From Verrucomicrobiales bacterium (lineage in GTDB: Bacteria; Verrucomicrobiota; Verrucomicrobiia; Limisphaerales; UBA9464), in NCBI GenBank assembly GCA_027488845.1, contig JAIYBC010000060.1, positions 186,001 through 250,000 of the forward strand: 64,000 nucleotides of DNA, given 5' to 3'. This document shows, one piece after another, positions 1-64,000 of the stretch (position 1 is its first letter; every line of letters starts with the position of its first letter). A program made the translations under genes and the position numbers. The notes beneath the pieces are model-generated. The model searched no databases and was not told where the DNA came from. It worked only from the letters and a program-made list of their open reading frames with translations.

Positions 1-550
1 TGTCGCATGCCTGGAGTAGCCGGAAGTTCTCGAGCAACGTCTGCGCGGTGACATCCTCGTCCCGATAACGGCCGGAGACCGCGCAGTGGAGCCGGAGTTC
101 GCCCTGGCGTTCCTCCTGACGCTCGAGGAAGGCGTCCAGCAACGGGAGATCGGAAGGCCGGATCGTGCTGCGGTCCGCATGGACGGTGAGGAGGTTGCAC
201 GTGTGCATCGAGATGAGGATCGCGGCGTAGGGGTTGTCCGCGGCCACCACCTCCATCGCCCGGCACCGCACGCCGAGGTAGTCGGCGAGGTCGATCTCCT
301 CGAAGGCGCTGTACTTGCCGACCAGGTCCACCCCGAACGCGCTCGGCTTCCCCTCGCGGGTGAGCAGCGGCTTCACATCGCGCGCGGACCAGCCGTCGTC
401 GTGCCTGCGGATGCCCGCGAGGACGTCTTCCCTCGGAAACGGCGCACGGAAGAGAGCGTTGCCCCAGGCCTTGGCGAACTCGCCGGCGATCCGGGCGTGC
501 TCGGGATGCGTCAGCAGGAACCAGCCTTCTTCGGTGCGGTAGCGGAGCAT
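1..550 (-). CDS. DUF3891 family protein, 3' end outside window
   Basis: An open minus-strand frame starts at the ATG at 550-548 and stays open to the window edge, giving at least 183 residues (begins MLRYRTEEGWFLLTHPEHA). The layout, with an early TEEGW.L..HPEHA segment, a PFPREDVLAGIRRHDDGW segment and the later ILISMHTCNLL helix, matches the DUF3891 family as I know it. No biochemical role is established for the family. It begins 10 bases after the stop of the acetamidase-like gene on the same strand, so the two are probably co-transcribed. Its C-terminus is cut off by the window. The family name rests on sequence recognition only. Confidence 0.72.
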   Translation of the reverse strand, partial: MLRYRTEEGWFLLTHPEHARIAGEFAKAWGNALFRAPFPREDVLAGIRRHDDGWSARDVKPLLTREGKPSAFGVDLVGKYSAFEEIDLADYLGVRCRAMEVVAADNPYAAILISMHTCNLLTVHADRSTIRPSDLPLLDAFLERQEERQGELRLHCAVSGRYRDEDVTAQTLLENFRLLQACD

Positions 551-560
551 GGGGATCGGA

Positions 561-1493
561 TCAGGGATTCTTGGGGAAGAGGCTCTTCGCCAGCGTCCCG
601 GTGATGGTGACCATCGGGGTGTTGACGATCTGGCTCAGGCGGAGGTCCAGGGTCACGCTGCACAGGGTGTAGGCCAGTTCCGGCGTGAGTCCGAAACGGG
701 CCACCAGGAAATCGATCGCGTGGTGGATGACGTTCTTCGCCGCATCCATCGCGTTGGGCGCACTGGCGATGAAGGCCCAGGAGCCGAGGTCGTTGGCCGG
801 AACCCTTCGCGGAGGCAGCTCCGCGAAGGGTTCGTCCAGCCGGAAGTCCTTGCGCACGGTCAGGCGGAACTCCGCCTGCATCGGGGCCTCGATGCCGTTG
901 ATGCAGACCTCGCCGTCCCCCTGGGCCGCGTGGCCGTCGCCCGCGCTGAAGAGCGCCCCTTCGTTGAAGACGGGCAGGTACAAGGTCACGCCGGGAACCA
1001 GGTCCTTCACGTCGAGGTTTCCGCCGAACGGGCCCGGCGGGCGGGTGCGATGCTCACCCGGCTCGGGGGGAGCCACGCCCACGATCCCGAGGAACGGAGC
1101 CAACGGCACCCTCGCCGGCGCGAGCGAATCGCTGTGGTCCCCCTCGAGTTTCCAGAGGAACAGGTGCGGATTGCCGAAGCGTTCCGGTAGGCTTCCCAGT
1201 CCCTGGATGATGCTCGTCCATCCCCAGCCCTTGTGGTCGACGCGCCGGATGTCGATCTGCAGCACGTCCCCCGGCATGGCGCCCTTCACGAACACCGGGC
1301 CGGTGATGGTATGGATCTTCCCGCGGTCCATCCGGACGAAATCCTCCACGGTCGCCGACGGGAACATCTGGGCGCCGCTCGAATCCAGGCAGTCCATCAC
1401 GACGACGTCGCCGGACTCGATCTCGGCCACCGGCGGCAGGGCGTTGTTCCAACGGTCGTGGTTCCTCGAATCCGGGATGTGGTGGGTACGCAT
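561..1493 (-). CDS. acetamidase/formamidase family protein
   Basis: A 310-residue protein in the acetamidase/formamidase (FmdA/AmdA) family, which hydrolyses short-chain amides to ammonia and the acid. The start was placed at ATG 1493 (MRTHHIPDSRNHDRWNN), where family similarity begins; the frame extends upstream to 1640 but that part is Arg/Pro-rich and unlike a protein of this family. Typical elements are the N-terminal HDRWNNALPPVAEIESGD segment, GPVFVKGAMPGDVLQIDI, and the GDGHAAQGDGEVCINGIE motif that carries conserved metal/active-site residues. There is no signal peptide, so it is cytoplasmic. It precedes the DUF3891 gene by 10 bases and is divergent from the ThuA gene. The true substrate is unknown. 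Confidence 0.85.
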   Translation of the reverse strand: MRTHHIPDSRNHDRWNNALPPVAEIESGDVVVMDCLDSSGAQMFPSATVEDFVRMDRGKIHTITGPVFVKGAMPGDVLQIDIRRVDHKGWGWTSIIQGLGSLPERFGNPHLFLWKLEGDHSDSLAPARVPLAPFLGIVGVAPPEPGEHRTRPPGPFGGNLDVKDLVPGVTLYLPVFNEGALFSAGDGHAAQGDGEVCINGIEAPMQAEFRLTVRKDFRLDEPFAELPPRRVPANDLGSWAFIASAPNAMDAAKNVIHHAIDFLVARFGLTPELAYTLCSVTLDLRLSQIVNTPMVTITGTLAKSLFPKNP

Positions 1494-1948
1494 GGATGGA
1501 AACCTCGGAGGAAGCGGGGCCGCCGGCAAAGCCGGAAAGTCCACCGCCGCCCAATCGGGCACCGCAACCGACAAACACGGCCGCCCCGGAATGCACCAAG
1601 GCGGCCGCGCCGATGATCGTTTTCCATCATCACCGGGCACCGCAGCTCAAGCGGGGCCCGGCGGGTTGTTCGGGTGATTCCCAAAAGCAGAGGGCTTGCC
1701 AGACGTCCCGGCCACGCCCTCCGGCCGCCATCCCTGTCCAAAAGCACCGCCGCTGGGCAAAGAGAGACAATCCCCGGGGATGCGATGGTCGGAACGCGAC
1801 CGGATCCGGATCGCCGTCAGGATTCGACTCGCCGGAGTTGGCCATCCGCCGGCCAAGCCCGGCACATCCGGATCCCGACAGGTCGCCTCGACGCCTGAAC
1901 AAACGCTCGCCGCCGGTCGTCGGCAGGAGCACGTTTCCATCCCGTCCC
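1494..1948. other. divergent intergenic region, nothing recognised
   Basis: These 455 bases separate the minus-strand acetamidase-like gene from the plus-strand ThuA gene, so promoters for both should lie here. Open frames crossing it have Arg/Pro/Ser-rich translations with no family resemblance. I see no repeat module, RNA gene or convincing promoter. Confidence 0.5.
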
Positions 1949-2824
1949 ATGAACCGATTCCTCAAGCCACTGGCCGCGCTGCTCCTCGCCACCCATTGGG
2001 TCCGGGTCCTCGCGGCCGACACCTCGATCGTCCTCGTCGCCGGCAACCCCAGCCATGGCCGCGGCGACCATGAGTTCCGAGCCGGCGCGATGCTGCTGGC
2101 CGACGGTCTCAACCGGCTCCCCGGAATCCGCGCCACCGTGGCCAGCAACGGCTGGCCTGCCGACGTGACGGTCCTCAAGTCCGCCCAGGCGGTCCTGCTC
2201 TACGCCGACGGCGGCCAGGGACATCCGGCGATCCGTCCGGAGCGTTTGAAGCTGCTCAACGAACTCGCCTCCAAGGGTGTCGGCATCGGTGCCGCGCACT
2301 ACGGCGTCGAGGTGCCGGCCGGCGACCCCGGCTTCTCCATGCTCGATTGGACCGGCGGCTACTTCGAGATGTTCTGGAGCGTCAACCCGACGTGGACCGC
2401 CTCCTTCACCTCCCTTCCGGAGCATCCGGTGACGCGCGGGGTGAAGCCGTTCTCGGTCCACGACGAGTGGTACTACCACATGCGCTTCGCCCCGGACCGC
2501 AAGGGAGTGACCCCGATCCTCGCCGTCGTCCCGCCCGCCTCGACGCTCGACCGCCCCAACGGACCGCACAGCGGGAACCCGTTCGTCCGGACCGCCGTGG
2601 CCAAGGGCGAACCCCAGGTCCTGATGTGGACCTACGACCGCCCCAACGGCGGACGCGGCTTCGGCTTCACCGGCGGCCACTACCACAAGAACTGGGCCGA
2701 ACCCAACTTCCGCAAGATCGTGCTCAACGCCCTGCTGTGGATCGCCAAGGTCGAGGTCCCGGAAGGCGGGGTCGAGTCGTCGTTCACCGACGCGCAGCTC
2801 AACGCCAACCTCGACGCGAAGTAG
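1949..2824 (+). CDS. secreted ThuA-like domain protein
   Basis: A 291-residue ThuA-like protein (class I glutamine-amidotransferase-like fold). The start at ATG 1949 gives a clear signal peptide (MNRFLKPLAALLLATHWVRVLA) ending near residue 23. The body follows the family order: IVLVAGNPSHGRGDHEF, a QAVLLYADGGQGH segment, the LASKGVGIGAAHYGVE nucleophile-elbow region (without the Cys of true amidotransferases), and the C-terminal GFGFTGGHYHKNW motif common in planctomycete and verrucomicrobial copies. In these phyla such proteins lie beside sugar dehydrogenases and cytochromes and are thought to act in periplasmic sugar metabolism; no activity is proven. It is probably transcribed alone. Confidence 0.85.
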   Translation: MNRFLKPLAALLLATHWVRVLAADTSIVLVAGNPSHGRGDHEFRAGAMLLADGLNRLPGIRATVASNGWPADVTVLKSAQAVLLYADGGQGHPAIRPERLKLLNELASKGVGIGAAHYGVEVPAGDPGFSMLDWTGGYFEMFWSVNPTWTASFTSLPEHPVTRGVKPFSVHDEWYYHMRFAPDRKGVTPILAVVPPASTLDRPNGPHSGNPFVRTAVAKGEPQVLMWTYDRPNGGRGFGFTGGHYHKNWAEPNFRKIVLNALLWIAKVEVPEGGVESSFTDAQLNANLDAK

Positions 2825-3045
2825 CCCCGTTCGGAACCCGCGATTCCGGATTCCGGATTTGCGTGGAGCCTCGCCAACCCGCGCGAACCGGCCGAAAGGA
2901 ACTCGGAAACCACCGGGGACGGACGCGCCTTCGACCCCGCTGAATCGCTGCTTCCCGTGGCGCCTCGCGGTGGCCGGAATCCTCAGCCCCGCGCGGCAGT
3001 CCCCTGCGGCCTTGGCCTGGAACGGCTTCGGAGCATCTTCCCTGC

Positions 3046-5814
3046 GTGTCTGTCACGGCCGAGTTCCCATCCGAGTCCGCCGCTGCCGTTCCGCGCGGCG
3101 GATGCGCCCATTGCGGGGGTCCGCTGCCGGTGGAGGCCACGCCGACCGGCCCTGACCAGACGGCGTTCTGCTGCTACGGCTGCCGCGTGCTCGGCGCGCG
3201 TCCGGAGACGCTCCGCGAAGACCGCATCGACGCACCCCGCAACCCGAATCCCTGGGTGCGCATCGGTCTCGGAGCCGCCATCGCCGGTCAGGCCATGGTG
3301 CTGGGCCTGACGGTGAACCTCTCCGAGACCGAAGGCACCGTGCGTTGGGCCCTGCACGGCGCCCTCATCGCCTCGGCGCTCGCCGTCACCGTCCTCCTCG
3401 GCTGGCCGCTCTTCCGGGCCGGCTGGGATTGCGCCTGCCGACGCACGGTCGGCGTCGAATGGCTGTTCCTCTCCGGCGTCGTCGGCGCGTTCGGGGCCTC
3501 GCTCTGGTCCACCTTCTCCGGAGTCGGGGCCGTCTACTACGAAGTCGTCGCGGTCCTCCTCACCGTCTACACCGGCGGAAAGGCCCTCACCGCGGCCGCA
3601 CGGTCCCGCGCCCTCGCCGGCACCCGAAGCCTCGGTGACACCTTCCGCACCGCCCGGCTGGAAGACGGCCGCAGCGTGCCCGTGGAGACGATCCGGCCCG
3701 GAGACCGGGTCCGGATACGGCCCGGGGAGGTGATCCCGGTTGACGGACGTGTCCTCGCCGGCGAGGCCTTCGTCCGGGGCACGCCGCTCACCGGGGAACC
3801 GGATCCGGTGGTGGTCCGACCGGGCGATGCGGTCCACGCCGGGGACTTCTCCGAGGATGCCGAGCTCCTCGTGGAGTCCAGCGCCTCCGGAACCGCGCGA
3901 CGCATCGACCAACTCCTCGCGTCCGTCGAGCAGGCGCGGGGAACGCTCGACGGAACCCGTTCCCAGGCCCAGGCGGACCGCCTCGCCGGCGTGTTCCTGC
4001 CCCTGGTGCTCCTGACCGCGCTGGGGACCTTCGGTTGGTGGACCTGCCAGGGACAATGGCGGGAAGGCCTGTTCCACGGACTCTCCGTGTTGCTCGTGGC
4101 CTGTCCTTGCGCGTTGGGCCTGGCCACGCCGCTCGGACTCTGGCAGGCGCTCGTCCAACTCGCCGCCCACGGCGTCACCGTCCGCGACGCCGCCGTCGTG
4201 GAGCGCTTGGCGGAGATCGACACGGTGGTCCTCGACAAGACCGGCACGATCACCGAGGGCCGCATGTCGCTGGTGGACTTCGTCTCGCTGGGCGACGCCA
4301 CGGAACGACTGCGTCTGCTGCGGATCGTCCAGGCCGTCGAACAACGCAGCGGCCATCCCGTGGCCCGCGCCTTCCACCGGGACGAAACCGCGCCGGAGGA
4401 TCCGTCCATCGTGGTCGTCTCGTTCCGCGCGGTCCCGGCCCGCGGCGTCGAGGCGCTCGTCCAGGAAGGGAGCGATGGCACCCGGCGGATCCGGATCGGC
4501 ACCGCCGACTGGATCGTCGGTGGGAGCGACTCCGCCGTCGCCGGCCCACTCCTGGCCAGGATCCGCGCCGTGCCGGGGACGTCGACGGTCTGGGTCTCGG
4601 TCGACGACAAGCCGGCGGCGATCGCCTCGGTGCGCGAACGGGTCCGCGACTCCGCCGCGGAAGCCGTGCGGGAGTTGCGTGGCATCGGCGTCGCCGTGGA
4701 GGTGCTCTCCGGCGACCATGCGACACGGGTCGCCGCGGTCACCCGCGAGGTCGCCGGCCAGGACGCCCCCTTGGAATCGCGGGGAGCCCAGGACCCCATG
4801 GAGAAGGCGACGCGGCTCCGCGAGCTGGCCGCCGCCGGACGACGGACGCTGTTCCTCGGAGACGGTCTCAACGACGCACCGGGCCTGGGAGCCGCCCATG
4901 TCGGGCTGGCGGTCGCGGAAGGCGCCTCGCTCGCGGTGGCCACGGCCGACGGGGTGCTCCACGGCGGCGACCTTCGGTCCGTGTTCCGTGCCGTCCGTGT
5001 CGCCCGCAGTGTCGCCGAATCGATCCGGGGCAACCTCCGGTTCGCCGCCGCCTACAACGGCGTGGGCATGGCCCTGGCCGCCACCGGACACCTCCACCCC
5101 ATCGCGGCGGCCCTGCTCATGGCCGGCAGCAGCGTGGTGGTCGGCTGGCGCTCCTGGCGACACGACGGCTGCCACGCCGCGGCGGAACCGGATCGGCCCA
5201 CCGCACGCTGGTGGATCCCGGCGACGCTCCTCCTCCAGATCCCGATGTTGATGGGCCTCGGCCGCCTGGCCTCCGGCCCGTCCTTGGCGATCGCCCTGCT
5301 GATGGCCTCCTTGGCCGCGGGCGCACTCGTCTGGAGTCGACGGCGTCCGGAGATGGGCGGAGGAGTGCGGGCCACCGGCGACATGACGCTGGCGATGCTC
5401 GGACCCGCGGGTCTGGGAATGCTGCTGGGATGGTGGGTGGAAGCCGGTTTCCAACCGGTCATGCGGGACGGCGTGTGCCTCTGCTGTTCGGGACACGCCT
5501 ACTTCGGCGCCGGTTGGAAGATCCCCTGGATGCCGTTGGGAATGCTGCTCGCCGGCATGCCGGGAATGTGGGGCACGCTTTCCCGCTGGGACGGCCGTTG
5601 GGGCAGGATCACGGCGGCCGGCATCGTCGCGGCAGGGATGACGGCAGGGATGTCGGGGGGGGCGACGCTGGCGCTCCGCATCGCCGGACCGATGCATCCG
5701 TGGCAGTTCCCGGCGGTGTTCCTCGGAATGACCGTCGGGATGCTGGCCGGCATGTACTTCGCATGCGCGCTGGCCGAAGCGGCGCGACCCGCCTGGAAGG
5801 AAATCGGACGCTGA
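3046..5814 (+). CDS. copper-type P1B ATPase with Met-rich C-terminal membrane extension
   Basis: A 922-residue heavy-metal P-type ATPase starting at GTG 3046. Residues ~20-46 form the Cys-rich CAHCGG...CCYGC module (ATPase-cat_bd type); no HMA domain follows. The core has the CPC metal site in TM6 (LLVACPCALGLATP), the phosphorylation motif DKTGTITEG, the HP motif (SGHPVARAF) and GDGLNDAPGLG. These indicate Cu+/Ag+ export or FixI/CcoI-like copper delivery. After the core ends near residue 710, a further ~200 residues add about six hydrophobic segments with some 18 methionines, many in GM pairs, and a CLCC-SGH cluster. That tail is not part of the standard fold. No copper chaperone or regulator gene is adjacent. 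Confidence 0.88.
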   Translation: MSVTAEFPSESAAAVPRGGCAHCGGPLPVEATPTGPDQTAFCCYGCRVLGARPETLREDRIDAPRNPNPWVRIGLGAAIAGQAMVLGLTVNLSETEGTVRWALHGALIASALAVTVLLGWPLFRAGWDCACRRTVGVEWLFLSGVVGAFGASLWSTFSGVGAVYYEVVAVLLTVYTGGKALTAAARSRALAGTRSLGDTFRTARLEDGRSVPVETIRPGDRVRIRPGEVIPVDGRVLAGEAFVRGTPLTGEPDPVVVRPGDAVHAGDFSEDAELLVESSASGTARRIDQLLASVEQARGTLDGTRSQAQADRLAGVFLPLVLLTALGTFGWWTCQGQWREGLFHGLSVLLVACPCALGLATPLGLWQALVQLAAHGVTVRDAAVVERLAEIDTVVLDKTGTITEGRMSLVDFVSLGDATERLRLLRIVQAVEQRSGHPVARAFHRDETAPEDPSIVVVSFRAVPARGVEALVQEGSDGTRRIRIGTADWIVGGSDSAVAGPLLARIRAVPGTSTVWVSVDDKPAAIASVRERVRDSAAEAVRELRGIGVAVEVLSGDHATRVAAVTREVAGQDAPLESRGAQDPMEKATRLRELAAAGRRTLFLGDGLNDAPGLGAAHVGLAVAEGASLAVATADGVLHGGDLRSVFRAVRVARSVAESIRGNLRFAAAYNGVGMALAATGHLHPIAAALLMAGSSVVVGWRSWRHDGCHAAAEPDRPTARWWIPATLLLQIPMLMGLGRLASGPSLAIALLMASLAAGALVWSRRRPEMGGGVRATGDMTLAMLGPAGLGMLLGWWVEAGFQPVMRDGVCLCCSGHAYFGAGWKIPWMPLGMLLAGMPGMWGTLSRWDGRWGRITAAGIVAAGMTAGMSGGATLALRIAGPMHPWQFPAVFLGMTVGMLAGMYFACALAEAARPAWKEIGR

Positions 5815-5823
5815 GGAGCGTCC

Positions 5824-5857
5824 AGGCGCCGACCCTCCACGCGGACGGTCGGCGCCT
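5824..5857. terminator. hairpin between convergent genes
   Basis: A perfect 11-base inverted repeat (AGGCGCCGACC at 5824-5834, complement at 5847-5857) with a 12-base loop lies ten bases after the ATPase stop and 35 bases from the stop of the oppositely oriented peptidase gene. No T-run follows on either strand. A bidirectional transcription end is the likely role. Confidence 0.55.
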
Positions 5858-5892
5858 CGGAACCGGCAATGGAGGCTCTCGCCGTGGGCCGA

Positions 5893-8010
5893 CTAACGGA
5901 CCGCGGCGGCGGACATGCCCAACTGCTTGGCGACGAAGGCCAGCTGATCGGCCCGTTCCTCGATCTGCTTCGAGACCGGCTTGCCGGCCCCATGACCGGC
6001 CTTGCTCTCGATGCGGATGAGCACCGGATTGGGACCTTGGTGGACCTCCTGCAGGCGCGCCGCGAACTTGAAGCTGTGGGCCGGCACCACGCGGTCGTCA
6101 TGGTCGGCCGTGGTGACCAGCGTCGGCGGATAGCTCACCCCGGGCTTGAGGTTGTGCAGCGGCGAATAGGCATGCAGGGCCTTGAACTCCTCCGGGTTCT
6201 CGCTGCTGCCGTAGTCGCTGGTCCACGCCCATCCGATGGTGAACTTGTGGAACCGCAGCATGTCCATGACGCCCACCGCCGGCAGGCAGGCCCCGTAGAG
6301 GTCCGGACGCTGCGTCAGGCAGGCCCCGACCAGGAGTCCGCCGTTGGAGCCGCCCTGGATCGCGACGCGACCCTTGCGGGTGTAGCCGTTGGCGATGAAC
6401 CACTCGGCCGACGCGATGAAGTCGTCGAACACGTTCTGCTTCCTGAGCTTCGTCCCGGCCTTGTGCCATTCCTCGCCGTACTCCCCGCCGCCGCGGAGGT
6501 TCGGCACGGCGTAGATGCCGCCCATTTCCAGCCACACCAGGTTGGCGACGCTGAAGCTCGGGGTGAGCGAGATGTTGAAGCCGCCGTACGCGTAGAGCAG
6601 CACCGGCGTGTTGCCGTCCGGCTTCAGTCCCTTCCGGTGGGTGATGAACATCGGCAGCTTCGTGCCGTCCTTGCTGGTCACCCAGACCTGCCGCGTCTCG
6701 AAGGCGTCGGGATCGAAGCCGACCTTCGGCTGGCGCCACAGCGTGCTGGTGCCCGTGGCGAAGTCGTAGCGGTAGACCCGTCCGGGAACGGTGAAGCTGG
6801 TGAAGGAATAGAAGGTCTCCTTCTCCGCCCGCTTCCCGCCGAACCCGCCCGCGCTGCCGATGCCGGGAAGTTCGATCTCCTTCTCGAACGACCCGTCCAA
6901 CCGGTGCAGTCGCACCTGGCTCCGTGCATCCTTCAGGTATTCGCACACCAGCCGTTCACCGACGACGTTGGCGCCGGTCAGGGTGGCCTCGGCTTGCGCG
7001 ACCAGCTCCTTCCACTCGGCCCGGGCCGGCTTGCGGGTGTCGATGGCCACCACCCGTCCGCGCGGCGACGAAAGGTCGGTGAGGAAGAGGAAAACCGGAC
7101 CGTCGTTGCCGACGAAGTTGTAGCTCGCGTCGAAGTCGTTCAGCAGCTCGACCACCTTGGAGTCCGGCGTGGCGAGGTCCTTGAAGAAGACGCGGTTCCG
7201 GGTGTCGGTTCCCTGGCTCACGTTCAGGATCAGGTAGCGCCCGTCCTCCGTGACGCCCGCACCGAGTCCCCACTTCGGCTGGTCCTTGCGCTCATAGACC
7301 AGCATGTCCTCGGACTGCGCCTGCCCCAACCGATGCAGATACACCTTCTGGTACTCGTTCACCTGGGTCAGCGCCGCACCCGCCTTGGGGGCGTCGTACC
7401 GGGAGTAGAAGAATCCCGAACCGTCCTTGAGCCAAGCGATGCCGCTGAACTTCACCCATTCGATCCGGTCCGGAAGCTCCTTGCCGCTGGCGACGTCCCG
7501 CACCCGGATCTCCTGCCAGTCGCTGCCGCTCTTCGACACCTGGTAGGCCACCGTCCGGCCGTCGTCGGACGGGATGGGGGCCCCCATCGAGACCGTGCCG
7601 TCCGGACTGAAGGTGTTCGGGTCCACGAGCAGCACGGGCTCGGCATCGAGGTTGGAGGCGGTGAACCAGACGTTCTGGTTCTGGAGGCCGTTGTTGCGGC
7701 TGAAGAAGTACCGCTCGCCGGCGCGATACGGCGCGCTGTACCGCTCGAAGTTGAACAGCGCGGTCATCCGGTCGCGGATCGGCTTCCGCTGTGGGATCTG
7801 GTCGAGGTAGCCGAAGGTGACCCCGTTCTGGGAGGTGACCCAGTCCTTGGTCTCCGCGGAGTTGTCGTCCTCCAGCCAGCGGTACGGATCGGGCACCGCG
7901 GTCCCGTGGTAGGTGTCGACGGTGTCGGACTTGCGGGTGGCCGGATAGACGGTCTGGGCATGGGTGCCGGTCATGGAAAGCAGGACGGCGAGGGAGAGGA
8001 TGCGGATCAT
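5893..8010 (-). CDS. secreted prolyl oligopeptidase (S9A)
   Basis: A 705-residue prolyl oligopeptidase, which cleaves after proline in peptides. The start was set at ATG 8010, giving the signal peptide MIRILSLAVLLSMTGTHAQ; 13 extra in-frame codons upstream would mask it. An N-terminal beta-propeller (roughly residues 80-430, entered by DPYRWLEDDNSAET) precedes the alpha/beta hydrolase domain. The catalytic triad is visible: Ser in IQGGSNGGLL (~555), Asp in DHDDRVVP (~638) and His in ESKAGHGAGKP (~673). The RGGGEYGEEWHKAG segment is diagnostic of the family. Length is as expected (~700). It converges on the P-type ATPase gene. Confidence 0.95.
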   Translation of the reverse strand: MIRILSLAVLLSMTGTHAQTVYPATRKSDTVDTYHGTAVPDPYRWLEDDNSAETKDWVTSQNGVTFGYLDQIPQRKPIRDRMTALFNFERYSAPYRAGERYFFSRNNGLQNQNVWFTASNLDAEPVLLVDPNTFSPDGTVSMGAPIPSDDGRTVAYQVSKSGSDWQEIRVRDVASGKELPDRIEWVKFSGIAWLKDGSGFFYSRYDAPKAGAALTQVNEYQKVYLHRLGQAQSEDMLVYERKDQPKWGLGAGVTEDGRYLILNVSQGTDTRNRVFFKDLATPDSKVVELLNDFDASYNFVGNDGPVFLFLTDLSSPRGRVVAIDTRKPARAEWKELVAQAEATLTGANVVGERLVCEYLKDARSQVRLHRLDGSFEKEIELPGIGSAGGFGGKRAEKETFYSFTSFTVPGRVYRYDFATGTSTLWRQPKVGFDPDAFETRQVWVTSKDGTKLPMFITHRKGLKPDGNTPVLLYAYGGFNISLTPSFSVANLVWLEMGGIYAVPNLRGGGEYGEEWHKAGTKLRKQNVFDDFIASAEWFIANGYTRKGRVAIQGGSNGGLLVGACLTQRPDLYGACLPAVGVMDMLRFHKFTIGWAWTSDYGSSENPEEFKALHAYSPLHNLKPGVSYPPTLVTTADHDDRVVPAHSFKFAARLQEVHQGPNPVLIRIESKAGHGAGKPVSKQIEERADQLAFVAKQLGMSAAAVR

Positions 8011-8542
8011 GGTCGCGATTCCGGGTACCGGGAGGCATCCCGGCGCCAAGGGCTGCGGAAATCAACCACGCCCCCGTCGATGGGCTACAAGGAAAAAGCC
8101 GGCGAGCCGGAGGACACCGCCGGGTTTCGAGACGGCCGGAAGACCGGATCCGGCGCGCCGCTCACCAGGGCACGCAGCGAATCCTGTCGAAGGCGTTCCC
8201 GTTCAGACCACCCTCCGTGGCCGGGGTGGAAGTCGCCGGTGCGCAAATGGAGCAGCCGGAAACGAGAAAGGGGAGCGACCCTCCCCGGGCCGCTCCCCCG
8301 ACTTCGGTGGCCGGCACCTCCTTGTTGGCGCCGACCCAAGCCGACTTCCGCCGCCTCCAAACCCCACCTTTCCCCACTCACCTCACATGGCAGCGAAGCC
8401 GCGCTCCACAAGCAGCCCGGGTGCCAATGTCAGGACTCCACTTCCAGCGATGCATCCTACTGGCCACGAGGCTCTTTCAAGAAATGCCAGAACTGAGAAC
8501 CGAGATGGCCCGGACGTCGGCGACGGGAAAATCGCCGGAAGT
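8011..8542. other. intergenic region with one terminator
   Basis: These 532 bases lie upstream of the prolyl oligopeptidase gene and downstream of the DUF62 gene, both on the minus strand. The only structure I can support is the hairpin plus U-tract at 8260-8298. Small frames here translate to compositionally odd, family-less peptides. The stretch 8299-8542 is unusually long for a 3' untranslated region and could hold an unannotated RNA or small gene. Confidence 0.45.
8260..8298 (-). terminator. Rho-independent terminator after the DUF62 gene
   Basis: On the minus strand GGGGAGCG (8298-8291) and CGCTCCCC (8277-8270) form an 8-bp GC stem around a 13-base loop, followed by TTTCTCGTTT at 8269-8260. 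It lies 245 bases past the DUF62 stop and 250 bases before the peptidase start, so it separates the two transcription units. Confidence 0.7.
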
Positions 8543-9469
8543 TCAGGGGCGGCGGACCTCGAGGCTCCACTCCGGACCGGAACGGATGCCGTGGGTACGG
8601 GCGAAGTCTCCCTGGTTGAGGGCCACCGCCAGTTCGAGAAGGCTGTTGATGAACAACAGCGGCCGACCCTCCGGGACGTTCCCGAAGCTTTCCGCGAAGG
8701 GCACGACGCCGGACCAGACCACGCGGTCCTTCTCCAGGATCCGGACCTCGAAGCGTTCGCCGACCCGTGGAGCCAACCGAGAGTGCACCGACTTCCCGAT
8801 GCCGCTCCAGACGTTGCCGTAGTTGGGATCGAGAACCGGGATGTTCCCGCGCGCGACGCCGTCGCGGAACTCCGGCTTCTGATAGGGCAGCTCCACCACG
8901 CCGTTCGTGGCCAACGGCCCGACGTCCGCCATGCGGATGCGGCCGGCCGCCAGACGCGCGGCCACGTAGGCGAACAGGTCGCGGCCGTGGAAGGTGTAGC
9001 TCTCCTCGCTGCCGCGAAGACGCTGCTTCGCGATGTCGATCACCCGAAGCTCGGCGACGCCCAGCGACTCGGCGACGAAGGTCAGCGTTCCGTTGTCGGG
9101 CGTGACGAAGCGGTGGCCGCTGCGCGTCCGCAGCACCACCGCACGCCGCTCCGTGCCGACTCCGGGGTCGCACACGCTGACGAACACCGTGTTCGAAGGC
9201 CAATAGGCCGCCGTCTGCTTCAGACGGTAGGCCGCCTCCCAGATGTTGAAGGGCGGGATCTCGTGGGTGATGTCGAACAGCGGGATCGACGGGTCCACGC
9301 CGAAGGCGACGCCCTTCATCGCCGACACCGCACCGTCCTTGAGCCCGAAGTCGGACTGGAAGACGACCGCGGCGCGGTCCTTGGCCGAGGCCATGAAGCC
9401 GGAGGCGGACCACGCCAAGGCGAGGAGCACCACAGAGACGACGCGGAACAGGGGGAGGGAAGGTCTCAT
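8543..9469 (-). CDS. secreted DUF62 / SAM hydroxide adenosyltransferase-like protein
   Basis: A 308-residue member of the DUF62 family (SAM hydroxide adenosyltransferases, related to fluorinase and SalL), which split S-adenosylmethionine into adenosine and methionine. Core motifs are [34 protein letters not shown] (Asp101, Arg109), TPDNGTL, and [12 protein letters not shown] with the conserved His (~166), so the Asp-Arg-His triad appears intact. The start was put at ATG 9469; this yields a strong signal-like N-terminus ([20 protein letters not shown]) absent from well-known cytoplasmic members. SAM is not expected outside the cytoplasm, which makes the export signal odd. It begins 43 bases after the hisF stop and may share its transcript. 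Confidence 0.85.
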
Positions 9470-9512
9470 TCGTCGGAGGATCTTGGGGCAGGAATGGTCG
9501 GTCCGCATGGAC

Positions 9513-10286
9513 TCAAAGCCGCACCGGGATGCCGCGGCTCCTCAGGTGTTCCTTGGCCTCCCGCACCGTGTGGGTGCCGAAGTGGAAGATGCTGGCCGCC
9601 AGGACCGCGTCGGCGCGGCCTTCCAGGAGGACCTCGGCCAGGTGTTCGAGTCTGCCGGCGCCGCCGCTGGCCACCACCGGAACGCCGACCGACTCGGCGA
9701 CGCGTCGCGTGATGACGAGGTCGAAGCCGTTCTTCGTGCCGTCGGCGTCGATCGAGTTCAGCACGATCTCACCGGCCCCGAGGCGACAGGCCCGCTCGGC
9801 CCATTCGACCGCCTCCATTCCGGTGGCCTTGCGGCCGCCGGCCACGAACACCTCCCAACGGTCGGGGCCCGTCCGCTTCGCGTCGATGGAGACCACGATG
9901 CACTGGCTGCCGTACTTCTCCGCGCCCTTGCGGATCAGTTCCGGGTCCTGCACCGCGCTGGAATTGATGCTCACCTTGTCCGCCCCGGCCTTCAGCATCT
10001 GCCCCATGTCCTCCACCGACCGTATCCCGCCGCCGACGGTCAGCGGCATGAAGCACTGGTCCGCGGCGCGTTCGATGACGTCCACCATCGAGGCCCGCCC
10101 GTGCGCGCTGGCCGTGATGTCGAAGAACACCATCTCGTCGGCCCCCTGCTCGTTGTAGCGCAGGGCCAGCTCGACGGGATCGCCGACAGAACGCAGTTCA
10201 CCGGCTTCGGCACGTCCGAACTGGACGCCGCGGGTGACCTTGCCGTCGTGGACGTCAAGGCAGGGGATGACACGTCGGGCTAACAT
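9513..10286 (-). CDS. hisF: imidazole glycerol phosphate synthase cyclase subunit HisF
   Basis: A 257-residue HisF, the (beta/alpha)8-barrel cyclase that uses ammonia from HisH to turn PRFAR into imidazole glycerol phosphate and AICAR in histidine synthesis. It starts at ATG 10286 ([20 protein letters not shown]), the normal HisF N-terminus. The two catalytic aspartates are in IPCLDVHDG (Asp11) and VVSIDAKR (~130). Phosphate-binding loops TVGGGIRS and VVASGGAG are present. Length is standard. No other his gene is in the window, so histidine genes appear scattered. A terminator for the preceding gene ends only nine bases upstream of the ATG and no Shine-Dalgarno is visible. Confidence 0.97.
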
Positions 10287-10294
10287 GTGGGTGC

Positions 10295-10317
10295 ACAAAA
10301 GCCCGCCTGGGGCGGGC
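10295..10317 (-). terminator. terminator between the AT-hook-like gene and hisF
   Basis: On the minus strand GCCCGCC (10317-10311) and GGCGGGC (10307-10301) form a perfect 7-bp stem with a three-base loop, followed by TTTTGT at 10300-10295. It ends the upstream gene and sits directly before the hisF ATG at 10286, so it could also attenuate hisF read-through. Confidence 0.75.
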
Positions 10318-10340
10318 CGTGGCAACTCGGAAATGTGGGA

Positions 10341-10766
10341 TCAGGCGAGGGAGATGACCCCGGCCTTGGCGTTGAAGATCCGGCGGTTCCCGTAGACCAG
10401 GGTGCTCAGGGAGTTGAGCGGGTCGGCCGCGTTGAAGACGTATCCGCCGGCCACGACCGCCTCGAGGAGGTCCTTCCGGCTGAGGCTCTTCTTCTCCTTG
10501 AGGACCGCGATCACGGCGTCCTTCAGCGAGACCGCGTTCGCCGCACGTTTGCGGCGTCCGCGAGCCGGCTTCGGCGCCTTGGCCGAAGAGGCGGGCTTGG
10601 ACGGCCTCCCGCGACGGCGCGGAGACGTCTTTGCTCCCTCCACCAAGGCCGGTGCGGCCACCCCGAGCGCCTCGTTGATCTCGGCAAGACGGGATTCGAG
10701 TTCCACCTTCTCCTTCAGCAGTCCGTCCCGAAGGAGCACGAATTTCTTCAGTGTGTCCGACCTCAT
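10341..10766 (-). CDS. small basic protein with AT-hook-like linker, possible DNA-binding
   Basis: About 141 residues if translation starts at ATG 10766 (MRSDTLKKFVLLRDGLL); in-frame ATGs at 10781 and 10805 are alternatives, none with a clear ribosome site. Three parts can be seen: an N-terminal helical/coiled-coil stretch (residues ~3-35), a basic linker with the AT-hook core RRRGRPSK followed by an Ala/Pro/Lys-rich tract, and a C-terminal ~60-residue domain (SLKDAVIAVLKEKKSLSRKD) resembling small winged-helix domains. This architecture suggests a nucleoid-associated protein or regulator. I do not recognise a named family. It diverges from bioD and ends at its own terminator. Confidence 0.68.
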   Translation of the reverse strand: MRSDTLKKFVLLRDGLLKEKVELESRLAEINEALGVAAPALVEGAKTSPRRRGRPSKPASSAKAPKPARGRRKRAANAVSLKDAVIAVLKEKKSLSRKDLLEAVVAGGYVFNAADPLNSLSTLVYGNRRIFNAKAGVISLA

Positions 10767-10891
10767 GACGCTGCGGTTCATATGGAAAGGACCGCAATCC
10801 CACAAGCGCGTGTTCCCCTTCGACGGCTCAGGATTCGACCGGGACCATTTCCGCTCGCGCCGCCCCGCGGATCGTCCTCACGCTTCGATCC

Positions 10892-11566
10892 ATGGGACCG
10901 CTTCTCATGGTGACGGGCACGGGCACGGATGTCGGCAAGACGGTGTTCTCGGTCCACCTGGTCCGACGCGCGGTGCGTCTCGGATTGCGCCTCGCGGTGT
11001 TCAAGCCGTTCTGCAGCGGAGGCCGTGGGGATGCCCAGGCCCTCCGGGAGGCCGCGGGCGGTGCGACCCCGCTCGACGTCATGAACCCCTGGCATTTCCG
11101 GCCGCCAATCGCCCCGGCGATCGCGGCGGCCGCCGCCGGACGGCACATCCGGATCGCCGAGGTCGTGAAGCATGTCCGGGAACATGCGTCGGACGCCGAC
11201 CTCGTGGTGGTGGAGGGCGCCGGTGGATTGCTGAGCCCATTGGCCGCCGACGGCGACGCCCCGGCCCTGGTCCGCAGGCTCGGCGCCGTCGCGGTCGTCG
11301 TGGCCGTGGACCGTCTCGGCGTCCTCCACGACGTGCGGGCCACGCTGGCGTCCCTGCCTGCGGGGGACGCCTCCAACGCCCGGCTCGTGCTGATGGATCC
11401 CGCCCGGCGCGACGCCTCCTGCCGCCACAACCGCGCCTACCTGGAGCGCCTTCTCGGTCCGGACCGCGTCTTCCGGTTTCCCCGGTTGAACGCACGGCAT
11501 CTCCGGGAAGGCGTCCACCCGAAGGCCGAGCCGGAGATCGACCGCCTGCTCGCCGGACTCGGCTGA
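10892..11566 (+). CDS. bioD: dethiobiotin synthetase BioD
   Basis: A 224-residue ATP-dependent dethiobiotin synthetase, which closes the ureido ring of 7,8-diaminopelargonate with CO2 in biotin synthesis. The P-loop GTGTDVGKT (residues 9-17) is the family's variant Walker A. KPFCSGG provides the conserved Lys region, VVVEGAGGLLSPL binds substrate, and NRAYLERLLG lies in the expected C-terminal position. Length fits (~220). ATG 10892 is the only sensible start. No other bio genes flank it; leuC follows 85 bases downstream behind its own apparent promoter. Confidence 0.9.
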   Translation: MGPLLMVTGTGTDVGKTVFSVHLVRRAVRLGLRLAVFKPFCSGGRGDAQALREAAGGATPLDVMNPWHFRPPIAPAIAAAAAGRHIRIAEVVKHVREHASDADLVVVEGAGGLLSPLAADGDAPALVRRLGAVAVVVAVDRLGVLHDVRATLASLPAGDASNARLVLMDPARRDASCRHNRAYLERLLGPDRVFRFPRLNARHLREGVHPKAEPEIDRLLAGLG

Positions 11567-11607
11567 TCCGGCGGAAGCGAGGTCGCGCCGTGCGGTCGAA
11601 CTCCCGG

Positions 11608-11637
11608 TTGCGCACGCCATGGGCCGTTCGCTAGGTT
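11608..11637 (+). promoter_or_regulatory. candidate leuC promoter
   Basis: TTGCGC (11608-11613) and TAGGTT (11632-11637) are separated by 18 bases. Transcription would start about eight bases before the leuC ATG at 11652, a very short leader like that of the DUF433 gene. Identified by eye; the -10 is a weak match to TATAAT. Confidence 0.4.
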
Positions 11638-11651
11638 CGCCGGACGACTTT

Positions 11652-13025
11652 ATGACGCTGACTGAAAAGCTGCTCGCCCGCGCCGCCGGCAAGGCCCGTG
11701 TCACGGCCGGCGAGAACATCTGGGTGAACGCCGACGTGTTGATGACCCACGACGTGTGCGGTCCGGGGACCATCGGCGTGTTCAAGCGGGAGTTCGGCAA
11801 GGACGCGAAGGTGTGGGACCGCAACCGCGTGGTCATCATCCCCGACCACTACATCTTCACCGCCGACTCCAAGTCGAACCGCAACGTGGACATCCTCCGC
11901 GACTTCGTGCGCGAGCAGGGCATCACCTACTTCTACGACGTCATCGACGACCCGGCCGGTTCCTGGAAGTTCGACACCACGAAGGGCCTGCTGAAGCGCC
12001 AGTACGGTTCGCAGTACGCGGGCGTCTGCCACGCCGCGCTCCCCCAGAAGGGCCACACCCGCCCGGGCGAGGTGCTGTTCGGCACCGATTCCCACACCTG
12101 CATGGCCGGCGCCTTCAACCAGTTCGCGACGGGCATCGGCAACACCGACGCCGGCTTCGTGCTCGGCACCGGCAAGCTGCTGATCAAGGTGCCCGAGACC
12201 ATGCGCTTCCGCCTCGAGGGCCGGCTCCAGCCCGGCGTGATGGCGAAGGACGTGATCCTGCACATCATCGGCGAGATCGGCTTCGACGGCGCGACCTACC
12301 GGGCGATGCAGTTCGACGGCTCGGGCATCGCGACGCTGTCGATGGACGACCGCATGACCATCGCCAACATGGCGATCGAGGCCGGCGGCAAGAACGGCAT
12401 CTTCCCGTTCGACTCCCGCACCGCGGAGTACGTCGACTCCCGCATCCGCCTCAACGGCACCTTCCAGAACTACGAGCCGGTCGAGGCCGACGCCGACCAG
12501 ACCTTCAGCCATGAACTCACGGTCGACCTCTCCAAGTTGGAGCCGACCGTCGCCTGCCATCCCGATCCGGGACAGCGCAAGTCGGCCAAGGAACTCGAGC
12601 ACGTGAAGCTCGACCGCGCCTACGTCGGCTCCTGCACCGGCGGCAAGACCAGCGACTTCATCGAGTTCGCCCGCATCCTCCGCGGACGCCGCGTGGCCAT
12701 CGACACCTTCGGCGTGCCCGCGACCCCGGAGATCGTCCACGACCTGCAGAACACCCGCTGGGGAGGCCAGACGATCTGGGACATCCTGCTCTCCGCCGGC
12801 GTGCAGATGACCGAGAACGCCGGCTGCTCCGCCTGCCTCGGCGGACCGGTCGACACCTTCGGCCGCATGAACTCGCCGATGAAGTGCATCAGCGCGACCA
12901 ACCGGAACTTCCCGGGCCGCATGGGACACAAGGACAGCCAGGTGTTCCTGGCCTCGCCGGCCACCGTCGCCGCCAGCGCCCTCGCCGGCCGCGTCGCCGA
13001 TCCCCGCGAATACGTCACGAACTGA
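11652..13025 (+). CDS. leuC: 3-isopropylmalate dehydratase large subunit (aconitase family)
   Basis: A 457-residue aconitase-superfamily protein, most likely the large subunit that isomerises isopropylmalate in leucine synthesis. The start is ATG 11652 (MTLTEKLLARAAGKARVTAG); an upstream ATG at 11619 would overlap the presumed promoter. The [4Fe-4S] cysteines are recognisable in VGSCTGGKTSDF and in ENAGCSACLGGP, the third being in FGTDSHTCMAG. Other family motifs are ATNRNFPGRMGHKDSQVFLASP and SATVAASA-like C-terminal helices. It is longer than the archaeal ~420-residue type because of an insert around residues 95-130. No small subunit (leuD) lies beside it, so homoaconitase-like specificity cannot be excluded. 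Confidence 0.82.
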   Translation: MTLTEKLLARAAGKARVTAGENIWVNADVLMTHDVCGPGTIGVFKREFGKDAKVWDRNRVVIIPDHYIFTADSKSNRNVDILRDFVREQGITYFYDVIDDPAGSWKFDTTKGLLKRQYGSQYAGVCHAALPQKGHTRPGEVLFGTDSHTCMAGAFNQFATGIGNTDAGFVLGTGKLLIKVPETMRFRLEGRLQPGVMAKDVILHIIGEIGFDGATYRAMQFDGSGIATLSMDDRMTIANMAIEAGGKNGIFPFDSRTAEYVDSRIRLNGTFQNYEPVEADADQTFSHELTVDLSKLEPTVACHPDPGQRKSAKELEHVKLDRAYVGSCTGGKTSDFIEFARILRGRRVAIDTFGVPATPEIVHDLQNTRWGGQTIWDILLSAGVQMTENAGCSACLGGPVDTFGRMNSPMKCISATNRNFPGRMGHKDSQVFLASPATVAASALAGRVADPREYVTN

Positions 13026-13038
13026 ACCCACGGAACAG

Positions 13039-13090
13039 GGCCCGCCGCGTCCGGATCACCCGATCCGGCTTCGGCGGGCCTTTTCCTTTC
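13039..13090 (+). terminator. Rho-independent terminator of leuC
   Basis: GGCCCGCCG (13039-13047) pairs with CGGCGGGCC (13072-13080), with a second inner stem (CCGGATC/GATCCGG), followed by TTTTCCTTTCC. It lies 14 bases after the leuC stop. Confidence 0.85.
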
Positions 13091-13132
13091 CAGGGCCCGG
13101 TTCGAAAGACTCGGACCCCGTCGCGACCCACC

Positions 13133-15724
13133 TCACGCCGCAACCGGCTGCCCCAGGACGGAGCGGACCGCCCTGCCCAGCTCGCCGATGCCATAGGGCT
13201 TGCCGAGCATCGCCGCAAAATGACGCTCCGCGCCGTCCGCCAACTCGCCGCGGGCGGCGTATCCGCTGGCCAACACCACCGGCAGACCGGGCGCGATCCG
13301 ACGGACTTCCGCCGCCAGCTCCGCGCCGCTCAGATGGGGCATCGTCAGGTCGGTCAGGACCAGGTCGAAGCCGGTCGGCCCGGCCTTCAGCCGCTCCAGC
13401 GCCAGCACCGGATCCAGGTAGGCCTCGACACGGTACCCGAGCCGTTCCAAGGCGGTCTGGGAGAAGTTGAGGACACCCTCCTCGTCGTCCACGAGCAGGA
13501 TGCGCTCCTCGCAGCCGGCCGGGGTCTCCGAGGAACCGTCCGGTTCCTGTTCCGGGACCGCTTCGGGACCGACGGGGAACTCGATCTCCATGCGCGTGCC
13601 CTCGCCCGGTGAACTCACGATGCGCACCGCGCCCCCATGGGCGGCAACGATGCCGTGAACCACCGCCAGTCCCAACCCGGTGCCCTTGCCGGGAGGCTTG
13701 GTGGTGAAGAAGGGCTCGAACAGCCGACGCAACACCTCCGGGCTCATGCCGCAGCCGTTGTCCTCCACCGTCAACCGCACCGCCGGTCCCTCGGGAAGGC
13801 TTCCGAGGAGATACGGTTGGGACGGATCGGCGAGGACCGTCTGCACCCCGATCCGCAGGACCCCATCCGGCCGTTCTTCCATCGCGTGCGCCGCGTTCGT
13901 CATGAGGTTCATCAGCAGCTGGCGCAGCTGCGCCGGGTCGCCGAGCACGCACGCCTCGTCGGACGCCACCTCGATCCGCACGTCGAGTCCGGGCGCAAGG
14001 CTCACGCGCACCAGCTGCAACACGTCGCCGACCACCTGGGTGAGCCGGACCGGCACCTGGGTCATCGACTGCGGCCGGCTGAACACCAGGATCCGCGACA
14101 CCACCTCGGCACCGCGACGGGCCGCGGCGACGATGTCCTCCAGGCGTCGGCGGTTCTCCTGCCCGTGGACGTCCCCCTTCAGCAGCTCCGAGTTGCCGAG
14201 GATCATCGCCAGCACGTTGTTGAAGTCGTGGGCCACGCCACCGGCCAGCGTCCCGAGGGACTCCATCTTCTGGGACTGCCGCAGCTGGGCCTCCAGCAGT
14301 TCGCGTCTCTGCGCCGACTCGCGCTCCGCGGTGATGTCCGCGAACGAGACGATCCGCGAACCGGCGAGACGTCCGGAGGAGGACTGGAGCCGCCGCACGT
14401 GGCCGGAAAGCCAGACGGTCCGGCCGTCGGCCCGGACCAGGCCCATCCGCCAGTCCTGGGCTCCGCCGTCCTCGCGGAGCGCCGCGCAGAGGGGACTTGC
14501 GGTCCAGGGGACCTCGACGCCGGCGTCGTCCTGCAGTCGGACACCCCAGTCGCCGAAGCCGGTGCCGACCATGTGGTGGACTGCGATGCCGGTGATCCGC
14601 GCCGCCCCGTCGTTGGCGCTGAGCACCCGGCCCTCGGGATCGAGGACCAGCACGCCCTCGGCGAGGGCGGAGAGCACCAGGCGGTGTTGCTCCTCGCTCT
14701 CCGCAAGAAGCCGCGAGGTCAGCCTTTCCAGGGTCACGTCCTGCACCAGCGAGGTCACGCCGACGACCCGCCCCTCCGGGCTCACCAGCGGCGTGTGGTG
14801 CCAACGGCACTCGATGTTCCGGCCGTCGCGGGTGAGGTTCTGCTCCACCGATTCACGGCGGTCGGGGTTCTCGACCACACCCCGCCAACGCCGGTCCAGG
14901 GTGCGGCGCGCGGCGGACGGATGGAGGAACTCGGCGGTCCGGCCCAACGCCTCGGCCGGACTCCAGCCGAAGAGCCGCTCCGCCGCCGGGTTCCACGCCG
15001 AAACCTCGAAGCGCTCGTTCCACTCGACCACCCCCAGCGGCGTGTTCTGCACGTGGATGCGCTGGCGCAGGATGGCCTCGCGGGCCGCCGCCTCGATGCG
15101 CTTCCGGGCGGTGATGTCCCGGGCGATGCACTGGATCTCCGGCGGACCGCCGTCCAATCCGCAGGCCCGCACCACCACGTCGAGATCGAGCTGCTGTCCA
15201 TCCGGCCGCGGCAGACGCACCTCGAACGGCGCCGGCTCGCCGCCGCGCAGCACCTCGCCCACGGCGGCCTCGAACGGCGCCCGATCCGCGGTGTTCCAGT
15301 GCGCGGCAAGGGAACGCCCGATCGCTTCGCCGTCCGCACCCTCGATCCACTGCTTCCCCGCGCGGTTCAGGGACGTGATCCGTCCCGCCGCATCGAGCGT
15401 GGCGATGAGGTCGGCCGCGTTCTCGGTCAGCTTGGTGTACCGGCGCTCCATCGTCCGCTCGCGCTCCAGGCGCACACTCAGGCGCGCCTCCTCCCGGAGC
15501 CGACGACGCCACCGGACCACCGCCCCGAGCGCCGTCATCGCGGCCACGAACCCGACCAACACCCAGGCTTCCATGGCCGATCCCTTGGCCAAGGTCGGAT
15601 CCGCCGCCGCGGCTGAAACCGAAGTGGCAACCAGCCACCACGGCGACGTCCACGCGGCCCGACGCAACCCGCTCCCGGGAGAAACCCGGGGCGGAGTCGG
15701 ACTCGGCTGGCGCGCGGAACCCAT
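13133..15724 (-). CDS. hybrid sensor histidine kinase with PAS domains and C-terminal receiver
   Basis: An 863-residue membrane-bound hybrid kinase (start ATG 15724; an alternative at 15574 would drop the first hydrophobic stretch). Order: signal/TM segment ~25-42, second TM ~51-70, short coiled coil, three PAS-like domains (~100-470, the first closed by CIARDITARKRIEA and the second by LVQDVTLERLTSRL), HisKA with MESLGTLAGGVAHDFNN (phospho-His ~499), HATPase with NLMTNAAHAM, VEDNGCGMS and GKGTGLGLAVVHG, then a receiver domain (ILLVDDEEG at ~741, phospho-Asp in LVLTDLTMP, Lys in GKPYG). The H-box type suits NtrB-like kinases. No separate response regulator gene is adjacent; output may be phosphorelay. 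It diverges from the trpF-like gene. Confidence 0.92.
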   Translation of the reverse strand: MGSARQPSPTPPRVSPGSGLRRAAWTSPWWLVATSVSAAAADPTLAKGSAMEAWVLVGFVAAMTALGAVVRWRRRLREEARLSVRLERERTMERRYTKLTENAADLIATLDAAGRITSLNRAGKQWIEGADGEAIGRSLAAHWNTADRAPFEAAVGEVLRGGEPAPFEVRLPRPDGQQLDLDVVVRACGLDGGPPEIQCIARDITARKRIEAAAREAILRQRIHVQNTPLGVVEWNERFEVSAWNPAAERLFGWSPAEALGRTAEFLHPSAARRTLDRRWRGVVENPDRRESVEQNLTRDGRNIECRWHHTPLVSPEGRVVGVTSLVQDVTLERLTSRLLAESEEQHRLVLSALAEGVLVLDPEGRVLSANDGAARITGIAVHHMVGTGFGDWGVRLQDDAGVEVPWTASPLCAALREDGGAQDWRMGLVRADGRTVWLSGHVRRLQSSSGRLAGSRIVSFADITAERESAQRRELLEAQLRQSQKMESLGTLAGGVAHDFNNVLAMILGNSELLKGDVHGQENRRRLEDIVAAARRGAEVVSRILVFSRPQSMTQVPVRLTQVVGDVLQLVRVSLAPGLDVRIEVASDEACVLGDPAQLRQLLMNLMTNAAHAMEERPDGVLRIGVQTVLADPSQPYLLGSLPEGPAVRLTVEDNGCGMSPEVLRRLFEPFFTTKPPGKGTGLGLAVVHGIVAAHGGAVRIVSSPGEGTRMEIEFPVGPEAVPEQEPDGSSETPAGCEERILLVDDEEGVLNFSQTALERLGYRVEAYLDPVLALERLKAGPTGFDLVLTDLTMPHLSGAELAAEVRRIAPGLPVVLASGYAARGELADGAERHFAAMLGKPYGIGELGRAVRSVLGQPVAA

Positions 15725-15852
15725 CGCTTCGCTGCATCGGCAGGTTCCGCCCCAAACCCAAGGAACGAAGTGGCGGGCCGCACGGCCGGACGCCACCGGG
15801 CCGGGTCCGTTGCGGCCTTGATTCGCGCGGCCCGACGTCGAGGCTCGCCGCC

Positions 15853-16518
15853 ATGCATCTGCCCCCAAGGGTGAAGGTCTGCTGCATCGCGTCCGTGGAG
15901 GAAGCCCGTCTCGCAGCCCAGGCCGGAGCCGACGTCCTCGGCCTCGTCTCCGCCATGCCCAGCGGCCCCGGGCCGATCCCGGAGTCCGACATCGCCGTGA
16001 TCGCCGACGCCTTGCGCGGTCACCGTGAGACCTGGCTCCTGACCTGCCTGCGTTCACCGGCGGAGATCGCCGACCAATGGCGCCGCTGCCGCACCACCGG
16101 CGTACAGCTCACCGACACCGTCGACGGAGGCGGAATCCGGGAGCTGCGCCGACTCCTGCCCGCCACGGTCCTGATCCAGGTGATCCACGTCACCGGACCG
16201 GAAAGCGTCGCGGAATCCCTGGCGGCCGCCGAATGGGCCGACGTTCTGCTGCTCGACTCCGGCAATCCGTCGCTGACGGTCAAGGAACTCGGCGGCACCG
16301 GCCGTGTCCACGACTGGTCGGTGAGCGCGGAGATCGTTCGCCGGAGCCCGCGTCCGGTGTTCCTCGCCGGCGGCCTGCGCGGCTCGAATGCCGCCGAGGC
16401 CCTCCGCGCCGTGGCACCGGCCGGGCTGGATCTCTGCTCCGGCGTCCGGACCGACGGCCGGCTCGACCCCGCGAAGCTCGCCGCCTTCATGCACGCGGTC
16501 CGGGGAGGCGCCCGATGA
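15853..16518 (+). CDS. phosphoribosylanthranilate isomerase-like protein (TrpF family)
   Basis: A 221-residue TIM-barrel protein of the TrpF family, which performs the Amadori rearrangement of phosphoribosylanthranilate in tryptophan synthesis. The catalytic Cys is in KVCCIAS near residue 10 (usual form KxCG), the catalytic Asp is in VLLLDSGNP, and the phosphate-binding GGTGRVHDW and VFLAGGLRGSNAAEAL motifs are intact. The CC and HDW (for FDW) substitutions and the absence of other trp genes make it a somewhat divergent copy, so a paralogue with a different substrate is possible. Its stop codon overlaps the start of the next gene (ATGA at 16515-16518), indicating translational coupling. Confidence 0.8.
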   Translation: MHLPPRVKVCCIASVEEARLAAQAGADVLGLVSAMPSGPGPIPESDIAVIADALRGHRETWLLTCLRSPAEIADQWRRCRTTGVQLTDTVDGGGIRELRRLLPATVLIQVIHVTGPESVAESLAAAEWADVLLLDSGNPSLTVKELGGTGRVHDWSVSAEIVRRSPRPVFLAGGLRGSNAAEALRAVAPAGLDLCSGVRTDGRLDPAKLAAFMHAVRGGAR

Positions 16519-17777
16519 ACCCGGCGACGGCGTCGACCCCGGCGCCCGAAGGGTTCCGCCTGCGGGCCGCCACCCACGCCGACGGACCGGAGGTCCAACG
16601 GCTGATCTTCGGCGTCCTGCGCGAGTTCGGCCTCTGCCCGGAGCCGGCGGCGACCGACGCCGACCTGCTCGACATCGAGGTCGCCTACGGGAGCCGTGGC
16701 GGATGGTTCATGGTCCTCGAGGAGGAGTCCACCGGCTCCCTCGTGGGCTCGGTCGCCCTGCTGCCCCGGTCAGCCTCGGAGGTGGAACTCCGGAAGATGT
16801 ACCTGTCGCCGGCCCATCGCGGCCGCGGGCTCGGACGCTTCCTGCTCGGAACCGCCCTCGACGAGGCCCGCCGTCGCGGTTTCCACCGGATGGTGCTCGA
16901 GACCGCCGCGGCCCTCGAACGGGCGGTCCGCCTCTACGAATCCGCCGGCTTCCGGCGCTCCGACGCCGCGCCGCACGCCTGCCGGTGCGAGATCGTGATG
17001 TCCCTCGACCTCCAGGACGCCTCCCTGGAAGACCTCGGACGGCGATCGATGGAAACCCACTACGAACGCCTGCTCGGCCCGATCTACGGCTGGATGGTCG
17101 GCGACTTCGAGGCGGCCGTCGAAAGGGCGACCCGGTCCTTCCAGGAACTCCGGATCGGAATGCCGGGACCCGGGGGACCGGACACCGTCTTCGACCTCGG
17201 CTGCGGCCACGGCGTCCATTCGGTGGCGCTCGCGCGGATGGGCTGCCCGGTGACCGCCGTGGACCTCTCGGACGCGCTGCTGCGGGAGGTCTCGGAAAGG
17301 AGCCGCGGACTGCCGGTCCGGACGGTGCGTTCGGACCTCGTCGGCTTCCTCGCTTCGGCCAGCGGACAACCGGCGGGGATCGTGTGCCTCGGGGACACCC
17401 TGCCTCACCTGCCCTCGGTGGCCGAGGTGCGCCGGATGCTGGACCGCGCGGCGGCGCTGCTGGGGTCCGGCGGTTTCCTGGTGTTGGGATTCCGGGACTA
17501 CTCCGGGACGCCGCCGGAAGGCGATGCGCGGTTCATCCCGGTCCGTTCCGACGCGGACCGCATCCACACCTGCTTCCTCGAATACCTTGGGACGACGGTG
17601 CGCGTGCACGACCTCGTCCACACCCGCGGACCGGACGGCTGGACGCTCCAGGTGGGATCGTACACGAAGCTGCGCCTGGATCCGGCGGAGGTCTCCGGCT
17701 GGATGCGGTCGGCGGGATTCGCGGTCGAGGATGCGGGCGCGGCGCGCGGGATGCGGACGCTGGTGGGGAGACGCTGA
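16515..17777 (+). CDS. GNAT acetyltransferase-SAM methyltransferase fusion
   Basis: A 420-residue bifunctional-looking protein. Residues ~14-160 form a GNAT N-acetyltransferase domain with the acetyl-CoA loop AHRGRGLGRFLLGTAL and the typical LYESAGFRR end. Residues ~185-420 form a class I methyltransferase with motif I VFDLGCGHGVHSVALA, acidic motif II end TAVDLSDALL and the post-motif LGDTLPHLPS. A frame running further upstream overlaps the trpF-like gene; ATG 16515 was chosen because it gives a complete GNAT domain and an ATGA overlap. Substrates are unknown. The fusion and coupling to a TrpF-like protein suggest a small-molecule tailoring role, but that is inference. No signal peptide. 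Confidence 0.85.
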   Translation: MNPATASTPAPEGFRLRAATHADGPEVQRLIFGVLREFGLCPEPAATDADLLDIEVAYGSRGGWFMVLEEESTGSLVGSVALLPRSASEVELRKMYLSPAHRGRGLGRFLLGTALDEARRRGFHRMVLETAAALERAVRLYESAGFRRSDAAPHACRCEIVMSLDLQDASLEDLGRRSMETHYERLLGPIYGWMVGDFEAAVERATRSFQELRIGMPGPGGPDTVFDLGCGHGVHSVALARMGCPVTAVDLSDALLREVSERSRGLPVRTVRSDLVGFLASASGQPAGIVCLGDTLPHLPSVAEVRRMLDRAAALLGSGGFLVLGFRDYSGTPPEGDARFIPVRSDADRIHTCFLEYLGTTVRVHDLVHTRGPDGWTLQVGSYTKLRLDPAEVSGWMRSAGFAVEDAGAARGMRTLVGRR

Positions 17778-17815
17778 AAAGACGGACGCCCCGCGACCTT
17801 GCGGTGCGGGGCGTC
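17776..17815 (-). terminator. terminator of gnd
   Basis: On the minus strand GACGCCCCGC (17815-17806) pairs with GCGGGGCGTC (17794-17785), followed by CGTCTTTTC. The tail touches the stop codon of the convergent methyltransferase gene, so the hairpin probably ends both transcripts. A second GC-rich self-complementary stretch lies at 17821-17850. Confidence 0.75.
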
Positions 17816-17861
17816 GTCGAAGCCGGCCCGCCGGCGCGGGGCCGGCGGGAAGGAACGCCGA

Positions 17862-19334
17862 TCAGGCGTTGTAGGTGCTGGAGCTGACGTTGCCGCCGCG
17901 TCCGGTCCAGTTGGTGTGGAAGAACTCGCCGCGGGGCTTGTCGACGCGCTCGTAGGTGTGGGCACCGAAGTAGTCGCGCTGCGCCTGGAGCAGGTTCGCC
18001 GGCAGCGAGGCAGAGCGGTACTGGTCGTAGAACGCCAGGGCGGTGCTGAACGCGGGGACCGGGATGCCCTTCTTGGCGGCCGAGGCCACGACATTGCGCC
18101 AGCCCTTCTGCGACTTCTTGATCTCGCCGCGGAAGTAGTCGTCGAGGAGCAGGTTGGCCAGCTTCGGGTTCTTGTCGTAGGCCTCCTTGATCTTGCCGAG
18201 GAAGCGGGAGCGGATGATGCAGCCGCCGCGCCACATGAGGGCGATGCCGCCGTAGTTCAGCTTCCACTTGTACTCCGCCGCCGCCGCCCGCATCAGCATG
18301 TAGCCCTGGGCGTAGCTGACGATCTTCGAGGCGTAGAGCGCGCTCATGATGTCGGCGATGAAAGCCTTCTTCGCCACGGGGTTCTTGGCCGCCGACAGGG
18401 CCGGACGGGGACCCTTGAGCTTGCGCGACGCCTTCACGCGCTCGTCCTTCATCGAGCTGACGCAGCGGCTGAACACCGCCTCGGCGATGAGCGTGACCGG
18501 CTGGGCGAGGTTCGCGGAGTCGATCACGGTCCACTTGCCCGTGCCCTTCTGGCCGGCGGTGTCGAGCACCTTGTCCACCAGCGGCGAACCGTCGGTGTCC
18601 TTGAAGGCGAGGATGTCGCGGGTGATCTCGATCAGGAAGCTGTCCAGCTCGCCCTGGTTCCACTCGGCGAAGACCTGGTGCATCTCGTCGGCCCCCATCC
18701 CGAGGCCGTTCTTCATGATGTTGTACGCCTCGCAGATGAGCTGCATGTCGCCGTACTCGATGCCGTTGTGGACCATCTTGACGTAGTGGCCCGAGCCGCC
18801 GTCGCCGACCCAGTCGCAGCACGGCACGCCGCCGTCCACCTTCGCGGAGACGCCCTGGAAGATGTCCTTCACGGCCTCCCAAGCCTTCACGGAGCCGCCC
18901 GGCATGATGCTCGGTCCACGGCGCGCGCCCTCCTCGCCGCCGGACACGCCGGTGCCGATGAAGAGCAGGCCCTTGGTCTCGCAGTACTTCACCCGGCGCT
19001 CGGTGTCGCCGTAGAGCGAGTTGCCGCCGTCGATGATGATGTCGCCCGGTTCCAGGTGCGGGATCAGCTGCTCGATGAAGTCGTCCACCGCCTGGCCGGC
19101 CTTCACCAGCATCATGACGCGGCGGGGCCGCTTCAGCTTGGAGACCATCTCCGCGATCGAGTGGGCGCCCTGGATGCGGGTGCCCTTCGCCTCGTTGGCG
19201 AGGAACTCGTCCACCTTCGCGGTGGTGCGGTTGTACGCCACGACGTTGAAGCCGTGGTCGTTCATGTTGAGGATCAGGTTCTGGCCCATGACCGCGAGAC
19301 CGATCAGGGCGATGTCACCATTGGGAGTGCTCAT
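17862..19334 (-). CDS. gnd: 6-phosphogluconate dehydrogenase, decarboxylating
   Basis: A 490-residue 6-phosphogluconate dehydrogenase, which yields ribulose 5-phosphate, CO2 and NADPH in the oxidative pentose phosphate pathway. It starts at ATG 19334 (MSTPNGDIALIGLAVMGQN). The nucleotide-binding GLAVMGQNLILNM, DGGNSLYGDTERR, the substrate motif VSGGEEGARRGPSIMPGG and the catalytic-Lys stretch HYVKMVHNGIEYGDMQLI are all present, as is the C-terminal FHTNWTGRGG. The length matches the long (dimeric) type. It is a monocistronic minus-strand gene ending at its own terminator; no zwf or pgl lies next to it. Confidence 0.97.
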   Translation of the reverse strand: MSTPNGDIALIGLAVMGQNLILNMNDHGFNVVAYNRTTAKVDEFLANEAKGTRIQGAHSIAEMVSKLKRPRRVMMLVKAGQAVDDFIEQLIPHLEPGDIIIDGGNSLYGDTERRVKYCETKGLLFIGTGVSGGEEGARRGPSIMPGGSVKAWEAVKDIFQGVSAKVDGGVPCCDWVGDGGSGHYVKMVHNGIEYGDMQLICEAYNIMKNGLGMGADEMHQVFAEWNQGELDSFLIEITRDILAFKDTDGSPLVDKVLDTAGQKGTGKWTVIDSANLAQPVTLIAEAVFSRCVSSMKDERVKASRKLKGPRPALSAAKNPVAKKAFIADIMSALYASKIVSYAQGYMLMRAAAAEYKWKLNYGGIALMWRGGCIIRSRFLGKIKEAYDKNPKLANLLLDDYFRGEIKKSQKGWRNVVASAAKKGIPVPAFSTALAFYDQYRSASLPANLLQAQRDYFGAHTYERVDKPRGEFFHTNWTGRGGNVSSSTYNA

Positions 19335-19420
19335 GTTCTGGTCGAAAACCGAGCCCACACCCTACCGGCGCCCCGGAATCGCGGGCGAGAGGGAATTTGG
19401 GAGCGGCGGAGGGGGTGTTG

Positions 19421-19500
19421 GCCACGGAGACACGGAGGGCACGGAGGGGGGATGGCCGTGGCTTGTTGTCCGTTGTCCGTGGCCCGTCGTTCGTTGCCGC
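19421..19500 (-). repeat. intergenic modular repeat, inverted partial copy
   Basis: Read on the minus strand this stretch carries the same two modules as the copies at 29637 and 34443: a (CAACGGA)n block and a CTCCGTG-rich block ending TCCGTGGCC. It lies between gnd and the GYF-domain gene, in opposite orientation to the other copies, and lacks the 8-mer arm. Confidence 0.6.
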
Positions 19501-19556
19501 GGTCGCGAGGCTTGCCCCGGCGGATTGTGTCGGCAGTGTCCCGCGGAGGCCCGGAC

Positions 19557-22025
19557 ATGAACTACCATCTCCATCATCAGGGACAGGATCTCGGCGTCCA
19601 TCCGGAGGAGGTCCTCCGCCAACGCCGAGACGTCGGCGAACTCCCCGGTGACGCCTTGGTCTGGCGCCCGGGCATGCCCTCATGGAGGCCCTTGGACGAA
19701 GCCCTGCCTCGCGTCGAGGCACCTCCCTCGTTCACCCCGGCCACGCCGCCGCCGCTCGCGGACAGCGCGGCTTCATCGCAGACCAGCCACGCCAACGCGA
19801 TTCCCTCCCGCACCCAGGGTCCGGCGTTCTGGATCACCGTGGCGGTCGCCATCGTGGTGGGGTTCATGGGAATGGTCTTCCTCGTCGTCGGCGCGGTGGC
19901 CACCAGCAAGGTCGGCCGCAACGCCAACGTCGGGGAGTCCGACCCGGCCGTGGCGGGTGAAGACGCTTCGGAGGACGAGGACGCCGAGGCCGTGGCCGCG
20001 CGGCCGATCGTGGTCTCCACCAACTCGGAGACCTTCCTGGACTTCGAACGTCGCACGGAGGACTTCCGTCGGCGTCACTACCTCGAGGCCTACCGCCGCC
20101 ACGCCGACCGCAAGGCGCCGGGATTCCAGGCCGGGGAGGATCTCATCGAGTCCTGGCTCCGCAGCAGTTTTGGAACCCGGACCTCGGAGGACGACTCGGC
20201 TTTCCTTGCGAAGACCGACCTCATCGCCCGCGACGCCTCGGTCCGGGATCCCATCGTCCTGCTGGTCACCGCGGTCCGCTGTCCGGAGCAGCATGAACGC
20301 ATCCGGCGATATCAGCGCGCGGTCGACGCCTTCCCGGGCACGGATTACGGACCGTATCCCAGGTTCTTCGCGGTGACGGACCTCGCCAAGGTCCTTCCCG
20401 CCGAGGATTCCCGGATCGAACCCCTGCTCGAGAAGGCGGTGGGGCTCTTCGGGGAAGTGCTCGGGCCGGACGGCATCCGGCCGGACGAACAGGAGCAACT
20501 CGGCGAGGTGCTGCTCCACGGTTGGGGCGACCGTCTTTTCCGTCGTCATGGAGAGCGCCTGAAGGACAAGGCCGCCGAGGCCGGCGACCCGTTCGCCTGG
20601 CTGGCCTTCCTGTTGGAGGGCGAATACCACATCCAGCAGGCGTGGAAGGCGCGGGGCGGCGGCTTCGCCGGCTCCGTGACCCGGAAGGGCTGGGAGGGCT
20701 TCAACGAACACTCGAAGCGGGCGGAGACCGCGTTGGAGGCCGCGTGGGACCTGAACCCGGAACGCCCCCAGGCCGCGGCGCGGATGGTGTACGTGAGCCT
20801 CGGACTCCACGGCATCGGCCGGATGCGCCTGTGGTTCGACCGGGCGCTGGAGGCGCGCATCGACTACCACGACGCGTGGACCCAGCTCCGTTGGGGCCTG
20901 CGTCCGCGTTGGCACGGAAGCGTGGACGCCCTGCTCACGTTGGGCCGCACGGCGGTCGCCACGGGACGCTTCGACACCGATGTGCCGCGGAAGCTCTTCG
21001 ACTGCATCGAGGACGCCGAGTCGGAGGCGAATCCGGCACCGGGACGACGCCTGTTGACCCGCGCGGACATCTGGGACGACCTGGAGAAGATGTACCGCGG
21101 CTACATCGCGAACCGGAAGGGCACCCCGGAGGAACGCGGCTGGCGCTCGGTCTTCGCGGTCATCGCGCGGCTGTCCGACCGGATGTCGGTGGCCCGGGAA
21201 CAGCTGGAGGCCGTGGACTGGAACCCGGAACCGACCCGGCTCCTGGGTTGGGACAAGGACCTTTCGCTGATGGTGCCCGAGGTCGCGGCGCTCACCGGAA
21301 CCGCAGGACGCGACGTCGCCCGCGCCGAACAGGAACGGAAGCGTGGGCATCCCGAGGAGGCGGTCGAACGCTTCACGGAGATCGCGGCACGCACCGACGT
21401 CGACGACCGGACCCGCGGGTACGCGCGGATCCTCGCGCGGATCGTGGCCTCGGAAGGACGGCTGGCCCGCGGCGAATGGATTCCCCTGATGCCGCAGACG
21501 GCCGACGACCCGGAGTGGGTCACCGCCCGCGGCGAGATCCGGAAGTGCGAACCCGGGATCCTCGAGGTGAAGTCCGGTCCGACCGGGCACCTGATCCACA
21601 GCCGGGTCCAGGTCGGGACGAACTTCGCCGTGCGGGGCGAGTGGGAATCCGTGAGCAGTTCGAACGGGGACATCCAGGCCGGGATCGTCTTCGGCATGAC
21701 GGACCTGAGCCGTTCCCGCTTCCTCGGTTTCCGGATGAAGAACACCCGTGACGAGGACCAGATCGCCTCGGTGGGCTACGGTTGGGGGCGGAGCCAGATC
21801 AAGGGACCGGCGCTGGTGTACACCGGGAAGACCAACCGCTTCGAACTCGAGTTCCGGAACGGCCTCGCGACGGTGAAGGTGAACGACATGATCATCTTCC
21901 ACGACAACCCGGTGCCGCGGTTGCCGCCGTTCGAGGCCGGCGAGTTCCGGCTCGGGATCGGCGCCTTCAACGACATCAACGAGACGGTGATCCGCTACCG
22001 CAACGTCGAGGTCCGCCGGCTTTGA
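19557..22025 (+). CDS. GYF-domain membrane protein with large extracytoplasmic region
   Basis: An 822-residue protein starting at ATG 19557; the frame is open far upstream but that part is antisense to gnd. Residues ~1-50 are a GYF_2-type domain (MNYHLHHQGQDLGVHPEE... LVWRPGMPSWRPL), common at the N-terminus of verrucomicrobial membrane proteins and thought to bind Pro-rich peptides. A Pro/Thr/Ser-rich linker leads to one transmembrane helix (~89-112), then an acidic linker. The remaining ~690 residues are helical, TPR-like in places (LEAAWDLNPERPQAAARMVY), and end in a beta-rich domain (~640-822) resembling LamG/3-keto-disaccharide hydrolase folds (FELEFRNGLATVKVND). I cannot assign a function. 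Confidence 0.75.
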   Translation: MNYHLHHQGQDLGVHPEEVLRQRRDVGELPGDALVWRPGMPSWRPLDEALPRVEAPPSFTPATPPPLADSAASSQTSHANAIPSRTQGPAFWITVAVAIVVGFMGMVFLVVGAVATSKVGRNANVGESDPAVAGEDASEDEDAEAVAARPIVVSTNSETFLDFERRTEDFRRRHYLEAYRRHADRKAPGFQAGEDLIESWLRSSFGTRTSEDDSAFLAKTDLIARDASVRDPIVLLVTAVRCPEQHERIRRYQRAVDAFPGTDYGPYPRFFAVTDLAKVLPAEDSRIEPLLEKAVGLFGEVLGPDGIRPDEQEQLGEVLLHGWGDRLFRRHGERLKDKAAEAGDPFAWLAFLLEGEYHIQQAWKARGGGFAGSVTRKGWEGFNEHSKRAETALEAAWDLNPERPQAAARMVYVSLGLHGIGRMRLWFDRALEARIDYHDAWTQLRWGLRPRWHGSVDALLTLGRTAVATGRFDTDVPRKLFDCIEDAESEANPAPGRRLLTRADIWDDLEKMYRGYIANRKGTPEERGWRSVFAVIARLSDRMSVAREQLEAVDWNPEPTRLLGWDKDLSLMVPEVAALTGTAGRDVARAEQERKRGHPEEAVERFTEIAARTDVDDRTRGYARILARIVASEGRLARGEWIPLMPQTADDPEWVTARGEIRKCEPGILEVKSGPTGHLIHSRVQVGTNFAVRGEWESVSSSNGDIQAGIVFGMTDLSRSRFLGFRMKNTRDEDQIASVGYGWGRSQIKGPALVYTGKTNRFELEFRNGLATVKVNDMIIFHDNPVPRLPPFEAGEFRLGIGAFNDINETVIRYRNVEVRRL

Positions 22026-22049
22026 GCGGAAGGCAGCTGGCGCCCACCG

Positions 22050-22078
22050 TTGTCGGGTACGGGGAAGCCGGCTACGCT
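22050..22078 (+). promoter_or_regulatory. promoter of the DUF433/DUF5615 pair, leaderless
   Basis: TTGTCG (22050-22055) and TACGCT (22073-22078) are spaced by exactly 17 bases. The DUF433 ATG begins at 22085, about seven bases after the -10 box, where transcription itself should start, so the mRNA would have essentially no leader. Confidence 0.6.
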
Positions 22079-22084
22079 GACTTC

Positions 22085-22333
22085 ATGGGCTTCGACTACC
22101 ACTCCGCCTTCGAACGCCGCACCGACGTGTGCGGCGGGGCGCTGGTGCTGAAGGGCACTCGTGTGCCGGTTCGCACCGTATTGGCCAGCCTGGCCGAAGG
22201 CGCCTCCGAGGCGGAGCTACGGGCCGACTTCCCGACGGTCTCTGCCGACGGTCTCCGCGCAGTGATCGCCTTCGCCGCCACCTCAGCCTCGGAAGACCTG
22301 CCGCTGCCACCGGTGCCCGCCGTTGTGGCGTGA
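22085..22333 (+). CDS. DUF433 antitoxin-like protein
   Basis: An 82-residue DUF433 protein. The family's pattern is clear: a CGGALVLKGTRVPVRTVLASL segment, then GASEAELRADFPTVSADGLRAVIAFAA, a winged-helix-like DNA-binding fold. DUF433 proteins are typically antitoxins paired with a DUF5615 PIN-like nuclease. The start is ATG 22085, immediately behind a promoter. Its stop overlaps the GTG start of the toxin (GTGA at 22330-22333), so the pair is translationally coupled. It probably neutralises the toxin and represses the operon. Confidence 0.85.
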   Translation: MGFDYHSAFERRTDVCGGALVLKGTRVPVRTVLASLAEGASEAELRADFPTVSADGLRAVIAFAATSASEDLPLPPVPAVVA

Positions 22334-22695
22334 AGATCAAGGTCGACGAGAACCTTCCCGAGTCCCTCGTGGAGGAATTGTCCCGCTTCGGCCACGATGT
22401 GGACAGCGTCCGCGAGGAAGGCCTCACTGGCCGGAGTGACGACGAAGTATGGAAGGGTGCCCAAATGGCGAATCGGTTCTTCGTCACCCAGGATCTGGAC
22501 TTCTCCGATCCGGACCGTTTCTCGCCAGGCTCCCATCATGGAATCCTCTTGGTGCGACTGCCCTACGCGGGACGTTCCGCCTTGGTCCAGAGGATCCAAG
22601 CTGCCTTCGAAACCGAGGGAGCGGAGTCTTGGAACGGCTGTTTCGTGGTCCTGAGTGATCACAAGATCCGGGTGTTGCGGGCCAAGGGAACCTGA
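22330..22695 (+). CDS. DUF5615 PIN-like toxin
   Basis: A 121-residue DUF5615 (Mut7-C/PIN-like) protein starting at GTG 22330 (VKIKVDENLPESLVEEL). The family hallmarks are the N-terminal DENLP with its acidic metal ligand, GHDVDSVREEGL, SDDEVW, and FFVTQDLDFSD with two more acidic residues of the presumed nuclease site, then HHGILLVRLP. Partnered with the overlapping DUF433 gene it forms a type II toxin-antitoxin module, most likely an RNase. The active-site acids are all present, so the toxin looks intact. Confidence 0.87.
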   Translation: MKIKVDENLPESLVEELSRFGHDVDSVREEGLTGRSDDEVWKGAQMANRFFVTQDLDFSDPDRFSPGSHHGILLVRLPYAGRSALVQRIQAAFETEGAESWNGCFVVLSDHKIRVLRAKGT

Positions 22696-23158
22696 ACCGC
22701 ACAATCCATGCGGAACTGGAGGGCTTCAACGCTGGAACACCAAGACGCGAAGGCGCCACGATTCCGTTGGAGCGGAGATTCACCTCACGCCAACGCGCCA
22801 AGTCTCCAATGAGGGCTGGAACCTCCCGGAAGCTCCCTCTTGGCACCCTTGGCACCCTTTGTTGTGAACTTCGGCTCGGCAACTCCAAGGGTCGGGAATT
22901 TGGGCCTTTCGCGGATCCGTGGAGGTCCGTGCCAATCCGTGTCTCCCGTAAAGCGCGAGCGGACTCGCGCACTCCACGACGCTCGCGCGACCGGCACGGG
23001 CGCGGGTTGGTGACGGTTGAGGTCCGTGGACAACACCATTCCACTGCCCGGTCCGGTCGCTTGCCCCCGGGCGGTCCCCTGCTAACCTGAGCGGACTTTC
23101 CGGGATCCGGACTTTCGGACTGCCCGGGGAACACACAGCACGACTCACGACAAACCCT
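22696..23158. other. intergenic region with degenerate repeat modules
   Basis: These 463 bases hold no gene I can support. Between 22734 and 22960 they contain degenerate dispersed-repeat text: CACCAAGACGCGAAGGCGCC (22738-22757), a CTTGGCACCCTTGGCACCC doublet, and a CCGTGGAGGTCCGTGCC...CCGTGTCTCC block. These are related to the modules at 19421, 29637 and 34443. The final 100 bases contain the candidate superoxide dismutase promoter. Confidence 0.5.
23061..23088 (+). promoter_or_regulatory. candidate superoxide dismutase promoter
   Basis: TTGCCC (23061-23066) and TAACCT (23083-23088) are spaced by 16 bases, giving a leader of about 63 bases. Found by eye only. Confidence 0.38.
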
Positions 23159-23782
23159 ATGGCTCACGAACTCGCCCCCCTGCCCTACGCGAAGGACGCC
23201 CTCGAACCCCACATCGACGCCCTCACGATGGAGATCCACCACGGCCGCCACCACAAGGCCTACGTGGACAACCTCAACAAGGCCATCGCCGGCACCCCGC
23301 TCGAAGGGAAGTCCATCGAGGCGCTGATCGCCGACATCCCGGGCGTGCCCGAGAACATCCGCGGACCGGTCCGCAACAACGGCGGCGGCCATTGGAACCA
23401 CACCTTCTTCTGGAACATCCTCGCCCCCGGCAAAGGTGGCACGCCCACCGGCGATCTCGCCGCGGCCATCAACGCCGCGTTCGGCTCGTTCGCCGAATTC
23501 CAGGCCAAGTTCGAGGCGGCCGGCGTCGGCCGGTTCGGATCCGGATGGGCCTGGCTCGTGGTCAACGGCGGCAAGCTGGAGGTCGTCTCCACCGCCAACC
23601 AGGACAACCCGCTCATGGGCAAGGCCGTCTCCGGCACCGAAGGCAAGCCCCTGCTCGGCGTCGACGTCTGGGAGCACGCCTACTACCTCAAGTACCAGAA
23701 CCTCCGCGCCGGCTACCTGAAGGCGATCTGGAACCTGGTCGACTGGGACAAGGTCGCCGCGCTCTACGCCGCCGCGAAGTAA
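23159..23782 (+). CDS. superoxide dismutase, manganese-type
   Basis: A 207-residue Fe/Mn superoxide dismutase. Metal ligands are visible: His27 in [12 protein letters not shown], a His (~81) in [10 protein letters not shown], and Asp/His in [17 protein letters not shown] Gln in the TANQDNPL segment, where iron enzymes usually carry a different residue pattern, points to manganese, though specificity cannot be settled from sequence. There is no signal peptide, so it is cytoplasmic. It is monocistronic, with a candidate promoter 71 bases upstream and a strong terminator 19 bases downstream. Confidence 0.95.
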
Positions 23783-23800
23783 CCCTTCCGCCCCGACTCG

Positions 23801-23830
23801 AAAGGCCGCGCCCCCAAGGCGCGGCCTTTT
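23801..23830 (+). terminator. Rho-independent terminator of the dismutase gene
   Basis: AAAGGCCGCGCC and GGCGCGGCCTTT form a perfect 12-bp stem with a five-base loop and a run of T on the plus strand (A-run on the 5' side), so it may act on both strands. Confidence 0.88.
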
Positions 23831-23891
23831 CCATTCCGAAACCCCGTTTCCTCCTTCACCCCTTCCGCTGACCTGCTCCCCTGTCACTTGT

Positions 23892-24101
23892 TTGGTGAAA
23901 GGTTGGAGGGTTGAAAGGTTGGAGGGTTGAAAGGTTGAAAGGTTGGAGGGTTGAAAGGTTGAAAGGTTGAAAGGTTGAAAGGTTGAATCGTTGAATCGTT
24001 GAATCGTTGAGTCATTGCGTCCTTCAGTCCGTTCAACCCCTTTAACCCTTTAACCCTTTAACCCTTTAACCCTTTAACCATTCAGCCCTTCAACCCTTCA
24101 T
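23892..24101. repeat. imperfect inverted array of 8-base repeats
   Basis: From 23892 to about 24012 the unit GGTTGAAA (variants GGTTGGAG, CGTTGAAT) is repeated about 15 times in tandem. After a short spacer the opposite-sense unit CCCTTTAA/CCCTTCAA runs from 24028 to 24101. The arms are partly complementary and could fold into a long imperfect hairpin. The array fills the space between convergent genes and runs into the symporter stop codon (24098-24100). It looks like CRISPR or telomere repeats at first sight but has neither spacers nor the right unit. Confidence 0.85.
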
Positions 24102-25069
24102 CGCCTCACCCCCCTCCCCCAGCGGTCGGCGAGGATGCCGCAGACGATGAGCTGGAGCGGGTGGTAGAGCAGGATCGGCAGCAGGATCAGGCCGAGACCG
24201 GGATGGGTTCCGAACAGGATCTTCGCCATCGGCACACCTGAGGCGAGGGTCTTCTGCGGGGCGCAGAAGGCGGCGGCGATGCGGTCGGCGGGATCGAGCC
24301 GGAGCAGTCGGGAAAGGGCCTCCACCGCGGCCATGGCGATCACGAAGACGAGCAGCACCCCGGCGGCCGCGAGCAGGGTGACGCCGGCGCCGTGCTGGGA
24401 CCACAGGCGGGACTTCACCGAGTTGCAGAACGCGGCGAAGACGATGAACAGGATGATGCCGCTGGCGATGTTCCCGAGCGGCTTCTTGCGGGCGTCGGCA
24501 AACTTCGCGAACGGCAGGCGGAGGAGCTGTCCGACGGCGAGCGGCAGGAGGAGAAGCAGGACGATCTCGAGGATGACCGGTCCGAGCGGTTGTCGGCTGC
24601 CGCCCTTCTCCATGAGCCAGGTGATCCAGAGGGGCGTGATGAACACGCCGAGGACGTTGGAAAGCACCGCGTTGAAGATGGCGCCGACCGTGTTGCCGCC
24701 GGCGAGACCGGTGAGCACGACAGAGGTGGAGACGGTGGACGGCAGGACGCAAAGATAGAGGAAGCCGAGGGCGAGGTCGGGCGGAAGGAAGCGTCCGAGG
24801 GCCTTGTCGAGGAGGATGCCGATCAGCGGGAACAGGCCGAACGTGAAGGACTGCACCAGCAGGTGCAGGCGCCATTGGGAGACGCCCTTGCGCAGGGCGG
24901 CCGAGGGCAGGGTGAGGCCCTGGAGGAGGAAGATCAGTGCGACCCCGGCCTTGGTGGTGACCTGGGATTGGAGCCATCCGCCGGAGGCGCCGGCCTCGGG
25001 GACAAGGAAGGCGAGGACGACGGCGAGAGGCAGGGACAGGACGAACCAGTTGCGTGCGAGGAAGGCCAT
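24098..25069 (-). CDS. bile acid:Na+ symporter family transporter (SBF-like)
   Basis: A 323-residue membrane protein of the bile acid:sodium symporter superfamily, nearest in layout to the SBF-like/YfeH group. The start was placed at ATG 25069 (MAFLARNWFVLSLPLAVVLA), the beginning of the first membrane helix. About ten hydrophobic segments can be counted. Characteristic features are the YLCVLPSTVSTSVVLTGLAGGN segment in the middle, with its proline-kinked helix, and the FCAPQKTLASGVPMAKILF motif near the end. Substrates of this subgroup are not established; small organic anions are likely. It follows the PEP-CTERM gene on the same strand. Confidence 0.88.
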   Translation of the reverse strand: MAFLARNWFVLSLPLAVVLAFLVPEAGASGGWLQSQVTTKAGVALIFLLQGLTLPSAALRKGVSQWRLHLLVQSFTFGLFPLIGILLDKALGRFLPPDLALGFLYLCVLPSTVSTSVVLTGLAGGNTVGAIFNAVLSNVLGVFITPLWITWLMEKGGSRQPLGPVILEIVLLLLLPLAVGQLLRLPFAKFADARKKPLGNIASGIILFIVFAAFCNSVKSRLWSQHGAGVTLLAAAGVLLVFVIAMAAVEALSRLLRLDPADRIAAAFCAPQKTLASGVPMAKILFGTHPGLGLILLPILLYHPLQLIVCGILADRWGRGVRR

Positions 25070-25124
25070 GGCGGCTTGGGTTTGGCCTCCGGGAGGGATG
25101 CCGCCGCGAATGGGCCCCAGCGCC

Positions 25125-25145
25125 CCGGTGCTTGGCAAGCGCCGG
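25125..25145 (-). terminator. weak hairpin between PEP-CTERM and symporter genes
   Basis: CCGG-GCTT/AAGC-CCGG arms with one mismatch and a three-base loop form a small hairpin 27 bases after the PEP-CTERM stop. There is no T-run. Confidence 0.3.
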
Positions 25146-25171
25146 GTGGAGGCAAGTCGAGATGCGCCGGA

Positions 25172-25840
25172 TCAGCGGGCGGCGCGGCGACGGCGCAGGA
25201 AGACGACACCCGCGAGGCCGAGACCGGAAAGCAAGGCATACTCGGCGGGCTCGGGAACAGCCGTGGCCTCGATGGAAAGCAGATTGGGATCTCCGGATGA
25301 GACGGTCCAAGGAGCCACGCCCGCGCTGTAGCTTTGCGCGTAGTTTCCGTTCAGCGCCCAGCCTCCATCGGACGCGAACGTGCCAGAGCTCGCGAAGTTC
25401 CAGTGGTAGGTGCTGATTCCGGCGGTAACCCTCGCAACAACCCAGTAGCTGGTCGAAGGGTTCAACGACACGCCCGATGCGTCATACCGGTAGACACCGG
25501 TATCTGAAGGGTTGGAGGTCCCAGAGAGGACGGCCCTCACAGTACCCGGGGCGGTTCCGTCGTGGTTGTAGATTGAAAGGGTGAAATTGCCGTTGGCGAC
25601 GGTGGTTCCGGGGACGTTTCGGATCGATATCCGGACATTCTCCAGTACATAGCCTCCCAAATTGGGGCCTGTAGTGAACTGGACAGCGTGGCTGACCTCG
25701 GCGGATTCCGGACCGGAAACAAGGTCGTAGTCGTTTGACGTTTGACCCAGGTTGCTCAGGACGACCGCGGCCCGGCCGGTTCCAGCGGCGGCGAACAGGC
25801 CGAGGACTGCGGAAAGGACTGCGGAGTATTGCGACTTCAT
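25172..25840 (-). CDS. PEP-CTERM surface protein
   Basis: A 222-residue exported protein with a signal peptide (MKSQYSAVLSAVLGLFAAAG, cleaved after GRAA) and a canonical PEP-CTERM tail: VPEPAEYALLSGLGLAGVVF followed by an Arg cluster. In family terms this is an exosortase recognition signal, so the protein is processed and probably placed at the cell surface or in extracellular matrix. The body is a beta-rich domain (~30-195) of the 'choice-of-anchor' type (ANGNFTLSIYNHDGTAPGTV) with no catalytic features. No exosortase gene is in the window. Start chosen because the signal peptide begins there. Confidence 0.88.
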   Translation of the reverse strand: MKSQYSAVLSAVLGLFAAAGTGRAAVVLSNLGQTSNDYDLVSGPESAEVSHAVQFTTGPNLGGYVLENVRISIRNVPGTTVANGNFTLSIYNHDGTAPGTVRAVLSGTSNPSDTGVYRYDASGVSLNPSTSYWVVARVTAGISTYHWNFASSGTFASDGGWALNGNYAQSYSAGVAPWTVSSGDPNLLSIEATAVPEPAEYALLSGLGLAGVVFLRRRRAAR

Positions 25841-25908
25841 GGTGTGCCGAGATGGGATAGGGAGGTTCGGTGGACCTTCCCCGGGGATCCCATCGGCACA
25901 TCGCCCCA

Positions 25909-28900
25909 TTACTTGAGCGTCCCGAGGAACTCCAACAGATCCCGCAGCTCGAACCGGTTCAACTGGTCGCCGAAACCCTCGGGCATGCCGCTCACGCCGC
26001 GTTCCCGGGTCTTGATGTCGGACTTCGCCAGCTTCACGTCGCCTTCGTCCGGGGTCGCGATGGTCAGCGAGGACGCATCCTCGGACTTCACGACGCCGAC
26101 ATGGAGACCTCCGGACCGGGTGGTGATCATCGTCGTCTCGAATCCTTGGGAGATCTGCCGGTTGGGAAAGACGACGCTCTCCAGGAGGTGTTCGGCGGTG
26201 ACGCGGCCGGCGATGCCGTCGAGCTTCGGGCCGGCATTGCCGCCGGAGTCGCTCCCGATCTGGTGGCAACGGGTGCAGGCGACCGCGGCGTGCTCGTAGA
26301 AGAGCTTCCGTCCGCGCGCCGCATCACCGCCGGACAACGCCTCGCGGTAGGGCGAGAGGTGGTCCTTCGGAAGCTTCCATTCCTGGTAGGCCGCCAGACG
26401 CTGGGTGACCGCGGGAGCGGTGCGTTTCCGTGCCGCCTCGACGAGGTCCAGCATCACCTCGTTCGCGACCTCGCGCTTCATCAGGCGCTCCAGGGCGTCG
26501 GCGAGCAACGCGTCCGCGGCGTCGGACTTGAGGTCGCCGAGGCTGGTGTAGGCGGCCTGCTGTTCGGGGATCGTGCCGCCGGTGATCCGGAGGCGCAGGG
26601 CGCCGGCGGCGTCGTTGGGATCGAGTTCCGCCTGGAGCCGCGACGCTTCGAGCCGCAGTTCCTCTGACCTGTCTGCCGCGGCGAAGGCCGAGAGCGTGCG
26701 GACCTCGGCAGCCGTGGCGCCGCCGCGATGGAGGGAACGCAGGGCCGAGGCCCGGACCCGTACCGGGGCCGAGGCGTTCCGGACCAGCGAGGCAAGGACC
26801 GGACGGGCGGCTTCGAGCCGGAGGTCGGCCGCGGCGACGGTGGCGGCCATGGCGACGGCTTCGGAACCGTCGGCGAGGAGATTCCCCAACGACGACAGCA
26901 GCGCGGCACGCGCCGGGGCGGCGTCGCGGGCCGGCAGCGGACGCCAGACGCCGACGATGCGGTCGCGGGCGGGCGGCTTCTCCCACGATCCCAGGGCCTG
27001 AAGCGCCTCGATGCGGACCGTTTCCGGGAGATCAGCCCGGATCGTCAATGCACCGAGCCGGATCGCCGCGTCCGCGTCTCCGACACGGAAGTTCGCGTCC
27101 ACGATCCGCAGCAGCAGCGGCCCAGCGAGGTCCACGGGCGCATTGGTCCACGGGAGCGGCTGGTCGGCACGGACGTCCCGGATCGCGTCGGACGGGTTCG
27201 GAGTCGGCGGCAGGGTCCGCTGGGCCACCTCCAAGCGGTCGCGCAGGGATTTGAGCACCGCATCGTCCCCGAGCGCGGCCAACGCGGACATCGCGCCGGG
27301 GACGGGGACGTCGTGGATGGCGCGAGCCGCTTCGACGACGATCCGGACGTCGGAATCCTTGAGGAAGCGGGCCAAGCCCGGAGAGGCCCCGCGGCGCCAG
27401 GCCAGGACCGCGGCGAGCCGGACCTCGAACGCGGGGTCCGCGACGAGGGTCCCGACGAAGGCGGGGTCGGTGGCCGACAGCGCCTGCACCAGTGCACCGA
27501 AGAGCACCCGGTCGGCTTGCAGTCCGGGTCCGGCGTTTCGGATCGCTTCCACCACGCGGCGGGACTCGGACGCATCCGGCAGCGCCCGGGCCAGTCCGAG
27601 TGCCGCTGCCGCCTGGATCCGGGCGGGCGTGCGTTCGAGCGAGGCGGCCAAGACGGTGCGGACGCCCAGGTGACGGGCGATGGCATCGGAGGAACCGAGA
27701 GCGCGGAGGGCTTGGACCCGCAGTTCCCCTTGGCCTGCCTGCGCTGCAGGCAACAAGGCGGAAACCGCCAGCGACGGGTCCCTTCGGGCGATCTGGCCAA
27801 GAGCCCGCGCGGCATGGACCGCCGATGGGCCATCCCCCTGGAGCAGGGCCTTGAGCCGCGGGACCGAGGCCGCGCCCCGTGCGGCGAGGGCGTATTGGGC
27901 CTCCTGCCTCACCCTCAGGTCGCGATGGGCGAGCAGCGGGACCAGTTCCGCTTCCGGCCGTTTCGAGAAGCCTTCGCCCAACAGCCGCGCGGTTTCCTTC
28001 GAGACCGGATCCGCGAGCACCTCCGGGAACCACGCGCGGTAGATCCGCCCCTTGTTGCTCTTGGGCCAGCCTTCATGCCAGTCGGCGAAGAGGATCGAGC
28101 CGTCCGGCGCGAGATCCACGTCCGGCACCAGGCTGTTCCACACGAACTCGTCATGGGCGACCAGCTCGTAGCCGGCACCCTTCTGCCGGACCGCGAGGGA
28201 ATCGACGCCGCTCCGCGCGCTGGTGCCCTTGAAGTAGGCGAGGAGGAACCGGTTCCCGCCGGCGGATCCCAACGGAACGCCCCCCATGTACACGAGGCCG
28301 GACGGGCCGTCGGCGATGTTCGCGATGGGCGGATGGACATACGCGGCCTGGCCCTCGAAGTGGGGAACCCAGAGGCGTTCCAGGTTCCACATCCCGGCAT
28401 TGCCGAGCGGCGCGTGCTGGTGCCCGACCCGCCAGCCGGAATCCGCGCCCTCGACGACCTGGACCCAGCGTTCCCGGTCGCCCTGGTCGGAATCGTTGTC
28501 GCCGGTGAACAGGTCGCCCTGGTCGTTGAACGCCAGTTCCTGGGGATTCCGGAGTCCACGGTGGACCACCTCCATGTTGGTGCCGTCGGGTTCGCAGCGG
28601 AACACCGCCCCCTCGTCGGGCAGGTCGATCACCCGGCCCTCCCGCGTGACGACATGCGCGCCACGGTCGCCGACGCTGAAGTAGAGCCGCCCGTCGGGCC
28701 CGAGGATCAGGCCGTGGAGGTCATGGCCCGTGAAGCTGAACCGCACGCCGAAGCCGCGGAGAAGTTCCTCCGCCTTGTGTCCGGGCGCCGTGTGCGGGGA
28801 CGCGGCCAGCGGGGATGCGGGGGACGAAGCCGAGGCCGAGGCTGCGGCACCTTCCGTCGGCCGGATGCGCCAGAGGCTGGGGATCTCGGTGAACCAGACC

Positions 28901-29499
28901 TCCCCGTCGCGGGCCAGGACGCCGCTGCCGATGCCGCTCAGCGGACTGTTGAATCCGTCGGCGAACACCGAGGAGACGTCCGCCTTGCCGTCGCCGTCGG
29001 TGTCCTCGATGCGGCGGATGACCTCGGTCTCCGCCGAGAGCGCCTTCTCGCCGCCGGGACCGAACCACTTGCGGATGATCTCCAGGCGGTTGGTGATGTT
29101 CCGCGAGGCGAGGTCGTCCTCGAGCATGAACATGTAGTGGCGGATATCGAGCACGCTGGACCGGTAGCGGTAGGTCTCGCTGGTGAAGACGCGGCCCCGG
29201 CCGTCGACGCTGAAGGCGACGGGATTGGCGAGCATCGGCTCGGCGGCCCAGAGGTCCACCTTGAGGCCGGGCGCGAGCTTGAACTGGCGGATCCGGTTGG
29301 TGCCCTCGGACGAAGCCGGAGCCAGCACGGGGGTCCCGGAGCGGTCCGCCGCGACGAGCGGCTTGAAGCCGCCGCCCGACGGCTGGGATCCACCCGCCGC
29401 CTCGATCTCCGCTCCGAACAGCGGCTGCCCGAGGAACAGCGCCGAGGAAGGCAACAGGGCGAGCATCGAGGCACGCCGAAGCGCGAAGCGAAGGGGCAT
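25909..29499 (-). CDS. PVC-type membrane-bound dehydrogenase with HEAT repeats and C-terminal cytochrome c domain
   Basis: A 1,196-residue secreted protein of the verrucomicrobial/planctomycete type. Residues 1-29 are a signal peptide. Residues ~75-490 form the N-terminal dehydrogenase-like beta-propeller (TIGR02604 type; YRYRSSVLDIRHYMFMLEDD, FRCEPDGTNMEVVHRGLRNP), related to sugar dehydrogenases. The middle (~500-990) is helical HEAT-like repeats (LLAHRDLRVRQEAQYALAAR). The C-terminus (~1050-1196) is the family haem domain with CTRCHQIG at ~1075 and a distal Met in VSGMPEGF. It probably oxidises a sugar in the periplasm and passes electrons on through its haem. Such genes are often many-copy in these genomes. 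Transcribed alone. Confidence 0.92.
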   Translation of the reverse strand: MPLRFALRRASMLALLPSSALFLGQPLFGAEIEAAGGSQPSGGGFKPLVAADRSGTPVLAPASSEGTNRIRQFKLAPGLKVDLWAAEPMLANPVAFSVDGRGRVFTSETYRYRSSVLDIRHYMFMLEDDLASRNITNRLEIIRKWFGPGGEKALSAETEVIRRIEDTDGDGKADVSSVFADGFNSPLSGIGSGVLARDGEVWFTEIPSLWRIRPTEGAAASASASSPASPLAASPHTAPGHKAEELLRGFGVRFSFTGHDLHGLILGPDGRLYFSVGDRGAHVVTREGRVIDLPDEGAVFRCEPDGTNMEVVHRGLRNPQELAFNDQGDLFTGDNDSDQGDRERWVQVVEGADSGWRVGHQHAPLGNAGMWNLERLWVPHFEGQAAYVHPPIANIADGPSGLVYMGGVPLGSAGGNRFLLAYFKGTSARSGVDSLAVRQKGAGYELVAHDEFVWNSLVPDVDLAPDGSILFADWHEGWPKSNKGRIYRAWFPEVLADPVSKETARLLGEGFSKRPEAELVPLLAHRDLRVRQEAQYALAARGAASVPRLKALLQGDGPSAVHAARALGQIARRDPSLAVSALLPAAQAGQGELRVQALRALGSSDAIARHLGVRTVLAASLERTPARIQAAAALGLARALPDASESRRVVEAIRNAGPGLQADRVLFGALVQALSATDPAFVGTLVADPAFEVRLAAVLAWRRGASPGLARFLKDSDVRIVVEAARAIHDVPVPGAMSALAALGDDAVLKSLRDRLEVAQRTLPPTPNPSDAIRDVRADQPLPWTNAPVDLAGPLLLRIVDANFRVGDADAAIRLGALTIRADLPETVRIEALQALGSWEKPPARDRIVGVWRPLPARDAAPARAALLSSLGNLLADGSEAVAMAATVAAADLRLEAARPVLASLVRNASAPVRVRASALRSLHRGGATAAEVRTLSAFAAADRSEELRLEASRLQAELDPNDAAGALRLRITGGTIPEQQAAYTSLGDLKSDAADALLADALERLMKREVANEVMLDLVEAARKRTAPAVTQRLAAYQEWKLPKDHLSPYREALSGGDAARGRKLFYEHAAVACTRCHQIGSDSGGNAGPKLDGIAGRVTAEHLLESVVFPNRQISQGFETTMITTRSGGLHVGVVKSEDASSLTIATPDEGDVKLAKSDIKTRERGVSGMPEGFGDQLNRFELRDLLEFLGTLK

Positions 29500-29504
29500 T
29501 GGTC

Positions 29505-29533
29505 GAGTTTGGGAAATCCGGACTTCGAGGCAA
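29505..29533 (-). promoter_or_regulatory. candidate promoter of the PVC cytochrome gene
   Basis: On the minus strand TTGCCT (29533-29528) and AAACTC (29510-29505) are 17 bases apart, five bases before the ATG. The -10 match is poor; the very short leader is like that of other promoters in this window. Confidence 0.28.
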
Positions 29534-29550
29534 GGAGGCAGGCGGGGGGG

Positions 29551-29740
29551 GTGAAGCGTTGAAAGGTTGAAAGGTTGAAGCGTTGAAGCGTTGAAGCGGT
29601 GGATAGGGCGGCAAGGAAGCTAGCCGCGGCAGTGACCCGCAACGGACAACGGACAACGAACAGCAATCTCCGTGTCCTCCGTGCCTCAGTGGCCAATCCG
29701 CGGTAGGTTCGAGATGTTGAAGGGCTGAAGCGGTGGAGGT
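29551..29740 (+). repeat. intergenic modular repeat, copy A
   Basis: The copy starts with 8-mer arrays (GTTGAAAG/CGTTGAAG, 29553-29600), then GCGGTGGATAGGGCGGC, and then a 63-base core at 29637-29699 containing CAACGGACAACGGACAACG and CTCCGTGTCCTCCGTGCCTC. It ends with a second GTTGAAGGGCTGAAGCGGTG block. The 63-base core matches copy B (34443-34505) at 62 positions. This occupies most of the 311-base gap 29500-29810; the last 70 bases show nothing recognisable. Confidence 0.85.
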
Positions 29741-29810
29741 TTCGGCAAGGATTCCAGGGACCGCTCCCTACCCGTGCACGCCGTAGGTGACGAGGGCGCT
29801 CGGATCCGGG

Positions 29811-31166
29811 CTATTGGCTTCGCACGCGGAAGAAGACCGGGCGGGAATCGTTGCGGGAATGCCACGTTCCCAACGGGAACTCGAAGTCGGCGAACCGGCT
29901 CACCCCGTCGGGGTCCCACATTGCTCCACAGGAACCCGGAGCCTGTATGGGAATACACATGGGAAAACCCACTCGGTAGTCGGCCATCGTCTGCCAGGAC
30001 GCCAAATCATAGGACCTCTGGAGGGCATGACTGCGGCCGCTCTCCAGCCGCAGCTTCAAAGACGGACGGGCCCCAGAGGAGAGGGACACCCGCGTCGGCG
30101 TCCGAGAGGGCTTCACATCCAACACGATTCTCCGCGGAAAAGACCGGCACCCGCCGGACAACGGTGGGTCCTGCAACGGATAGCGCATCTCCAACTCCAC
30201 CCGCCCTACGAAGGGCCGTTTCAGGCGGATGGTCGTGTGACCGATGGTGCCTTCCACGGAGACCAGCGACGTCTCCGCGGACAACTGCCCGGGATCGAGC
30301 GTGACCGATTCGGTGGAGCCCGCGACGACGACCTGAGGCAAACCTCCGGTGGACGGACCCGTGAGCGACATCGGATTGCCCGTGGTGACACGGCGAACCG
30401 CCGATCCGACGGGCTCGTCTCCCGTGGTGTCCGGCGGGAACTCGACGGGAAGCGGCGGCGGGATCAGGAATCCGGTTTGAGGCGGGATCGCCATGAGATC
30501 CACCGTCACGGACGGGGTATCCTCCGTCGTCTCAACCACCCGAAGCCACCGGCCACCCAGTTCGTCGTCAACATAGGCATCGGGCCAGATCGACGAATTG
30601 AGCAAGATAATCGACCGGAAGTTGACCAACTGGAGGCTGGATGGATCCGACGCCGAGCCAACCCGGTAGGTGAAGGCTCCAGATGCTCCGAAAGAGGGAC
30701 CAGAAATCCTGCAGGTCCATAAATCCCAACCGCCCCTGGCCTCCTCCAGTCCCGAATACAAGGCGGTGTTCCACACATAGACCTGCATGAAGACGGTCTG
30801 TCCTTCGACATATCCCACAAGCGTCCGGATGCCGTTGGCCCCCGGGATCCCCCCTGGGATCCAAGTCCCGGGAAAAGCCGTCGTCGAAACCCGGAACGGC
30901 ATCGGATCCCCCAGCTTGTTGGTCAGCGAGCCGGGAGCCGGACCGTAGACGATCTGGGCGACCCACTGGGTTCCCGTAAGAGGAACTCCGTCCTGTGTCA
31001 TGACCAACTGCGGAGGAACAAGCCCCCGGTTGTTCACGTTCACCAACCCCTGCGCGGCGAGACGGCCACCGGAAATCAGACCCAGGATCAGGAGCATCCA
31101 GCCCAGCACCCTCAACGCACCCGGCCGAGGAGTGCCCCGGGCGAAGTCTTGGAACCCGATTTTCAT
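29811..31166 (-). CDS. secreted protein of unknown function
   Basis: A 451-residue exported protein; the start at ATG 31166 places an Arg-containing stretch before a strong hydrophobic segment (VLGWMLLILGLISGGRLAAQ), consistent with a long signal peptide. The mature part opens with NNRGLVPPQLVMTQDGVPLTG, a phrase shared by many verrucomicrobial secreted proteins carrying lists of attributes, and has beta-rich, Pro/Gly-rich sequence throughout. The end (LQRSYDLASWQTMADY) resembles the 'S-x-D-L-x-x-W' closing module found in the surface protein at 57271 (FSADLSGPWTEL). I recognise no enzyme motif. Base composition matches its neighbours. Confidence 0.68.
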   Translation of the reverse strand: MKIGFQDFARGTPRPGALRVLGWMLLILGLISGGRLAAQGLVNVNNRGLVPPQLVMTQDGVPLTGTQWVAQIVYGPAPGSLTNKLGDPMPFRVSTTAFPGTWIPGGIPGANGIRTLVGYVEGQTVFMQVYVWNTALYSGLEEARGGWDLWTCRISGPSFGASGAFTYRVGSASDPSSLQLVNFRSIILLNSSIWPDAYVDDELGGRWLRVVETTEDTPSVTVDLMAIPPQTGFLIPPPLPVEFPPDTTGDEPVGSAVRRVTTGNPMSLTGPSTGGLPQVVVAGSTESVTLDPGQLSAETSLVSVEGTIGHTTIRLKRPFVGRVELEMRYPLQDPPLSGGCRSFPRRIVLDVKPSRTPTRVSLSSGARPSLKLRLESGRSHALQRSYDLASWQTMADYRVGFPMCIPIQAPGSCGAMWDPDGVSRFADFEFPLGTWHSRNDSRPVFFRVRSQ

Positions 31167-31191
31167 GGCGAGATGACTTGGCCGGAGTCGA

Positions 31192-31222
31192 AACCTGCCG
31201 TCTTGGAAAGGAAAGCGGTCAA
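31192..31222 (-). promoter_or_regulatory. weak candidate promoter
   Basis: On the minus strand TTGACC (31222-31217) and CAGGTT (31197-31192) lie upstream of the secreted-protein ATG at 31166, but the 19-base spacing is long. Confidence 0.22.
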
Positions 31223-31248
31223 TGGCCCCAGCATTCAGCGTTCGGTGT

Positions 31249-33510
31249 TCACCGCTCCCCCCGTTCCACCCACTCCGCATTGACCACCTTCTCGACGAGG
31301 TCGAGGGGCGTGTAGAAGTACTGGTTCGAGGCCTCGAACCCGAACCTGGCATCGCGGCTTTGCAGTGCGTGCATCCGCACGGCGAGGACCGACTCCGCCC
31401 GGGCGATCCGCCGCACCGACTCGCGGTCGCCCACCTTGCGGGCCATCACGAACCGCGCCTGGTTCGCCACGCTGGCATAGTGGATCGCCGCCGCCTCGAT
31501 GCAGCCCGCCTCCTCCGCCAGCGCGGCCGGCCAGCGCGGCACCGCGGACCGCAAGGCCGTCAACGCCGCCTCGAACCCGGCCGCCACCGTCTCCAACTGG
31601 CCCAGGAACACCTCCGCGGGATACACCGATCGCCAGGCGTCGAGGTCGTCATACGGGATGCCAACCATGGCGGCGTGGAAGCCGGTCGGCTTGGACCAGA
31701 GCGGGTTCGCCGGTCCCATCTGCAACGGCGCCGAGTACACCGTGCCGCCATGGAAGGGGAACTCCCGGTAGGCCGCACTGCACGCCTTCCAGAATTCCAC
31801 CGCGGCTCCCGCGTGGTCCGGTCCATGACGCCGCAGCGCCAAGGATTCGAGGGACCCGCCCGCGGCGATCTCGGCCACGGCCTGGAGGTTCGGGGACGGA
31901 TGGCCGCCGAGGGTCCAGCCGAGCATGAGGTTCCCGACCCCGGCTTCCTTCAGCGCCGCGGCATGGCGGGCGACGTTTTCCAGCACCGGCAGGTAGGGCA
32001 CCGCCGCGATCTCCCACGTCACCCCGAACTGCACCTTCGCCGCCACCTCCAGTCCACGCGCCTTGGCCGCCGCCCAATGCCGCTTCGCCCGCGGCCCCGG
32101 GCCGATCGCGCTGAGGCAATACTCGCCCACCGTGGTCTTCACCCCGCCGCGCTCGATGGGCAGCCCCCACTCGCTGACGCTCATCAGGGTCGCGCCCTCG
32201 GGCAGCAGGCGGATCACCTCCTCGGCCCACGCGTCGGCCCATCCCCAGTCCCAGGCCAGGAGGCGCTGCGAGCCACCGGCCGCCCGGATGCCGCCGAGGA
32301 AGGCGGCGTTGACCTCGGCGATGACCTCCGCCGGACGCCGCGCACGGCACCGCGGACATTCGCCACCACGGCCGTGGGACCAGCAGTTCGTCGGGTTCTC
32401 CGAAGCGGTGATGGTGAGGAATCCGCCGAGGCCGGGAACGGCCCGGACCAGGTCGGCCACGCCTTCCCGAAGTCCCGCACGGACCTCCGGAACGCTGGTG
32501 CAGACGCAGCGGAATTCGCCGTCGGGGGTCCCCTTCCAATCCGGATGCGCGGTGAACACCGCGGAATCCGCGCGCAATGTCCGCGGCTCGTTGAGGTAGA
32601 GATAGACCTTCACCCCGTGACGGGCCGCGCGGGTCACCAGCGCGCGCAGGGCGGTGCGCCGACGCTCGATGTCCTTTTCCCGGGCCCAAGGCAGCGGAGT
32701 CAGACGCGCCAGCACGCCCTGGAGCCACACCGCGTTCACCCCGGTCTGCGCCAACCGCGCGAGGTAGCCATCGGGATACGGATCAAGCGCGGGATCGAGC
32801 AACGGATCGCCGTACAGCGCGAAGTACGAGTAGCCGAGACGGAGCGCTGCGGAAGGGCCGGAAGCCGCCGGCGTCGACGCCTCGGGCTTCGGCGGACGAC
32901 TCAGGCGGTCCACGAAGGCGAACAGTCGGTCCCGGCCCTCCAGCGGTTCCTTGCCAAAGGCGACTTGGACGGTGCGGGCGATCTCCCCCGCCCGGCGATT
33001 CTGGGCTTCGGACGACTCGGCCCAGCGGAGCGTCTCCACCTGGGGCTTGAGCAGGCCGAGCTTGTGGAAGAAGAAGTCATCCTCGCGCAACGTGTAGGCC
33101 AGTTCCTCCGCGTCCCATCCGAGCAGGGCCAGCAGTTGGGGATAGGGAAGGAGGTGCCAGTTGGCGCGGATGAGGGTGAGGTTGGCCCGCTTGCGCTCCT
33201 CGACCGTGAACGGCTTCACCGGCTTCAGTCCCAGGCTGCGGCCGAGACGCCGGATGTCCCTTGCCCGGGCCCCGACCACGGCGGCCATCCGTTCCGGCGA
33301 GGCGAGCAGCCAGTTGCGCCAGACGAAGGCGTGCAGGCGGCTGGGGAACCAGGGGAAGTCCAAGGCCGCCGGCGCGGAACCCGACGGAAGGACCGCGGCG
33401 ACCTCCGCGGCCTGGGCCCTCTCCGGCAGGAACGGCAACACCCCGAGCACGGCCGCGGTGCCGCAGAACCTCCGACGGGAGATCCGGGGCGGGAGGGAGG
33501 AGGGATTCAT
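31249..33510 (-). CDS. Tat-exported glycoside hydrolase-like TIM-barrel protein
   Basis: A 753-residue protein starting at ATG 33510, which puts a twin-arginine signal at residues 12-15 (ISRRRFCGTAAVLG) followed by a hydrophobic stretch and an AQAA cleavage site. The central part (~240-560) looks like a (beta/alpha)8 glycosidase: LAQTGVNAVWLQGVL, HGVKVYLYLNEPRTL, GGFLTITASENPTNCW, a CPRCRARRP Cys pair, LLAWDWGWAD and LMLGWTLGGHPSPN. The ENP and WDW acids are candidate catalytic residues. N- and C-terminal helical regions flank it. The pattern recalls hexosaminidase-like families, but I cannot name one. Export folded through Tat suggests a cofactor or metal. Confidence 0.75.
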   Translation of the reverse strand: MNPSSLPPRISRRRFCGTAAVLGVLPFLPERAQAAEVAAVLPSGSAPAALDFPWFPSRLHAFVWRNWLLASPERMAAVVGARARDIRRLGRSLGLKPVKPFTVEERKRANLTLIRANWHLLPYPQLLALLGWDAEELAYTLREDDFFFHKLGLLKPQVETLRWAESSEAQNRRAGEIARTVQVAFGKEPLEGRDRLFAFVDRLSRPPKPEASTPAASGPSAALRLGYSYFALYGDPLLDPALDPYPDGYLARLAQTGVNAVWLQGVLARLTPLPWAREKDIERRRTALRALVTRAARHGVKVYLYLNEPRTLRADSAVFTAHPDWKGTPDGEFRCVCTSVPEVRAGLREGVADLVRAVPGLGGFLTITASENPTNCWSHGRGGECPRCRARRPAEVIAEVNAAFLGGIRAAGGSQRLLAWDWGWADAWAEEVIRLLPEGATLMSVSEWGLPIERGGVKTTVGEYCLSAIGPGPRAKRHWAAAKARGLEVAAKVQFGVTWEIAAVPYLPVLENVARHAAALKEAGVGNLMLGWTLGGHPSPNLQAVAEIAAGGSLESLALRRHGPDHAGAAVEFWKACSAAYREFPFHGGTVYSAPLQMGPANPLWSKPTGFHAAMVGIPYDDLDAWRSVYPAEVFLGQLETVAAGFEAALTALRSAVPRWPAALAEEAGCIEAAAIHYASVANQARFVMARKVGDRESVRRIARAESVLAVRMHALQSRDARFGFEASNQYFYTPLDLVEKVVNAEWVERGER

Positions 33511-33528
33511 GCGGAGGAGGAGTACGTT

Positions 33529-33568
33529 CAACTTCCGACGCTCGACGCTCAACGCTCAAGGAAGGGAG
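33529..33568. repeat. short CGCTCAAC-type intergenic repeat
   Basis: GACGCTCGACGCTCAACGCTC and flanking CGTTCAAC text form an imperfect 7-8-base tandem repeat between the Tat protein and the PIN toxin gene. A similar snippet (GCATTCAGCGTTCGG) lies at 31231-31245. Confidence 0.45.
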
Positions 33569-33578
33569 GGAAGCGGAC

Positions 33579-33992
33579 TCAGACGGACGGCAGGACGAGG
33601 GTCTTGGCCAGCTTGTTCGCCGCCTTCTCGAAGGTGACGAGCGTGTGGCCGTCCGTCTGGCTGGCGCCATGGATGAGCCGGTCCACGAATCCGGGTTTGG
33701 CCGTGGCCAGCTTCGGAAGTCCCAACACCTCCAACGCCACCGGCGTGACGGTGACGCCGCTATGCCGGGCGAAGAGGGTCAGCGCCTGGAGGGCGTCCGG
33801 CTTGGGCAGTTGGTAGAATCCCTGCAGCGCGAAATAGGCCTCCGCCAACACCAGGTCGCTGACGTGGACCACACGACCGGCAGAGAGCTGTCCGCGGAGG
33901 AATTCCATGGCACGCCGGTACTGGTCCGCGGGCTGGCCGACGAGCAACCGGATGACGACAGACGTGTCGAGGCTGGTGCCGCCTTGGATCAT
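33579..33992 (-). CDS. PIN-domain toxin, VapC-like
   Basis: A 137-residue PIN-domain RNase-like toxin. Acidic active-site residues are Asp9 in SLDTSVVIRLL, Glu in DLVLAEAYFAL (~50), and Asp in GFVDRLIHGAS (~102), with a further TFEK near the end in place of the usual TFDxxF. The start overlaps the stop of the upstream antitoxin gene (ATGA, 33989-33992). It is therefore the toxin of a type II module and should cut a specific RNA. Confidence 0.85.
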   Translation of the reverse strand: MIQGGTSLDTSVVIRLLVGQPADQYRRAMEFLRGQLSAGRVVHVSDLVLAEAYFALQGFYQLPKPDALQALTLFARHSGVTVTPVALEVLGLPKLATAKPGFVDRLIHGASQTDGHTLVTFEKAANKLAKTLVLPSV

Positions 33993-34300
33993 GCCCGCTT
34001 TCCCTGACGTCCCGCCGGGGCGGCATCCGCGGCATCGGCCACCCAGCCGGCAACGATGGAACCACGGATGGATTCCAGGTCATGACCCTGTCCCGGCCGC
34101 AACGCGCGCCGGGTGATGGCCAACCAAGGGGCCTCGTCCTCCGAGGCCGTCGGCACCGACGGAACCGATGACGACGCCGGGGCATCCAGCCAGGCTTGCA
34201 GCAACTCCACCGCGACCGAACGGAGCGGACGCCCCTCCAGCGCACTGCGGGCCTTGACCCGGCGGTACAGCTCATCCGGAATGTCCAGGGTGGCTTTCAT
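33989..34300 (-). CDS. ribbon-helix-helix antitoxin-like protein
   Basis: A 103-residue protein whose first ~45 residues (MKATLDIPDELYRRVKARSA) are a ribbon-helix-helix DNA-binding domain. The Pro/Ser/Ala-rich linker and Trp-containing C-terminus (WLAITRRALRPGQG, IRGSIVAGWVADA) fit a toxin-wrapping tail. It overlaps the PIN toxin gene by four bases and is expected to repress the operon and neutralise the toxin. Confidence 0.83.
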   Translation of the reverse strand: MKATLDIPDELYRRVKARSALEGRPLRSVAVELLQAWLDAPASSSVPSVPTASEDEAPWLAITRRALRPGQGHDLESIRGSIVAGWVADAADAAPAGRQGKRA

Positions 34301-34366
34301 GTTTTACAGCTTCCCGTATTCCCTGAGGGCGTCAAGGGGGGCGCTGGCCGACCCCTGCCTTGGGGC

Positions 34367-34578
34367 GGGTTGAAAGGTTGAAAGGTTGAAAGGTTGAAGG
34401 GCTGAAGCGGTGAATGGGGCGGCGATGAACCGCCGCAGCGATCCGCAACGGACAACGGACAACGAACAGCAATCTCCGTGTCCTCCGTGCCTCTGTGGCC
34501 AATCCAAGTGAAGGTCGAGGGGTTGAAAGGGGGCCGAATGCGGCGGCGACGGACAACGGACAACGGGCGACGGACCAA
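34367..34578 (+). repeat. intergenic modular repeat, copy B
   Basis: The order is the same as in copy A: GGTTGAAA array (34369-34400), GAAGGGCTGAAGCGGTG, a small hairpin (GCGGCGATGAACCGCCGC), then the 63-base core at 34443-34505 (62/63 identical to copy A), then further GTTGAAAG and a second CGACGGACAACGGACAACG block (34548-34566). It fills the gap between the antitoxin gene and the end of the sulfatase operon, where it might also end transcription. Confidence 0.85.
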
Positions 34579-34585
34579 CACCCCA

Positions 34586-37500
34586 TCACCTCCCAACACC
34601 GATCGGCACTTCGCAGAAAGTCAGCGCGGCGATGCCGTTGGTGCCCCGGAGCACCCGTTTCGGACTCCACGCACTCCCGGTCAGATACGTGAGCCGTGTC
34701 GCCTCGGACGGCCCGGCCAACCGCAGTCTCAGAGTGTTGTCCACCGCCTCGCCGCCAGCCACCCGGCCGGTCGCTCCGTCCAGACGGAACTCTCCCACCA
34801 GCGAATCGTCCCACGTCACCGGCTGATCGAACTCCAGCACCAGTGTGTCGCGACGCGGACTGCCATAGACGGCCCGGACCAGGTTGGGAGGTGTGATGGA
34901 GCCCGATGGCTTCACGCCGTGGACGTCGCGTTCGACCAGCGGAAGAATCAGACGGGCGAACTCGGCGTACCCGGCCGCCGGATAGTGGCATTCCCCCGGC
35001 GGCGTGATTCCCAAGGTGGACATCAGGCCGAGATGCGAGAACGCCGAGGGCAGGTTCCGTTGGACCTCCCGCAGACGGTCGTCGGAACCGTCGATGCCCA
35101 TGGCGCAGGACTTCGGCCAGATCTGGAAGAGGTAGCGATGACGGAGGTTGGGGTAGTCCCGCTGCCATCCGGCCGCCATCTCCAGGAAGTGGCTACGGTA
35201 GTTCTCCCAGCCGAACCCGCCGTCGGGTCCGTCCGCACCCTGGTCGTTCTCGCCCTGATGCCAGAAGACGCCGCGCACGCCATGCGTCAACCGGGCCCGG
35301 CGGACGCGATCGAGCAGATGGCCGTACAGGGTCTGGCGATCGGCCGGGTTGGACAACGAACGTTGGTGCTGGTCGATCCGCGTGCCGCCGACCGCGCCGT
35401 TGAGAAGACACACCGGAATGCGGTGGCGCTCGACCAGTTGTCGCGCCAGTTCCATTCCCCAATAGCCGATCTGGTGACGGCCGCCTTCCGATGACCGGTA
35501 GAGGGCGTTGCCCCAAACCGGCTGGTCGTCCGTCGCATCGGACCGCGCACCGAAGGTCCGGATCCAATCGCTGCGGAACTCCGGTTCCTCCGGTCCCCAG
35601 TCGGTGGCCACCGCGTTGGACTGCCCGTCGATGAGGAACACGTCGCCGCACACGAGATTGGTCGCGGTGCCGAGCGGGGTCTCCCGACCGGCGGTCACCG
35701 TCCCGAACTCCACGCGGTACCGGATGAGGCCGGGCCGGAGCGTCACCGACAGGACATAGGATCCCGAGGCGTCCGGCCGGACCTGCCGACGTTCAACCAC
35801 ACCCTCCTGGTTCGACAGACGCAGGTACACGGCGTCGGCCGGCGACGTCAGCCGGCCGGACCAGAACAGGAGTCCCCGGTTCCGCTCGTCCCGGGCGAAG
35901 AACTGGTTGTCCACCGGTCGCTCCTCCGGATCCGGTGTCCGTTCGATCCAGCGATCGCGGGCGGGTTCCCGGATCTGGATCGTCACCGACTGCGTGGTCC
36001 GCGTCCCGCCGTTGTCCGCCGTCGCGGTCACCACCAGCGTCCCGCTGTTCAGGGCGCGCACCAGACGCAGACGTTCGCCGTCGACATCACGGACCACGGC
36101 CAGGTTGGAGACGGCCCAGGTGATGCGCAGCGGACCCGCACCCGGGGTCGACAGCGCCGCGCGGTTGGAGAAGTGCGGCACGATCTCGATCGGCGTGCGC
36201 CCGTTCCATCGACGTGGGGCTTCCAGTCGGAAGACCGGATCCGGGATGCGTTCCTCGATCTCGAGCGGGATGTCCTGCGACTTCCAGCCTCCACGTCCCA
36301 ACGCCTGGAAGCGCAGCACCCGCGACCGCGGACCCGCGACACGTCCGGCATCGACGGTGAGGCGGAGCCGATCGGTGGCGAGCAGGGTTTCCCGGCCGTC
36401 TTCCCGAAGCAGCCAACGGACCTGCATCGCACCACCGGCCTGCGCATCGAAGGTAACGGAAGTCCCCTCGGCAATCCGGGCTGCGGCGGGTGTCACCCCA
36501 AAAGTCTCACCGGCCTGGACCACAGGACCGACCACCGTCTGGAGCGGACGTTGGTTCGCATGCTCGAGCCGGATCCATTCGGCGGAACGGGCCACATTCG
36601 AGAGCCGGACCTCGTCGAGATCGCCCACGAAGTCGTAGTGGTCGTACCAGCCGCCGATCCAGAAGCGGCCCGGACTGCGGATCGCCAGACGCGGCGTCGC
36701 CGACGAATCGAGGACCCCGTCGACATAGAGGCGTCCTTCCCGGCCGTCGTAGGTGTGGACCACGTGGACCCATTGGTGGAGGGGGATCCGGTTTCGGCCG
36801 CGGACGTCGGAGAAGTCGCTGTCGACGTGGAAGTGCGACGGACTCCGCAATTGGAGGCGGATCTTGCTGCCACGACCGCCGCCTTCGTTGCCCCAGCCCA
36901 ACAGCGTGGTGTTGGGGCGCTCGGCCCGGACCCACGCCGCGGAACTGTGGGGTTCCGCACCCTGGGGAAGACCGGTGATCCGATCCCCGGCGAAGAGTCC
37001 CACGTTCCCGCGGAAGTGCCGGGCCGAGCCGATCACACCCTGGGTGGACGTCGTGCCGGTATCCACGGCATCCCGGCCGATCGGTCCTTCCGCCGTGGAA
37101 CCACCCAGATGCCAGACGCTGAGATGGCCGTTGGAGGGATTGAAGACGGCGGCACCATCCGAACGGGACACCGCCTTGGGATTCCCCCAATGCAGCCGGA
37201 GTTCCTGGCGGTCATTACCACGGATCTCCGGCACACGAACCCAGACCGACGCCGTGCCCTCCGCTGGATTCCATTGCTCGATCTGGAACGGCAGCGGCAC
37301 GCCGCCCACGGTGGAAACCCGGAGGTCTTCACCCCCAGGCTGGGCTTGGTCGAAGGGGAAGAAGTCCCGGTGCAGCCGCACCAGCAAGGGGAAGGACTGG
37401 AGAACCGTCCCCGCGGGCAGATCCGCGCCGTCCGGAGTGGTGAGGACGAACACCGAGCCGGAATGCTTCCAGCCGGTGGTCGGTTCCGGAAGGTCCCGAT

Positions 37501-39082
37501 GCGCCACCTCCGAATGCACCGTGTCGAGGCGGGCCCACTCCGCGGCGAGTTCCCGGACCTTCGCGGGCTGGGACGCCGCCAGGTCGGTGGACTCGGACCG
37601 GTCCACGGTGAGGTCGTAGAGTTCCCACGGCGCGTCCTTGCCCGCGGCGACGATCTTCCAGTCGCCGACCCGCAGCGCCCGGTTGCCTTCGTGACGCCAC
37701 CACAGGGTCCGAACCTTGGAGACTTCATCGGCCTTCAATTCCGGAACCAGGCTGCGGCCGGGAGCGGGCGGAAGCGGTTTGCCATCCCACGCGTCCGGAA
37801 CCCGGCCGCCCGCCACTTCGAGCACGGTCGGGACCAGGTCCACCAAATGGCCGGGACTCCTGCGGAGTTCCCCGCGTGCGGCGATCCCGCGGGGCCAGCG
37901 CACCACCAGCGGCGTGGAGATGCCGCCTTCGTGGACCCAGGTCTTGTGCCGCCGGAAGGGAGTGTTGGCCATCGTGGACCAGCCGGGGCCAAGGCTGAGG
38001 AATGTCGCGCCGGTGCCGCACATCGCCTCGGGATCGTGACCGTCCCCGCGCACCATCATCTCGGCGCTGGCGCCGTTGTCGGACAGGAACAGCACCAGCG
38101 TGTCCTCGGCCGCCCCCATCGACCGGAGCTGCCCGAGCATCCGTCCGATCTCGCGGTCCATGCGGTCCACCATCGCGGCGTGGACGGCCATCTTGTCGGC
38201 CTGGAACCGGCGTTGGGAATCGTTGAGGTCGTCCCAGGCCAACGGACGGTTCACCTCGTCCGGCCCGAGGCGTTCAAGGTCCTTCGGGAAGGCGTAGGGA
38301 GGTCCGACGGTCCGCTCGACGGCGGACAACGTCGTTCCACCGATTCCCAGGGCCTGCATGCGGCTCCAGCGTTTCGCCCGGAGCGCATCCCATCCGGCCC
38401 GGTAGGGCTCGCGGTAGCGGTCGACGTCCTCGGCCGGGGCCTGCAGCGGGAAATGCGGGGCGGTGAAGGCGACGAAGCTGAAGAACGGCCGGCCTGGGTG
38501 GTTGGTGGCGTGGTCCTGCAGGCACCGGATCGCGTGGTCGGCGATGGCGGTGCTGGAGTAGTAGCCGGCGTTGGTGGCCACCGCCGGCAGGCGCGCGCCG
38601 TCCTCCGAATGCAGACGGGGAAAGAAGTGGCGATCGTGGTCGTCGAGGCTGTAGGAGCGGTCGAATCCGTTCTCCAACGGCCTGCCGTCCACGTGCCACT
38701 TGCCGGAGTGGTAGGAGCGGTATCCCAGGGGACGCAGCAGCTCGGGCAACAGTCGGGCCCAAGGCTGCCGGGTGCCCGTTGTTCCACTGGGCACGTCCTC
38801 CACGGCGTCGCGGCGGACTTCCTGGGCGTAGCGCCCGGTGAGGATCGCCGCCCGCGAGGGCCAGCAGCGGGCGGTGTTGTAGAACTGGGTGAACCGCAGA
38901 CCGTCCCGGGCCAAGGCATCGAGATTGGGAGTGGCGATCTCCCCGCCGTAGCAACCGAGGTCCGAGTACCCGAGGTCGTCGGCGACGATCAGCAGGACGT
39001 TCGGCCGGGTCGCCGACGCCGCCTTCGAGGCGCCTGGAAAGAGGGCGAGCAACGGAACGAGGAGGAGCAGGAGTCGGGTCAT
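34586..39082 (-). CDS. sulfatase-DUF2341/LamG-SASA acetylesterase fusion
   Basis: A 1,498-residue exported protein (signal peptide MTRLLLLLVPLLALFPGASK). Residues ~25-520 are a type I sulfatase: metal site IVADDLGYSD, formylglycine site Cys73 in RCWPSRAAILTGR, GKWHVDG and LFLSDNGAS. Residues ~540-640 match DUF2341 (VRVPEIRGNDRQELRLHWGN), ~660-850 a LamG lectin fold (GRLYVDGVLDSS), and ~870-1100 Ig-like strands. Residues ~1130-1400 form a SASA/sialate O-acetylesterase-type domain with FLIDGQSNAVATDWG (Ser ~1153), GVFWHQGENDQG and His in PGECHYPAAG (~1362). So one chain can plausibly remove both sulfate and acetyl groups while binding glycan. It is the last gene of the six-gene operon. Confidence 0.9.
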   Translation of the reverse strand: MTRLLLLLVPLLALFPGASKAASATRPNVLLIVADDLGYSDLGCYGGEIATPNLDALARDGLRFTQFYNTARCWPSRAAILTGRYAQEVRRDAVEDVPSGTTGTRQPWARLLPELLRPLGYRSYHSGKWHVDGRPLENGFDRSYSLDDHDRHFFPRLHSEDGARLPAVATNAGYYSSTAIADHAIRCLQDHATNHPGRPFFSFVAFTAPHFPLQAPAEDVDRYREPYRAGWDALRAKRWSRMQALGIGGTTLSAVERTVGPPYAFPKDLERLGPDEVNRPLAWDDLNDSQRRFQADKMAVHAAMVDRMDREIGRMLGQLRSMGAAEDTLVLFLSDNGASAEMMVRGDGHDPEAMCGTGATFLSLGPGWSTMANTPFRRHKTWVHEGGISTPLVVRWPRGIAARGELRRSPGHLVDLVPTVLEVAGGRVPDAWDGKPLPPAPGRSLVPELKADEVSKVRTLWWRHEGNRALRVGDWKIVAAGKDAPWELYDLTVDRSESTDLAASQPAKVRELAAEWARLDTVHSEVAHRDLPEPTTGWKHSGSVFVLTTPDGADLPAGTVLQSFPLLVRLHRDFFPFDQAQPGGEDLRVSTVGGVPLPFQIEQWNPAEGTASVWVRVPEIRGNDRQELRLHWGNPKAVSRSDGAAVFNPSNGHLSVWHLGGSTAEGPIGRDAVDTGTTSTQGVIGSARHFRGNVGLFAGDRITGLPQGAEPHSSAAWVRAERPNTTLLGWGNEGGGRGSKIRLQLRSPSHFHVDSDFSDVRGRNRIPLHQWVHVVHTYDGREGRLYVDGVLDSSATPRLAIRSPGRFWIGGWYDHYDFVGDLDEVRLSNVARSAEWIRLEHANQRPLQTVVGPVVQAGETFGVTPAAARIAEGTSVTFDAQAGGAMQVRWLLREDGRETLLATDRLRLTVDAGRVAGPRSRVLRFQALGRGGWKSQDIPLEIEERIPDPVFRLEAPRRWNGRTPIEIVPHFSNRAALSTPGAGPLRITWAVSNLAVVRDVDGERLRLVRALNSGTLVVTATADNGGTRTTQSVTIQIREPARDRWIERTPDPEERPVDNQFFARDERNRGLLFWSGRLTSPADAVYLRLSNQEGVVERRQVRPDASGSYVLSVTLRPGLIRYRVEFGTVTAGRETPLGTATNLVCGDVFLIDGQSNAVATDWGPEEPEFRSDWIRTFGARSDATDDQPVWGNALYRSSEGGRHQIGYWGMELARQLVERHRIPVCLLNGAVGGTRIDQHQRSLSNPADRQTLYGHLLDRVRRARLTHGVRGVFWHQGENDQGADGPDGGFGWENYRSHFLEMAAGWQRDYPNLRHRYLFQIWPKSCAMGIDGSDDRLREVQRNLPSAFSHLGLMSTLGITPPGECHYPAAGYAEFARLILPLVERDVHGVKPSGSITPPNLVRAVYGSPRRDTLVLEFDQPVTWDDSLVGEFRLDGATGRVAGGEAVDNTLRLRLAGPSEATRLTYLTGSAWSPKRVLRGTNGIAALTFCEVPIGVGR

Positions 39083-39119
39083 CGAAGGGGTTCCGTTGCG
39101 GGATGGAAGCGTGCGGATC

Positions 39120-40661
39120 TCAGGGCGCGAACTCGGACATCCAACCGATCTGCGGCCACGGCCGGCTCAGGTCGTTGGTCCTCTCCGGACCCGCCGTGCT
39201 GCGGCCGCGCTCGATGATCCGGCGCAGGGAGAGGCCGAGGCGCCGGACGATCTCCGGGTGGTTGCCGACGAGGTTGGTCCGCTCCGCGGGATCGGTCCCC
39301 AGGTCGTAGAGCTGGAAGCGGGGAAGCGCCGCGGCGCCCGCCTCACCGGGACGAGGCGCGCTCCATCCGCCGGAATCCGGCGCCAGCAGCAGCTTCCAGC
39401 GTCCTTCGCGCACCGCGAACGAGCCGTTGATCGAATGGTGGACCAACCCTTCGCGGCCGGAGGGTGCGGAGTCTTCGCCGCGCAGCTGGGCCAGGAAGCT
39501 GACGCCGTCCAATCCGGCCTGCTTCGAGATCCCGCGATGCAGCGCCTCGGCCACGGTGGGAAGGATGTCCACCTGCCCGACCGTCGCCGGGCAGCGCGTT
39601 CCGGGAGGGATCTGTCCCGGCCACCGCACGATCAACGGGACACGGTGGCCGCCCTCGAAGAGGTCCGCCTTGTGGCCGCGGAACCCGGCGCTGGGATCGT
39701 GGTGATGACGGCCCAGGGCCGCGAGGTCCGCGGCGGGCGAGCAACCGTTGTCCGCGGTGAAGAACACCAGGGTGTCGGCCGCCTGGCCGGTGCGGTCCAG
39801 CAGGTCGAGCAGGCGTCCCACCGAGGCGTCGAGCTCGGTCACGAAGTCGCCGTAGGGCGTGGTGCCGGTCCGTCCCGCGAAGCCGGCGGTGGGGACGATC
39901 GGCGTGTGGGGCGAGGCGAGGGCGAGATGCAGGAAGAACGGCCGTCCGTCGGTGGCCCGCGCACGGCCTTCCAGGAACGCGGCGGCCCGATCGAAGAAGC
40001 GGGCCTGCACCTCGGCATGGACGAAGTCGGGCGCCACGACCCCCGCACGCCACATCGCCGGCGCCTTGCCGGCCTCGATCCGGCGGTCCGGTGGCACCGG
40101 CACGCGGTCGCCTTCCAGGTGGACGTAGGGCGGCATGTCGAGCGACGCGGCGATCCCGTGGAACGTCTCGAACCCGTGCGCCAGCGGACCGCCGCCGAAC
40201 GGCCGGCCGAAGTCCACGTCCTCGCGTCCCCCATCCTTCTTCACCCAGTCGAGTCCGAGGTGCCACTTGCCGACCATCGCGGTGGCGTAGCCGTGGGACT
40301 GGAGGAACCGGGCGAGGTTCGGACGCCGCGGCTCGAGCAGCGCCGGATCGTAGCCGTCGAGCACGCCCGACTTGAGCCGTCCGCGCCAGGCATGTCGCCC
40401 GGTCAACAGGGCGTAGCGGCTGGGCGTGCAGACCGACGACGCGGAATGGGCGTCGGTGAACACCCGTCCCTCACGCGCCAACCGGTCGAGGTTCGGCGTC
40501 TTCCAGGCGCTGTTCGTGTTGAGGCAGGAGAGGTCGCCGACACCGAGGTCGTCGGCGAGGATCAGCAGCACGTTCGGACGCAAGGCGGCCGCGGCGCGGG
40601 GCACGAACCCCACGAGCAGGATCAGGAGGGCCGGGAGGAATCGGAGGACGGCGGACGCCAT
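39120..40661 (-). CDS. secreted sulfatase (type I)
   Basis: A 513-residue type I sulfatase with a signal peptide (MASAVLRFLPALLILLVGFV). The metal-binding ILADDLGVGDL, formylglycine motif VCTPSRYALLTGR (Cys78), GKWHLGLDW, ALASPHTPI, FFTADNGCSP and GHKADLFEGGHRVPLIVRWPG segments are all intact, so it should be active once modified by a formylglycine-generating enzyme, none of which lies in the window. Family members of this length are arylsulfatase A/GALNS-like and often desulfate glycans. It sits 37 bases upstream of the sulfatase-SASA gene and 16 bases downstream of the ThuA-propeller gene. Confidence 0.95.
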   Translation of the reverse strand: MASAVLRFLPALLILLVGFVPRAAAALRPNVLLILADDLGVGDLSCLNTNSAWKTPNLDRLAREGRVFTDAHSASSVCTPSRYALLTGRHAWRGRLKSGVLDGYDPALLEPRRPNLARFLQSHGYATAMVGKWHLGLDWVKKDGGREDVDFGRPFGGGPLAHGFETFHGIAASLDMPPYVHLEGDRVPVPPDRRIEAGKAPAMWRAGVVAPDFVHAEVQARFFDRAAAFLEGRARATDGRPFFLHLALASPHTPIVPTAGFAGRTGTTPYGDFVTELDASVGRLLDLLDRTGQAADTLVFFTADNGCSPAADLAALGRHHHDPSAGFRGHKADLFEGGHRVPLIVRWPGQIPPGTRCPATVGQVDILPTVAEALHRGISKQAGLDGVSFLAQLRGEDSAPSGREGLVHHSINGSFAVREGRWKLLLAPDSGGWSAPRPGEAGAAALPRFQLYDLGTDPAERTNLVGNHPEIVRRLGLSLRRIIERGRSTAGPERTNDLSRPWPQIGWMSEFAP

Positions 40662-40677
40662 GGCACGCAGGCGAGGC

Positions 40678-43137
40678 TCAGGGTTTCGGGATGCGGTTCA
40701 CCGTGTAGTAGGCGACTTCGTGCAGCAGGGCCTCACCGGAGCGGTCCCGCAGGCCGGGAAGGTTCAGCTCGTGGATGTGTCCCGGGATCAGGCGGTCGAC
40801 CACCAACCGGACGCGAAGGCCGTCGGGGGACGGCGTCGCCGACACCACCCGTTGTTCGGCCTGCTCGATCTCGGGTCCGCCGTACGCGCCGTAGAAGTGG
40901 TGGGTGTAGGTCTCGAGCTGGTAGCTCTCGGGATCGGCGGCGGTGGCGGGGTCGACGGGACGCGTGAAGCGCAGTTCGAAGCCGTCGGGCCGGATGCGCA
41001 TCGAGTGGACCTCGAACGGCACGACCCCGGTCCAGTCGAGCCGCTGGAACGACCGGGCGGAAAGCCCACGCACGGGCCAACCGCGCTTGCTGCCGCCCAC
41101 GAACAGATGTCCGTCGCGGGTGAGCGTTCCGCCGATCAGGCCGGTGGCGAAGCCCTGACGGAAAGGGAAGCAGGCGCCCTGGTAGACGCCGTCCACCCGC
41201 TCCATGTCTACCCGGGACACGAGGCTCAGCGTGTAGTCGGCCACGAAGATCTGGCCGGTGAACGGACCGAAGCGGCCGCCCGAGCGGTCCGGCATCAGGG
41301 CCGAGGCGCTCTGGCCCATCTTCTTGTACGGAAGCAGGACCGCGGGGAGGACGAAGGCGGGTTCGGCCTCGGCATACGGGATGCGTCGGCTGGCCTCGTC
41401 GCCCGGCGGATCGACGGGACGTTTCCCCATTCCCGGCGCCTGGTCGTACCAGCGGTTGCCGGCGGGGTGTCCGTGGAATCCGCCGGGTCGCAGGTGCTTG
41501 ATGGAACACGAGCTGTTCCAGGGTCCTTGGCTCTCCGCGTAGAAGGCGTCGCCGGCGTCGTTGAAGGCGATTCCACCGGGACTGCGCAGTCCGCTTCCCA
41601 TGACCTCGAACCGTCCGTCCGGGAAATGCCGCAGCGCCCATCCGCGGAAGAGCCGCTCGGAGGTGTAGCTGTCGGTGAGCCCATGCACGGTCCACACCGC
41701 GCCGTCCCGGTCGAAGTCCGAGCCGAAGGTGTACTCGTGCTCGCCACCCCAGGCCCAGGCGTCGCTGACCGTCTCGTAGCGGTCCGCCCGGCCGTCGCCG
41801 TCGGTGTCGCGCAGGCGGGTCAGTTCGCCCTGCTGCGTGGCGTACAGTTCCCCGTCGCGCCACGCGAGCCCGAGCACCTCGGTCAGGCCACCCGCGAAGA
41901 GGGTCCACTTCGGCGCGGGCGGCGTCGACGCGGCCCCGGTCGCCAGATGGACCTCGCCCCGGCGCGTGCCGACCGCGAGCCGGCCGTCGGGAAGTTCCAG
42001 GACGCTGCCCGCCTCCAGCACCGCCTCGGGCGGCAAGGGGATGTCCACGATCCGGTAGAATCCCGCTTCACGCCCGTTGAAGGGCACGTCGGCGAGGTCG
42101 TCGGTGCTCAGGTTCTGCTGGAGGTCCGCCGGCCGCACTCCGCGTCGGAATCCGCCGAAGTCGCTCTTCCGCGGCGCGTAGTTGCCCACGGTGGCCACGT
42201 CGGACTTGGCTGGGATCTTCGCCTCGAGTCCCACGCACCAGTAGCAGGCGTTCACCAGCAGGCGCCGGATGGACTCCTCACGGAAGTCGTCGCCGTAGCC
42301 CAGGGTCGTGGTGAAGACGCGGGCCGCCTTGCCCGATTTGCCGGTGAAGGTCTTGGTCCACGCGATCGGCACCGGCGCCTTGCCGGGATCGGGGGCGTCG
42401 TCGGGACGCAGCCCCATCAGCGGCTGTCCCATCAGCAGCGGCTGGCTGTCGCCTTCCAGCTTCGTCACGGCGTAGGCGTGGGACGGACCCCACAGCGGAT
42501 CGACACCGCGCAGGATCGGATGCGCCTCCTGGCCGGGCACGACGATTCCGCGCGTTCCCTGGCTGCGGTAGCCGCCGTAGTGGTCGACCCAGGTCTCGCC
42601 GAGCACCTGGCGTCCGAAGCCGCCCTGGAACCTCGGATGCGGTCCCCGCCAGGCCCATTCGGCGAAGCGTTCCTTCGGCGAACGGTCGTAGTCGAAGGCG
42701 TGGGTCGCGGTGCGGATGCCGATCACCGGACGCCCCGAGTTCATGTAGTCCACGAAGTGCGCCATCTGGTCCTCGGGCAGATGCCGGTAGCGGGTGAACA
42801 CCACCGCGAGGTCGGCGTCCTTGAGGGCCTCGAGTCCCGGGATGTTGTCGGCGACGGCGGGATCGATCTCGCCGGTCTCGCGGTTCACCGAGAACAGCAC
42901 CGTGCAGCGGAAGCCGTGGCGCTTGGCGAGGATGCGCGCCAGGGCCGGCATCGATTCCTCGGAGCGGTACTCCTCGTCGCCGGTGATGAAGACGATGTGC
43001 TTCCCCTTCCCCGGCCCGCGGCCCGCGCGCAGCGACATCCAGGGTTCGTCCTCGGCGCGGACGGACAGACCTCCGGCGGCGAGGAGGGCGAGCGCGAGGA
43101 GCCAGCGGCGAAGCGCATGAAGGCGGTTACCAGACAT
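40678..43137 (-). CDS. ThuA domain-beta-propeller (sugar dehydrogenase-like) fusion
   Basis: An 819-residue exported protein (signal peptide MSGNRLHALRRWLLALALLA). Residues ~45-300 are a ThuA-like domain (GKHIVFITGDEEYRSEESMP, VIGIRTATHAF, HYGGYRSQG, TTTLGYGDDFREESIRRLLVN). Residues ~340-720 form a glucose/sorbosone dehydrogenase-like propeller (LRDTDGDGRADRYETVS, GLRSPGGIAFNDAGDAFYAE, FVADYTLSLVSRVD). A beta-sandwich end follows (~730-819). The two parts are usually separate genes in these phyla. The start overlaps the cytochrome gene by 11 bases. A role in oxidative attack on a sugar released in the same operon is likely but unproven. Confidence 0.87.
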   Translation of the reverse strand: MSGNRLHALRRWLLALALLAAGGLSVRAEDEPWMSLRAGRGPGKGKHIVFITGDEEYRSEESMPALARILAKRHGFRCTVLFSVNRETGEIDPAVADNIPGLEALKDADLAVVFTRYRHLPEDQMAHFVDYMNSGRPVIGIRTATHAFDYDRSPKERFAEWAWRGPHPRFQGGFGRQVLGETWVDHYGGYRSQGTRGIVVPGQEAHPILRGVDPLWGPSHAYAVTKLEGDSQPLLMGQPLMGLRPDDAPDPGKAPVPIAWTKTFTGKSGKAARVFTTTLGYGDDFREESIRRLLVNACYWCVGLEAKIPAKSDVATVGNYAPRKSDFGGFRRGVRPADLQQNLSTDDLADVPFNGREAGFYRIVDIPLPPEAVLEAGSVLELPDGRLAVGTRRGEVHLATGAASTPPAPKWTLFAGGLTEVLGLAWRDGELYATQQGELTRLRDTDGDGRADRYETVSDAWAWGGEHEYTFGSDFDRDGAVWTVHGLTDSYTSERLFRGWALRHFPDGRFEVMGSGLRSPGGIAFNDAGDAFYAESQGPWNSSCSIKHLRPGGFHGHPAGNRWYDQAPGMGKRPVDPPGDEASRRIPYAEAEPAFVLPAVLLPYKKMGQSASALMPDRSGGRFGPFTGQIFVADYTLSLVSRVDMERVDGVYQGACFPFRQGFATGLIGGTLTRDGHLFVGGSKRGWPVRGLSARSFQRLDWTGVVPFEVHSMRIRPDGFELRFTRPVDPATAADPESYQLETYTHHFYGAYGGPEIEQAEQRVVSATPSPDGLRVRLVVDRLIPGHIHELNLPGLRDRSGEALLHEVAYYTVNRIPKP

Positions 43138-45817
43138 AGTTGAACTCCAGTTGGCCGACGCCGTCTAGGGTCTGAACCGGGATCCGCAGCTCGTGCCAGT
43201 TTCCTTCACCGACGAAGTTGGCCTGCCACGTTCCCTGCCTCTCGATGGTGTACTGGCCGGGAAGCTCCCATCCGGAATCCGGCCTGGACCGGAGATCCCC
43301 GGCCGCCACGCGGAGGTACAGGCCCTCGGGTGCCGTACCCGAGAAGCGGAGCGTGCGGTGCAGTCCCGACCGGCCGCCCTCCGCGTACGGGACAATGCGG
43401 TCCTCCACCCCGAGCGAACCGATCCGGTAGAGGAGGACCGGGCGCTTCTGCGGATCGAGTTGGTATCCCGAGAAGCGGATCCCCCGTTCGCGCGCCGAGT
43501 TGGTGGGCCAACGCGTCCGGAAGTCCGGCAGCACCGCGAACGCCGGGCCCTTGGGCAGGATCACGACCGGGTTGCCCAACGGACGGATCTGGCCCATGCC
43601 CTGGACGCCCCAGTGCGGTCCCGCGTTGAGGAAGCGACCGCGCCAGAGCAGTGCGAGACGCATCTCCTCGGCGTCGAAGGCGGCGTTGAGTTCGCCCGGG
43701 AATCCGACCGCGAACGCGCGGAACCCGGCTTCCCACAGCTTGCCGCGATAGACCACCGGCTCGCCGCCGACCACCAGTTCCATGTTCTCCCGGCTCAGGC
43801 CGGCCGGGAACTTCGCCCGCGGGCCGTCGGCGAGGTAGGTCCAGATCGCGGCGTGCTGCCGGTCCACGTTCCCGCCGAGCAGGTCGGGGAGCGGACTGAC
43901 GCCGTCCGGCCAGAACGCCGGCATGCGGGTGCCCGGATGGAACCGCTCGGGATTGCGCAGGAACCGACGGAACCAGTCCCCGTTGAGACGGCCGGTCACC
44001 GTGGTGAGGTCCAGAACCTGCAACGCGTGGGCGGGCTGCCGGTTGAAGCGGTGGCAGGCGATGCACGACAGGCCGTCGGTGCCGACGAGGCGTCGGCCGG
44101 CCTCCCGCAGGTCCTCCGGCGAGTCGGCCACCGGGGCCACCGGTTCCTCCTGGCGGTCGAGGGTGACGAACAGCGGCGCCAAGCGTGCCACCGCGTCGTC
44201 GTGGAAGCGGGGCATGCGGGTGTTGAGGTACGGACGGACAGGAGCGCCTTGGGCGAGCACCCGGGCGATCCATTCCGGACGGAGACGGTCCCCCACGCCG
44301 TCCAGCGACGGCGGCACGCGGCCTTCGTCGCCGAGGTCCTCGCCGTTGGAGGTGAAGAACGCGTCGCGCGCCGCATCCACCCCACCCGCGCCGTCCCGCA
44401 CATGGCACGCGGTGCAGCGGAAGGCCGCCATCGTGTGGGCGACCTGCTCGCGTTCCGACGGCTTCGGGAGCGCGGTCCGGTTCAGGTCCGCGAGCGCGGC
44501 CCGGAAGGCGTCCCGCCGCGCGGCGTCGAGGCCGAAGTCCGGGGACCGCGCGGACGGCGTCGAGGCGAGGCATCCGCGTTCCGCATCGAGCGACATCAAC
44601 GGCTTGCCGGTGGGCTTCCACGATTCGGGTTCATGGCAGGCCGCACAGCCGTAGGCGACGGCGTGGGCCTTCCCCTTCTCCGCCAGCGCCGGGTCGTGGC
44701 GGAAGCGGACGGGTTCGGGAACCGCCTCGCGCGTGGCGCGAAGCCGGGAGGCGGCGAACGCCTCGCGGGGAACGCCGGGGCCTTCCCATTCGAGTCGGAA
44801 GGCCGGTGGCTTCGGCCCGCGCCGGACATGGTCGATCACCAGCGGGTACCAACCCGGGTCCAGCCGCATCGTGGTCGAGGCATCCACCCGCTCGCGCTGC
44901 CAGCTGTCCATGCCCAGGCGCCAGCCGTCGGCGATCGACAGGCGGCACGCGCCGTCGGCCACAAGCCGGAAGGTGTAGCGTCCCCCTTGCACGACCTCGA
45001 ACCAGCCGCTGAACCGGACCGCCCGGACCGCGCCTTCGCCGACCGCGGACATCGAGAGGTTCGTCGCCGTGCCGGTGCGGAACGGCTTCGCGGCGTCGAG
45101 GTCCTCCAACGACTCCAGCCGATCCCGGTACTGCGCCACCTCCAACACGGCCGGGACCCGGGTGTCCCGGAGCAGGTATTCGGCGATGTCGCGGGCCTCG
45201 GCCTCGGACAGGTTCAGCGAGGGCATCCGGCCCGACGGCCGCACCGACCTCGGATCGTGCAGGAACCGCTGGAGCCCATCGAGCGACCACTTGTCGGCCA
45301 TCGCCGGCAACGGAACCGAACCCGTGGCGGCCGCCGCGCCGTTCTGCGGCGGATGGCAGGCGACGCAACCGACGGAATGGAACAACCCCTCGCCGCGCGC
45401 CACCGCCGCGCGATCCGGCAGGACCGGCTGGAAGCCCTGCGGACGGTCCGACATCAGGAAATGGGTCAACGCCTCCGCCACCTCGGCCCGGGAATCGGCG
45501 GGGAGCCCATGGAGGACGTGCGGCATCGCCGTGCCGGGATGCGTTCCGCGGGGATCCGCGAGGTACGCCTTCAACCACGCGGGCGAGACCCGTTCGCCGA
45601 GTTCCTTCCAACGCGGCGCCGCCTTCGGCACGAGCCATCCGGACTGCGCGGCGGAGGGCGTGTGGCAGGCGATGCAGTTCGCGTCCTCCAACAGCCGGGC
45701 CGAGTCGACGGGCCCCGCCCGCAGCGCGGCCGCCATCCCAACGACGGCCACCGCCGAGGCGATCCGACGGAAGACCGATGCGCGGGACCGGACGTCGGAC
45801 GGAGGAAGGGAGTTCAT
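43127..45817 (-). CDS. five-haem c-type cytochrome with PA14-like domain
   Basis: An 896-residue exported protein; ATG 45817 gives a signal-like N-terminus (SVFRRIASAVAVVGMAAALR) and overlaps the peptidase stop by four bases. Five CxxCH haem sites are present: CIACH (~48), CVACH (~150), CAACH (~388), CTACH (~470) and CIACH (~587), most followed by candidate axial methionines (HPGTAMPHVL, PSGRMPSLNL, LNTRMPRFH, HPGTRMPAFW). Between haems 2 and 3 lies a PA14-like carbohydrate-binding domain (WFEVVQGGRYTFRLVADG). The C-terminal ~200 residues are beta-rich. It probably carries electrons from the periplasmic dehydrogenase-like proteins of the operon while held near substrate. Confidence 0.9.
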   Translation of the reverse strand: MNSLPPSDVRSRASVFRRIASAVAVVGMAAALRAGPVDSARLLEDANCIACHTPSAAQSGWLVPKAAPRWKELGERVSPAWLKAYLADPRGTHPGTAMPHVLHGLPADSRAEVAEALTHFLMSDRPQGFQPVLPDRAAVARGEGLFHSVGCVACHPPQNGAAAATGSVPLPAMADKWSLDGLQRFLHDPRSVRPSGRMPSLNLSEAEARDIAEYLLRDTRVPAVLEVAQYRDRLESLEDLDAAKPFRTGTATNLSMSAVGEGAVRAVRFSGWFEVVQGGRYTFRLVADGACRLSIADGWRLGMDSWQRERVDASTTMRLDPGWYPLVIDHVRRGPKPPAFRLEWEGPGVPREAFAASRLRATREAVPEPVRFRHDPALAEKGKAHAVAYGCAACHEPESWKPTGKPLMSLDAERGCLASTPSARSPDFGLDAARRDAFRAALADLNRTALPKPSEREQVAHTMAAFRCTACHVRDGAGGVDAARDAFFTSNGEDLGDEGRVPPSLDGVGDRLRPEWIARVLAQGAPVRPYLNTRMPRFHDDAVARLAPLFVTLDRQEEPVAPVADSPEDLREAGRRLVGTDGLSCIACHRFNRQPAHALQVLDLTTVTGRLNGDWFRRFLRNPERFHPGTRMPAFWPDGVSPLPDLLGGNVDRQHAAIWTYLADGPRAKFPAGLSRENMELVVGGEPVVYRGKLWEAGFRAFAVGFPGELNAAFDAEEMRLALLWRGRFLNAGPHWGVQGMGQIRPLGNPVVILPKGPAFAVLPDFRTRWPTNSARERGIRFSGYQLDPQKRPVLLYRIGSLGVEDRIVPYAEGGRSGLHRTLRFSGTAPEGLYLRVAAGDLRSRPDSGWELPGQYTIERQGTWQANFVGEGNWHELRIPVQTLDGVGQLEFNYVW

Positions 45818-48072
45818 CGGGGGCCGGGGGGAAGCTTCTCGTGGAGGAAGGCGGTCATCAGCTCCCGAAGGTGGCGCGAGGTGTTCACGCCTTCGCTGAT
45901 GGAATGGGAACGGTTGGGATAGGACATCATGCGGAACGGGAGGTTGTTCCGGATGAAGGCGTCGACGAGCGCCTCGGCGCCCTGGTAATGGCAGTTGTCG
46001 TCGCCCGTGCCGTGGATGAGCAGCAACTCGCCCTTGAGGCGGTCGGCGAAGGTCAGCGGCGAACCCTGGAGGTAGCCCTCGGCGTTGTCCGACGGCAGGC
46101 CCATGTAGCGCTCCTGGTAGATCGTGTCGTAGAGCCGCATGTTGGGGACCGACGCGATGGAGATGCCGACCTTGTAGAGGTCCGGATGCCGCAGCAGCGC
46201 GTTCAGGGTCATCGAGCCGCCGCCGCTCCAGCCCCAGATGCCGACGCGGTCGGGGTCGAGGTAGGGGCGGTTGGCGAGCAGGTGCCGCAGCGCCGCCGCC
46301 TGGTCCTGCGAGGCGAGCACGCCGACCTGGCGGTAGATCGACTTGCGCCATTCCCGGCCGCGCGGCGTGGCGGTGCCGCGGTTGTCGATGCTCATCACCA
46401 CGTAGCCCTGCTGGGCCAGCATCCAGTGCCACAACAGGCCGGTCCCACCCCACTCGTCCTTCACCGTCGAACCCGCCGGCTCCCCGTACACGTGGACCAG
46501 CAACGGGTACTTCTTCGACGCGTCGAAGTCCGGCGGACGCAAGCACCAGGCGTCGAGCTCCACGCCGTCCCCGACCGGGATGCGCAGGAACTCGGACGAA
46601 GGCTTCTTCAGGGCCGCGAGTCGTTCCTTGAGACGGGTGTTCTCCTGGAACACGCGCACCGTCTTGTGGTCGGCGAGCGTGATCAGCTCGATCCGCGGCG
46701 GCTGGTCGAAGCGGGACCAGGTGTGCACCGCCCAACGTCCGTCGGGCGACGCGGAGTAGGAGTGGGTCCCGGGCTCGTTCGTCGGCGATAGGCGTTCGGT
46801 GGAACGCCCGTTGAAGCGCGTCCGGTAGAGGTAACGCTGGGTGGGGTCGTCCGGCGACGCGATGTAGTAGACCCACTTGCCCTTCTCATCGAGGTGGACC
46901 AGCTGGACCGCGTCGAACTTGCCGCGGGTGACCTGCTTCCGCTTCCCGTCGAGGGAGACCAGGTAGAGCTGCTCCCAGCCGTCCCGTTCGCTCGGCAGGA
47001 CGAAGCGCTTCCCGTCGCGGGTCCAGCGGAGGTCCAGGTGCGCCTCCACCCAGGCGGCGTCGGTGTCGGTGTGGAACTGTTCGACGGCGCCGGTGAAGGG
47101 GTCGGCGAGGAAGAGTCGGTTGGTGTTCTGCAGGCGGTTGAGCTGCTGGACCACGAACCGCGCGGAACCCTCGGGCCAGGTGAGGTCGAACGGGTAGTGG
47201 TTCCGCGGATCGCCCGGCAGCGCGACCGGTCGGACCGTCTTGCCCTCGACCTCGACGGTGAGGATCCGCACGGCGGAGTTCCGTTCGCCGGTCTTCGGGT
47301 ACTTCACCCACTGGACCTTCGGGTAGAGGCTGTCGGTGTTGTTGACCAACGCCACCTCGGGAACGCCTTCCGTGTCGAACTGCCAGAAGGCGATGAACCG
47401 GCTGTCCGGGCTCCAGCGGAACGCGTCGCGCAGGTAGAGTTCCTCCTCGTACACCCAGTCCGAGGTGCCGTTGACGATGTGCGGCGTCGGGGTCTGGGTC
47501 AGCGTCTCGATCCGGCGGGACTGGAGGTCCTGGACGTGGATATTGCGGTCCCGGACGTAGGCCACCTTGCGGCCGTCGGGCGAGAACTTGGCGAACATCA
47601 GCGACGACGGCGGCGCGTCGCCCCCGATGCGGAACAGCTCGTGGCTGGTGCGGTCGAGCACCCAGTAGTCGCCGCGGCTGTTGGTGCGCCAGACGCGGCG
47701 CGAATCGGTGTAGATCAGCAGGCGCGACCGGTCCTTGGACCAGGCGAAGTCCTCGACCGACAACGGCGACGAACGGCCCGCCGGGACGAGGTCCGCCGCG
47801 GACACCAGGATGTTGGTCGCGCCGGTGGCGGGGTCGTGCCGGACGAGGTCGCGTCCGCCACCCGGCGCCGTGGCCGTCTCCCACGTCGTGTAGCCCGAGC
47901 CGTCGTCCAGCCACCGCAGGGACGGCCCGCCTTCGCCCCCGAACTCGCCTGAGCCATAAAGCCGTTCGAGGGTGAGCAGCGGAGAATTGGTCTCGGCGGC
48001 GAAGGCCGGGACCGCGACGAGCACGGCGGCCAGGCCGGACAGCAGGCGGGCGAGGACGGGGGAGGTTCTCAT
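45814..48072 (-). CDS. dipeptidyl peptidase IV family serine peptidase (S9B)
   Basis: A 752-residue exported S9B peptidase (signal peptide MRTSPVLARLLSGLAAVLVA), the group that releases Xaa-Pro dipeptides. The propeller contains the substrate-anchoring double Glu in WVYEEELYLRDAF. The hydrolase domain carries Ser (~615) in GIWGWSGGGSMTLNALL, Asp (~688) in IHGTGDDNCHYQ and His (~722) in YPNRSHSISEG, the complete DPP4 signature. It follows the enolase-superfamily gene by 19 bases and overlaps the cytochrome gene (ATGA). A peptidase in an otherwise sugar-directed operon suggests a glycoprotein substrate. Confidence 0.95.
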   Translation of the reverse strand: MRTSPVLARLLSGLAAVLVAVPAFAAETNSPLLTLERLYGSGEFGGEGGPSLRWLDDGSGYTTWETATAPGGGRDLVRHDPATGATNILVSAADLVPAGRSSPLSVEDFAWSKDRSRLLIYTDSRRVWRTNSRGDYWVLDRTSHELFRIGGDAPPSSLMFAKFSPDGRKVAYVRDRNIHVQDLQSRRIETLTQTPTPHIVNGTSDWVYEEELYLRDAFRWSPDSRFIAFWQFDTEGVPEVALVNNTDSLYPKVQWVKYPKTGERNSAVRILTVEVEGKTVRPVALPGDPRNHYPFDLTWPEGSARFVVQQLNRLQNTNRLFLADPFTGAVEQFHTDTDAAWVEAHLDLRWTRDGKRFVLPSERDGWEQLYLVSLDGKRKQVTRGKFDAVQLVHLDEKGKWVYYIASPDDPTQRYLYRTRFNGRSTERLSPTNEPGTHSYSASPDGRWAVHTWSRFDQPPRIELITLADHKTVRVFQENTRLKERLAALKKPSSEFLRIPVGDGVELDAWCLRPPDFDASKKYPLLVHVYGEPAGSTVKDEWGGTGLLWHWMLAQQGYVVMSIDNRGTATPRGREWRKSIYRQVGVLASQDQAAALRHLLANRPYLDPDRVGIWGWSGGGSMTLNALLRHPDLYKVGISIASVPNMRLYDTIYQERYMGLPSDNAEGYLQGSPLTFADRLKGELLLIHGTGDDNCHYQGAEALVDAFIRNNLPFRMMSYPNRSHSISEGVNTSRHLRELMTAFLHEKLPPGPR

Positions 48073-48091
48073 CGGGGCTCGGGGTTCGGGG

Positions 48092-49195
48092 TCAGCGGAC
48101 TTCCACGACGACGGGGCCGAGGACCTCGGGTCGCGGCGTGATGCCGAGTCCGGGACCGGTTCCCGCCTTCATGTAGCCGTCCACGCGTTGCGGCGCCCCG
48201 GCGGCGGTGCTGACGGTGACGTAGCTGTTGAAGTCGGTGCTGGTGAAGCGGAACGACTCGGGTGTGCTGTGCGCGAGGTGGGCGATGGCGGCGGTGGTGA
48301 TGTCGCCGCCCCAGCTGTCCTCGAGGGTCATCGCGATGCCCATGCTCACGCAGAGGTCCCGGGCCTGCTTGGTGCGGGTCAGGCCGCCGAGCTTGCTGAT
48401 CTTCAGGTTGACCACGTCCATCGCCAGGTCGGCGCGGGCGCGCAGCAGCAGGTCGAGGTTGTCCACGTTCTCGTCGAGCACGAACGGGTGGTCGGTGTTG
48501 CGCCGCACGGCGAGGCATTCCTCGTAGGAGAGGCAGGGCTGCTCGATGTAGACGTCGAGGTCCCGCACCGCGCGCACCACGCGCATCGCCTCGTGCTGGG
48601 TCCAGCCGGTGTTGGCGTCGGCCACGAGGCGGTCGGTCGGCTGGAGGATGCCGCGCACCGCGCGGATGCGGGCGATGTCGACGTCGGGATCGCCGCCGAC
48701 CTTGAGCTGGAAGCGCGTGTAGCCCTCGGCGCGGTAGCCGGCGACCTTGCGGGCCATCGTCTCCGGATCCTCCTGCGAGATGGCCCGGTACAACCGCACC
48801 GCCTCGCCGTAGCGGCCGCCCATCAGCACGCACACCGGCAGCCCGGTCGCCTGTCCCAGAAGGTCCCAGCAGGCGATGTCGATGCCCGACTTCACGTACG
48901 GATGCCCCTTGAGCGCGGCGTCCATGCGGTGGTTCAGCTTGAGCAGCTCGCGGGGATCCTCGCCGATCAGGTGCGGCCCGAGTTCCCGCAGGCCGGCGCG
49001 GACGCCCTCGGCGTAGGCCGGCAGGTAGAACGGCCCGAGCGGGCAGACCTCGCCGTAGCCGACATGGCCGGTGTCGGTCTCGACGCCCACGATCGTGCTG
49101 TCGAACACCGTGACCGACTTGCCGCCGGACCACTTGTAGGTGGTTTCGTGGAGGGGGAGTTCGACGCGGTGGGCGAAGATGCGGGAGATTTTCAT
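48092..49195 (-). CDS. enolase-superfamily dehydratase/racemase, cis-3-hydroxyproline dehydratase-like
   Basis: A 367-residue mandelate racemase/muconate lactonizing-type enzyme, starting at ATG 49195. Active-site residues visible are Lys (~164) in FQLKVGGD, metal ligands Asp (~192) in VADANTGW, Glu (~218) in YIEQPCLSY and Asp (~240) in VLDENVD, and the second Lys (~267) in [13 protein letters not shown]. The N-terminal [17 protein letters not shown] and [14 protein letters not shown] phrases closely recall cis-3-hydroxy-L-proline dehydratases from memory; proline-betaine epimerases and other subgroups remain possible. No signal peptide: cytoplasmic. It is the first gene of the operon and could use an amino acid or sugar acid liberated outside. 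Confidence 0.83.
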
Positions 49196-49570
49196 TCGAT
49201 CCGGGCGAGGAAGGACGGTTCGGGCCTTCCGCCGTGGCAACGGTGTGGATCGCGGAGGATCGAGGGAAGCGAAACCGTCACCGGCGCGTCACTCGACACG
49301 GATTCCCGGGGATTCCCGGGGATCCGCGATGGGGAAGGGTCTGGAACCAGGCCCTGGGCGGAACGGGCCGCCGTACGGGATGAGACCGCCAGCGACCGGG
49401 CCAAAGGACCTCTGGCGCCCGAAGGAAGGATCCTCGAGACGGTCGCCTACCGATCCATGCCCATCCGTGGAATCCGTGTCGAAATGGCGAGTGGGCCAGA
49501 ATTCGGCCCGGTTCAGTCGACGTCCGCTGCAGGAGGTCTTGGTTGGCAGACCTTCGCGGAGGCTCGGGTA
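49196..49570. other. intergenic region, probable promoter of the six-gene operon
   Basis: These 375 bases separate two minus-strand units. No gene is supported. A degenerate dispersed-repeat snippet (CATCCGTGGAATCCGTGTCG, 49462-49481) is present, as is a doubled GATTCCCGGG (49302-49321). No clear promoter was seen. Confidence 0.45.
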
Positions 49571-51070
49571 TCAGCGGCCGGGCCGGGCCCGGGCAGGAAT
49601 CTCCATCCGATCCGTCACGTCTCCGGTGCGCCTGCTCGGGGACTCGGCGGCGTCGGGATAGGCCCGGACGTATTCCATCCGCGCGGCTTCCGGCGAGACC
49701 CGGACGCGAAGGATGCCAGAAGGCCCCTGGATCTCCCCTTGCCGGTACCCGTACTCCGCGGCGCTGCGAGGAGGGTCGTATCGGCGGTGTCCGGGTTGGG
49801 GGACGAGGACGTAGAGCATCCCGTCCCGCTGCTGGCGGGCGTAGAAGTGGTCGTGTCCATGGAACACCGCGGTCACGCCGTTTCGGACCAGGAGGTCATG
49901 CACCGGCAGATTCCATCCGGGACGATGGGTCGCGAAGCCGTCCTTCCCATCGGGTTCCAGGCCACCCCATTCGAAGAGTCGGGACGCCTCGGCGCCTCCC
50001 CGGCCCTCCCGGGATTCGCCACCGGCGAGGTGATGGAGAAAGACAAAGCGAAAGCGGGCCCGGCTGGTCTCCAGGGTTTGCTGGAGCCAGCGGTATTGGC
50101 GTTCGCCCAGGGTCCGGGACCAGTTGTCGCCGCCGCGGGTCCGGGTGGAGAACCAGAAGGGATCCAGCACCACGAACAGGGCGTCTCCCCAGTGCCACGC
50201 ATAGTAGTCCTGAAGCAGCCCGGCCACCGGGTGGGGCACCTCGTTGCCCGTGTAGAAGCCGTCGGGAACCGGGTTGGGGAAGTGGCGCTTCCGCTGCAGG
50301 TTGGACCAGACCGGCATGGAATCCGCGCCCGCCCCGCCGCGTCCCGGTTGCTCGCCGTCGTGGTTGCCCAACACCAGGAACACCGCCGCCTGCCTTCCCA
50401 CCTGACCCAGCCAATGGCGCTGGGCCCGGTACTGGGGAAGCGCCTCATGGAACTCGGCGTACTTGTCGGTCATGAAGGTGTCGCCCAGGTCGACGTGGAA
50501 GTCGGTCCCCGAGTCGACCGCATTCCGGAGGGATTTCCCGTACACCGCGAGGTCGGTCCCGTAGTCGAGATGGGGGTCCGCCTGGACCGTGAAGGTGAAG
50601 GCCTCGCCCAGAGCCCGTGCCGTGGTGAACCGGCGGGTCTCGCCCAAGGTCCAGTCCGCCTCGCCCGGACTCCGGGTGCGGACCCGGTAGTGATTCGTGC
50701 CGGCCGGCAAGCCGCTCAGCAGGAATTCCAACGGTTCGCCAGCCCGGAGCATCCGGACCGGAGTGGATTGGGTGAGGGCGTCGGACCGGACACCGTGGTC
50801 GACACAGACCTCGAGTTCCCGGCGAGCCAAGAGACTGAGGGTGATCGAATCGCGGGTCGGCCTTCCAAGGACCGCGTTCCAATCCTCGGGCGGCACTTCG
50901 GTCTGGAAGGCCGGGGTCGGCATCCGCACGCCACCTTCCTGTCCGGACGGCGGACGTCTCGCGGGGGATTCCTTCGCGGTCTCCGTCGCCGCGAACACCG
51001 GAAACGTCGAAGCCAGCGGCACCGCCGCCGCGAGCACCCACCGGAGGAGGCGCATCGGGAGCCTTCTCAT
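49571..51070 (-). CDS. secreted metallophosphoesterase
   Basis: A 499-residue exported calcineurin-like phosphoesterase, with a signal peptide (MRLLRWVLAAAVPLASTFPV) if counted from the second Met; ATG 51070 overlaps the sulfatase stop (ATGA). A fibronectin-like N-terminal domain (~60-150, FLLSGLPAGTNHYRVRTRSP) as in purple-acid-phosphatase-like proteins precedes the catalytic domain. Metal ligands are in VQADPHLD, HVDLGDTF, LVLGNHDGE, FLHHLAGG and FHGHDHFYAR, so both metal sites look complete. Substrate is unknown (phosphomonoester or diester). Third and last gene of the YHYH-PEBP/sulfatase unit. Confidence 0.9.
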   Translation of the reverse strand: MRRLPMRLLRWVLAAAVPLASTFPVFAATETAKESPARRPPSGQEGGVRMPTPAFQTEVPPEDWNAVLGRPTRDSITLSLLARRELEVCVDHGVRSDALTQSTPVRMLRAGEPLEFLLSGLPAGTNHYRVRTRSPGEADWTLGETRRFTTARALGEAFTFTVQADPHLDYGTDLAVYGKSLRNAVDSGTDFHVDLGDTFMTDKYAEFHEALPQYRAQRHWLGQVGRQAAVFLVLGNHDGEQPGRGGAGADSMPVWSNLQRKRHFPNPVPDGFYTGNEVPHPVAGLLQDYYAWHWGDALFVVLDPFWFSTRTRGGDNWSRTLGERQYRWLQQTLETSRARFRFVFLHHLAGGESREGRGGAEASRLFEWGGLEPDGKDGFATHRPGWNLPVHDLLVRNGVTAVFHGHDHFYARQQRDGMLYVLVPQPGHRRYDPPRSAAEYGYRQGEIQGPSGILRVRVSPEAARMEYVRAYPDAAESPSRRTGDVTDRMEIPARARPGR

Positions 51071-52542
51071 GGCCGTTCCTCCTTGGCTTTCCGGCGGTCG
51101 TTCCGGCCCGGCCTGCCCTCGCGAAGTCCGCGGCGCTCGCCGGGGAGCGTGTCGGCCGACGCCTTGGGATCCGCGTTGCCATTCACCCGCGGGAGCGCGG
51201 CCTTCGCCGACGCGAGCGCCTCGGTCAACCGGCGGTCGAGGTCGTCGACCACCTCCGGACGGTCCCTCGCCAGGTTCACCCGCTCGGAGGGATCGGTCGC
51301 GAGGTCGTGGAGCCTCCGTTCCCCGGTCTCGTAGATCCGCACCAGCTTCAGGTCCCCGTGGATCAGCGCGGACGCCGGGCCGAGCGGGTCCTTGTCGTAG
51401 TGGGGCACATGGACCAGCCAATCCTCGCGGGCACGCCGGACTTCTCCCGAGCCACCGGCCCGGAGGAGCGGGACCAGGCTGCCCCCTTCGAGGCCCTCGC
51501 GGCTTCCCGGGTCCACCCCGGCCAATTCAGCGACCGTGGGGAAGAGGTCCACCGAGGTGGTGAAGGTCCGGGCAAAGGTCCCCGCCGAGACACCGGGTCC
51601 ACGGATCAACAAGGGAACCCGCAGGCCGCCTTCCGAAACCATGCCCTTGCCACCGGAGAACGGCGGGTTCCTTCCCGGGGCACCGTGGTCGGTGGTGTAG
51701 ATCACGAAAGTCGACTCCAGGACCCCGAGGGATTCCAGCGTCGCGAGGATGCGTCCATAGGAGTTGTCGGCGTCCTCCGCCACCGCGGCCGCGGCGGTCT
51801 CGACCGGGTTCCTTCCGGCCGCCCGGGCTCGGACCCGTTCGAGGGTCTCCGGCAGGACGTCGAGGGCGCTTCGGCCGGCGTACTGGGCGATCTGGAGATA
51901 GAACGGCTGGTGTTCCCGGACCGCACGGGTGATGAAGTCGACCCCGAGGTCGGCGCTGCGGAACGCCTGCTTCGGATTCGGGTTCGACACGTTGTCAGGC
52001 CCCCCGTTGGAGGTGGGACCGGTGCTCTCGTCGAAGCCATGCGCGGCCGGATCGGTCCGCCCGAGGTGCCACTTGCCGAAGTGGGCGGTGCGATATCCCG
52101 AGGTCTTGAGCCGCTTCGCCAACGTCGTGACGGAACGGGGCAGCTCGGTGGTGGACTCCGCCGGAAGCAGGCGTGTCCGCAGTCCACCCTTGGCGTCCCC
52201 GTCGCCGCCTCCCTCGCTGACGAAAGTCATGCGGAGCGCCGCCGGGCTGCGGCCGGTGAGGAGGGCGGCCCGGGTCGGGGTGCATCGGGGAGAGGCGGCA
52301 TGGAACCGGGTGAACCGCATTCCCTCCCGGGCGATCCGGTCGAGGTTGGGCGTCCGCACCAACAGGCTGCGCGACTCCGCGATCCGGTCGTCCATCGGGG
52401 CGGAAAGGGACGACCACCCCTGCCCTTCGCCGATCAGCACGATGAAGTTGGGACGGGCCGGATCGGCGGCCTGGGCCGCGAAGGCGAGGAGCAGAAGCCC
52501 CAGGAACGACCATCCCGGGAGACGCGTTCGGAGTCGGTTCAT
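51067..52542 (-). CDS. secreted sulfatase, atypical metal and formylglycine motifs
   Basis: A 491-residue alkaline-phosphatase-superfamily sulfatase with signal peptide (start ATG 52542, MNRLRTRLPGWSFLGLLLLA). The usual ADDLG metal motif is replaced by LIGEGQGWSS and the formylglycine site is RCTPTRAALLTGR (Cys87, Thr in place of the common Ser). FGKWHLGRTD and YTTDHGAPGRNP (for the usual DNG) remain, and SGGKGMVSEGGLRVPLLIRGPG supplies the late metal region. The C-terminal ~35 residues are strongly basic and charged. It may be a distinct sulfatase subgroup with altered metal binding. It lies eight bases after the YHYH-PEBP gene. Confidence 0.9.
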   Translation of the reverse strand: MNRLRTRLPGWSFLGLLLLAFAAQAADPARPNFIVLIGEGQGWSSLSAPMDDRIAESRSLLVRTPNLDRIAREGMRFTRFHAASPRCTPTRAALLTGRSPAALRMTFVSEGGGDGDAKGGLRTRLLPAESTTELPRSVTTLAKRLKTSGYRTAHFGKWHLGRTDPAAHGFDESTGPTSNGGPDNVSNPNPKQAFRSADLGVDFITRAVREHQPFYLQIAQYAGRSALDVLPETLERVRARAAGRNPVETAAAAVAEDADNSYGRILATLESLGVLESTFVIYTTDHGAPGRNPPFSGGKGMVSEGGLRVPLLIRGPGVSAGTFARTFTTSVDLFPTVAELAGVDPGSREGLEGGSLVPLLRAGGSGEVRRAREDWLVHVPHYDKDPLGPASALIHGDLKLVRIYETGERRLHDLATDPSERVNLARDRPEVVDDLDRRLTEALASAKAALPRVNGNADPKASADTLPGERRGLREGRPGRNDRRKAKEERP

Positions 52543-52550
52543 GAAGCGGT

Positions 52551-54239
52551 TCAGCGGGGTTGAGACTCGGACGTGTTTCGGTCGCGACGGGGATTCCGGG
52601 CATCCTGGGAGTCGCGGGAATCGGCGTTCCGTGTGGCCACCACGGCCAGCTCGGCGGTGTCGAGGACCAGGCCCTCCATGGCTTCGAGGAGCCCATCGCG
52701 GCTGACGTCCGACGCCGATACCGGGATCCGGGGCGGACCGGAGAGGGCATACAAGGTGAGGAGGTAGGTCTTCGCACCGGGCCCCTTGGAATGGGGCGGC
52801 GCATAGGCGTTCTTCCGGTTCACGCTGTTGCTGCCGAGGACGCCGATGCCCCCGCCGCCCTTCGGCAGGCCCCGGGCCGAAGCGGGGATGCCGCGGACAC
52901 TCCAGTACCACTTGGCCTTACCCTGGGGATCCAGGTGGTGCATGAGGACCACCCATTCCCGGGTTCCCTCCGGCATGCCGGTCCACTCCAGCGGCGGGCT
53001 CACCCCGGCTCCGTCTCCGGTGAATTCGACGGGAAGCTCCCCTCCCTCCGCAAAAGCGGTGCTGCCCAGGCGGAGCCGACCACTGCGCCGAGGGGCGGGG
53101 CGCGACGCGGCGTCCGGCGCGCCGGCAGAAGGGGGAGTCCCGACGGACCGCCCCGGACCCTCCCGCGGGGCGCGCCTGGGACCATCGGACGGCGTCGTCC
53201 CCGCCCGATGGAGTTCGCGACGTTCCGTCCCGTCGGGCTGGCGGTAGACGAATGTCCAGACGCCCTCCGTCGACTGCTCGTAGGCCACCGATCCCGGGCG
53301 GCCACCGACGGTGTATCCGAGCTCGTACTTGCGGGCGGACTCATCCGCGGAGAACGCCGTGATACGCGCGCCCCGCAGCGGCGTCAGCGACGGACGCACC
53401 GGCCGGGCCCGGGGCTGTGGATCCACCTGCCCCTCGCGTTCCGCCACCTCCCCGTGGAATCCGCCCTGGACGAAGGGATAGGTCCGGGACGCATGGTAGT
53501 GGTAGCCCAGCGACGCGGTCTCATGTCCGTGGAACTCGTCCAGCTTGCCGGTGGAGGTCCCATCGGGTTCCTCCAGCCCGTAGATCGGGTAGCCATCCAG
53601 GGCGAAGGCGATCGGGCGGGATTTCCCAACCGTCTGCTGCAGGTGGAACGGGGCCGCATGGTAGTGGTAGTCGTCGGCCCGGCCGCAATGGCCGCCCCAC
53701 TGGTCCAGTTCGCCGATGTCGTTGGAGATCTCGCCCCGGTTGTTCTGCGGGTTGAAGATGGGGATGCCGTTGACCGCGACCGCGATGGCCCCACGGAGGA
53801 ACTGGTTGCGGATGGACCGGGGTTGGGTTGCAGGGACCGGATGCCGTGGAATCCGCCAGGCGTTGTCTCCGGTGTAGTCCTGCGGCAACGGCACCTGCTG
53901 TTGCCAGGCGGTGATTCCCACCATCATCCCGTGGTCCGGCATTCCCCGGTTCTCCACGTACAGGAACCCGTCGTCCCAACGGACCCGGACCCGTGGGGAG
54001 AAGGCCAGGAACGCCTCCGCCTGGATCGGCGCATCCGACGTGGATCCGGTGGACTTGGATTTGGAGACATCCGGCCCCGGCGTCGCCGCCGCCATCGTCC
54101 GAACATGGGAATGAACCGGGGTCGACGTTCCGTGCACGTGCGGCCCTGAAGAAGTCCCGCCGATGTCGTGGGCCGGCACCGGGGCCGTCACAGCCACGAG
54201 ACACCACGTCCACCGGAGAAGGAATCGGGTCCTGTTCAT
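52551..54239 (-). CDS. YHYH domain-PEBP (YbhB-like) fusion protein
   Basis: A 562-residue exported protein (signal peptide ending near PVPAHD). His-rich stretches follow (DIGGTSSGPHVHG, STPVHSHV). Residues ~75-285 are a YHYH domain with DDYHYHAAPF (~193) and LGYHYHASRTYPF, plus the conserved FALDGYPIYG. A basic Pro-rich linker (~340-385) leads to a YbhB/YbcL-type phosphatidylethanolamine-binding domain (~388-540: LPVEFTGDGAGVSPPLEW, VVLMHHLDP, GPGAKTYLLTLYALS). Both domains have unknown substrates. The repeated His pairs could bind metal. First gene of a three-gene secreted unit, divergent from a two-component system. Confidence 0.88.
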   Translation of the reverse strand: MNRTRFLLRWTWCLVAVTAPVPAHDIGGTSSGPHVHGTSTPVHSHVRTMAAATPGPDVSKSKSTGSTSDAPIQAEAFLAFSPRVRVRWDDGFLYVENRGMPDHGMMVGITAWQQQVPLPQDYTGDNAWRIPRHPVPATQPRSIRNQFLRGAIAVAVNGIPIFNPQNNRGEISNDIGELDQWGGHCGRADDYHYHAAPFHLQQTVGKSRPIAFALDGYPIYGLEEPDGTSTGKLDEFHGHETASLGYHYHASRTYPFVQGGFHGEVAEREGQVDPQPRARPVRPSLTPLRGARITAFSADESARKYELGYTVGGRPGSVAYEQSTEGVWTFVYRQPDGTERRELHRAGTTPSDGPRRAPREGPGRSVGTPPSAGAPDAASRPAPRRSGRLRLGSTAFAEGGELPVEFTGDGAGVSPPLEWTGMPEGTREWVVLMHHLDPQGKAKWYWSVRGIPASARGLPKGGGGIGVLGSNSVNRKNAYAPPHSKGPGAKTYLLTLYALSGPPRIPVSASDVSRDGLLEAMEGLVLDTAELAVVATRNADSRDSQDARNPRRDRNTSESQPR

Positions 54240-54255
54240 GGACCGACCCTGACCG

Positions 54256-54261
54256 ACCCTA
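54256..54261 (-). promoter_or_regulatory. candidate -10 box for the YHYH-PEBP operon
   Basis: TAGGGT on the minus strand directly abuts the left arm of the operator and lies 16 bases from the ATG at 54239. No -35 box is visible; the tandem TTCA site takes its place, as at activator-dependent promoters. A direct repeat of AGGGTCGGTC (54241-54260 on the minus strand) overlaps it. Confidence 0.45.
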
Positions 54262-54334
54262 CCTGAAGCCAGGATGAATGGACGGTCCCGCCCTTCCGCG
54301 GTTTGGCTGGTCTTCCATTCATCCTGGCTTCAGG
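54262..54334. promoter_or_regulatory. perfect 21-base inverted repeat, probable OmpR-type operator
   Basis: Arms at 54262-54282 and 54314-54334 are exact reverse complements around a 31-base centre. Each arm, read outward, contains TTCAT-N6-TTCAG, i.e. two TTCA half-sites 11 bases apart (start to start), the one-turn spacing bound in tandem by OmpR/PhoB-family regulators. One arm faces each divergent gene. Confidence 0.75.
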
Positions 54335-54366
54335 AAGTCCCGGTCATCTTCCAGCTGCCCGTCGCC

Positions 54367-55017
54367 ATGAGGCTCCTCGTTGTCGAAGACGAACCCGACC
54401 TGCTCTCCGGACTGGCCCGCGCGCTCCGGAGGGAGGGCTATGCCGTGGACACCGCCGTGGACGGGGAGGAAGGCCTCTACAAGGCCAGTTCGACCGACTA
54501 CGACGCCATCCTGCTGGACCTCCAGATCCCCAAGCTCGACGGATGGACCCTGTTGTCACGACTCCGTGAGGCTCGGAACACGCCCGTGCTGGTCCTGACC
54601 GCGCGGGACGCGCTGGGGGACCGGATCCGCGGGCTGGACGGCGGGGCCGACGACTACCTGGTGAAGCCCTTCGACATGCCGGAACTGATGGCCCGGCTCC
54701 GGGCGGTCATCCGGCGCGGGGCCCGACAGGCCCGGGCAGTGATCGAGGTTGGGAACCTGGAGGTGGACACGGCTTCCCGAACCGTCCGCCAGGCGGGGAA
54801 CCCGGTTCCGCTCACGGCCCGGGAGTACGTGCTCCTGGAGTACCTCGTGCTCCACCGCGGCGAGGTGGTGAGCCGCACCGAGCTCTATGAGCACCTGTTC
54901 GACGAGAACGACGCGACGTTGTCCAACCTGCTCGACGTCCATGTCTCCAACCTGCGTCGGAAACTGGGGGCGGACCTGATCCAGACACGCCGCGGCCTGG
55001 GGTATTCCGTCGAATGA
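54367..55017 (+). CDS. OmpR-family response regulator
   Basis: A 216-residue regulator: receiver domain (residues 1-~115) with acidic pocket EDE (7-9), phospho-Asp51 in AILLDLQIP, Thr in LVLTARDA and Lys in YLVKPFD; winged-helix DNA-binding domain (~125-216) with LTAREYVLLEYLVLHRG, the recognition helix VHVSNLRRKLG and TRRGLGYSVE. Start ATG 54367 is the conserved N-terminus. It overlaps the sensor kinase gene by four bases (ATGA at 55014). The inverted repeat 33 bases upstream is the natural candidate for autoregulation and for control of the divergent secreted unit. Confidence 0.95.
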   Translation: MRLLVVEDEPDLLSGLARALRREGYAVDTAVDGEEGLYKASSTDYDAILLDLQIPKLDGWTLLSRLREARNTPVLVLTARDALGDRIRGLDGGADDYLVKPFDMPELMARLRAVIRRGARQARAVIEVGNLEVDTASRTVRQAGNPVPLTAREYVLLEYLVLHRGEVVSRTELYEHLFDENDATLSNLLDVHVSNLRRKLGADLIQTRRGLGYSVE

Positions 55018-56417
55018 GGTGCTTCCAATCCATCGGCTGGCGACTCCAGCTCTGGCACGGGCTGCTGCTCGCGGTGATCCTCGCGGGATTCGGCGTCACA
55101 GCACACCGCTTCGAGCGGGCCCGCCTGATGCGCCGGATCGACGACGAGCTGGAGCAGCGGATTCCGGTGCTGGTGGAGTCCCAGCGGCCGGTCCGGGGGG
55201 AACGGGAACGCCGGGTCTTCTCCTTGGCGCCGCGACACGCGGGGCTCTTCGACGGGGACGGTCCCCAACCCTTCTACCACGTCGTCTGGCTCAAGCATGG
55301 GGTGGAACCGGTGACCCGCTCCGCCGCGTCCCCGGCGGAGGTCCCCATGCCGCGTCCCGGGGAGCCGACTGTGCGTCAGCGGGGCAGCCTGCGGGAGGCC
55401 TTCCTTTTCCCCGGGCCCGGCGACTGCGTGCTGGTGGGCCGTCGGGTGGACCAGGACCTCGACGGCCAGGACCAACTGGCCTGGAAGCTGGCGGCGGTTG
55501 GAATCGGGGTGCTGGCGCTCGGTTTGGCGATCGGATCCTGGCTGGTGCGGCGGGCCCTGATGCCCATCCACGGGATCAGCGACGCCGCGGTGCGGATTGC
55601 CTCCGGCGACCTGACACGGCGGATCCCTGCGCCGGAATCGGCGGATGAACTGGGACAGCTCGCCGAGGTGCTGAACTCCACCTTCGACCGCCTGGACGCG
55701 GCCTTCGCCCGACAGACCCGGTTCACCGCGGACGCCGCGCACGAACTCCGGACCCCGGTCGCCGTGCTGCTCACCCAGACCGCCAACGGCCTCGCCGCCG
55801 AGGGGCTCGGCGAGGACCAGCGGGAGGCGCTGGAGGCGTGCCAACGGGCGGCCCAGCGGATGCGTCGGCTGATCGATTCCCTGCTTCTGCTCGCCCGCCT
55901 CGACGCCGGGCGCACGGGTGGACGCCGGGAACCCTGCGACCTGTCCAGCCTGGCGCTGGAAACACTGAAGCTGATCCGTCCCCTGGCGGACCGTCGCCGC
56001 ATCGGGATCGATGCCGACCTCCCGCCGGCGACCTGCCTGGGCGATCCCGCACAACTGGAACAGGTCCTGGCGAACCTCGTCTCCAACGCGGTGGATCACA
56101 ACGAGGACGACGGCCGGATCCGGGTGACCACGGGGATGGCGGGAGGAATGGCCGTGGTGACCGTTTGGAACTCCGGGCCACCGATTCCGCAGGGGGATCT
56201 GCCGAGGATCTTTGAACGGTTCCATCGTGTGGACCGCTCGCGGACTTCGGGTCATGGACACACCGGGCTCGGACTGGCCATCGTCCAAGGCATCGTACAG
56301 GCCCATGGCGGGCGCGTTGAGGCTCGCAGCGGCATCGGGGACGGAACCCGGTTCCGGGTGGAGCTTCCCGCCGCCCACGGCGAAGACACGGTCCAAGGCG
56401 GACTGGAGCGGGCCTGA
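55014..56417 (+). CDS. sensor histidine kinase of the two-component pair
   Basis: A 467-residue membrane kinase. TM1 is at ~10-28 (LQLWHGLLLAVILAGFGV), an extracytoplasmic sensor region covers ~29-158, TM2 is ~160-182, then HAMP (ALMPIHGISDAAVRIASGDL) and HisKA with FTADAAHELRTPVAVLLTQ (phospho-His ~242). The ATPase motifs are NLVSNAVDHN, FERFHRVDRSR and GHTGLGLAIVQG. The pattern (FTADAAHELRTP) fits the QseC/PmrB/metal-sensor group. The sensed signal is unknown. It is coupled to the regulator gene by an ATGA overlap and convergent with the surface-protein operon. Confidence 0.95.
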   Translation: MRCFQSIGWRLQLWHGLLLAVILAGFGVTAHRFERARLMRRIDDELEQRIPVLVESQRPVRGERERRVFSLAPRHAGLFDGDGPQPFYHVVWLKHGVEPVTRSAASPAEVPMPRPGEPTVRQRGSLREAFLFPGPGDCVLVGRRVDQDLDGQDQLAWKLAAVGIGVLALGLAIGSWLVRRALMPIHGISDAAVRIASGDLTRRIPAPESADELGQLAEVLNSTFDRLDAAFARQTRFTADAAHELRTPVAVLLTQTANGLAAEGLGEDQREALEACQRAAQRMRRLIDSLLLLARLDAGRTGGRREPCDLSSLALETLKLIRPLADRRRIGIDADLPPATCLGDPAQLEQVLANLVSNAVDHNEDDGRIRVTTGMAGGMAVVTVWNSGPPIPQGDLPRIFERFHRVDRSRTSGHGHTGLGLAIVQGIVQAHGGRVEARSGIGDGTRFRVELPAAHGEDTVQGGLERA

Positions 56418-56512
56418 AGGACGGCCCTTTCGGCTCCCCGATTGGAGGGCGCGCCTTGGAGGCCTCCGTGGAACCCGTGTCCAAAAAGGCGCGAGAGGCC
56501 GCTCGGGCGGGC

Positions 56513-57241
56513 TCAGCGGCGGCGACGGCGTTCCCGCAGCAGCACCACGCCGGCCAAGGCCCCAGCCGCCACCAGCAGCGTGGAGTCGTGCTCCGGCACG
56601 GCGCTCACGGTCATGCCCCACGCGGCCACCCGGGCGAGGCCGCCCGACTCGAGGTCGGTGACGGACAGCGTCCATTGCCCGTCCGGCGTGCCGTTGACCG
56701 ACAGGAAGGCGCCGATGGCATCCGCCAAGGTGGCGTCGCGCGGGGAGAACGCGCCGACCAGGGAGGGATTCGCCGAACGGCCATCCGCCTGGAAGGTCCC
56801 GGAAAGGGCGCCGCTCCCGGCGGACACGTGGACGTCGTCCAACGCCGCGCCGTCGAAGCGGACATCGATCCCGCTGCCCGGGGATCCATACGGATTCGTG
56901 GCCGTGCGGCCGACCCGGTTCATCAGCACCACCGAGACGCCACTCTCGTGGGACAGGCGCACGCTGAGGTCGCCGTTCCACATGGTGCCCGAGCCTCCGG
57001 CGCCGTCGCTGCCGACGACCTGGACCCAGACCGAGATGTCCTCGACCTGGGTGAGGCCCGGGAGGTAGCCGGTGCGGATGGTCCGGGTGTCGGAGACGGT
57101 GGTGGGGTCGCCGAAGTACGGGGCATCCGGCACCTCGAGGTTCACGCCGGCCCACTCCCAGTTGAAGATCGCGGCGCCCGCCGGAAGCGCGCCCGCCGCG
57201 AAGGCCAACAGGACGGGAGCGAGGATGGATTGGAGTTTCAT
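56513..57241 (-). CDS. P-domain-like surface protein with variant PEP-CTERM tail
   Basis: A 242-residue exported protein (signal peptide MKLQSILAPVLLAFAAGALP). The body (~30-215) resembles a proprotein-convertase P-like beta sandwich (LSVRLSHESGVSVVLMNRVG, DGQWTLSVTDLESGGLARVA), sharing the NRxGRTAT phrase with the next protein upstream. The tail reads VPEHDSTLLVAAGALAGVVL followed by Arg-rich residues, which is a PEP-CTERM sorting signal except that the second Pro is His. It is the last gene of a three-gene minus-strand unit. Confidence 0.85.
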   Translation of the reverse strand: MKLQSILAPVLLAFAAGALPAGAAIFNWEWAGVNLEVPDAPYFGDPTTVSDTRTIRTGYLPGLTQVEDISVWVQVVGSDGAGGSGTMWNGDLSVRLSHESGVSVVLMNRVGRTATNPYGSPGSGIDVRFDGAALDDVHVSAGSGALSGTFQADGRSANPSLVGAFSPRDATLADAIGAFLSVNGTPDGQWTLSVTDLESGGLARVAAWGMTVSAVPEHDSTLLVAAGALAGVVLLRERRRRR

Positions 57242-57270
57242 GGACTTGATGGGAAGCGGACTCGGTTGGG

Positions 57271-59001
57271 TCACTGGGCCGGAAGGCAGCGGTAGAAGCC
57301 GGACTCGGAGGGGGCGGCGGCGTGGGCGTGGTCGACGAAGCCGCTGCCGGCGGTCGCGGCCACCCGCGCCAACTCGGTCCAGGGCCCGGAGAGGTCGGCG
57401 GAGAACTGGACGGAGTACGGACGGCCGGGAAGACCCACGAACCGCAGGTCCATGCCGGACGCCGGGGCGGCCGCGGGCCGGAGGAACACGAGGTTGACCG
57501 GGATCTGCGAGGACGCCCGGACACGGATCGTCACCGTCCCCTGCACCGTCCGACCGCCCGCGGTGAGCGTGTAGCGGAAGGTGTCGGTGCCCACGTAGGC
57601 CGCCGGCGGCGTGTAGCCGACGACGCCCGCCGAAAGCGTCACCGAACCGCCCCGGGCGGAGGTGGCCTCGACCGCGGTGAGCGACAGCGACGCACCGTCG
57701 GGATCGGTGTCGTTGGCGAGGAGACGGTCCACGCGGAAGGCGGTCGGGACGTCGTTCACCGTCTCGCCGAAGTCGGCGCCGGCGGACGGCAACCGCACCA
57801 CGGTCACCGCCACGAGGCACAGGGACTCGTTGCCCGCGGCGTCGGAGACGGTGACGGCCACCGAGGTGACGCCGGAGGTCAGGAGGGTTCCCGCGGCCGG
57901 CGATTGGCGGAAGGTGAGCGCGCCCGGTTCGACGTCGGTGGCGGAGACGGAGGCGGTCAGGTCGGGCAACGCCACGCCGTCCGGCCCGGACTGCACGAGG
58001 GTCAACGGTGCGGCGCAGGCGGTGATCGTGGGGGCGTTCCCGTCGACGATCCCCGCCACCGGGATGCGGAAGGTCCCCTCGTCGGAATCCGAGGTGGAGA
58101 CGACGACGTCGCCGGTGAAGGAACCGCCGGAGGCCGCGGTCAGGACCGCGGAGAAGCGCAGGTTCGCGCCGGCGGCCAGCCGGACCGGGAACGTCGGGGC
58201 GTCCACGAGGCGGAATCCGGCCGGAACCGAGACGTTGGAGACGTCGAGAGCGTCGTTGCCGACGTTGGAGACGCGGAAGTCGCGGAAAACCGGGACGCCG
58301 CCGCCGGTGACGCCGAAGTCCACCGGGGCGACCTGGCCGGAGGAGACCTCCAACGGCGAGGCGCCGGTGACGTCGTGGACCGCCACCTCGGCGGGGGCGG
58401 TGTAGGAGAACTCGAGTCCCCAGGAGACGAGCGTGGCCTCGTCGCCGACGGCGGAATCGATGACCGTGAGGGACCATTCGCCGTCGGGGCTGCCGACGAC
58501 CATCCCGGACAGCGGCGCGGTGCGCGGGTCGGTGTCGAGGGCCAGCTCGGGATCGACGTCGCGGGCGTCGGGACGCCAGCGGCCGGTGAGGGTGCCGCCC
58601 AGCGGGTTGAGGACGTTCCGGTACAGGTGGATGTCGCCGTTCAGGGCGTCGTCGTCGAGGACCACGTCGAGTCCGGCGTCGCCGTAGCCGTTGTCCCGCG
58701 TGGCGGTGCGGCCGGGACGGTTCAGGAGCACGGCGAAGTTCGTCCCGTGTTCGAGGAGCACGTAGAGGTCGCCGTTGTATCCGCCGGCGGTCTGGAGGCG
58801 GACCATCACGCCCTTCCATGCGGAGCCCGGGACGACGCCGAGGATCCCGTTGGTGTAGGTGATGATGTCGCCGGTACCGGACTCGGGGACGTCGGGGATC
58901 GGGCGGTTCACCTCCTGGGTGACGGACTCCGTCAGCGCCGCGCGGGCGACGAGGCCGACGGTGGCGAGGAACACGGCGAGGAGGCTGTGGAACGGTTTCA
59001 T
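57271..59001 (-). CDS. multidomain surface protein (P domain, anchor-D, HYR, cadherin-like)
   Basis: A 576-residue exported protein starting at ATG 59001 (MKPFHSLLAVFLATVGLVAR). Domains in order: P-like domain (~25-195, with LLNRPGRTATRDNG), a 'choice-of-anchor D' domain (~200-310, VDFGVTGGGVPVFRDFRVSN), a HYR-type Ig domain (~315-400, ending VTVSDAAGNESLCLVAVTVV), a cadherin-like domain (~405-500, LLANDTDPDGASLSLTAVE), and a closing module (FSADLSGPWTEL). No enzymatic motif. Probable adhesion or matrix role. It lies 43 bases after the giant upstream gene and 29 before the PEP-CTERM-like gene. Confidence 0.85.
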   Translation of the reverse strand: MKPFHSLLAVFLATVGLVARAALTESVTQEVNRPIPDVPESGTGDIITYTNGILGVVPGSAWKGVMVRLQTAGGYNGDLYVLLEHGTNFAVLLNRPGRTATRDNGYGDAGLDVVLDDDALNGDIHLYRNVLNPLGGTLTGRWRPDARDVDPELALDTDPRTAPLSGMVVGSPDGEWSLTVIDSAVGDEATLVSWGLEFSYTAPAEVAVHDVTGASPLEVSSGQVAPVDFGVTGGGVPVFRDFRVSNVGNDALDVSNVSVPAGFRLVDAPTFPVRLAAGANLRFSAVLTAASGGSFTGDVVVSTSDSDEGTFRIPVAGIVDGNAPTITACAAPLTLVQSGPDGVALPDLTASVSATDVEPGALTFRQSPAAGTLLTSGVTSVAVTVSDAAGNESLCLVAVTVVRLPSAGADFGETVNDVPTAFRVDRLLANDTDPDGASLSLTAVEATSARGGSVTLSAGVVGYTPPAAYVGTDTFRYTLTAGGRTVQGTVTIRVRASSQIPVNLVFLRPAAAPASGMDLRFVGLPGRPYSVQFSADLSGPWTELARVAATAGSGFVDHAHAAAPSESGFYRCLPAQ

Positions 59002-59044
59002 GGCCGGAGGGATCATGGGGCTCTGTTGGGGTGTTCCGGTCGTG

Positions 59045-62000
59045 TCAGAGGAAGCGGTAGTGTCCCGCCGCCGGGGTCGTGTAGTAGATGACGAAGGTGC
59101 GGCTTCCGGTGGCGCCGATGGTGCCGAGGTGGCGCCAGGTGACGCCGTTGTCGAGCGACTGCCAGACCTCGCGGGTGATGTAGCGCTTGAAGCGGGCCAC
59201 CTCGAACCGTGCGCCCCGCACGTAGAACGTGGCGCCCGCCAGGTCGCCCTGCGGCGCGGTGACGTTGACAGCGACGGTGTCCACCACCTCGGCGCAGCCG
59301 CCGTCGGTGACGTTGACCGTGAAGCTGTCGCCGCCCACGAAGCCGGCCGGCGGCGTGTAGACGATGTTGGTGCCGTTGTAGGCGACCGTTCCGCCCTGCC
59401 GGCTGCGCGTGGCGACCGAAGTCACCGCCACCGCGTCCCCGTCGGGGTCGTTCACCGTGCCGAGGAGGCGCGAGACGGACAGCGTGACGTTGGTGTTGTT
59501 GACGACGGACAGCGAGTACGGCGCGGCGACCGGCGGGCGGTTCACCCTCACCCGGAAGGTGGTGGTGGCCCGGTTGCCCGAGGCGTCCTCGGCCGTGACG
59601 GTCACCACCGTGGTGCCGACCGGGAAGACGGAGCCGGAGAGGCGGTCGGAGGTCACCGCCGGCACCGAGCAGGAATCGGTCGCCGTCGGCAGAGTGAAGG
59701 ACGCCACGGCACCGGCGCCGTTGGTGGAGCAGACCACGACGTCGGCGACGCCCGAGGCGAAGACCGGCGCGACGCGGTCGACCACGCTGAAGACGTTGGT
59801 CTGGCGGGTGGCGTTGCCGGAGGGGTCGGTGGCGGCGACCACGACCGACCATTGGCCGGCGCCGACGCGGGTACCGGCGGCGGGCGACTGGACGAGGGAC
59901 ACCGTTCCGCCCGCGTCGGAGGCGGTCAGGCGGGAGAGCAGGTCGGGGACGGCCGCACCGCAGTCGGCGTCGGCGTCGACCGTGGACGGCAGGGCCGGGC
60001 CGGCGGCGGCCTGGGCGAGCTTCCAGACGAGGACGTCGGCGCCGCGGCTCGGCTCGTAGATCAGGCCGGCGAGGACGACCGATCCGCGGCCGTCGACGGC
60101 CATGGCCCGGGGCAGGACCTCGTTGCCGTCGGCGCCCGGGACGCGGTGGACCCAGAGGTTGGTGCCGGTGGCGCGGTCGATCTTGCGGGTCACGAAGTCC
60201 ATCGAGCCGAGGTTGGTCCCGGCGTTCCCGGCTCCGAAGGCCACCACGCCGCCGTCGAAGTCGACCTCGAGGGCCGAGACGAGGTTGTAGCCGAGCGGCA
60301 GGAACTGGAACCGGTTGGTCCAGGCCGCGGTGCCGTTGTCGCGGGAAAGCGCCAGCGTCGTGGCCGCGGTCTCGCGGTCGATGCCCGTGGCGTAGCCGCC
60401 GACATAGGCCTCGCCGCCCGCGCCGACGGCCACCGCGTACGGCAGGTCGGTCTGGTTGCCCGGGCCGTTGTGGCGGCTCGTCCAGAGACGCGCGCCATCG
60501 GCGGCCCGGTAGCGGATCGTGAGCATGTCGAAGCGTCCGGAAGCCGGGGTGGAGCCGCCGGTGACCAGCAGGTCGCCCGCGGAACCGACCGCGATCGAGA
60601 CGCCCCGGTCATCCTGGGCGGCGCTGTCGTAGAGGTCCGACCAGCGGACCGAACCGTCCACGCCGGAGAACTGGACGGTCAGGATGTCCGCGTTGGACGA
60701 GCCGCCCTGGCCCACCACGGTGGGGTTGCCGGCGGCGTCGACGACGACCTTCGCCGCGGCCTCGGTGCCACCGCGGTCGAAGGTGCGGCGCCAGAGCGGT
60801 GCGCCTTCCGCGGCGTCCAGCTTGGCGACGAGGAGGTCGACACCCGTGGCCGCGGCCGTGGTGGAGGCGATCACGAAGACGTTCCCGGCCGCGTCGGTCG
60901 CCAGGCCGGCGGCGCGGTCGTCGAGGCCGTCCGCGCCGTCAAGCAGGGTCTGCCAGAGCAGGTCGCCGGTGGCCGGGTCGATCCGCTGGACCACGACGTC
61001 CTGGCGGCGTGCGGCGTTCCGGAAGGTGCCGGTGACGAACACGCCACCGCGGGAGGAGACCGCGATGCCCGCGGCCTCGTCGGCGCCGTTGCCCGGACCG
61101 TTGTAGGAACGGCTCCAGAGCAGCGTGCCGTCGAAGGCGTACTTCAGGAGGAGGATGTCGTTGTTGCCCGCGGCGCTGGAGTCGCCGAGCACGTACACGT
61201 TGCGGTCCGCGTCCAGCGCCACCTGGCGGGGGCTCTCCGAGGACTGGCCCGGACCGGCGAACCGCTGGATCCACTGCTGGACCACCGGTTCGGTTCCCGT
61301 GGCCGCGAGGGTCGGGGAGGTCACGTCCCGGACGACGAGCGTGGCCACGCAGACGGCCTCGTTCCCGGCCGCGTCGCGGGCGGTCAGGGTCACGGTGTTG
61401 GTGCCCAGCCCGACGGACGTGCCGGCCGCGGGATCCTGGGTGCGGACGGTGACGGCCACGTTGTCGACCACGGTCGAGGCGGAGAGGAAGTCGGGGACGA
61501 CCGCCCGCGCCGAGGCGTCGGCATCCAGCCTGAGCGACGGCGCGCACACGGTGAACACCGGCGGCTGGCTGTCGGACACGCGCACGGTCACGTCCGCGGT
61601 GGCGCGTCCGCCGAAGCCGTCGACGACGGTGTAGGTCAGGAGGTCCGTGCCGACGAAGCCGTCGGCCGGGTCGTAGACGATCCCGGCGCCGCCCGGGGCG
61701 AGGGAGACGGCCGCGTTCGCGGACTGCGAGACGACCTCCACGGTGAGCGCGTCGCCGTCGCCGTCGGCGTCGTTGACGAGGACGGAGAGCGTGGTCGGGC
61801 CGGCGGCGGAGAGGTCGTAGGCGTCGGCCACGGCGACCGGCGCGGTGTTGAGCGTCTCGAAGCCGCGGACAGCGCCGCGGACCACGCCGTCGGCGTTGGT
61901 GGCCACGGCGCGGAAGAAGTAGGCGGTGTGCGGACGGAGGCCCGGGACCGTCAGCGACAGCTCACGGGCCCCGACGGCGGAGCCGGCGTCGACCGGGGAC

Positions 62001-64000
62001 GAGACCGAGGCGCCGGCCAGGTCCGAGTCGGTGCCGTACTCGAAGAGGAGGACGGTGGGCTGGGACTGGGCGTCGACCCGGGCGAAGAGGCCCGCCGAAT
62101 TCGTGGACGGCGAACGGGCGGGCTCGGTGGAGACGAGCGGAGGCGCGACGACGTCGACGGTGACGGTCCGGTCGGTGGAGCCGCCGTCCTTGTCGGTGAC
62201 CCGGGCCTTGAACGTCCGGAGACCGGCCGGGGCGAGGAACTGGGGCGGAACGGTCGCCGAGGCGGCCACGACGCCGCCGGCGTAGGAGCCGTCGCCGGAG
62301 TCCCAGGTGCCGTCGTTGTCGAAGTCGAAGCTGTGGCGGAAGCCCGCGTCCGTGTCGGCACCGGACGGATCCGTCGTACCGGAGAGGGTCAGCGTGACGT
62401 CGGCCGCGTGGAGACCGGATTCGGTCCTGCTGGAGGAGAGGGCCGCAGTCGGCGCGATGTTGGTGACGACCAGGTTGAAGGTCTGCACGAGCGGCGCGTT
62501 CACACCGTCGTCGGCGGTGAGGGTGACCACGGTCTCGGACGGGCCGTCGGTGGTCCCGAGGGACCAGGTCCAGGTGCCGGCCGCGGAGGCCAGCGAACCG
62601 GAACGGGTGTCAAGGAAGAGGCCGCCGATGCCGTTGGACCCGAATCCCGGATCGTTGGCGCCGGAGATCTCGAAGACGTCGCCCGCCTCGGCCGTGAGGT
62701 CGAAGAAGTAGTAGTCGACCGAGCGGTTGCGGGAGGACGGCGTGCCGGCCTGCGTGTGGCCGGTGTCGAAGGCGGCACCGGAGGTCCGGCGGACGCGCAA
62801 GGTCGTCGGGGAGATGGCGGAGAAGTCCGCGTTGTCGACGAGGACGCCCAGCCGGACGCTGGCCGCCTGGCTGAAGGTGACCGTGGCGAAGACGGTCACG
62901 TTCGTTCCGCCCGGCTGGTTGTACACCACGCCGGTGCGCCGGCGCGGCCCGGCCGGATTGGCGGCGTCGTCGATGTCGACGTAGGGCACGCCGGAATAGC
63001 CGCCGAAGAACGCGAGGGCCGGGTTGCGCCGGATGACGGCGTAGGCCGGGTTGCTGACGGTCTCGACGCCGTTCACGCCCCAGAGGGCGTAGCCGTCGGT
63101 GCCGTAGACGTTGTCGCCGTCGGCGTCCTGGGCCTTGACGACCGAGGCGGTCCTCCAGGCGGGACCGGTGGACTCGTCGACCGTTCCGGCGACGCCGCCG
63201 CGGGTCAGCGTTCCGACCGAGGCGGAGAGCGTGACCGCATCGCCGTCGAGGTCGCCGAACGCGCCGGTGTTCATCGCGGTGCGGCCTTCACCGACGACGA
63301 TCGAGGCGAGGTCGACGGTCTGGGTCGGACGGGTGTTGGCCACGCCGACGACGGGGAAGTCGAAGTCCGCCTCGTCGGCGTCGTCGCTGCGGACCACGAC
63401 GCGGCCGGAGAAGGCGCCCGCGGCGGCGGCGTTCATGCGGACCTGGAAGACGGAGGAGCCGCCGGCGGGAACCGAGGCGGGGAGGAAGGCGACCTGGAAC
63501 CCGGCCGGCGCGGAGGCCCCGGAGAGGGCCAGCGTGGAGGAACCGCGGTTGCGGAGGACGAGGCTGCGGACGACCGGCGTGCCGACGGAGGTGAGGCCGA
63601 AGTCGATCGGGGTCGCCTGGCCGTCGACCAGCTCGACGCCGGCCTGGGTGGCGATGGCGATCTCGGGCCGCGGGGCGATGGAGCCGAGGACCACGTCGTT
63701 CCCGGAGCCGCCGCTGTAGGTGACGGTGAACAGGCCGCCGCCGACCGCGACGACCGATCCCTCGGGCAGGTCGCGGAAGGTGCCGACCACGGGTTCCATC
63801 CCGTCGTTGGCGACGAGCAGGTAGGACGTGCCGACGACCGGGGCGAACCCGCCGTTTTCGAGGTCGAGCACGGCGTCGCCGAGGCGGACCTCGCCGGAGA
63901 CGTTGAGCGTCCGGACCGTGGTCGGCGAGGTGAGGGCCGGGCGGAAGAGGTCGCCGGCGGAGAGCTGGAGCGAGGCGACGTTGACGGCGGCGCCGGGCTG
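59045..64000 (-). CDS. giant extracellular repeat protein, 5' end outside window
   Basis: An open minus-strand frame running from the window edge to a stop at 59045: at least 1,651 residues, with no start inside the window. Visible from the N-terminal side: autotransporter/calx-like repeat end (TYSGGSGNDVVLG), choice-of-anchor D (IDFGLTSVGTPVVRSLVLRN), PKD-like domains (HSFDFDNDGTWDSGDGSY), a fibronectin-like segment (PHTAYFFRAVATNADG), cadherin-like and HYR domains (VTLTARDAAGNEAVCVATLV), an SBBP beta-propeller of about seven blades (~860-1280: DADRNVYVLGDSS, GSAGDLLVTGGST), and final HYR and cadherin-like domains. It resembles cell-surface adhesins. The end (TPAAGHYRFL) has no sorting signal that I recognise. 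Confidence 0.88.
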   Translation of the reverse strand, partial: QPGAAVNVASLQLSAGDLFRPALTSPTTVRTLNVSGEVRLGDAVLDLENGGFAPVVGTSYLLVANDGMEPVVGTFRDLPEGSVVAVGGGLFTVTYSGGSGNDVVLGSIAPRPEIAIATQAGVELVDGQATPIDFGLTSVGTPVVRSLVLRNRGSSTLALSGASAPAGFQVAFLPASVPAGGSSVFQVRMNAAAAGAFSGRVVVRSDDADEADFDFPVVGVANTRPTQTVDLASIVVGEGRTAMNTGAFGDLDGDAVTLSASVGTLTRGGVAGTVDESTGPAWRTASVVKAQDADGDNVYGTDGYALWGVNGVETVSNPAYAVIRRNPALAFFGGYSGVPYVDIDDAANPAGPRRRTGVVYNQPGGTNVTVFATVTFSQAASVRLGVLVDNADFSAISPTTLRVRRTSGAAFDTGHTQAGTPSSRNRSVDYYFFDLTAEAGDVFEISGANDPGFGSNGIGGLFLDTRSGSLASAAGTWTWSLGTTDGPSETVVTLTADDGVNAPLVQTFNLVVTNIAPTAALSSSRTESGLHAADVTLTLSGTTDPSGADTDAGFRHSFDFDNDGTWDSGDGSYAGGVVAASATVPPQFLAPAGLRTFKARVTDKDGGSTDRTVTVDVVAPPLVSTEPARSPSTNSAGLFARVDAQSQPTVLLFEYGTDSDLAGASVSSPVDAGSAVGARELSLTVPGLRPHTAYFFRAVATNADGVVRGAVRGFETLNTAPVAVADAYDLSAAGPTTLSVLVNDADGDGDALTVEVVSQSANAAVSLAPGGAGIVYDPADGFVGTDLLTYTVVDGFGGRATADVTVRVSDSQPPVFTVCAPSLRLDADASARAVVPDFLSASTVVDNVAVTVRTQDPAAGTSVGLGTNTVTLTARDAAGNEAVCVATLVVRDVTSPTLAATGTEPVVQQWIQRFAGPGQSSESPRQVALDADRNVYVLGDSSAAGNNDILLLKYAFDGTLLWSRSYNGPGNGADEAAGIAVSSRGGVFVTGTFRNAARRQDVVVQRIDPATGDLLWQTLLDGADGLDDRAAGLATDAAGNVFVIASTTAAATGVDLLVAKLDAAEGAPLWRRTFDRGGTEAAAKVVVDAAGNPTVVGQGGSSNADILTVQFSGVDGSVRWSDLYDSAAQDDRGVSIAVGSAGDLLVTGGSTPASGRFDMLTIRYRAADGARLWTSRHNGPGNQTDLPYAVAVGAGGEAYVGGYATGIDRETAATTLALSRDNGTAAWTNRFQFLPLGYNLVSALEVDFDGGVVAFGAGNAGTNLGSMDFVTRKIDRATGTNLWVHRVPGADGNEVLPRAMAVDGRGSVVLAGLIYEPSRGADVLVWKLAQAAAGPALPSTVDADADCGAAVPDLLSRLTASDAGGTVSLVQSPAAGTRVGAGQWSVVVAATDPSGNATRQTNVFSVVDRVAPVFASGVADVVVCSTNGAGAVASFTLPTATDSCSVPAVTSDRLSGSVFPVGTTVVTVTAEDASGNRATTTFRVRVNRPPVAAPYSLSVVNNTNVTLSVSRLLGTVNDPDGDAVAVTSVATRSRQGGTVAYNGTNIVYTPPAGFVGGDSFTVNVTDGGCAEVVDTVAVNVTAPQGDLAGATFYVRGARFEVARFKRYITREVWQSLDNGVTWRHLGTIGATGSRTFVIYYTTPAAGHYRFL

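Follow-up and report, generated by a model that had tools for sequence, protein, structure and literature searches.

Divergent operator-promoters predicted for an OmpR/PmrA-like two-component system at a perfect inverted repeat in a Verrucomicrobiales genome

Results and Discussion

The inverted repeat between a secreted YHYH-PEBP gene and the gene of an OmpR/PmrA-like response regulator is, as judged from sequence comparison, very probably a pair of divergent and self-contained operator-promoters of the adjacent two-component system. Each arm forms a tandem box of the OmpR/PmrA type (TTMAT-N6-TTMAK) with half-sites 11 bp apart, and a -10 element (YANNNT) follows it at a constant distance. In the window, the whole 64-kb stretch of DNA that we analysed, the locus is composed of the following features:

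49571..51085, minus strand: metallophosphoesterase, gene 3 of the divergent operon (Metallophos domain; syntenic in three relatives)
51067..52755, minus strand: sulfatase, gene 2 of the divergent operon (Sulfatase domain; syntenic in three relatives)
52551..54239, minus strand: secreted YHYH and PEBP-domain protein, gene 1 of the divergent operon (YHYH, PBP domains; orthologues in G027, G029 and G031)
54251-54246, minus strand: putative left -10, CAGGGT (same offset in 21/21 other second boxes)
54250..54346, no strand: whole inverted repeat (33-nt arms, 29 matches, 31-nt centre)
54262..54282, minus strand: left arm, predicted outward-facing tandem box for the YHYH-PEBP operon (matrix score 33.4 with -10; second box kept in 21 other clusters)
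54278-54274 and 54267-54263, minus strand: left-arm half-sites TTCAT and TTCAG
54314..54334, plus strand: right arm, predicted tandem box for regulator and kinase (matrix score 29.9 with -10; box conserved upstream of orthologous regulators)
54318-54322 and 54329-54333, plus strand: right-arm half-sites TTCAT and TTCAG
54345..54350, plus strand: putative right -10, CATCTT (at the fixed YANNNT offset of the matrix)
54367..55017, plus strand: OmpR/PmrA-like response regulator (Response_reg and Trans_reg_C; nearest NCBIfam model PmrA, below cut-off)
55014..56417, plus strand: sensor histidine kinase (HAMP, HisKA, HATPase_c; nearest NCBIfam model heavy-metal sensor kinase, below cut-off)

The starts of the sulfatase and metallophosphoesterase genes are putative, the longest open frames beginning at 52911 and 51421, respectively. 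The response regulator shows PF00072 and PF00486 above cut-off, corresponding to a receiver and a winged-helix Trans_reg_C domain, and the kinase gene directly follows the regulator gene.

The inverted repeat

The repeat sits between the start codons of the YHYH-PEBP gene (54239, minus strand) and the response regulator gene (54367, plus strand). Its 21-base arms at 54262-54282 (CCTGAAGCCAGGATGAATGGA) and 54314-54334 (TCCATTCATCCTGGCTTCAGG) are exact reverse complements separated by 31 nt, and when they are extended outward to 54250-54282/54314-54346 there are still 29 matches in 33 positions. This is the longest perfect inverted repeat in the window, the runner-up having arms of 15 bases (loops of up to about 100 nt), and in 20 shuffled windows (first-order Markov) the longest one did not exceed 14. 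The initial annotation, which had described perfect 21-base arms far beyond chance with TTCA half-sites 11 bases apart in each of them, is borne out by these data. A further copy of the repeat was not found in the 5.39-Mb genome. The second longest repeat of the window, located at 800-833, is a perfect 15-bp inverted repeat with a 4-nt loop and has a terminator-like form.

The box and its -10 element

The collection of orthologous regulators drew on GTDB genome contigs and on members of the genome's own family. Most of these regulators are 58-73% identical, and their upstream regions share one common motif on the regulator strand, CTTMATCNNNNCTTMAKN, with two half-sites 11 bp apart. The matrix was trained on 34 non-redundant orthologous sites, none of them from this genome. 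At a fixed distance after the box it shows a G (0.82), one base and Y-A(0.93)-N3-T(0.93), which is an extended -10 element, and this element played no part in finding the sites. Within the 64 kb the outside-trained matrix selects exactly both arms, scoring 33.4 for the left arm on the minus strand and 29.9 for the right arm on the plus strand, with the next site at 4.4, while 16 Mb of simulated DNA (first-order) yielded no score above 19.6. The earlier proposal of two outward-facing OmpR/PhoB-type tandem sites is in line with this result. Its left promoter had been placed at TAGGGT, which indeed abuts the left arm (54261-54256, minus strand) 16 bases before the YHYH start codon, but as a -10 element it was rejected, because it does not fit the register of any of the 21 relatives that possess a second box, whereas CAGGGT is in register and puts the start on the ATG.

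The gap between box and -10 element amounts to 11 nt in both arms, and the right -10 CATCTT is weaker than the left CAGGGT. Both match TATAAT poorly, and a general sigma-70 promoter scan detected no -35/-10 pair of the sigma-70 type at the locus, points that weigh against the proposed promoters. For the right promoter a transcript start near 54357 is predicted. On the other side, the YHYH start codon begins 7 nt downstream of the final -10 base, in the window as well as in G027, G029 and G031, and the identical spacing is found in the multicopper-oxidase loci L127, L132 and L136 and in L143. As this is the usual position of transcription start, the YHYH mRNA is predicted to be leaderless, as are those of G027, G029 and G031, its start probably lying on the ATG at 54239, and the fixed 7-nt distance between -10 element and start codon predicts leaderless mRNAs. 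In L130, L131 and L133 (minus strand) the ATG 7 nt past the left -10 opens a short frame only (ATGAAAACG...), which precedes an EF-hand protein starting further on and is possibly a leaderless short upstream peptide.

In order to judge specificity the genome (5.39 Mb) was searched by pattern. TTCAT-N6-TTCAG alone gave 7 matches and is by itself unspecific, because 5 of them lie away from the arms. Addition of the -10 makes it specific: TTMAT-N6-TTMAK-N11-YANNNT is confined in the 5.39-Mb genome to the two arms and to one site in front of the paralogous regulator at C10, with zero matches there for the reversed-pattern control, and over 50 family genomes the composite pattern gave 47 matches versus 9 for the reversed control. 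Box and -10 together are specific enough for finding further targets in genomes. One possible further target of a different form is a box-like cluster in L166 (G000:C25, 1497-1535) with half-sites on both strands, which precedes the gene of a secreted protein containing a cytochrome-like CNGCH motif but lacks a -10 where the conserved register would place it.

Conservation of the paired layout

After collapsing near-identical regulators, 55 clusters remained, namely that of the window and 54 others, and 21 of the latter possess an additional box on the other strand, which does not overlap the first and points away from the regulator. These second boxes were selected on the box alone and lie outside the matrix training; the A and the T of the -10 are present at both positions in 21/21 of them and the full YANNNT in 20/21. 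Both arms and the orthologous loci carry directly repeated half-sites, spaced by about 11 bp, ahead of the gene that they are predicted to control. Box, spacing, -10 element, orientation and conservation can be read directly from this comparison. A divergent neighbour is present in 20/21 clusters with a second box versus 11/33 without (p = 4e-6), and the association gives p = 0.011 when only clusters with a regulator-side box are considered, both p-values being optimistic as the clusters are related to each other. Neighbour orientation was judged from the length and the third-position GC of the ORFs, and L046 and L139 were corrected after inspection. Rayleigh p-values for helical phasing between the two boxes depended on the period assumed, with 0.036 at 10.5 bp, 0.002 at 10.0 and 0.18 at 11.0, all uncorrected.

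The divergent genes are mostly secreted and varied, including YHYH, YHYH-PEBP, multicopper oxidase, planctomycete-type cytochrome c, intradiol-dioxygenase-like, EF-hand and CotH proteins. In the family genomes G027, G029 and G031 the five-gene locus is retained with unchanged gene order and orientation, together with both boxes. Loss of the half-sites in close relatives that keep the genes, which the initial annotation had named as evidence against its reading, is thus not what these three genomes show, since they retain both sites. In the same-genus relative G004 (L009), where a divergent YHYH gene is present, the left box is only degenerate, which counts against the proposal.

A different arrangement was observed in the Opitutae loci (L078-L095, L098, L112 and similar), in which a near-palindromic and almost invariant box (CTTAATCTTGGATTAAG) is located about 50 nt upstream of the regulator. 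Loci of this type have a strong -10 TAGAAT and an upstream gene that is co-directional and not divergent, and the near-palindromic box could reflect head-to-head binding of the orthologous regulator.

Origin of the identical arms and alternative explanations

In the 21 other paired clusters, 8-15 of the 18 box positions are shared between the two boxes, versus 18/18 here, where the identity includes the non-conserved spacer and runs beyond the box. By comparison with these relatives, the perfection of the arms is peculiar to this genome, and the conserved entity is two tandem boxes, each with its -10 at a fixed distance. A perfect palindrome as the functional unit was rejected, as the relatives keep their boxes with just 8-15/18 matches between them. 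Because they already have two non-identical boxes at this place, the identity probably arose by recent inverted duplication or by template-switch correction between two existing boxes and not from a need for a palindrome. Arm identity beyond the conserved positions, which points to recent duplication or conversion, would also suit a miniature inverted-repeat element (MITE) or another mobile fragment, but the repeat is single-copy in the genome and its arms coincide exactly with boxes that relatives conserve at the same place with matching -10 elements. A mobile element was rejected for the absence of other genome copies, and we regard it as the least credible of the alternatives. Hardly more plausible is that the repeat works as an RNA hairpin, be it attenuator or terminator, or as a DNA cruciform in place of protein sites. 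The strand does fold very stably (-60.7 kcal/mol, z -8.6), yet this stability follows from the repeat itself, a search of Rfam gave zero families at threshold and only sub-threshold matches to microRNA hairpins, there is no T-run terminator at the repeat and the complementarity of the arms is not kept in relatives, and for these reasons the RNA hairpin was rejected. With both transcript starts predicted beyond its ends, the repeat would stay untranscribed from them, which likewise counts against an RNA hairpin.

Somewhat less remote, but still improbable, is that the boxes serve chiefly as operators of a different regulator from this group, such as the paralogues C12 or C10, or are shared by all these regulators as one small regulon. 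Both paralogues have similar DNA-binding regions and closely similar boxes before their own genes, that of C12 scoring 34.7, with a -10 departing from the composite pattern at one position, and that of C10 scoring 30.2, so that these regulators may bind the arms as well. Against this, the box stays beside the orthologue of the window regulator in many genomes, an adjacency which suggests autoregulation without proving it. A paralogous locus of the same genome with its own layout is L154 (G000:C12:9000-20000), where a regulator (4143-3490, minus strand, 65% identical) and a divergent gene (4298-5338, plus strand) are accompanied by a pair of outward-facing, non-identical boxes, which face an intradiol-dioxygenase-like secreted protein.

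Proposed mechanism and relation to known systems

For the preferred pair of operator-promoters we propose that a dimer of the phosphorylated regulator would bind head-to-tail to the two half-sites 11 bp apart in each arm. From the end of the second half-site to the -10 there are 11 bp, which is the position from which regulators of this kind activate class II promoters without a good -35. The right arm would then mediate autoregulation of regulator and kinase, and the left arm would activate the operon of the secreted YHYH-PEBP protein, sulfatase and phosphoesterase, whose mRNA is predicted to be leaderless. The identity of the binding protein, the choice of activation over repression, the transcript starts and the inducing signal are inferred in this model, and our guess for the inducer is a metal or envelope signal.

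The box of PmrA (BasR) from enterobacteria, CTTAAG-N5-NTTAAT, has an 11-bp spacing and is bound by a head-to-tail dimer (PMC3973317). The boxes in the window have the same half-site spacing, with TTCAT/TTCAG as half-sites in both arms and TTAAT or TTCAT in relatives. PmrA is also the nearest NCBIfam model of the window regulator and BasR is among its nearest solved structures, but the score of 217.8 against the PmrA equivalog stays below the cut-off of 330 and the regulator is therefore not PmrA. A similar promoter geometry has been described for the architecture I promoters of Salmonella PhoP, including the autoregulated one of phoP, where a direct box lies 11-12 nt upstream of the -10 in class II position (PMC3335776). 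Both window arms fit this geometry with a direct box in place of a -35, 11 nt upstream of the -10, the difference being that the window has two such units back to back for divergent genes. The PhoP half-site is of the GTTTA type, unlike the half-sites found here. The window kinase is closest to the subfamily of the CztR/SilR/CopR-CztS/SilS/CopS heavy-metal systems, and some orthologous loci have divergent multicopper oxidases and cytochromes. As the kinase reaches 256.8 bits against the heavy-metal sensor kinase model (CztS/SilS/CopS; cut-off 292.55) and the regulator 208.6 against the CztR/SilR/CopR model (cut-off 279.2), both below the curated cut-offs, membership in a heavy-metal system is not claimed.

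A wider reading, which we put forward only tentatively and consider rather less probable than the local one, is a Verrucomicrobia-wide module consisting of a PmrA-like two-component system and a paired outward unit of box and -10, with secreted divergent targets that vary between lineages (YHYH-PEBP, multicopper oxidase, cytochrome, intradiol-dioxygenase-like, EF-hand) and are often leaderless, the boxes having been made identical here by template switching or conversion. All component types are known, but their layout and the link to these genes seem to be undescribed; searches of open-access titles and abstracts, which cover part of the literature only, turned up nothing on this system. Few promoters or regulons have been mapped in this phylum, for which the prediction supplies an operator and promoter of a two-component system at base resolution. 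The prediction also ties uncharacterised secreted YHYH-domain proteins to a metal-sensor-like kinase, and the inducing signal could hint at the role of YHYH. In L076 (1-2934, minus strand) the divergent gene fuses a sulfatase and a YHYH domain in one protein, and such a fusion is also seen in L110 and L115, with the Pfam check covering L076 only. As both are separate neighbours in the window, this fusion suggests a functional link between them.
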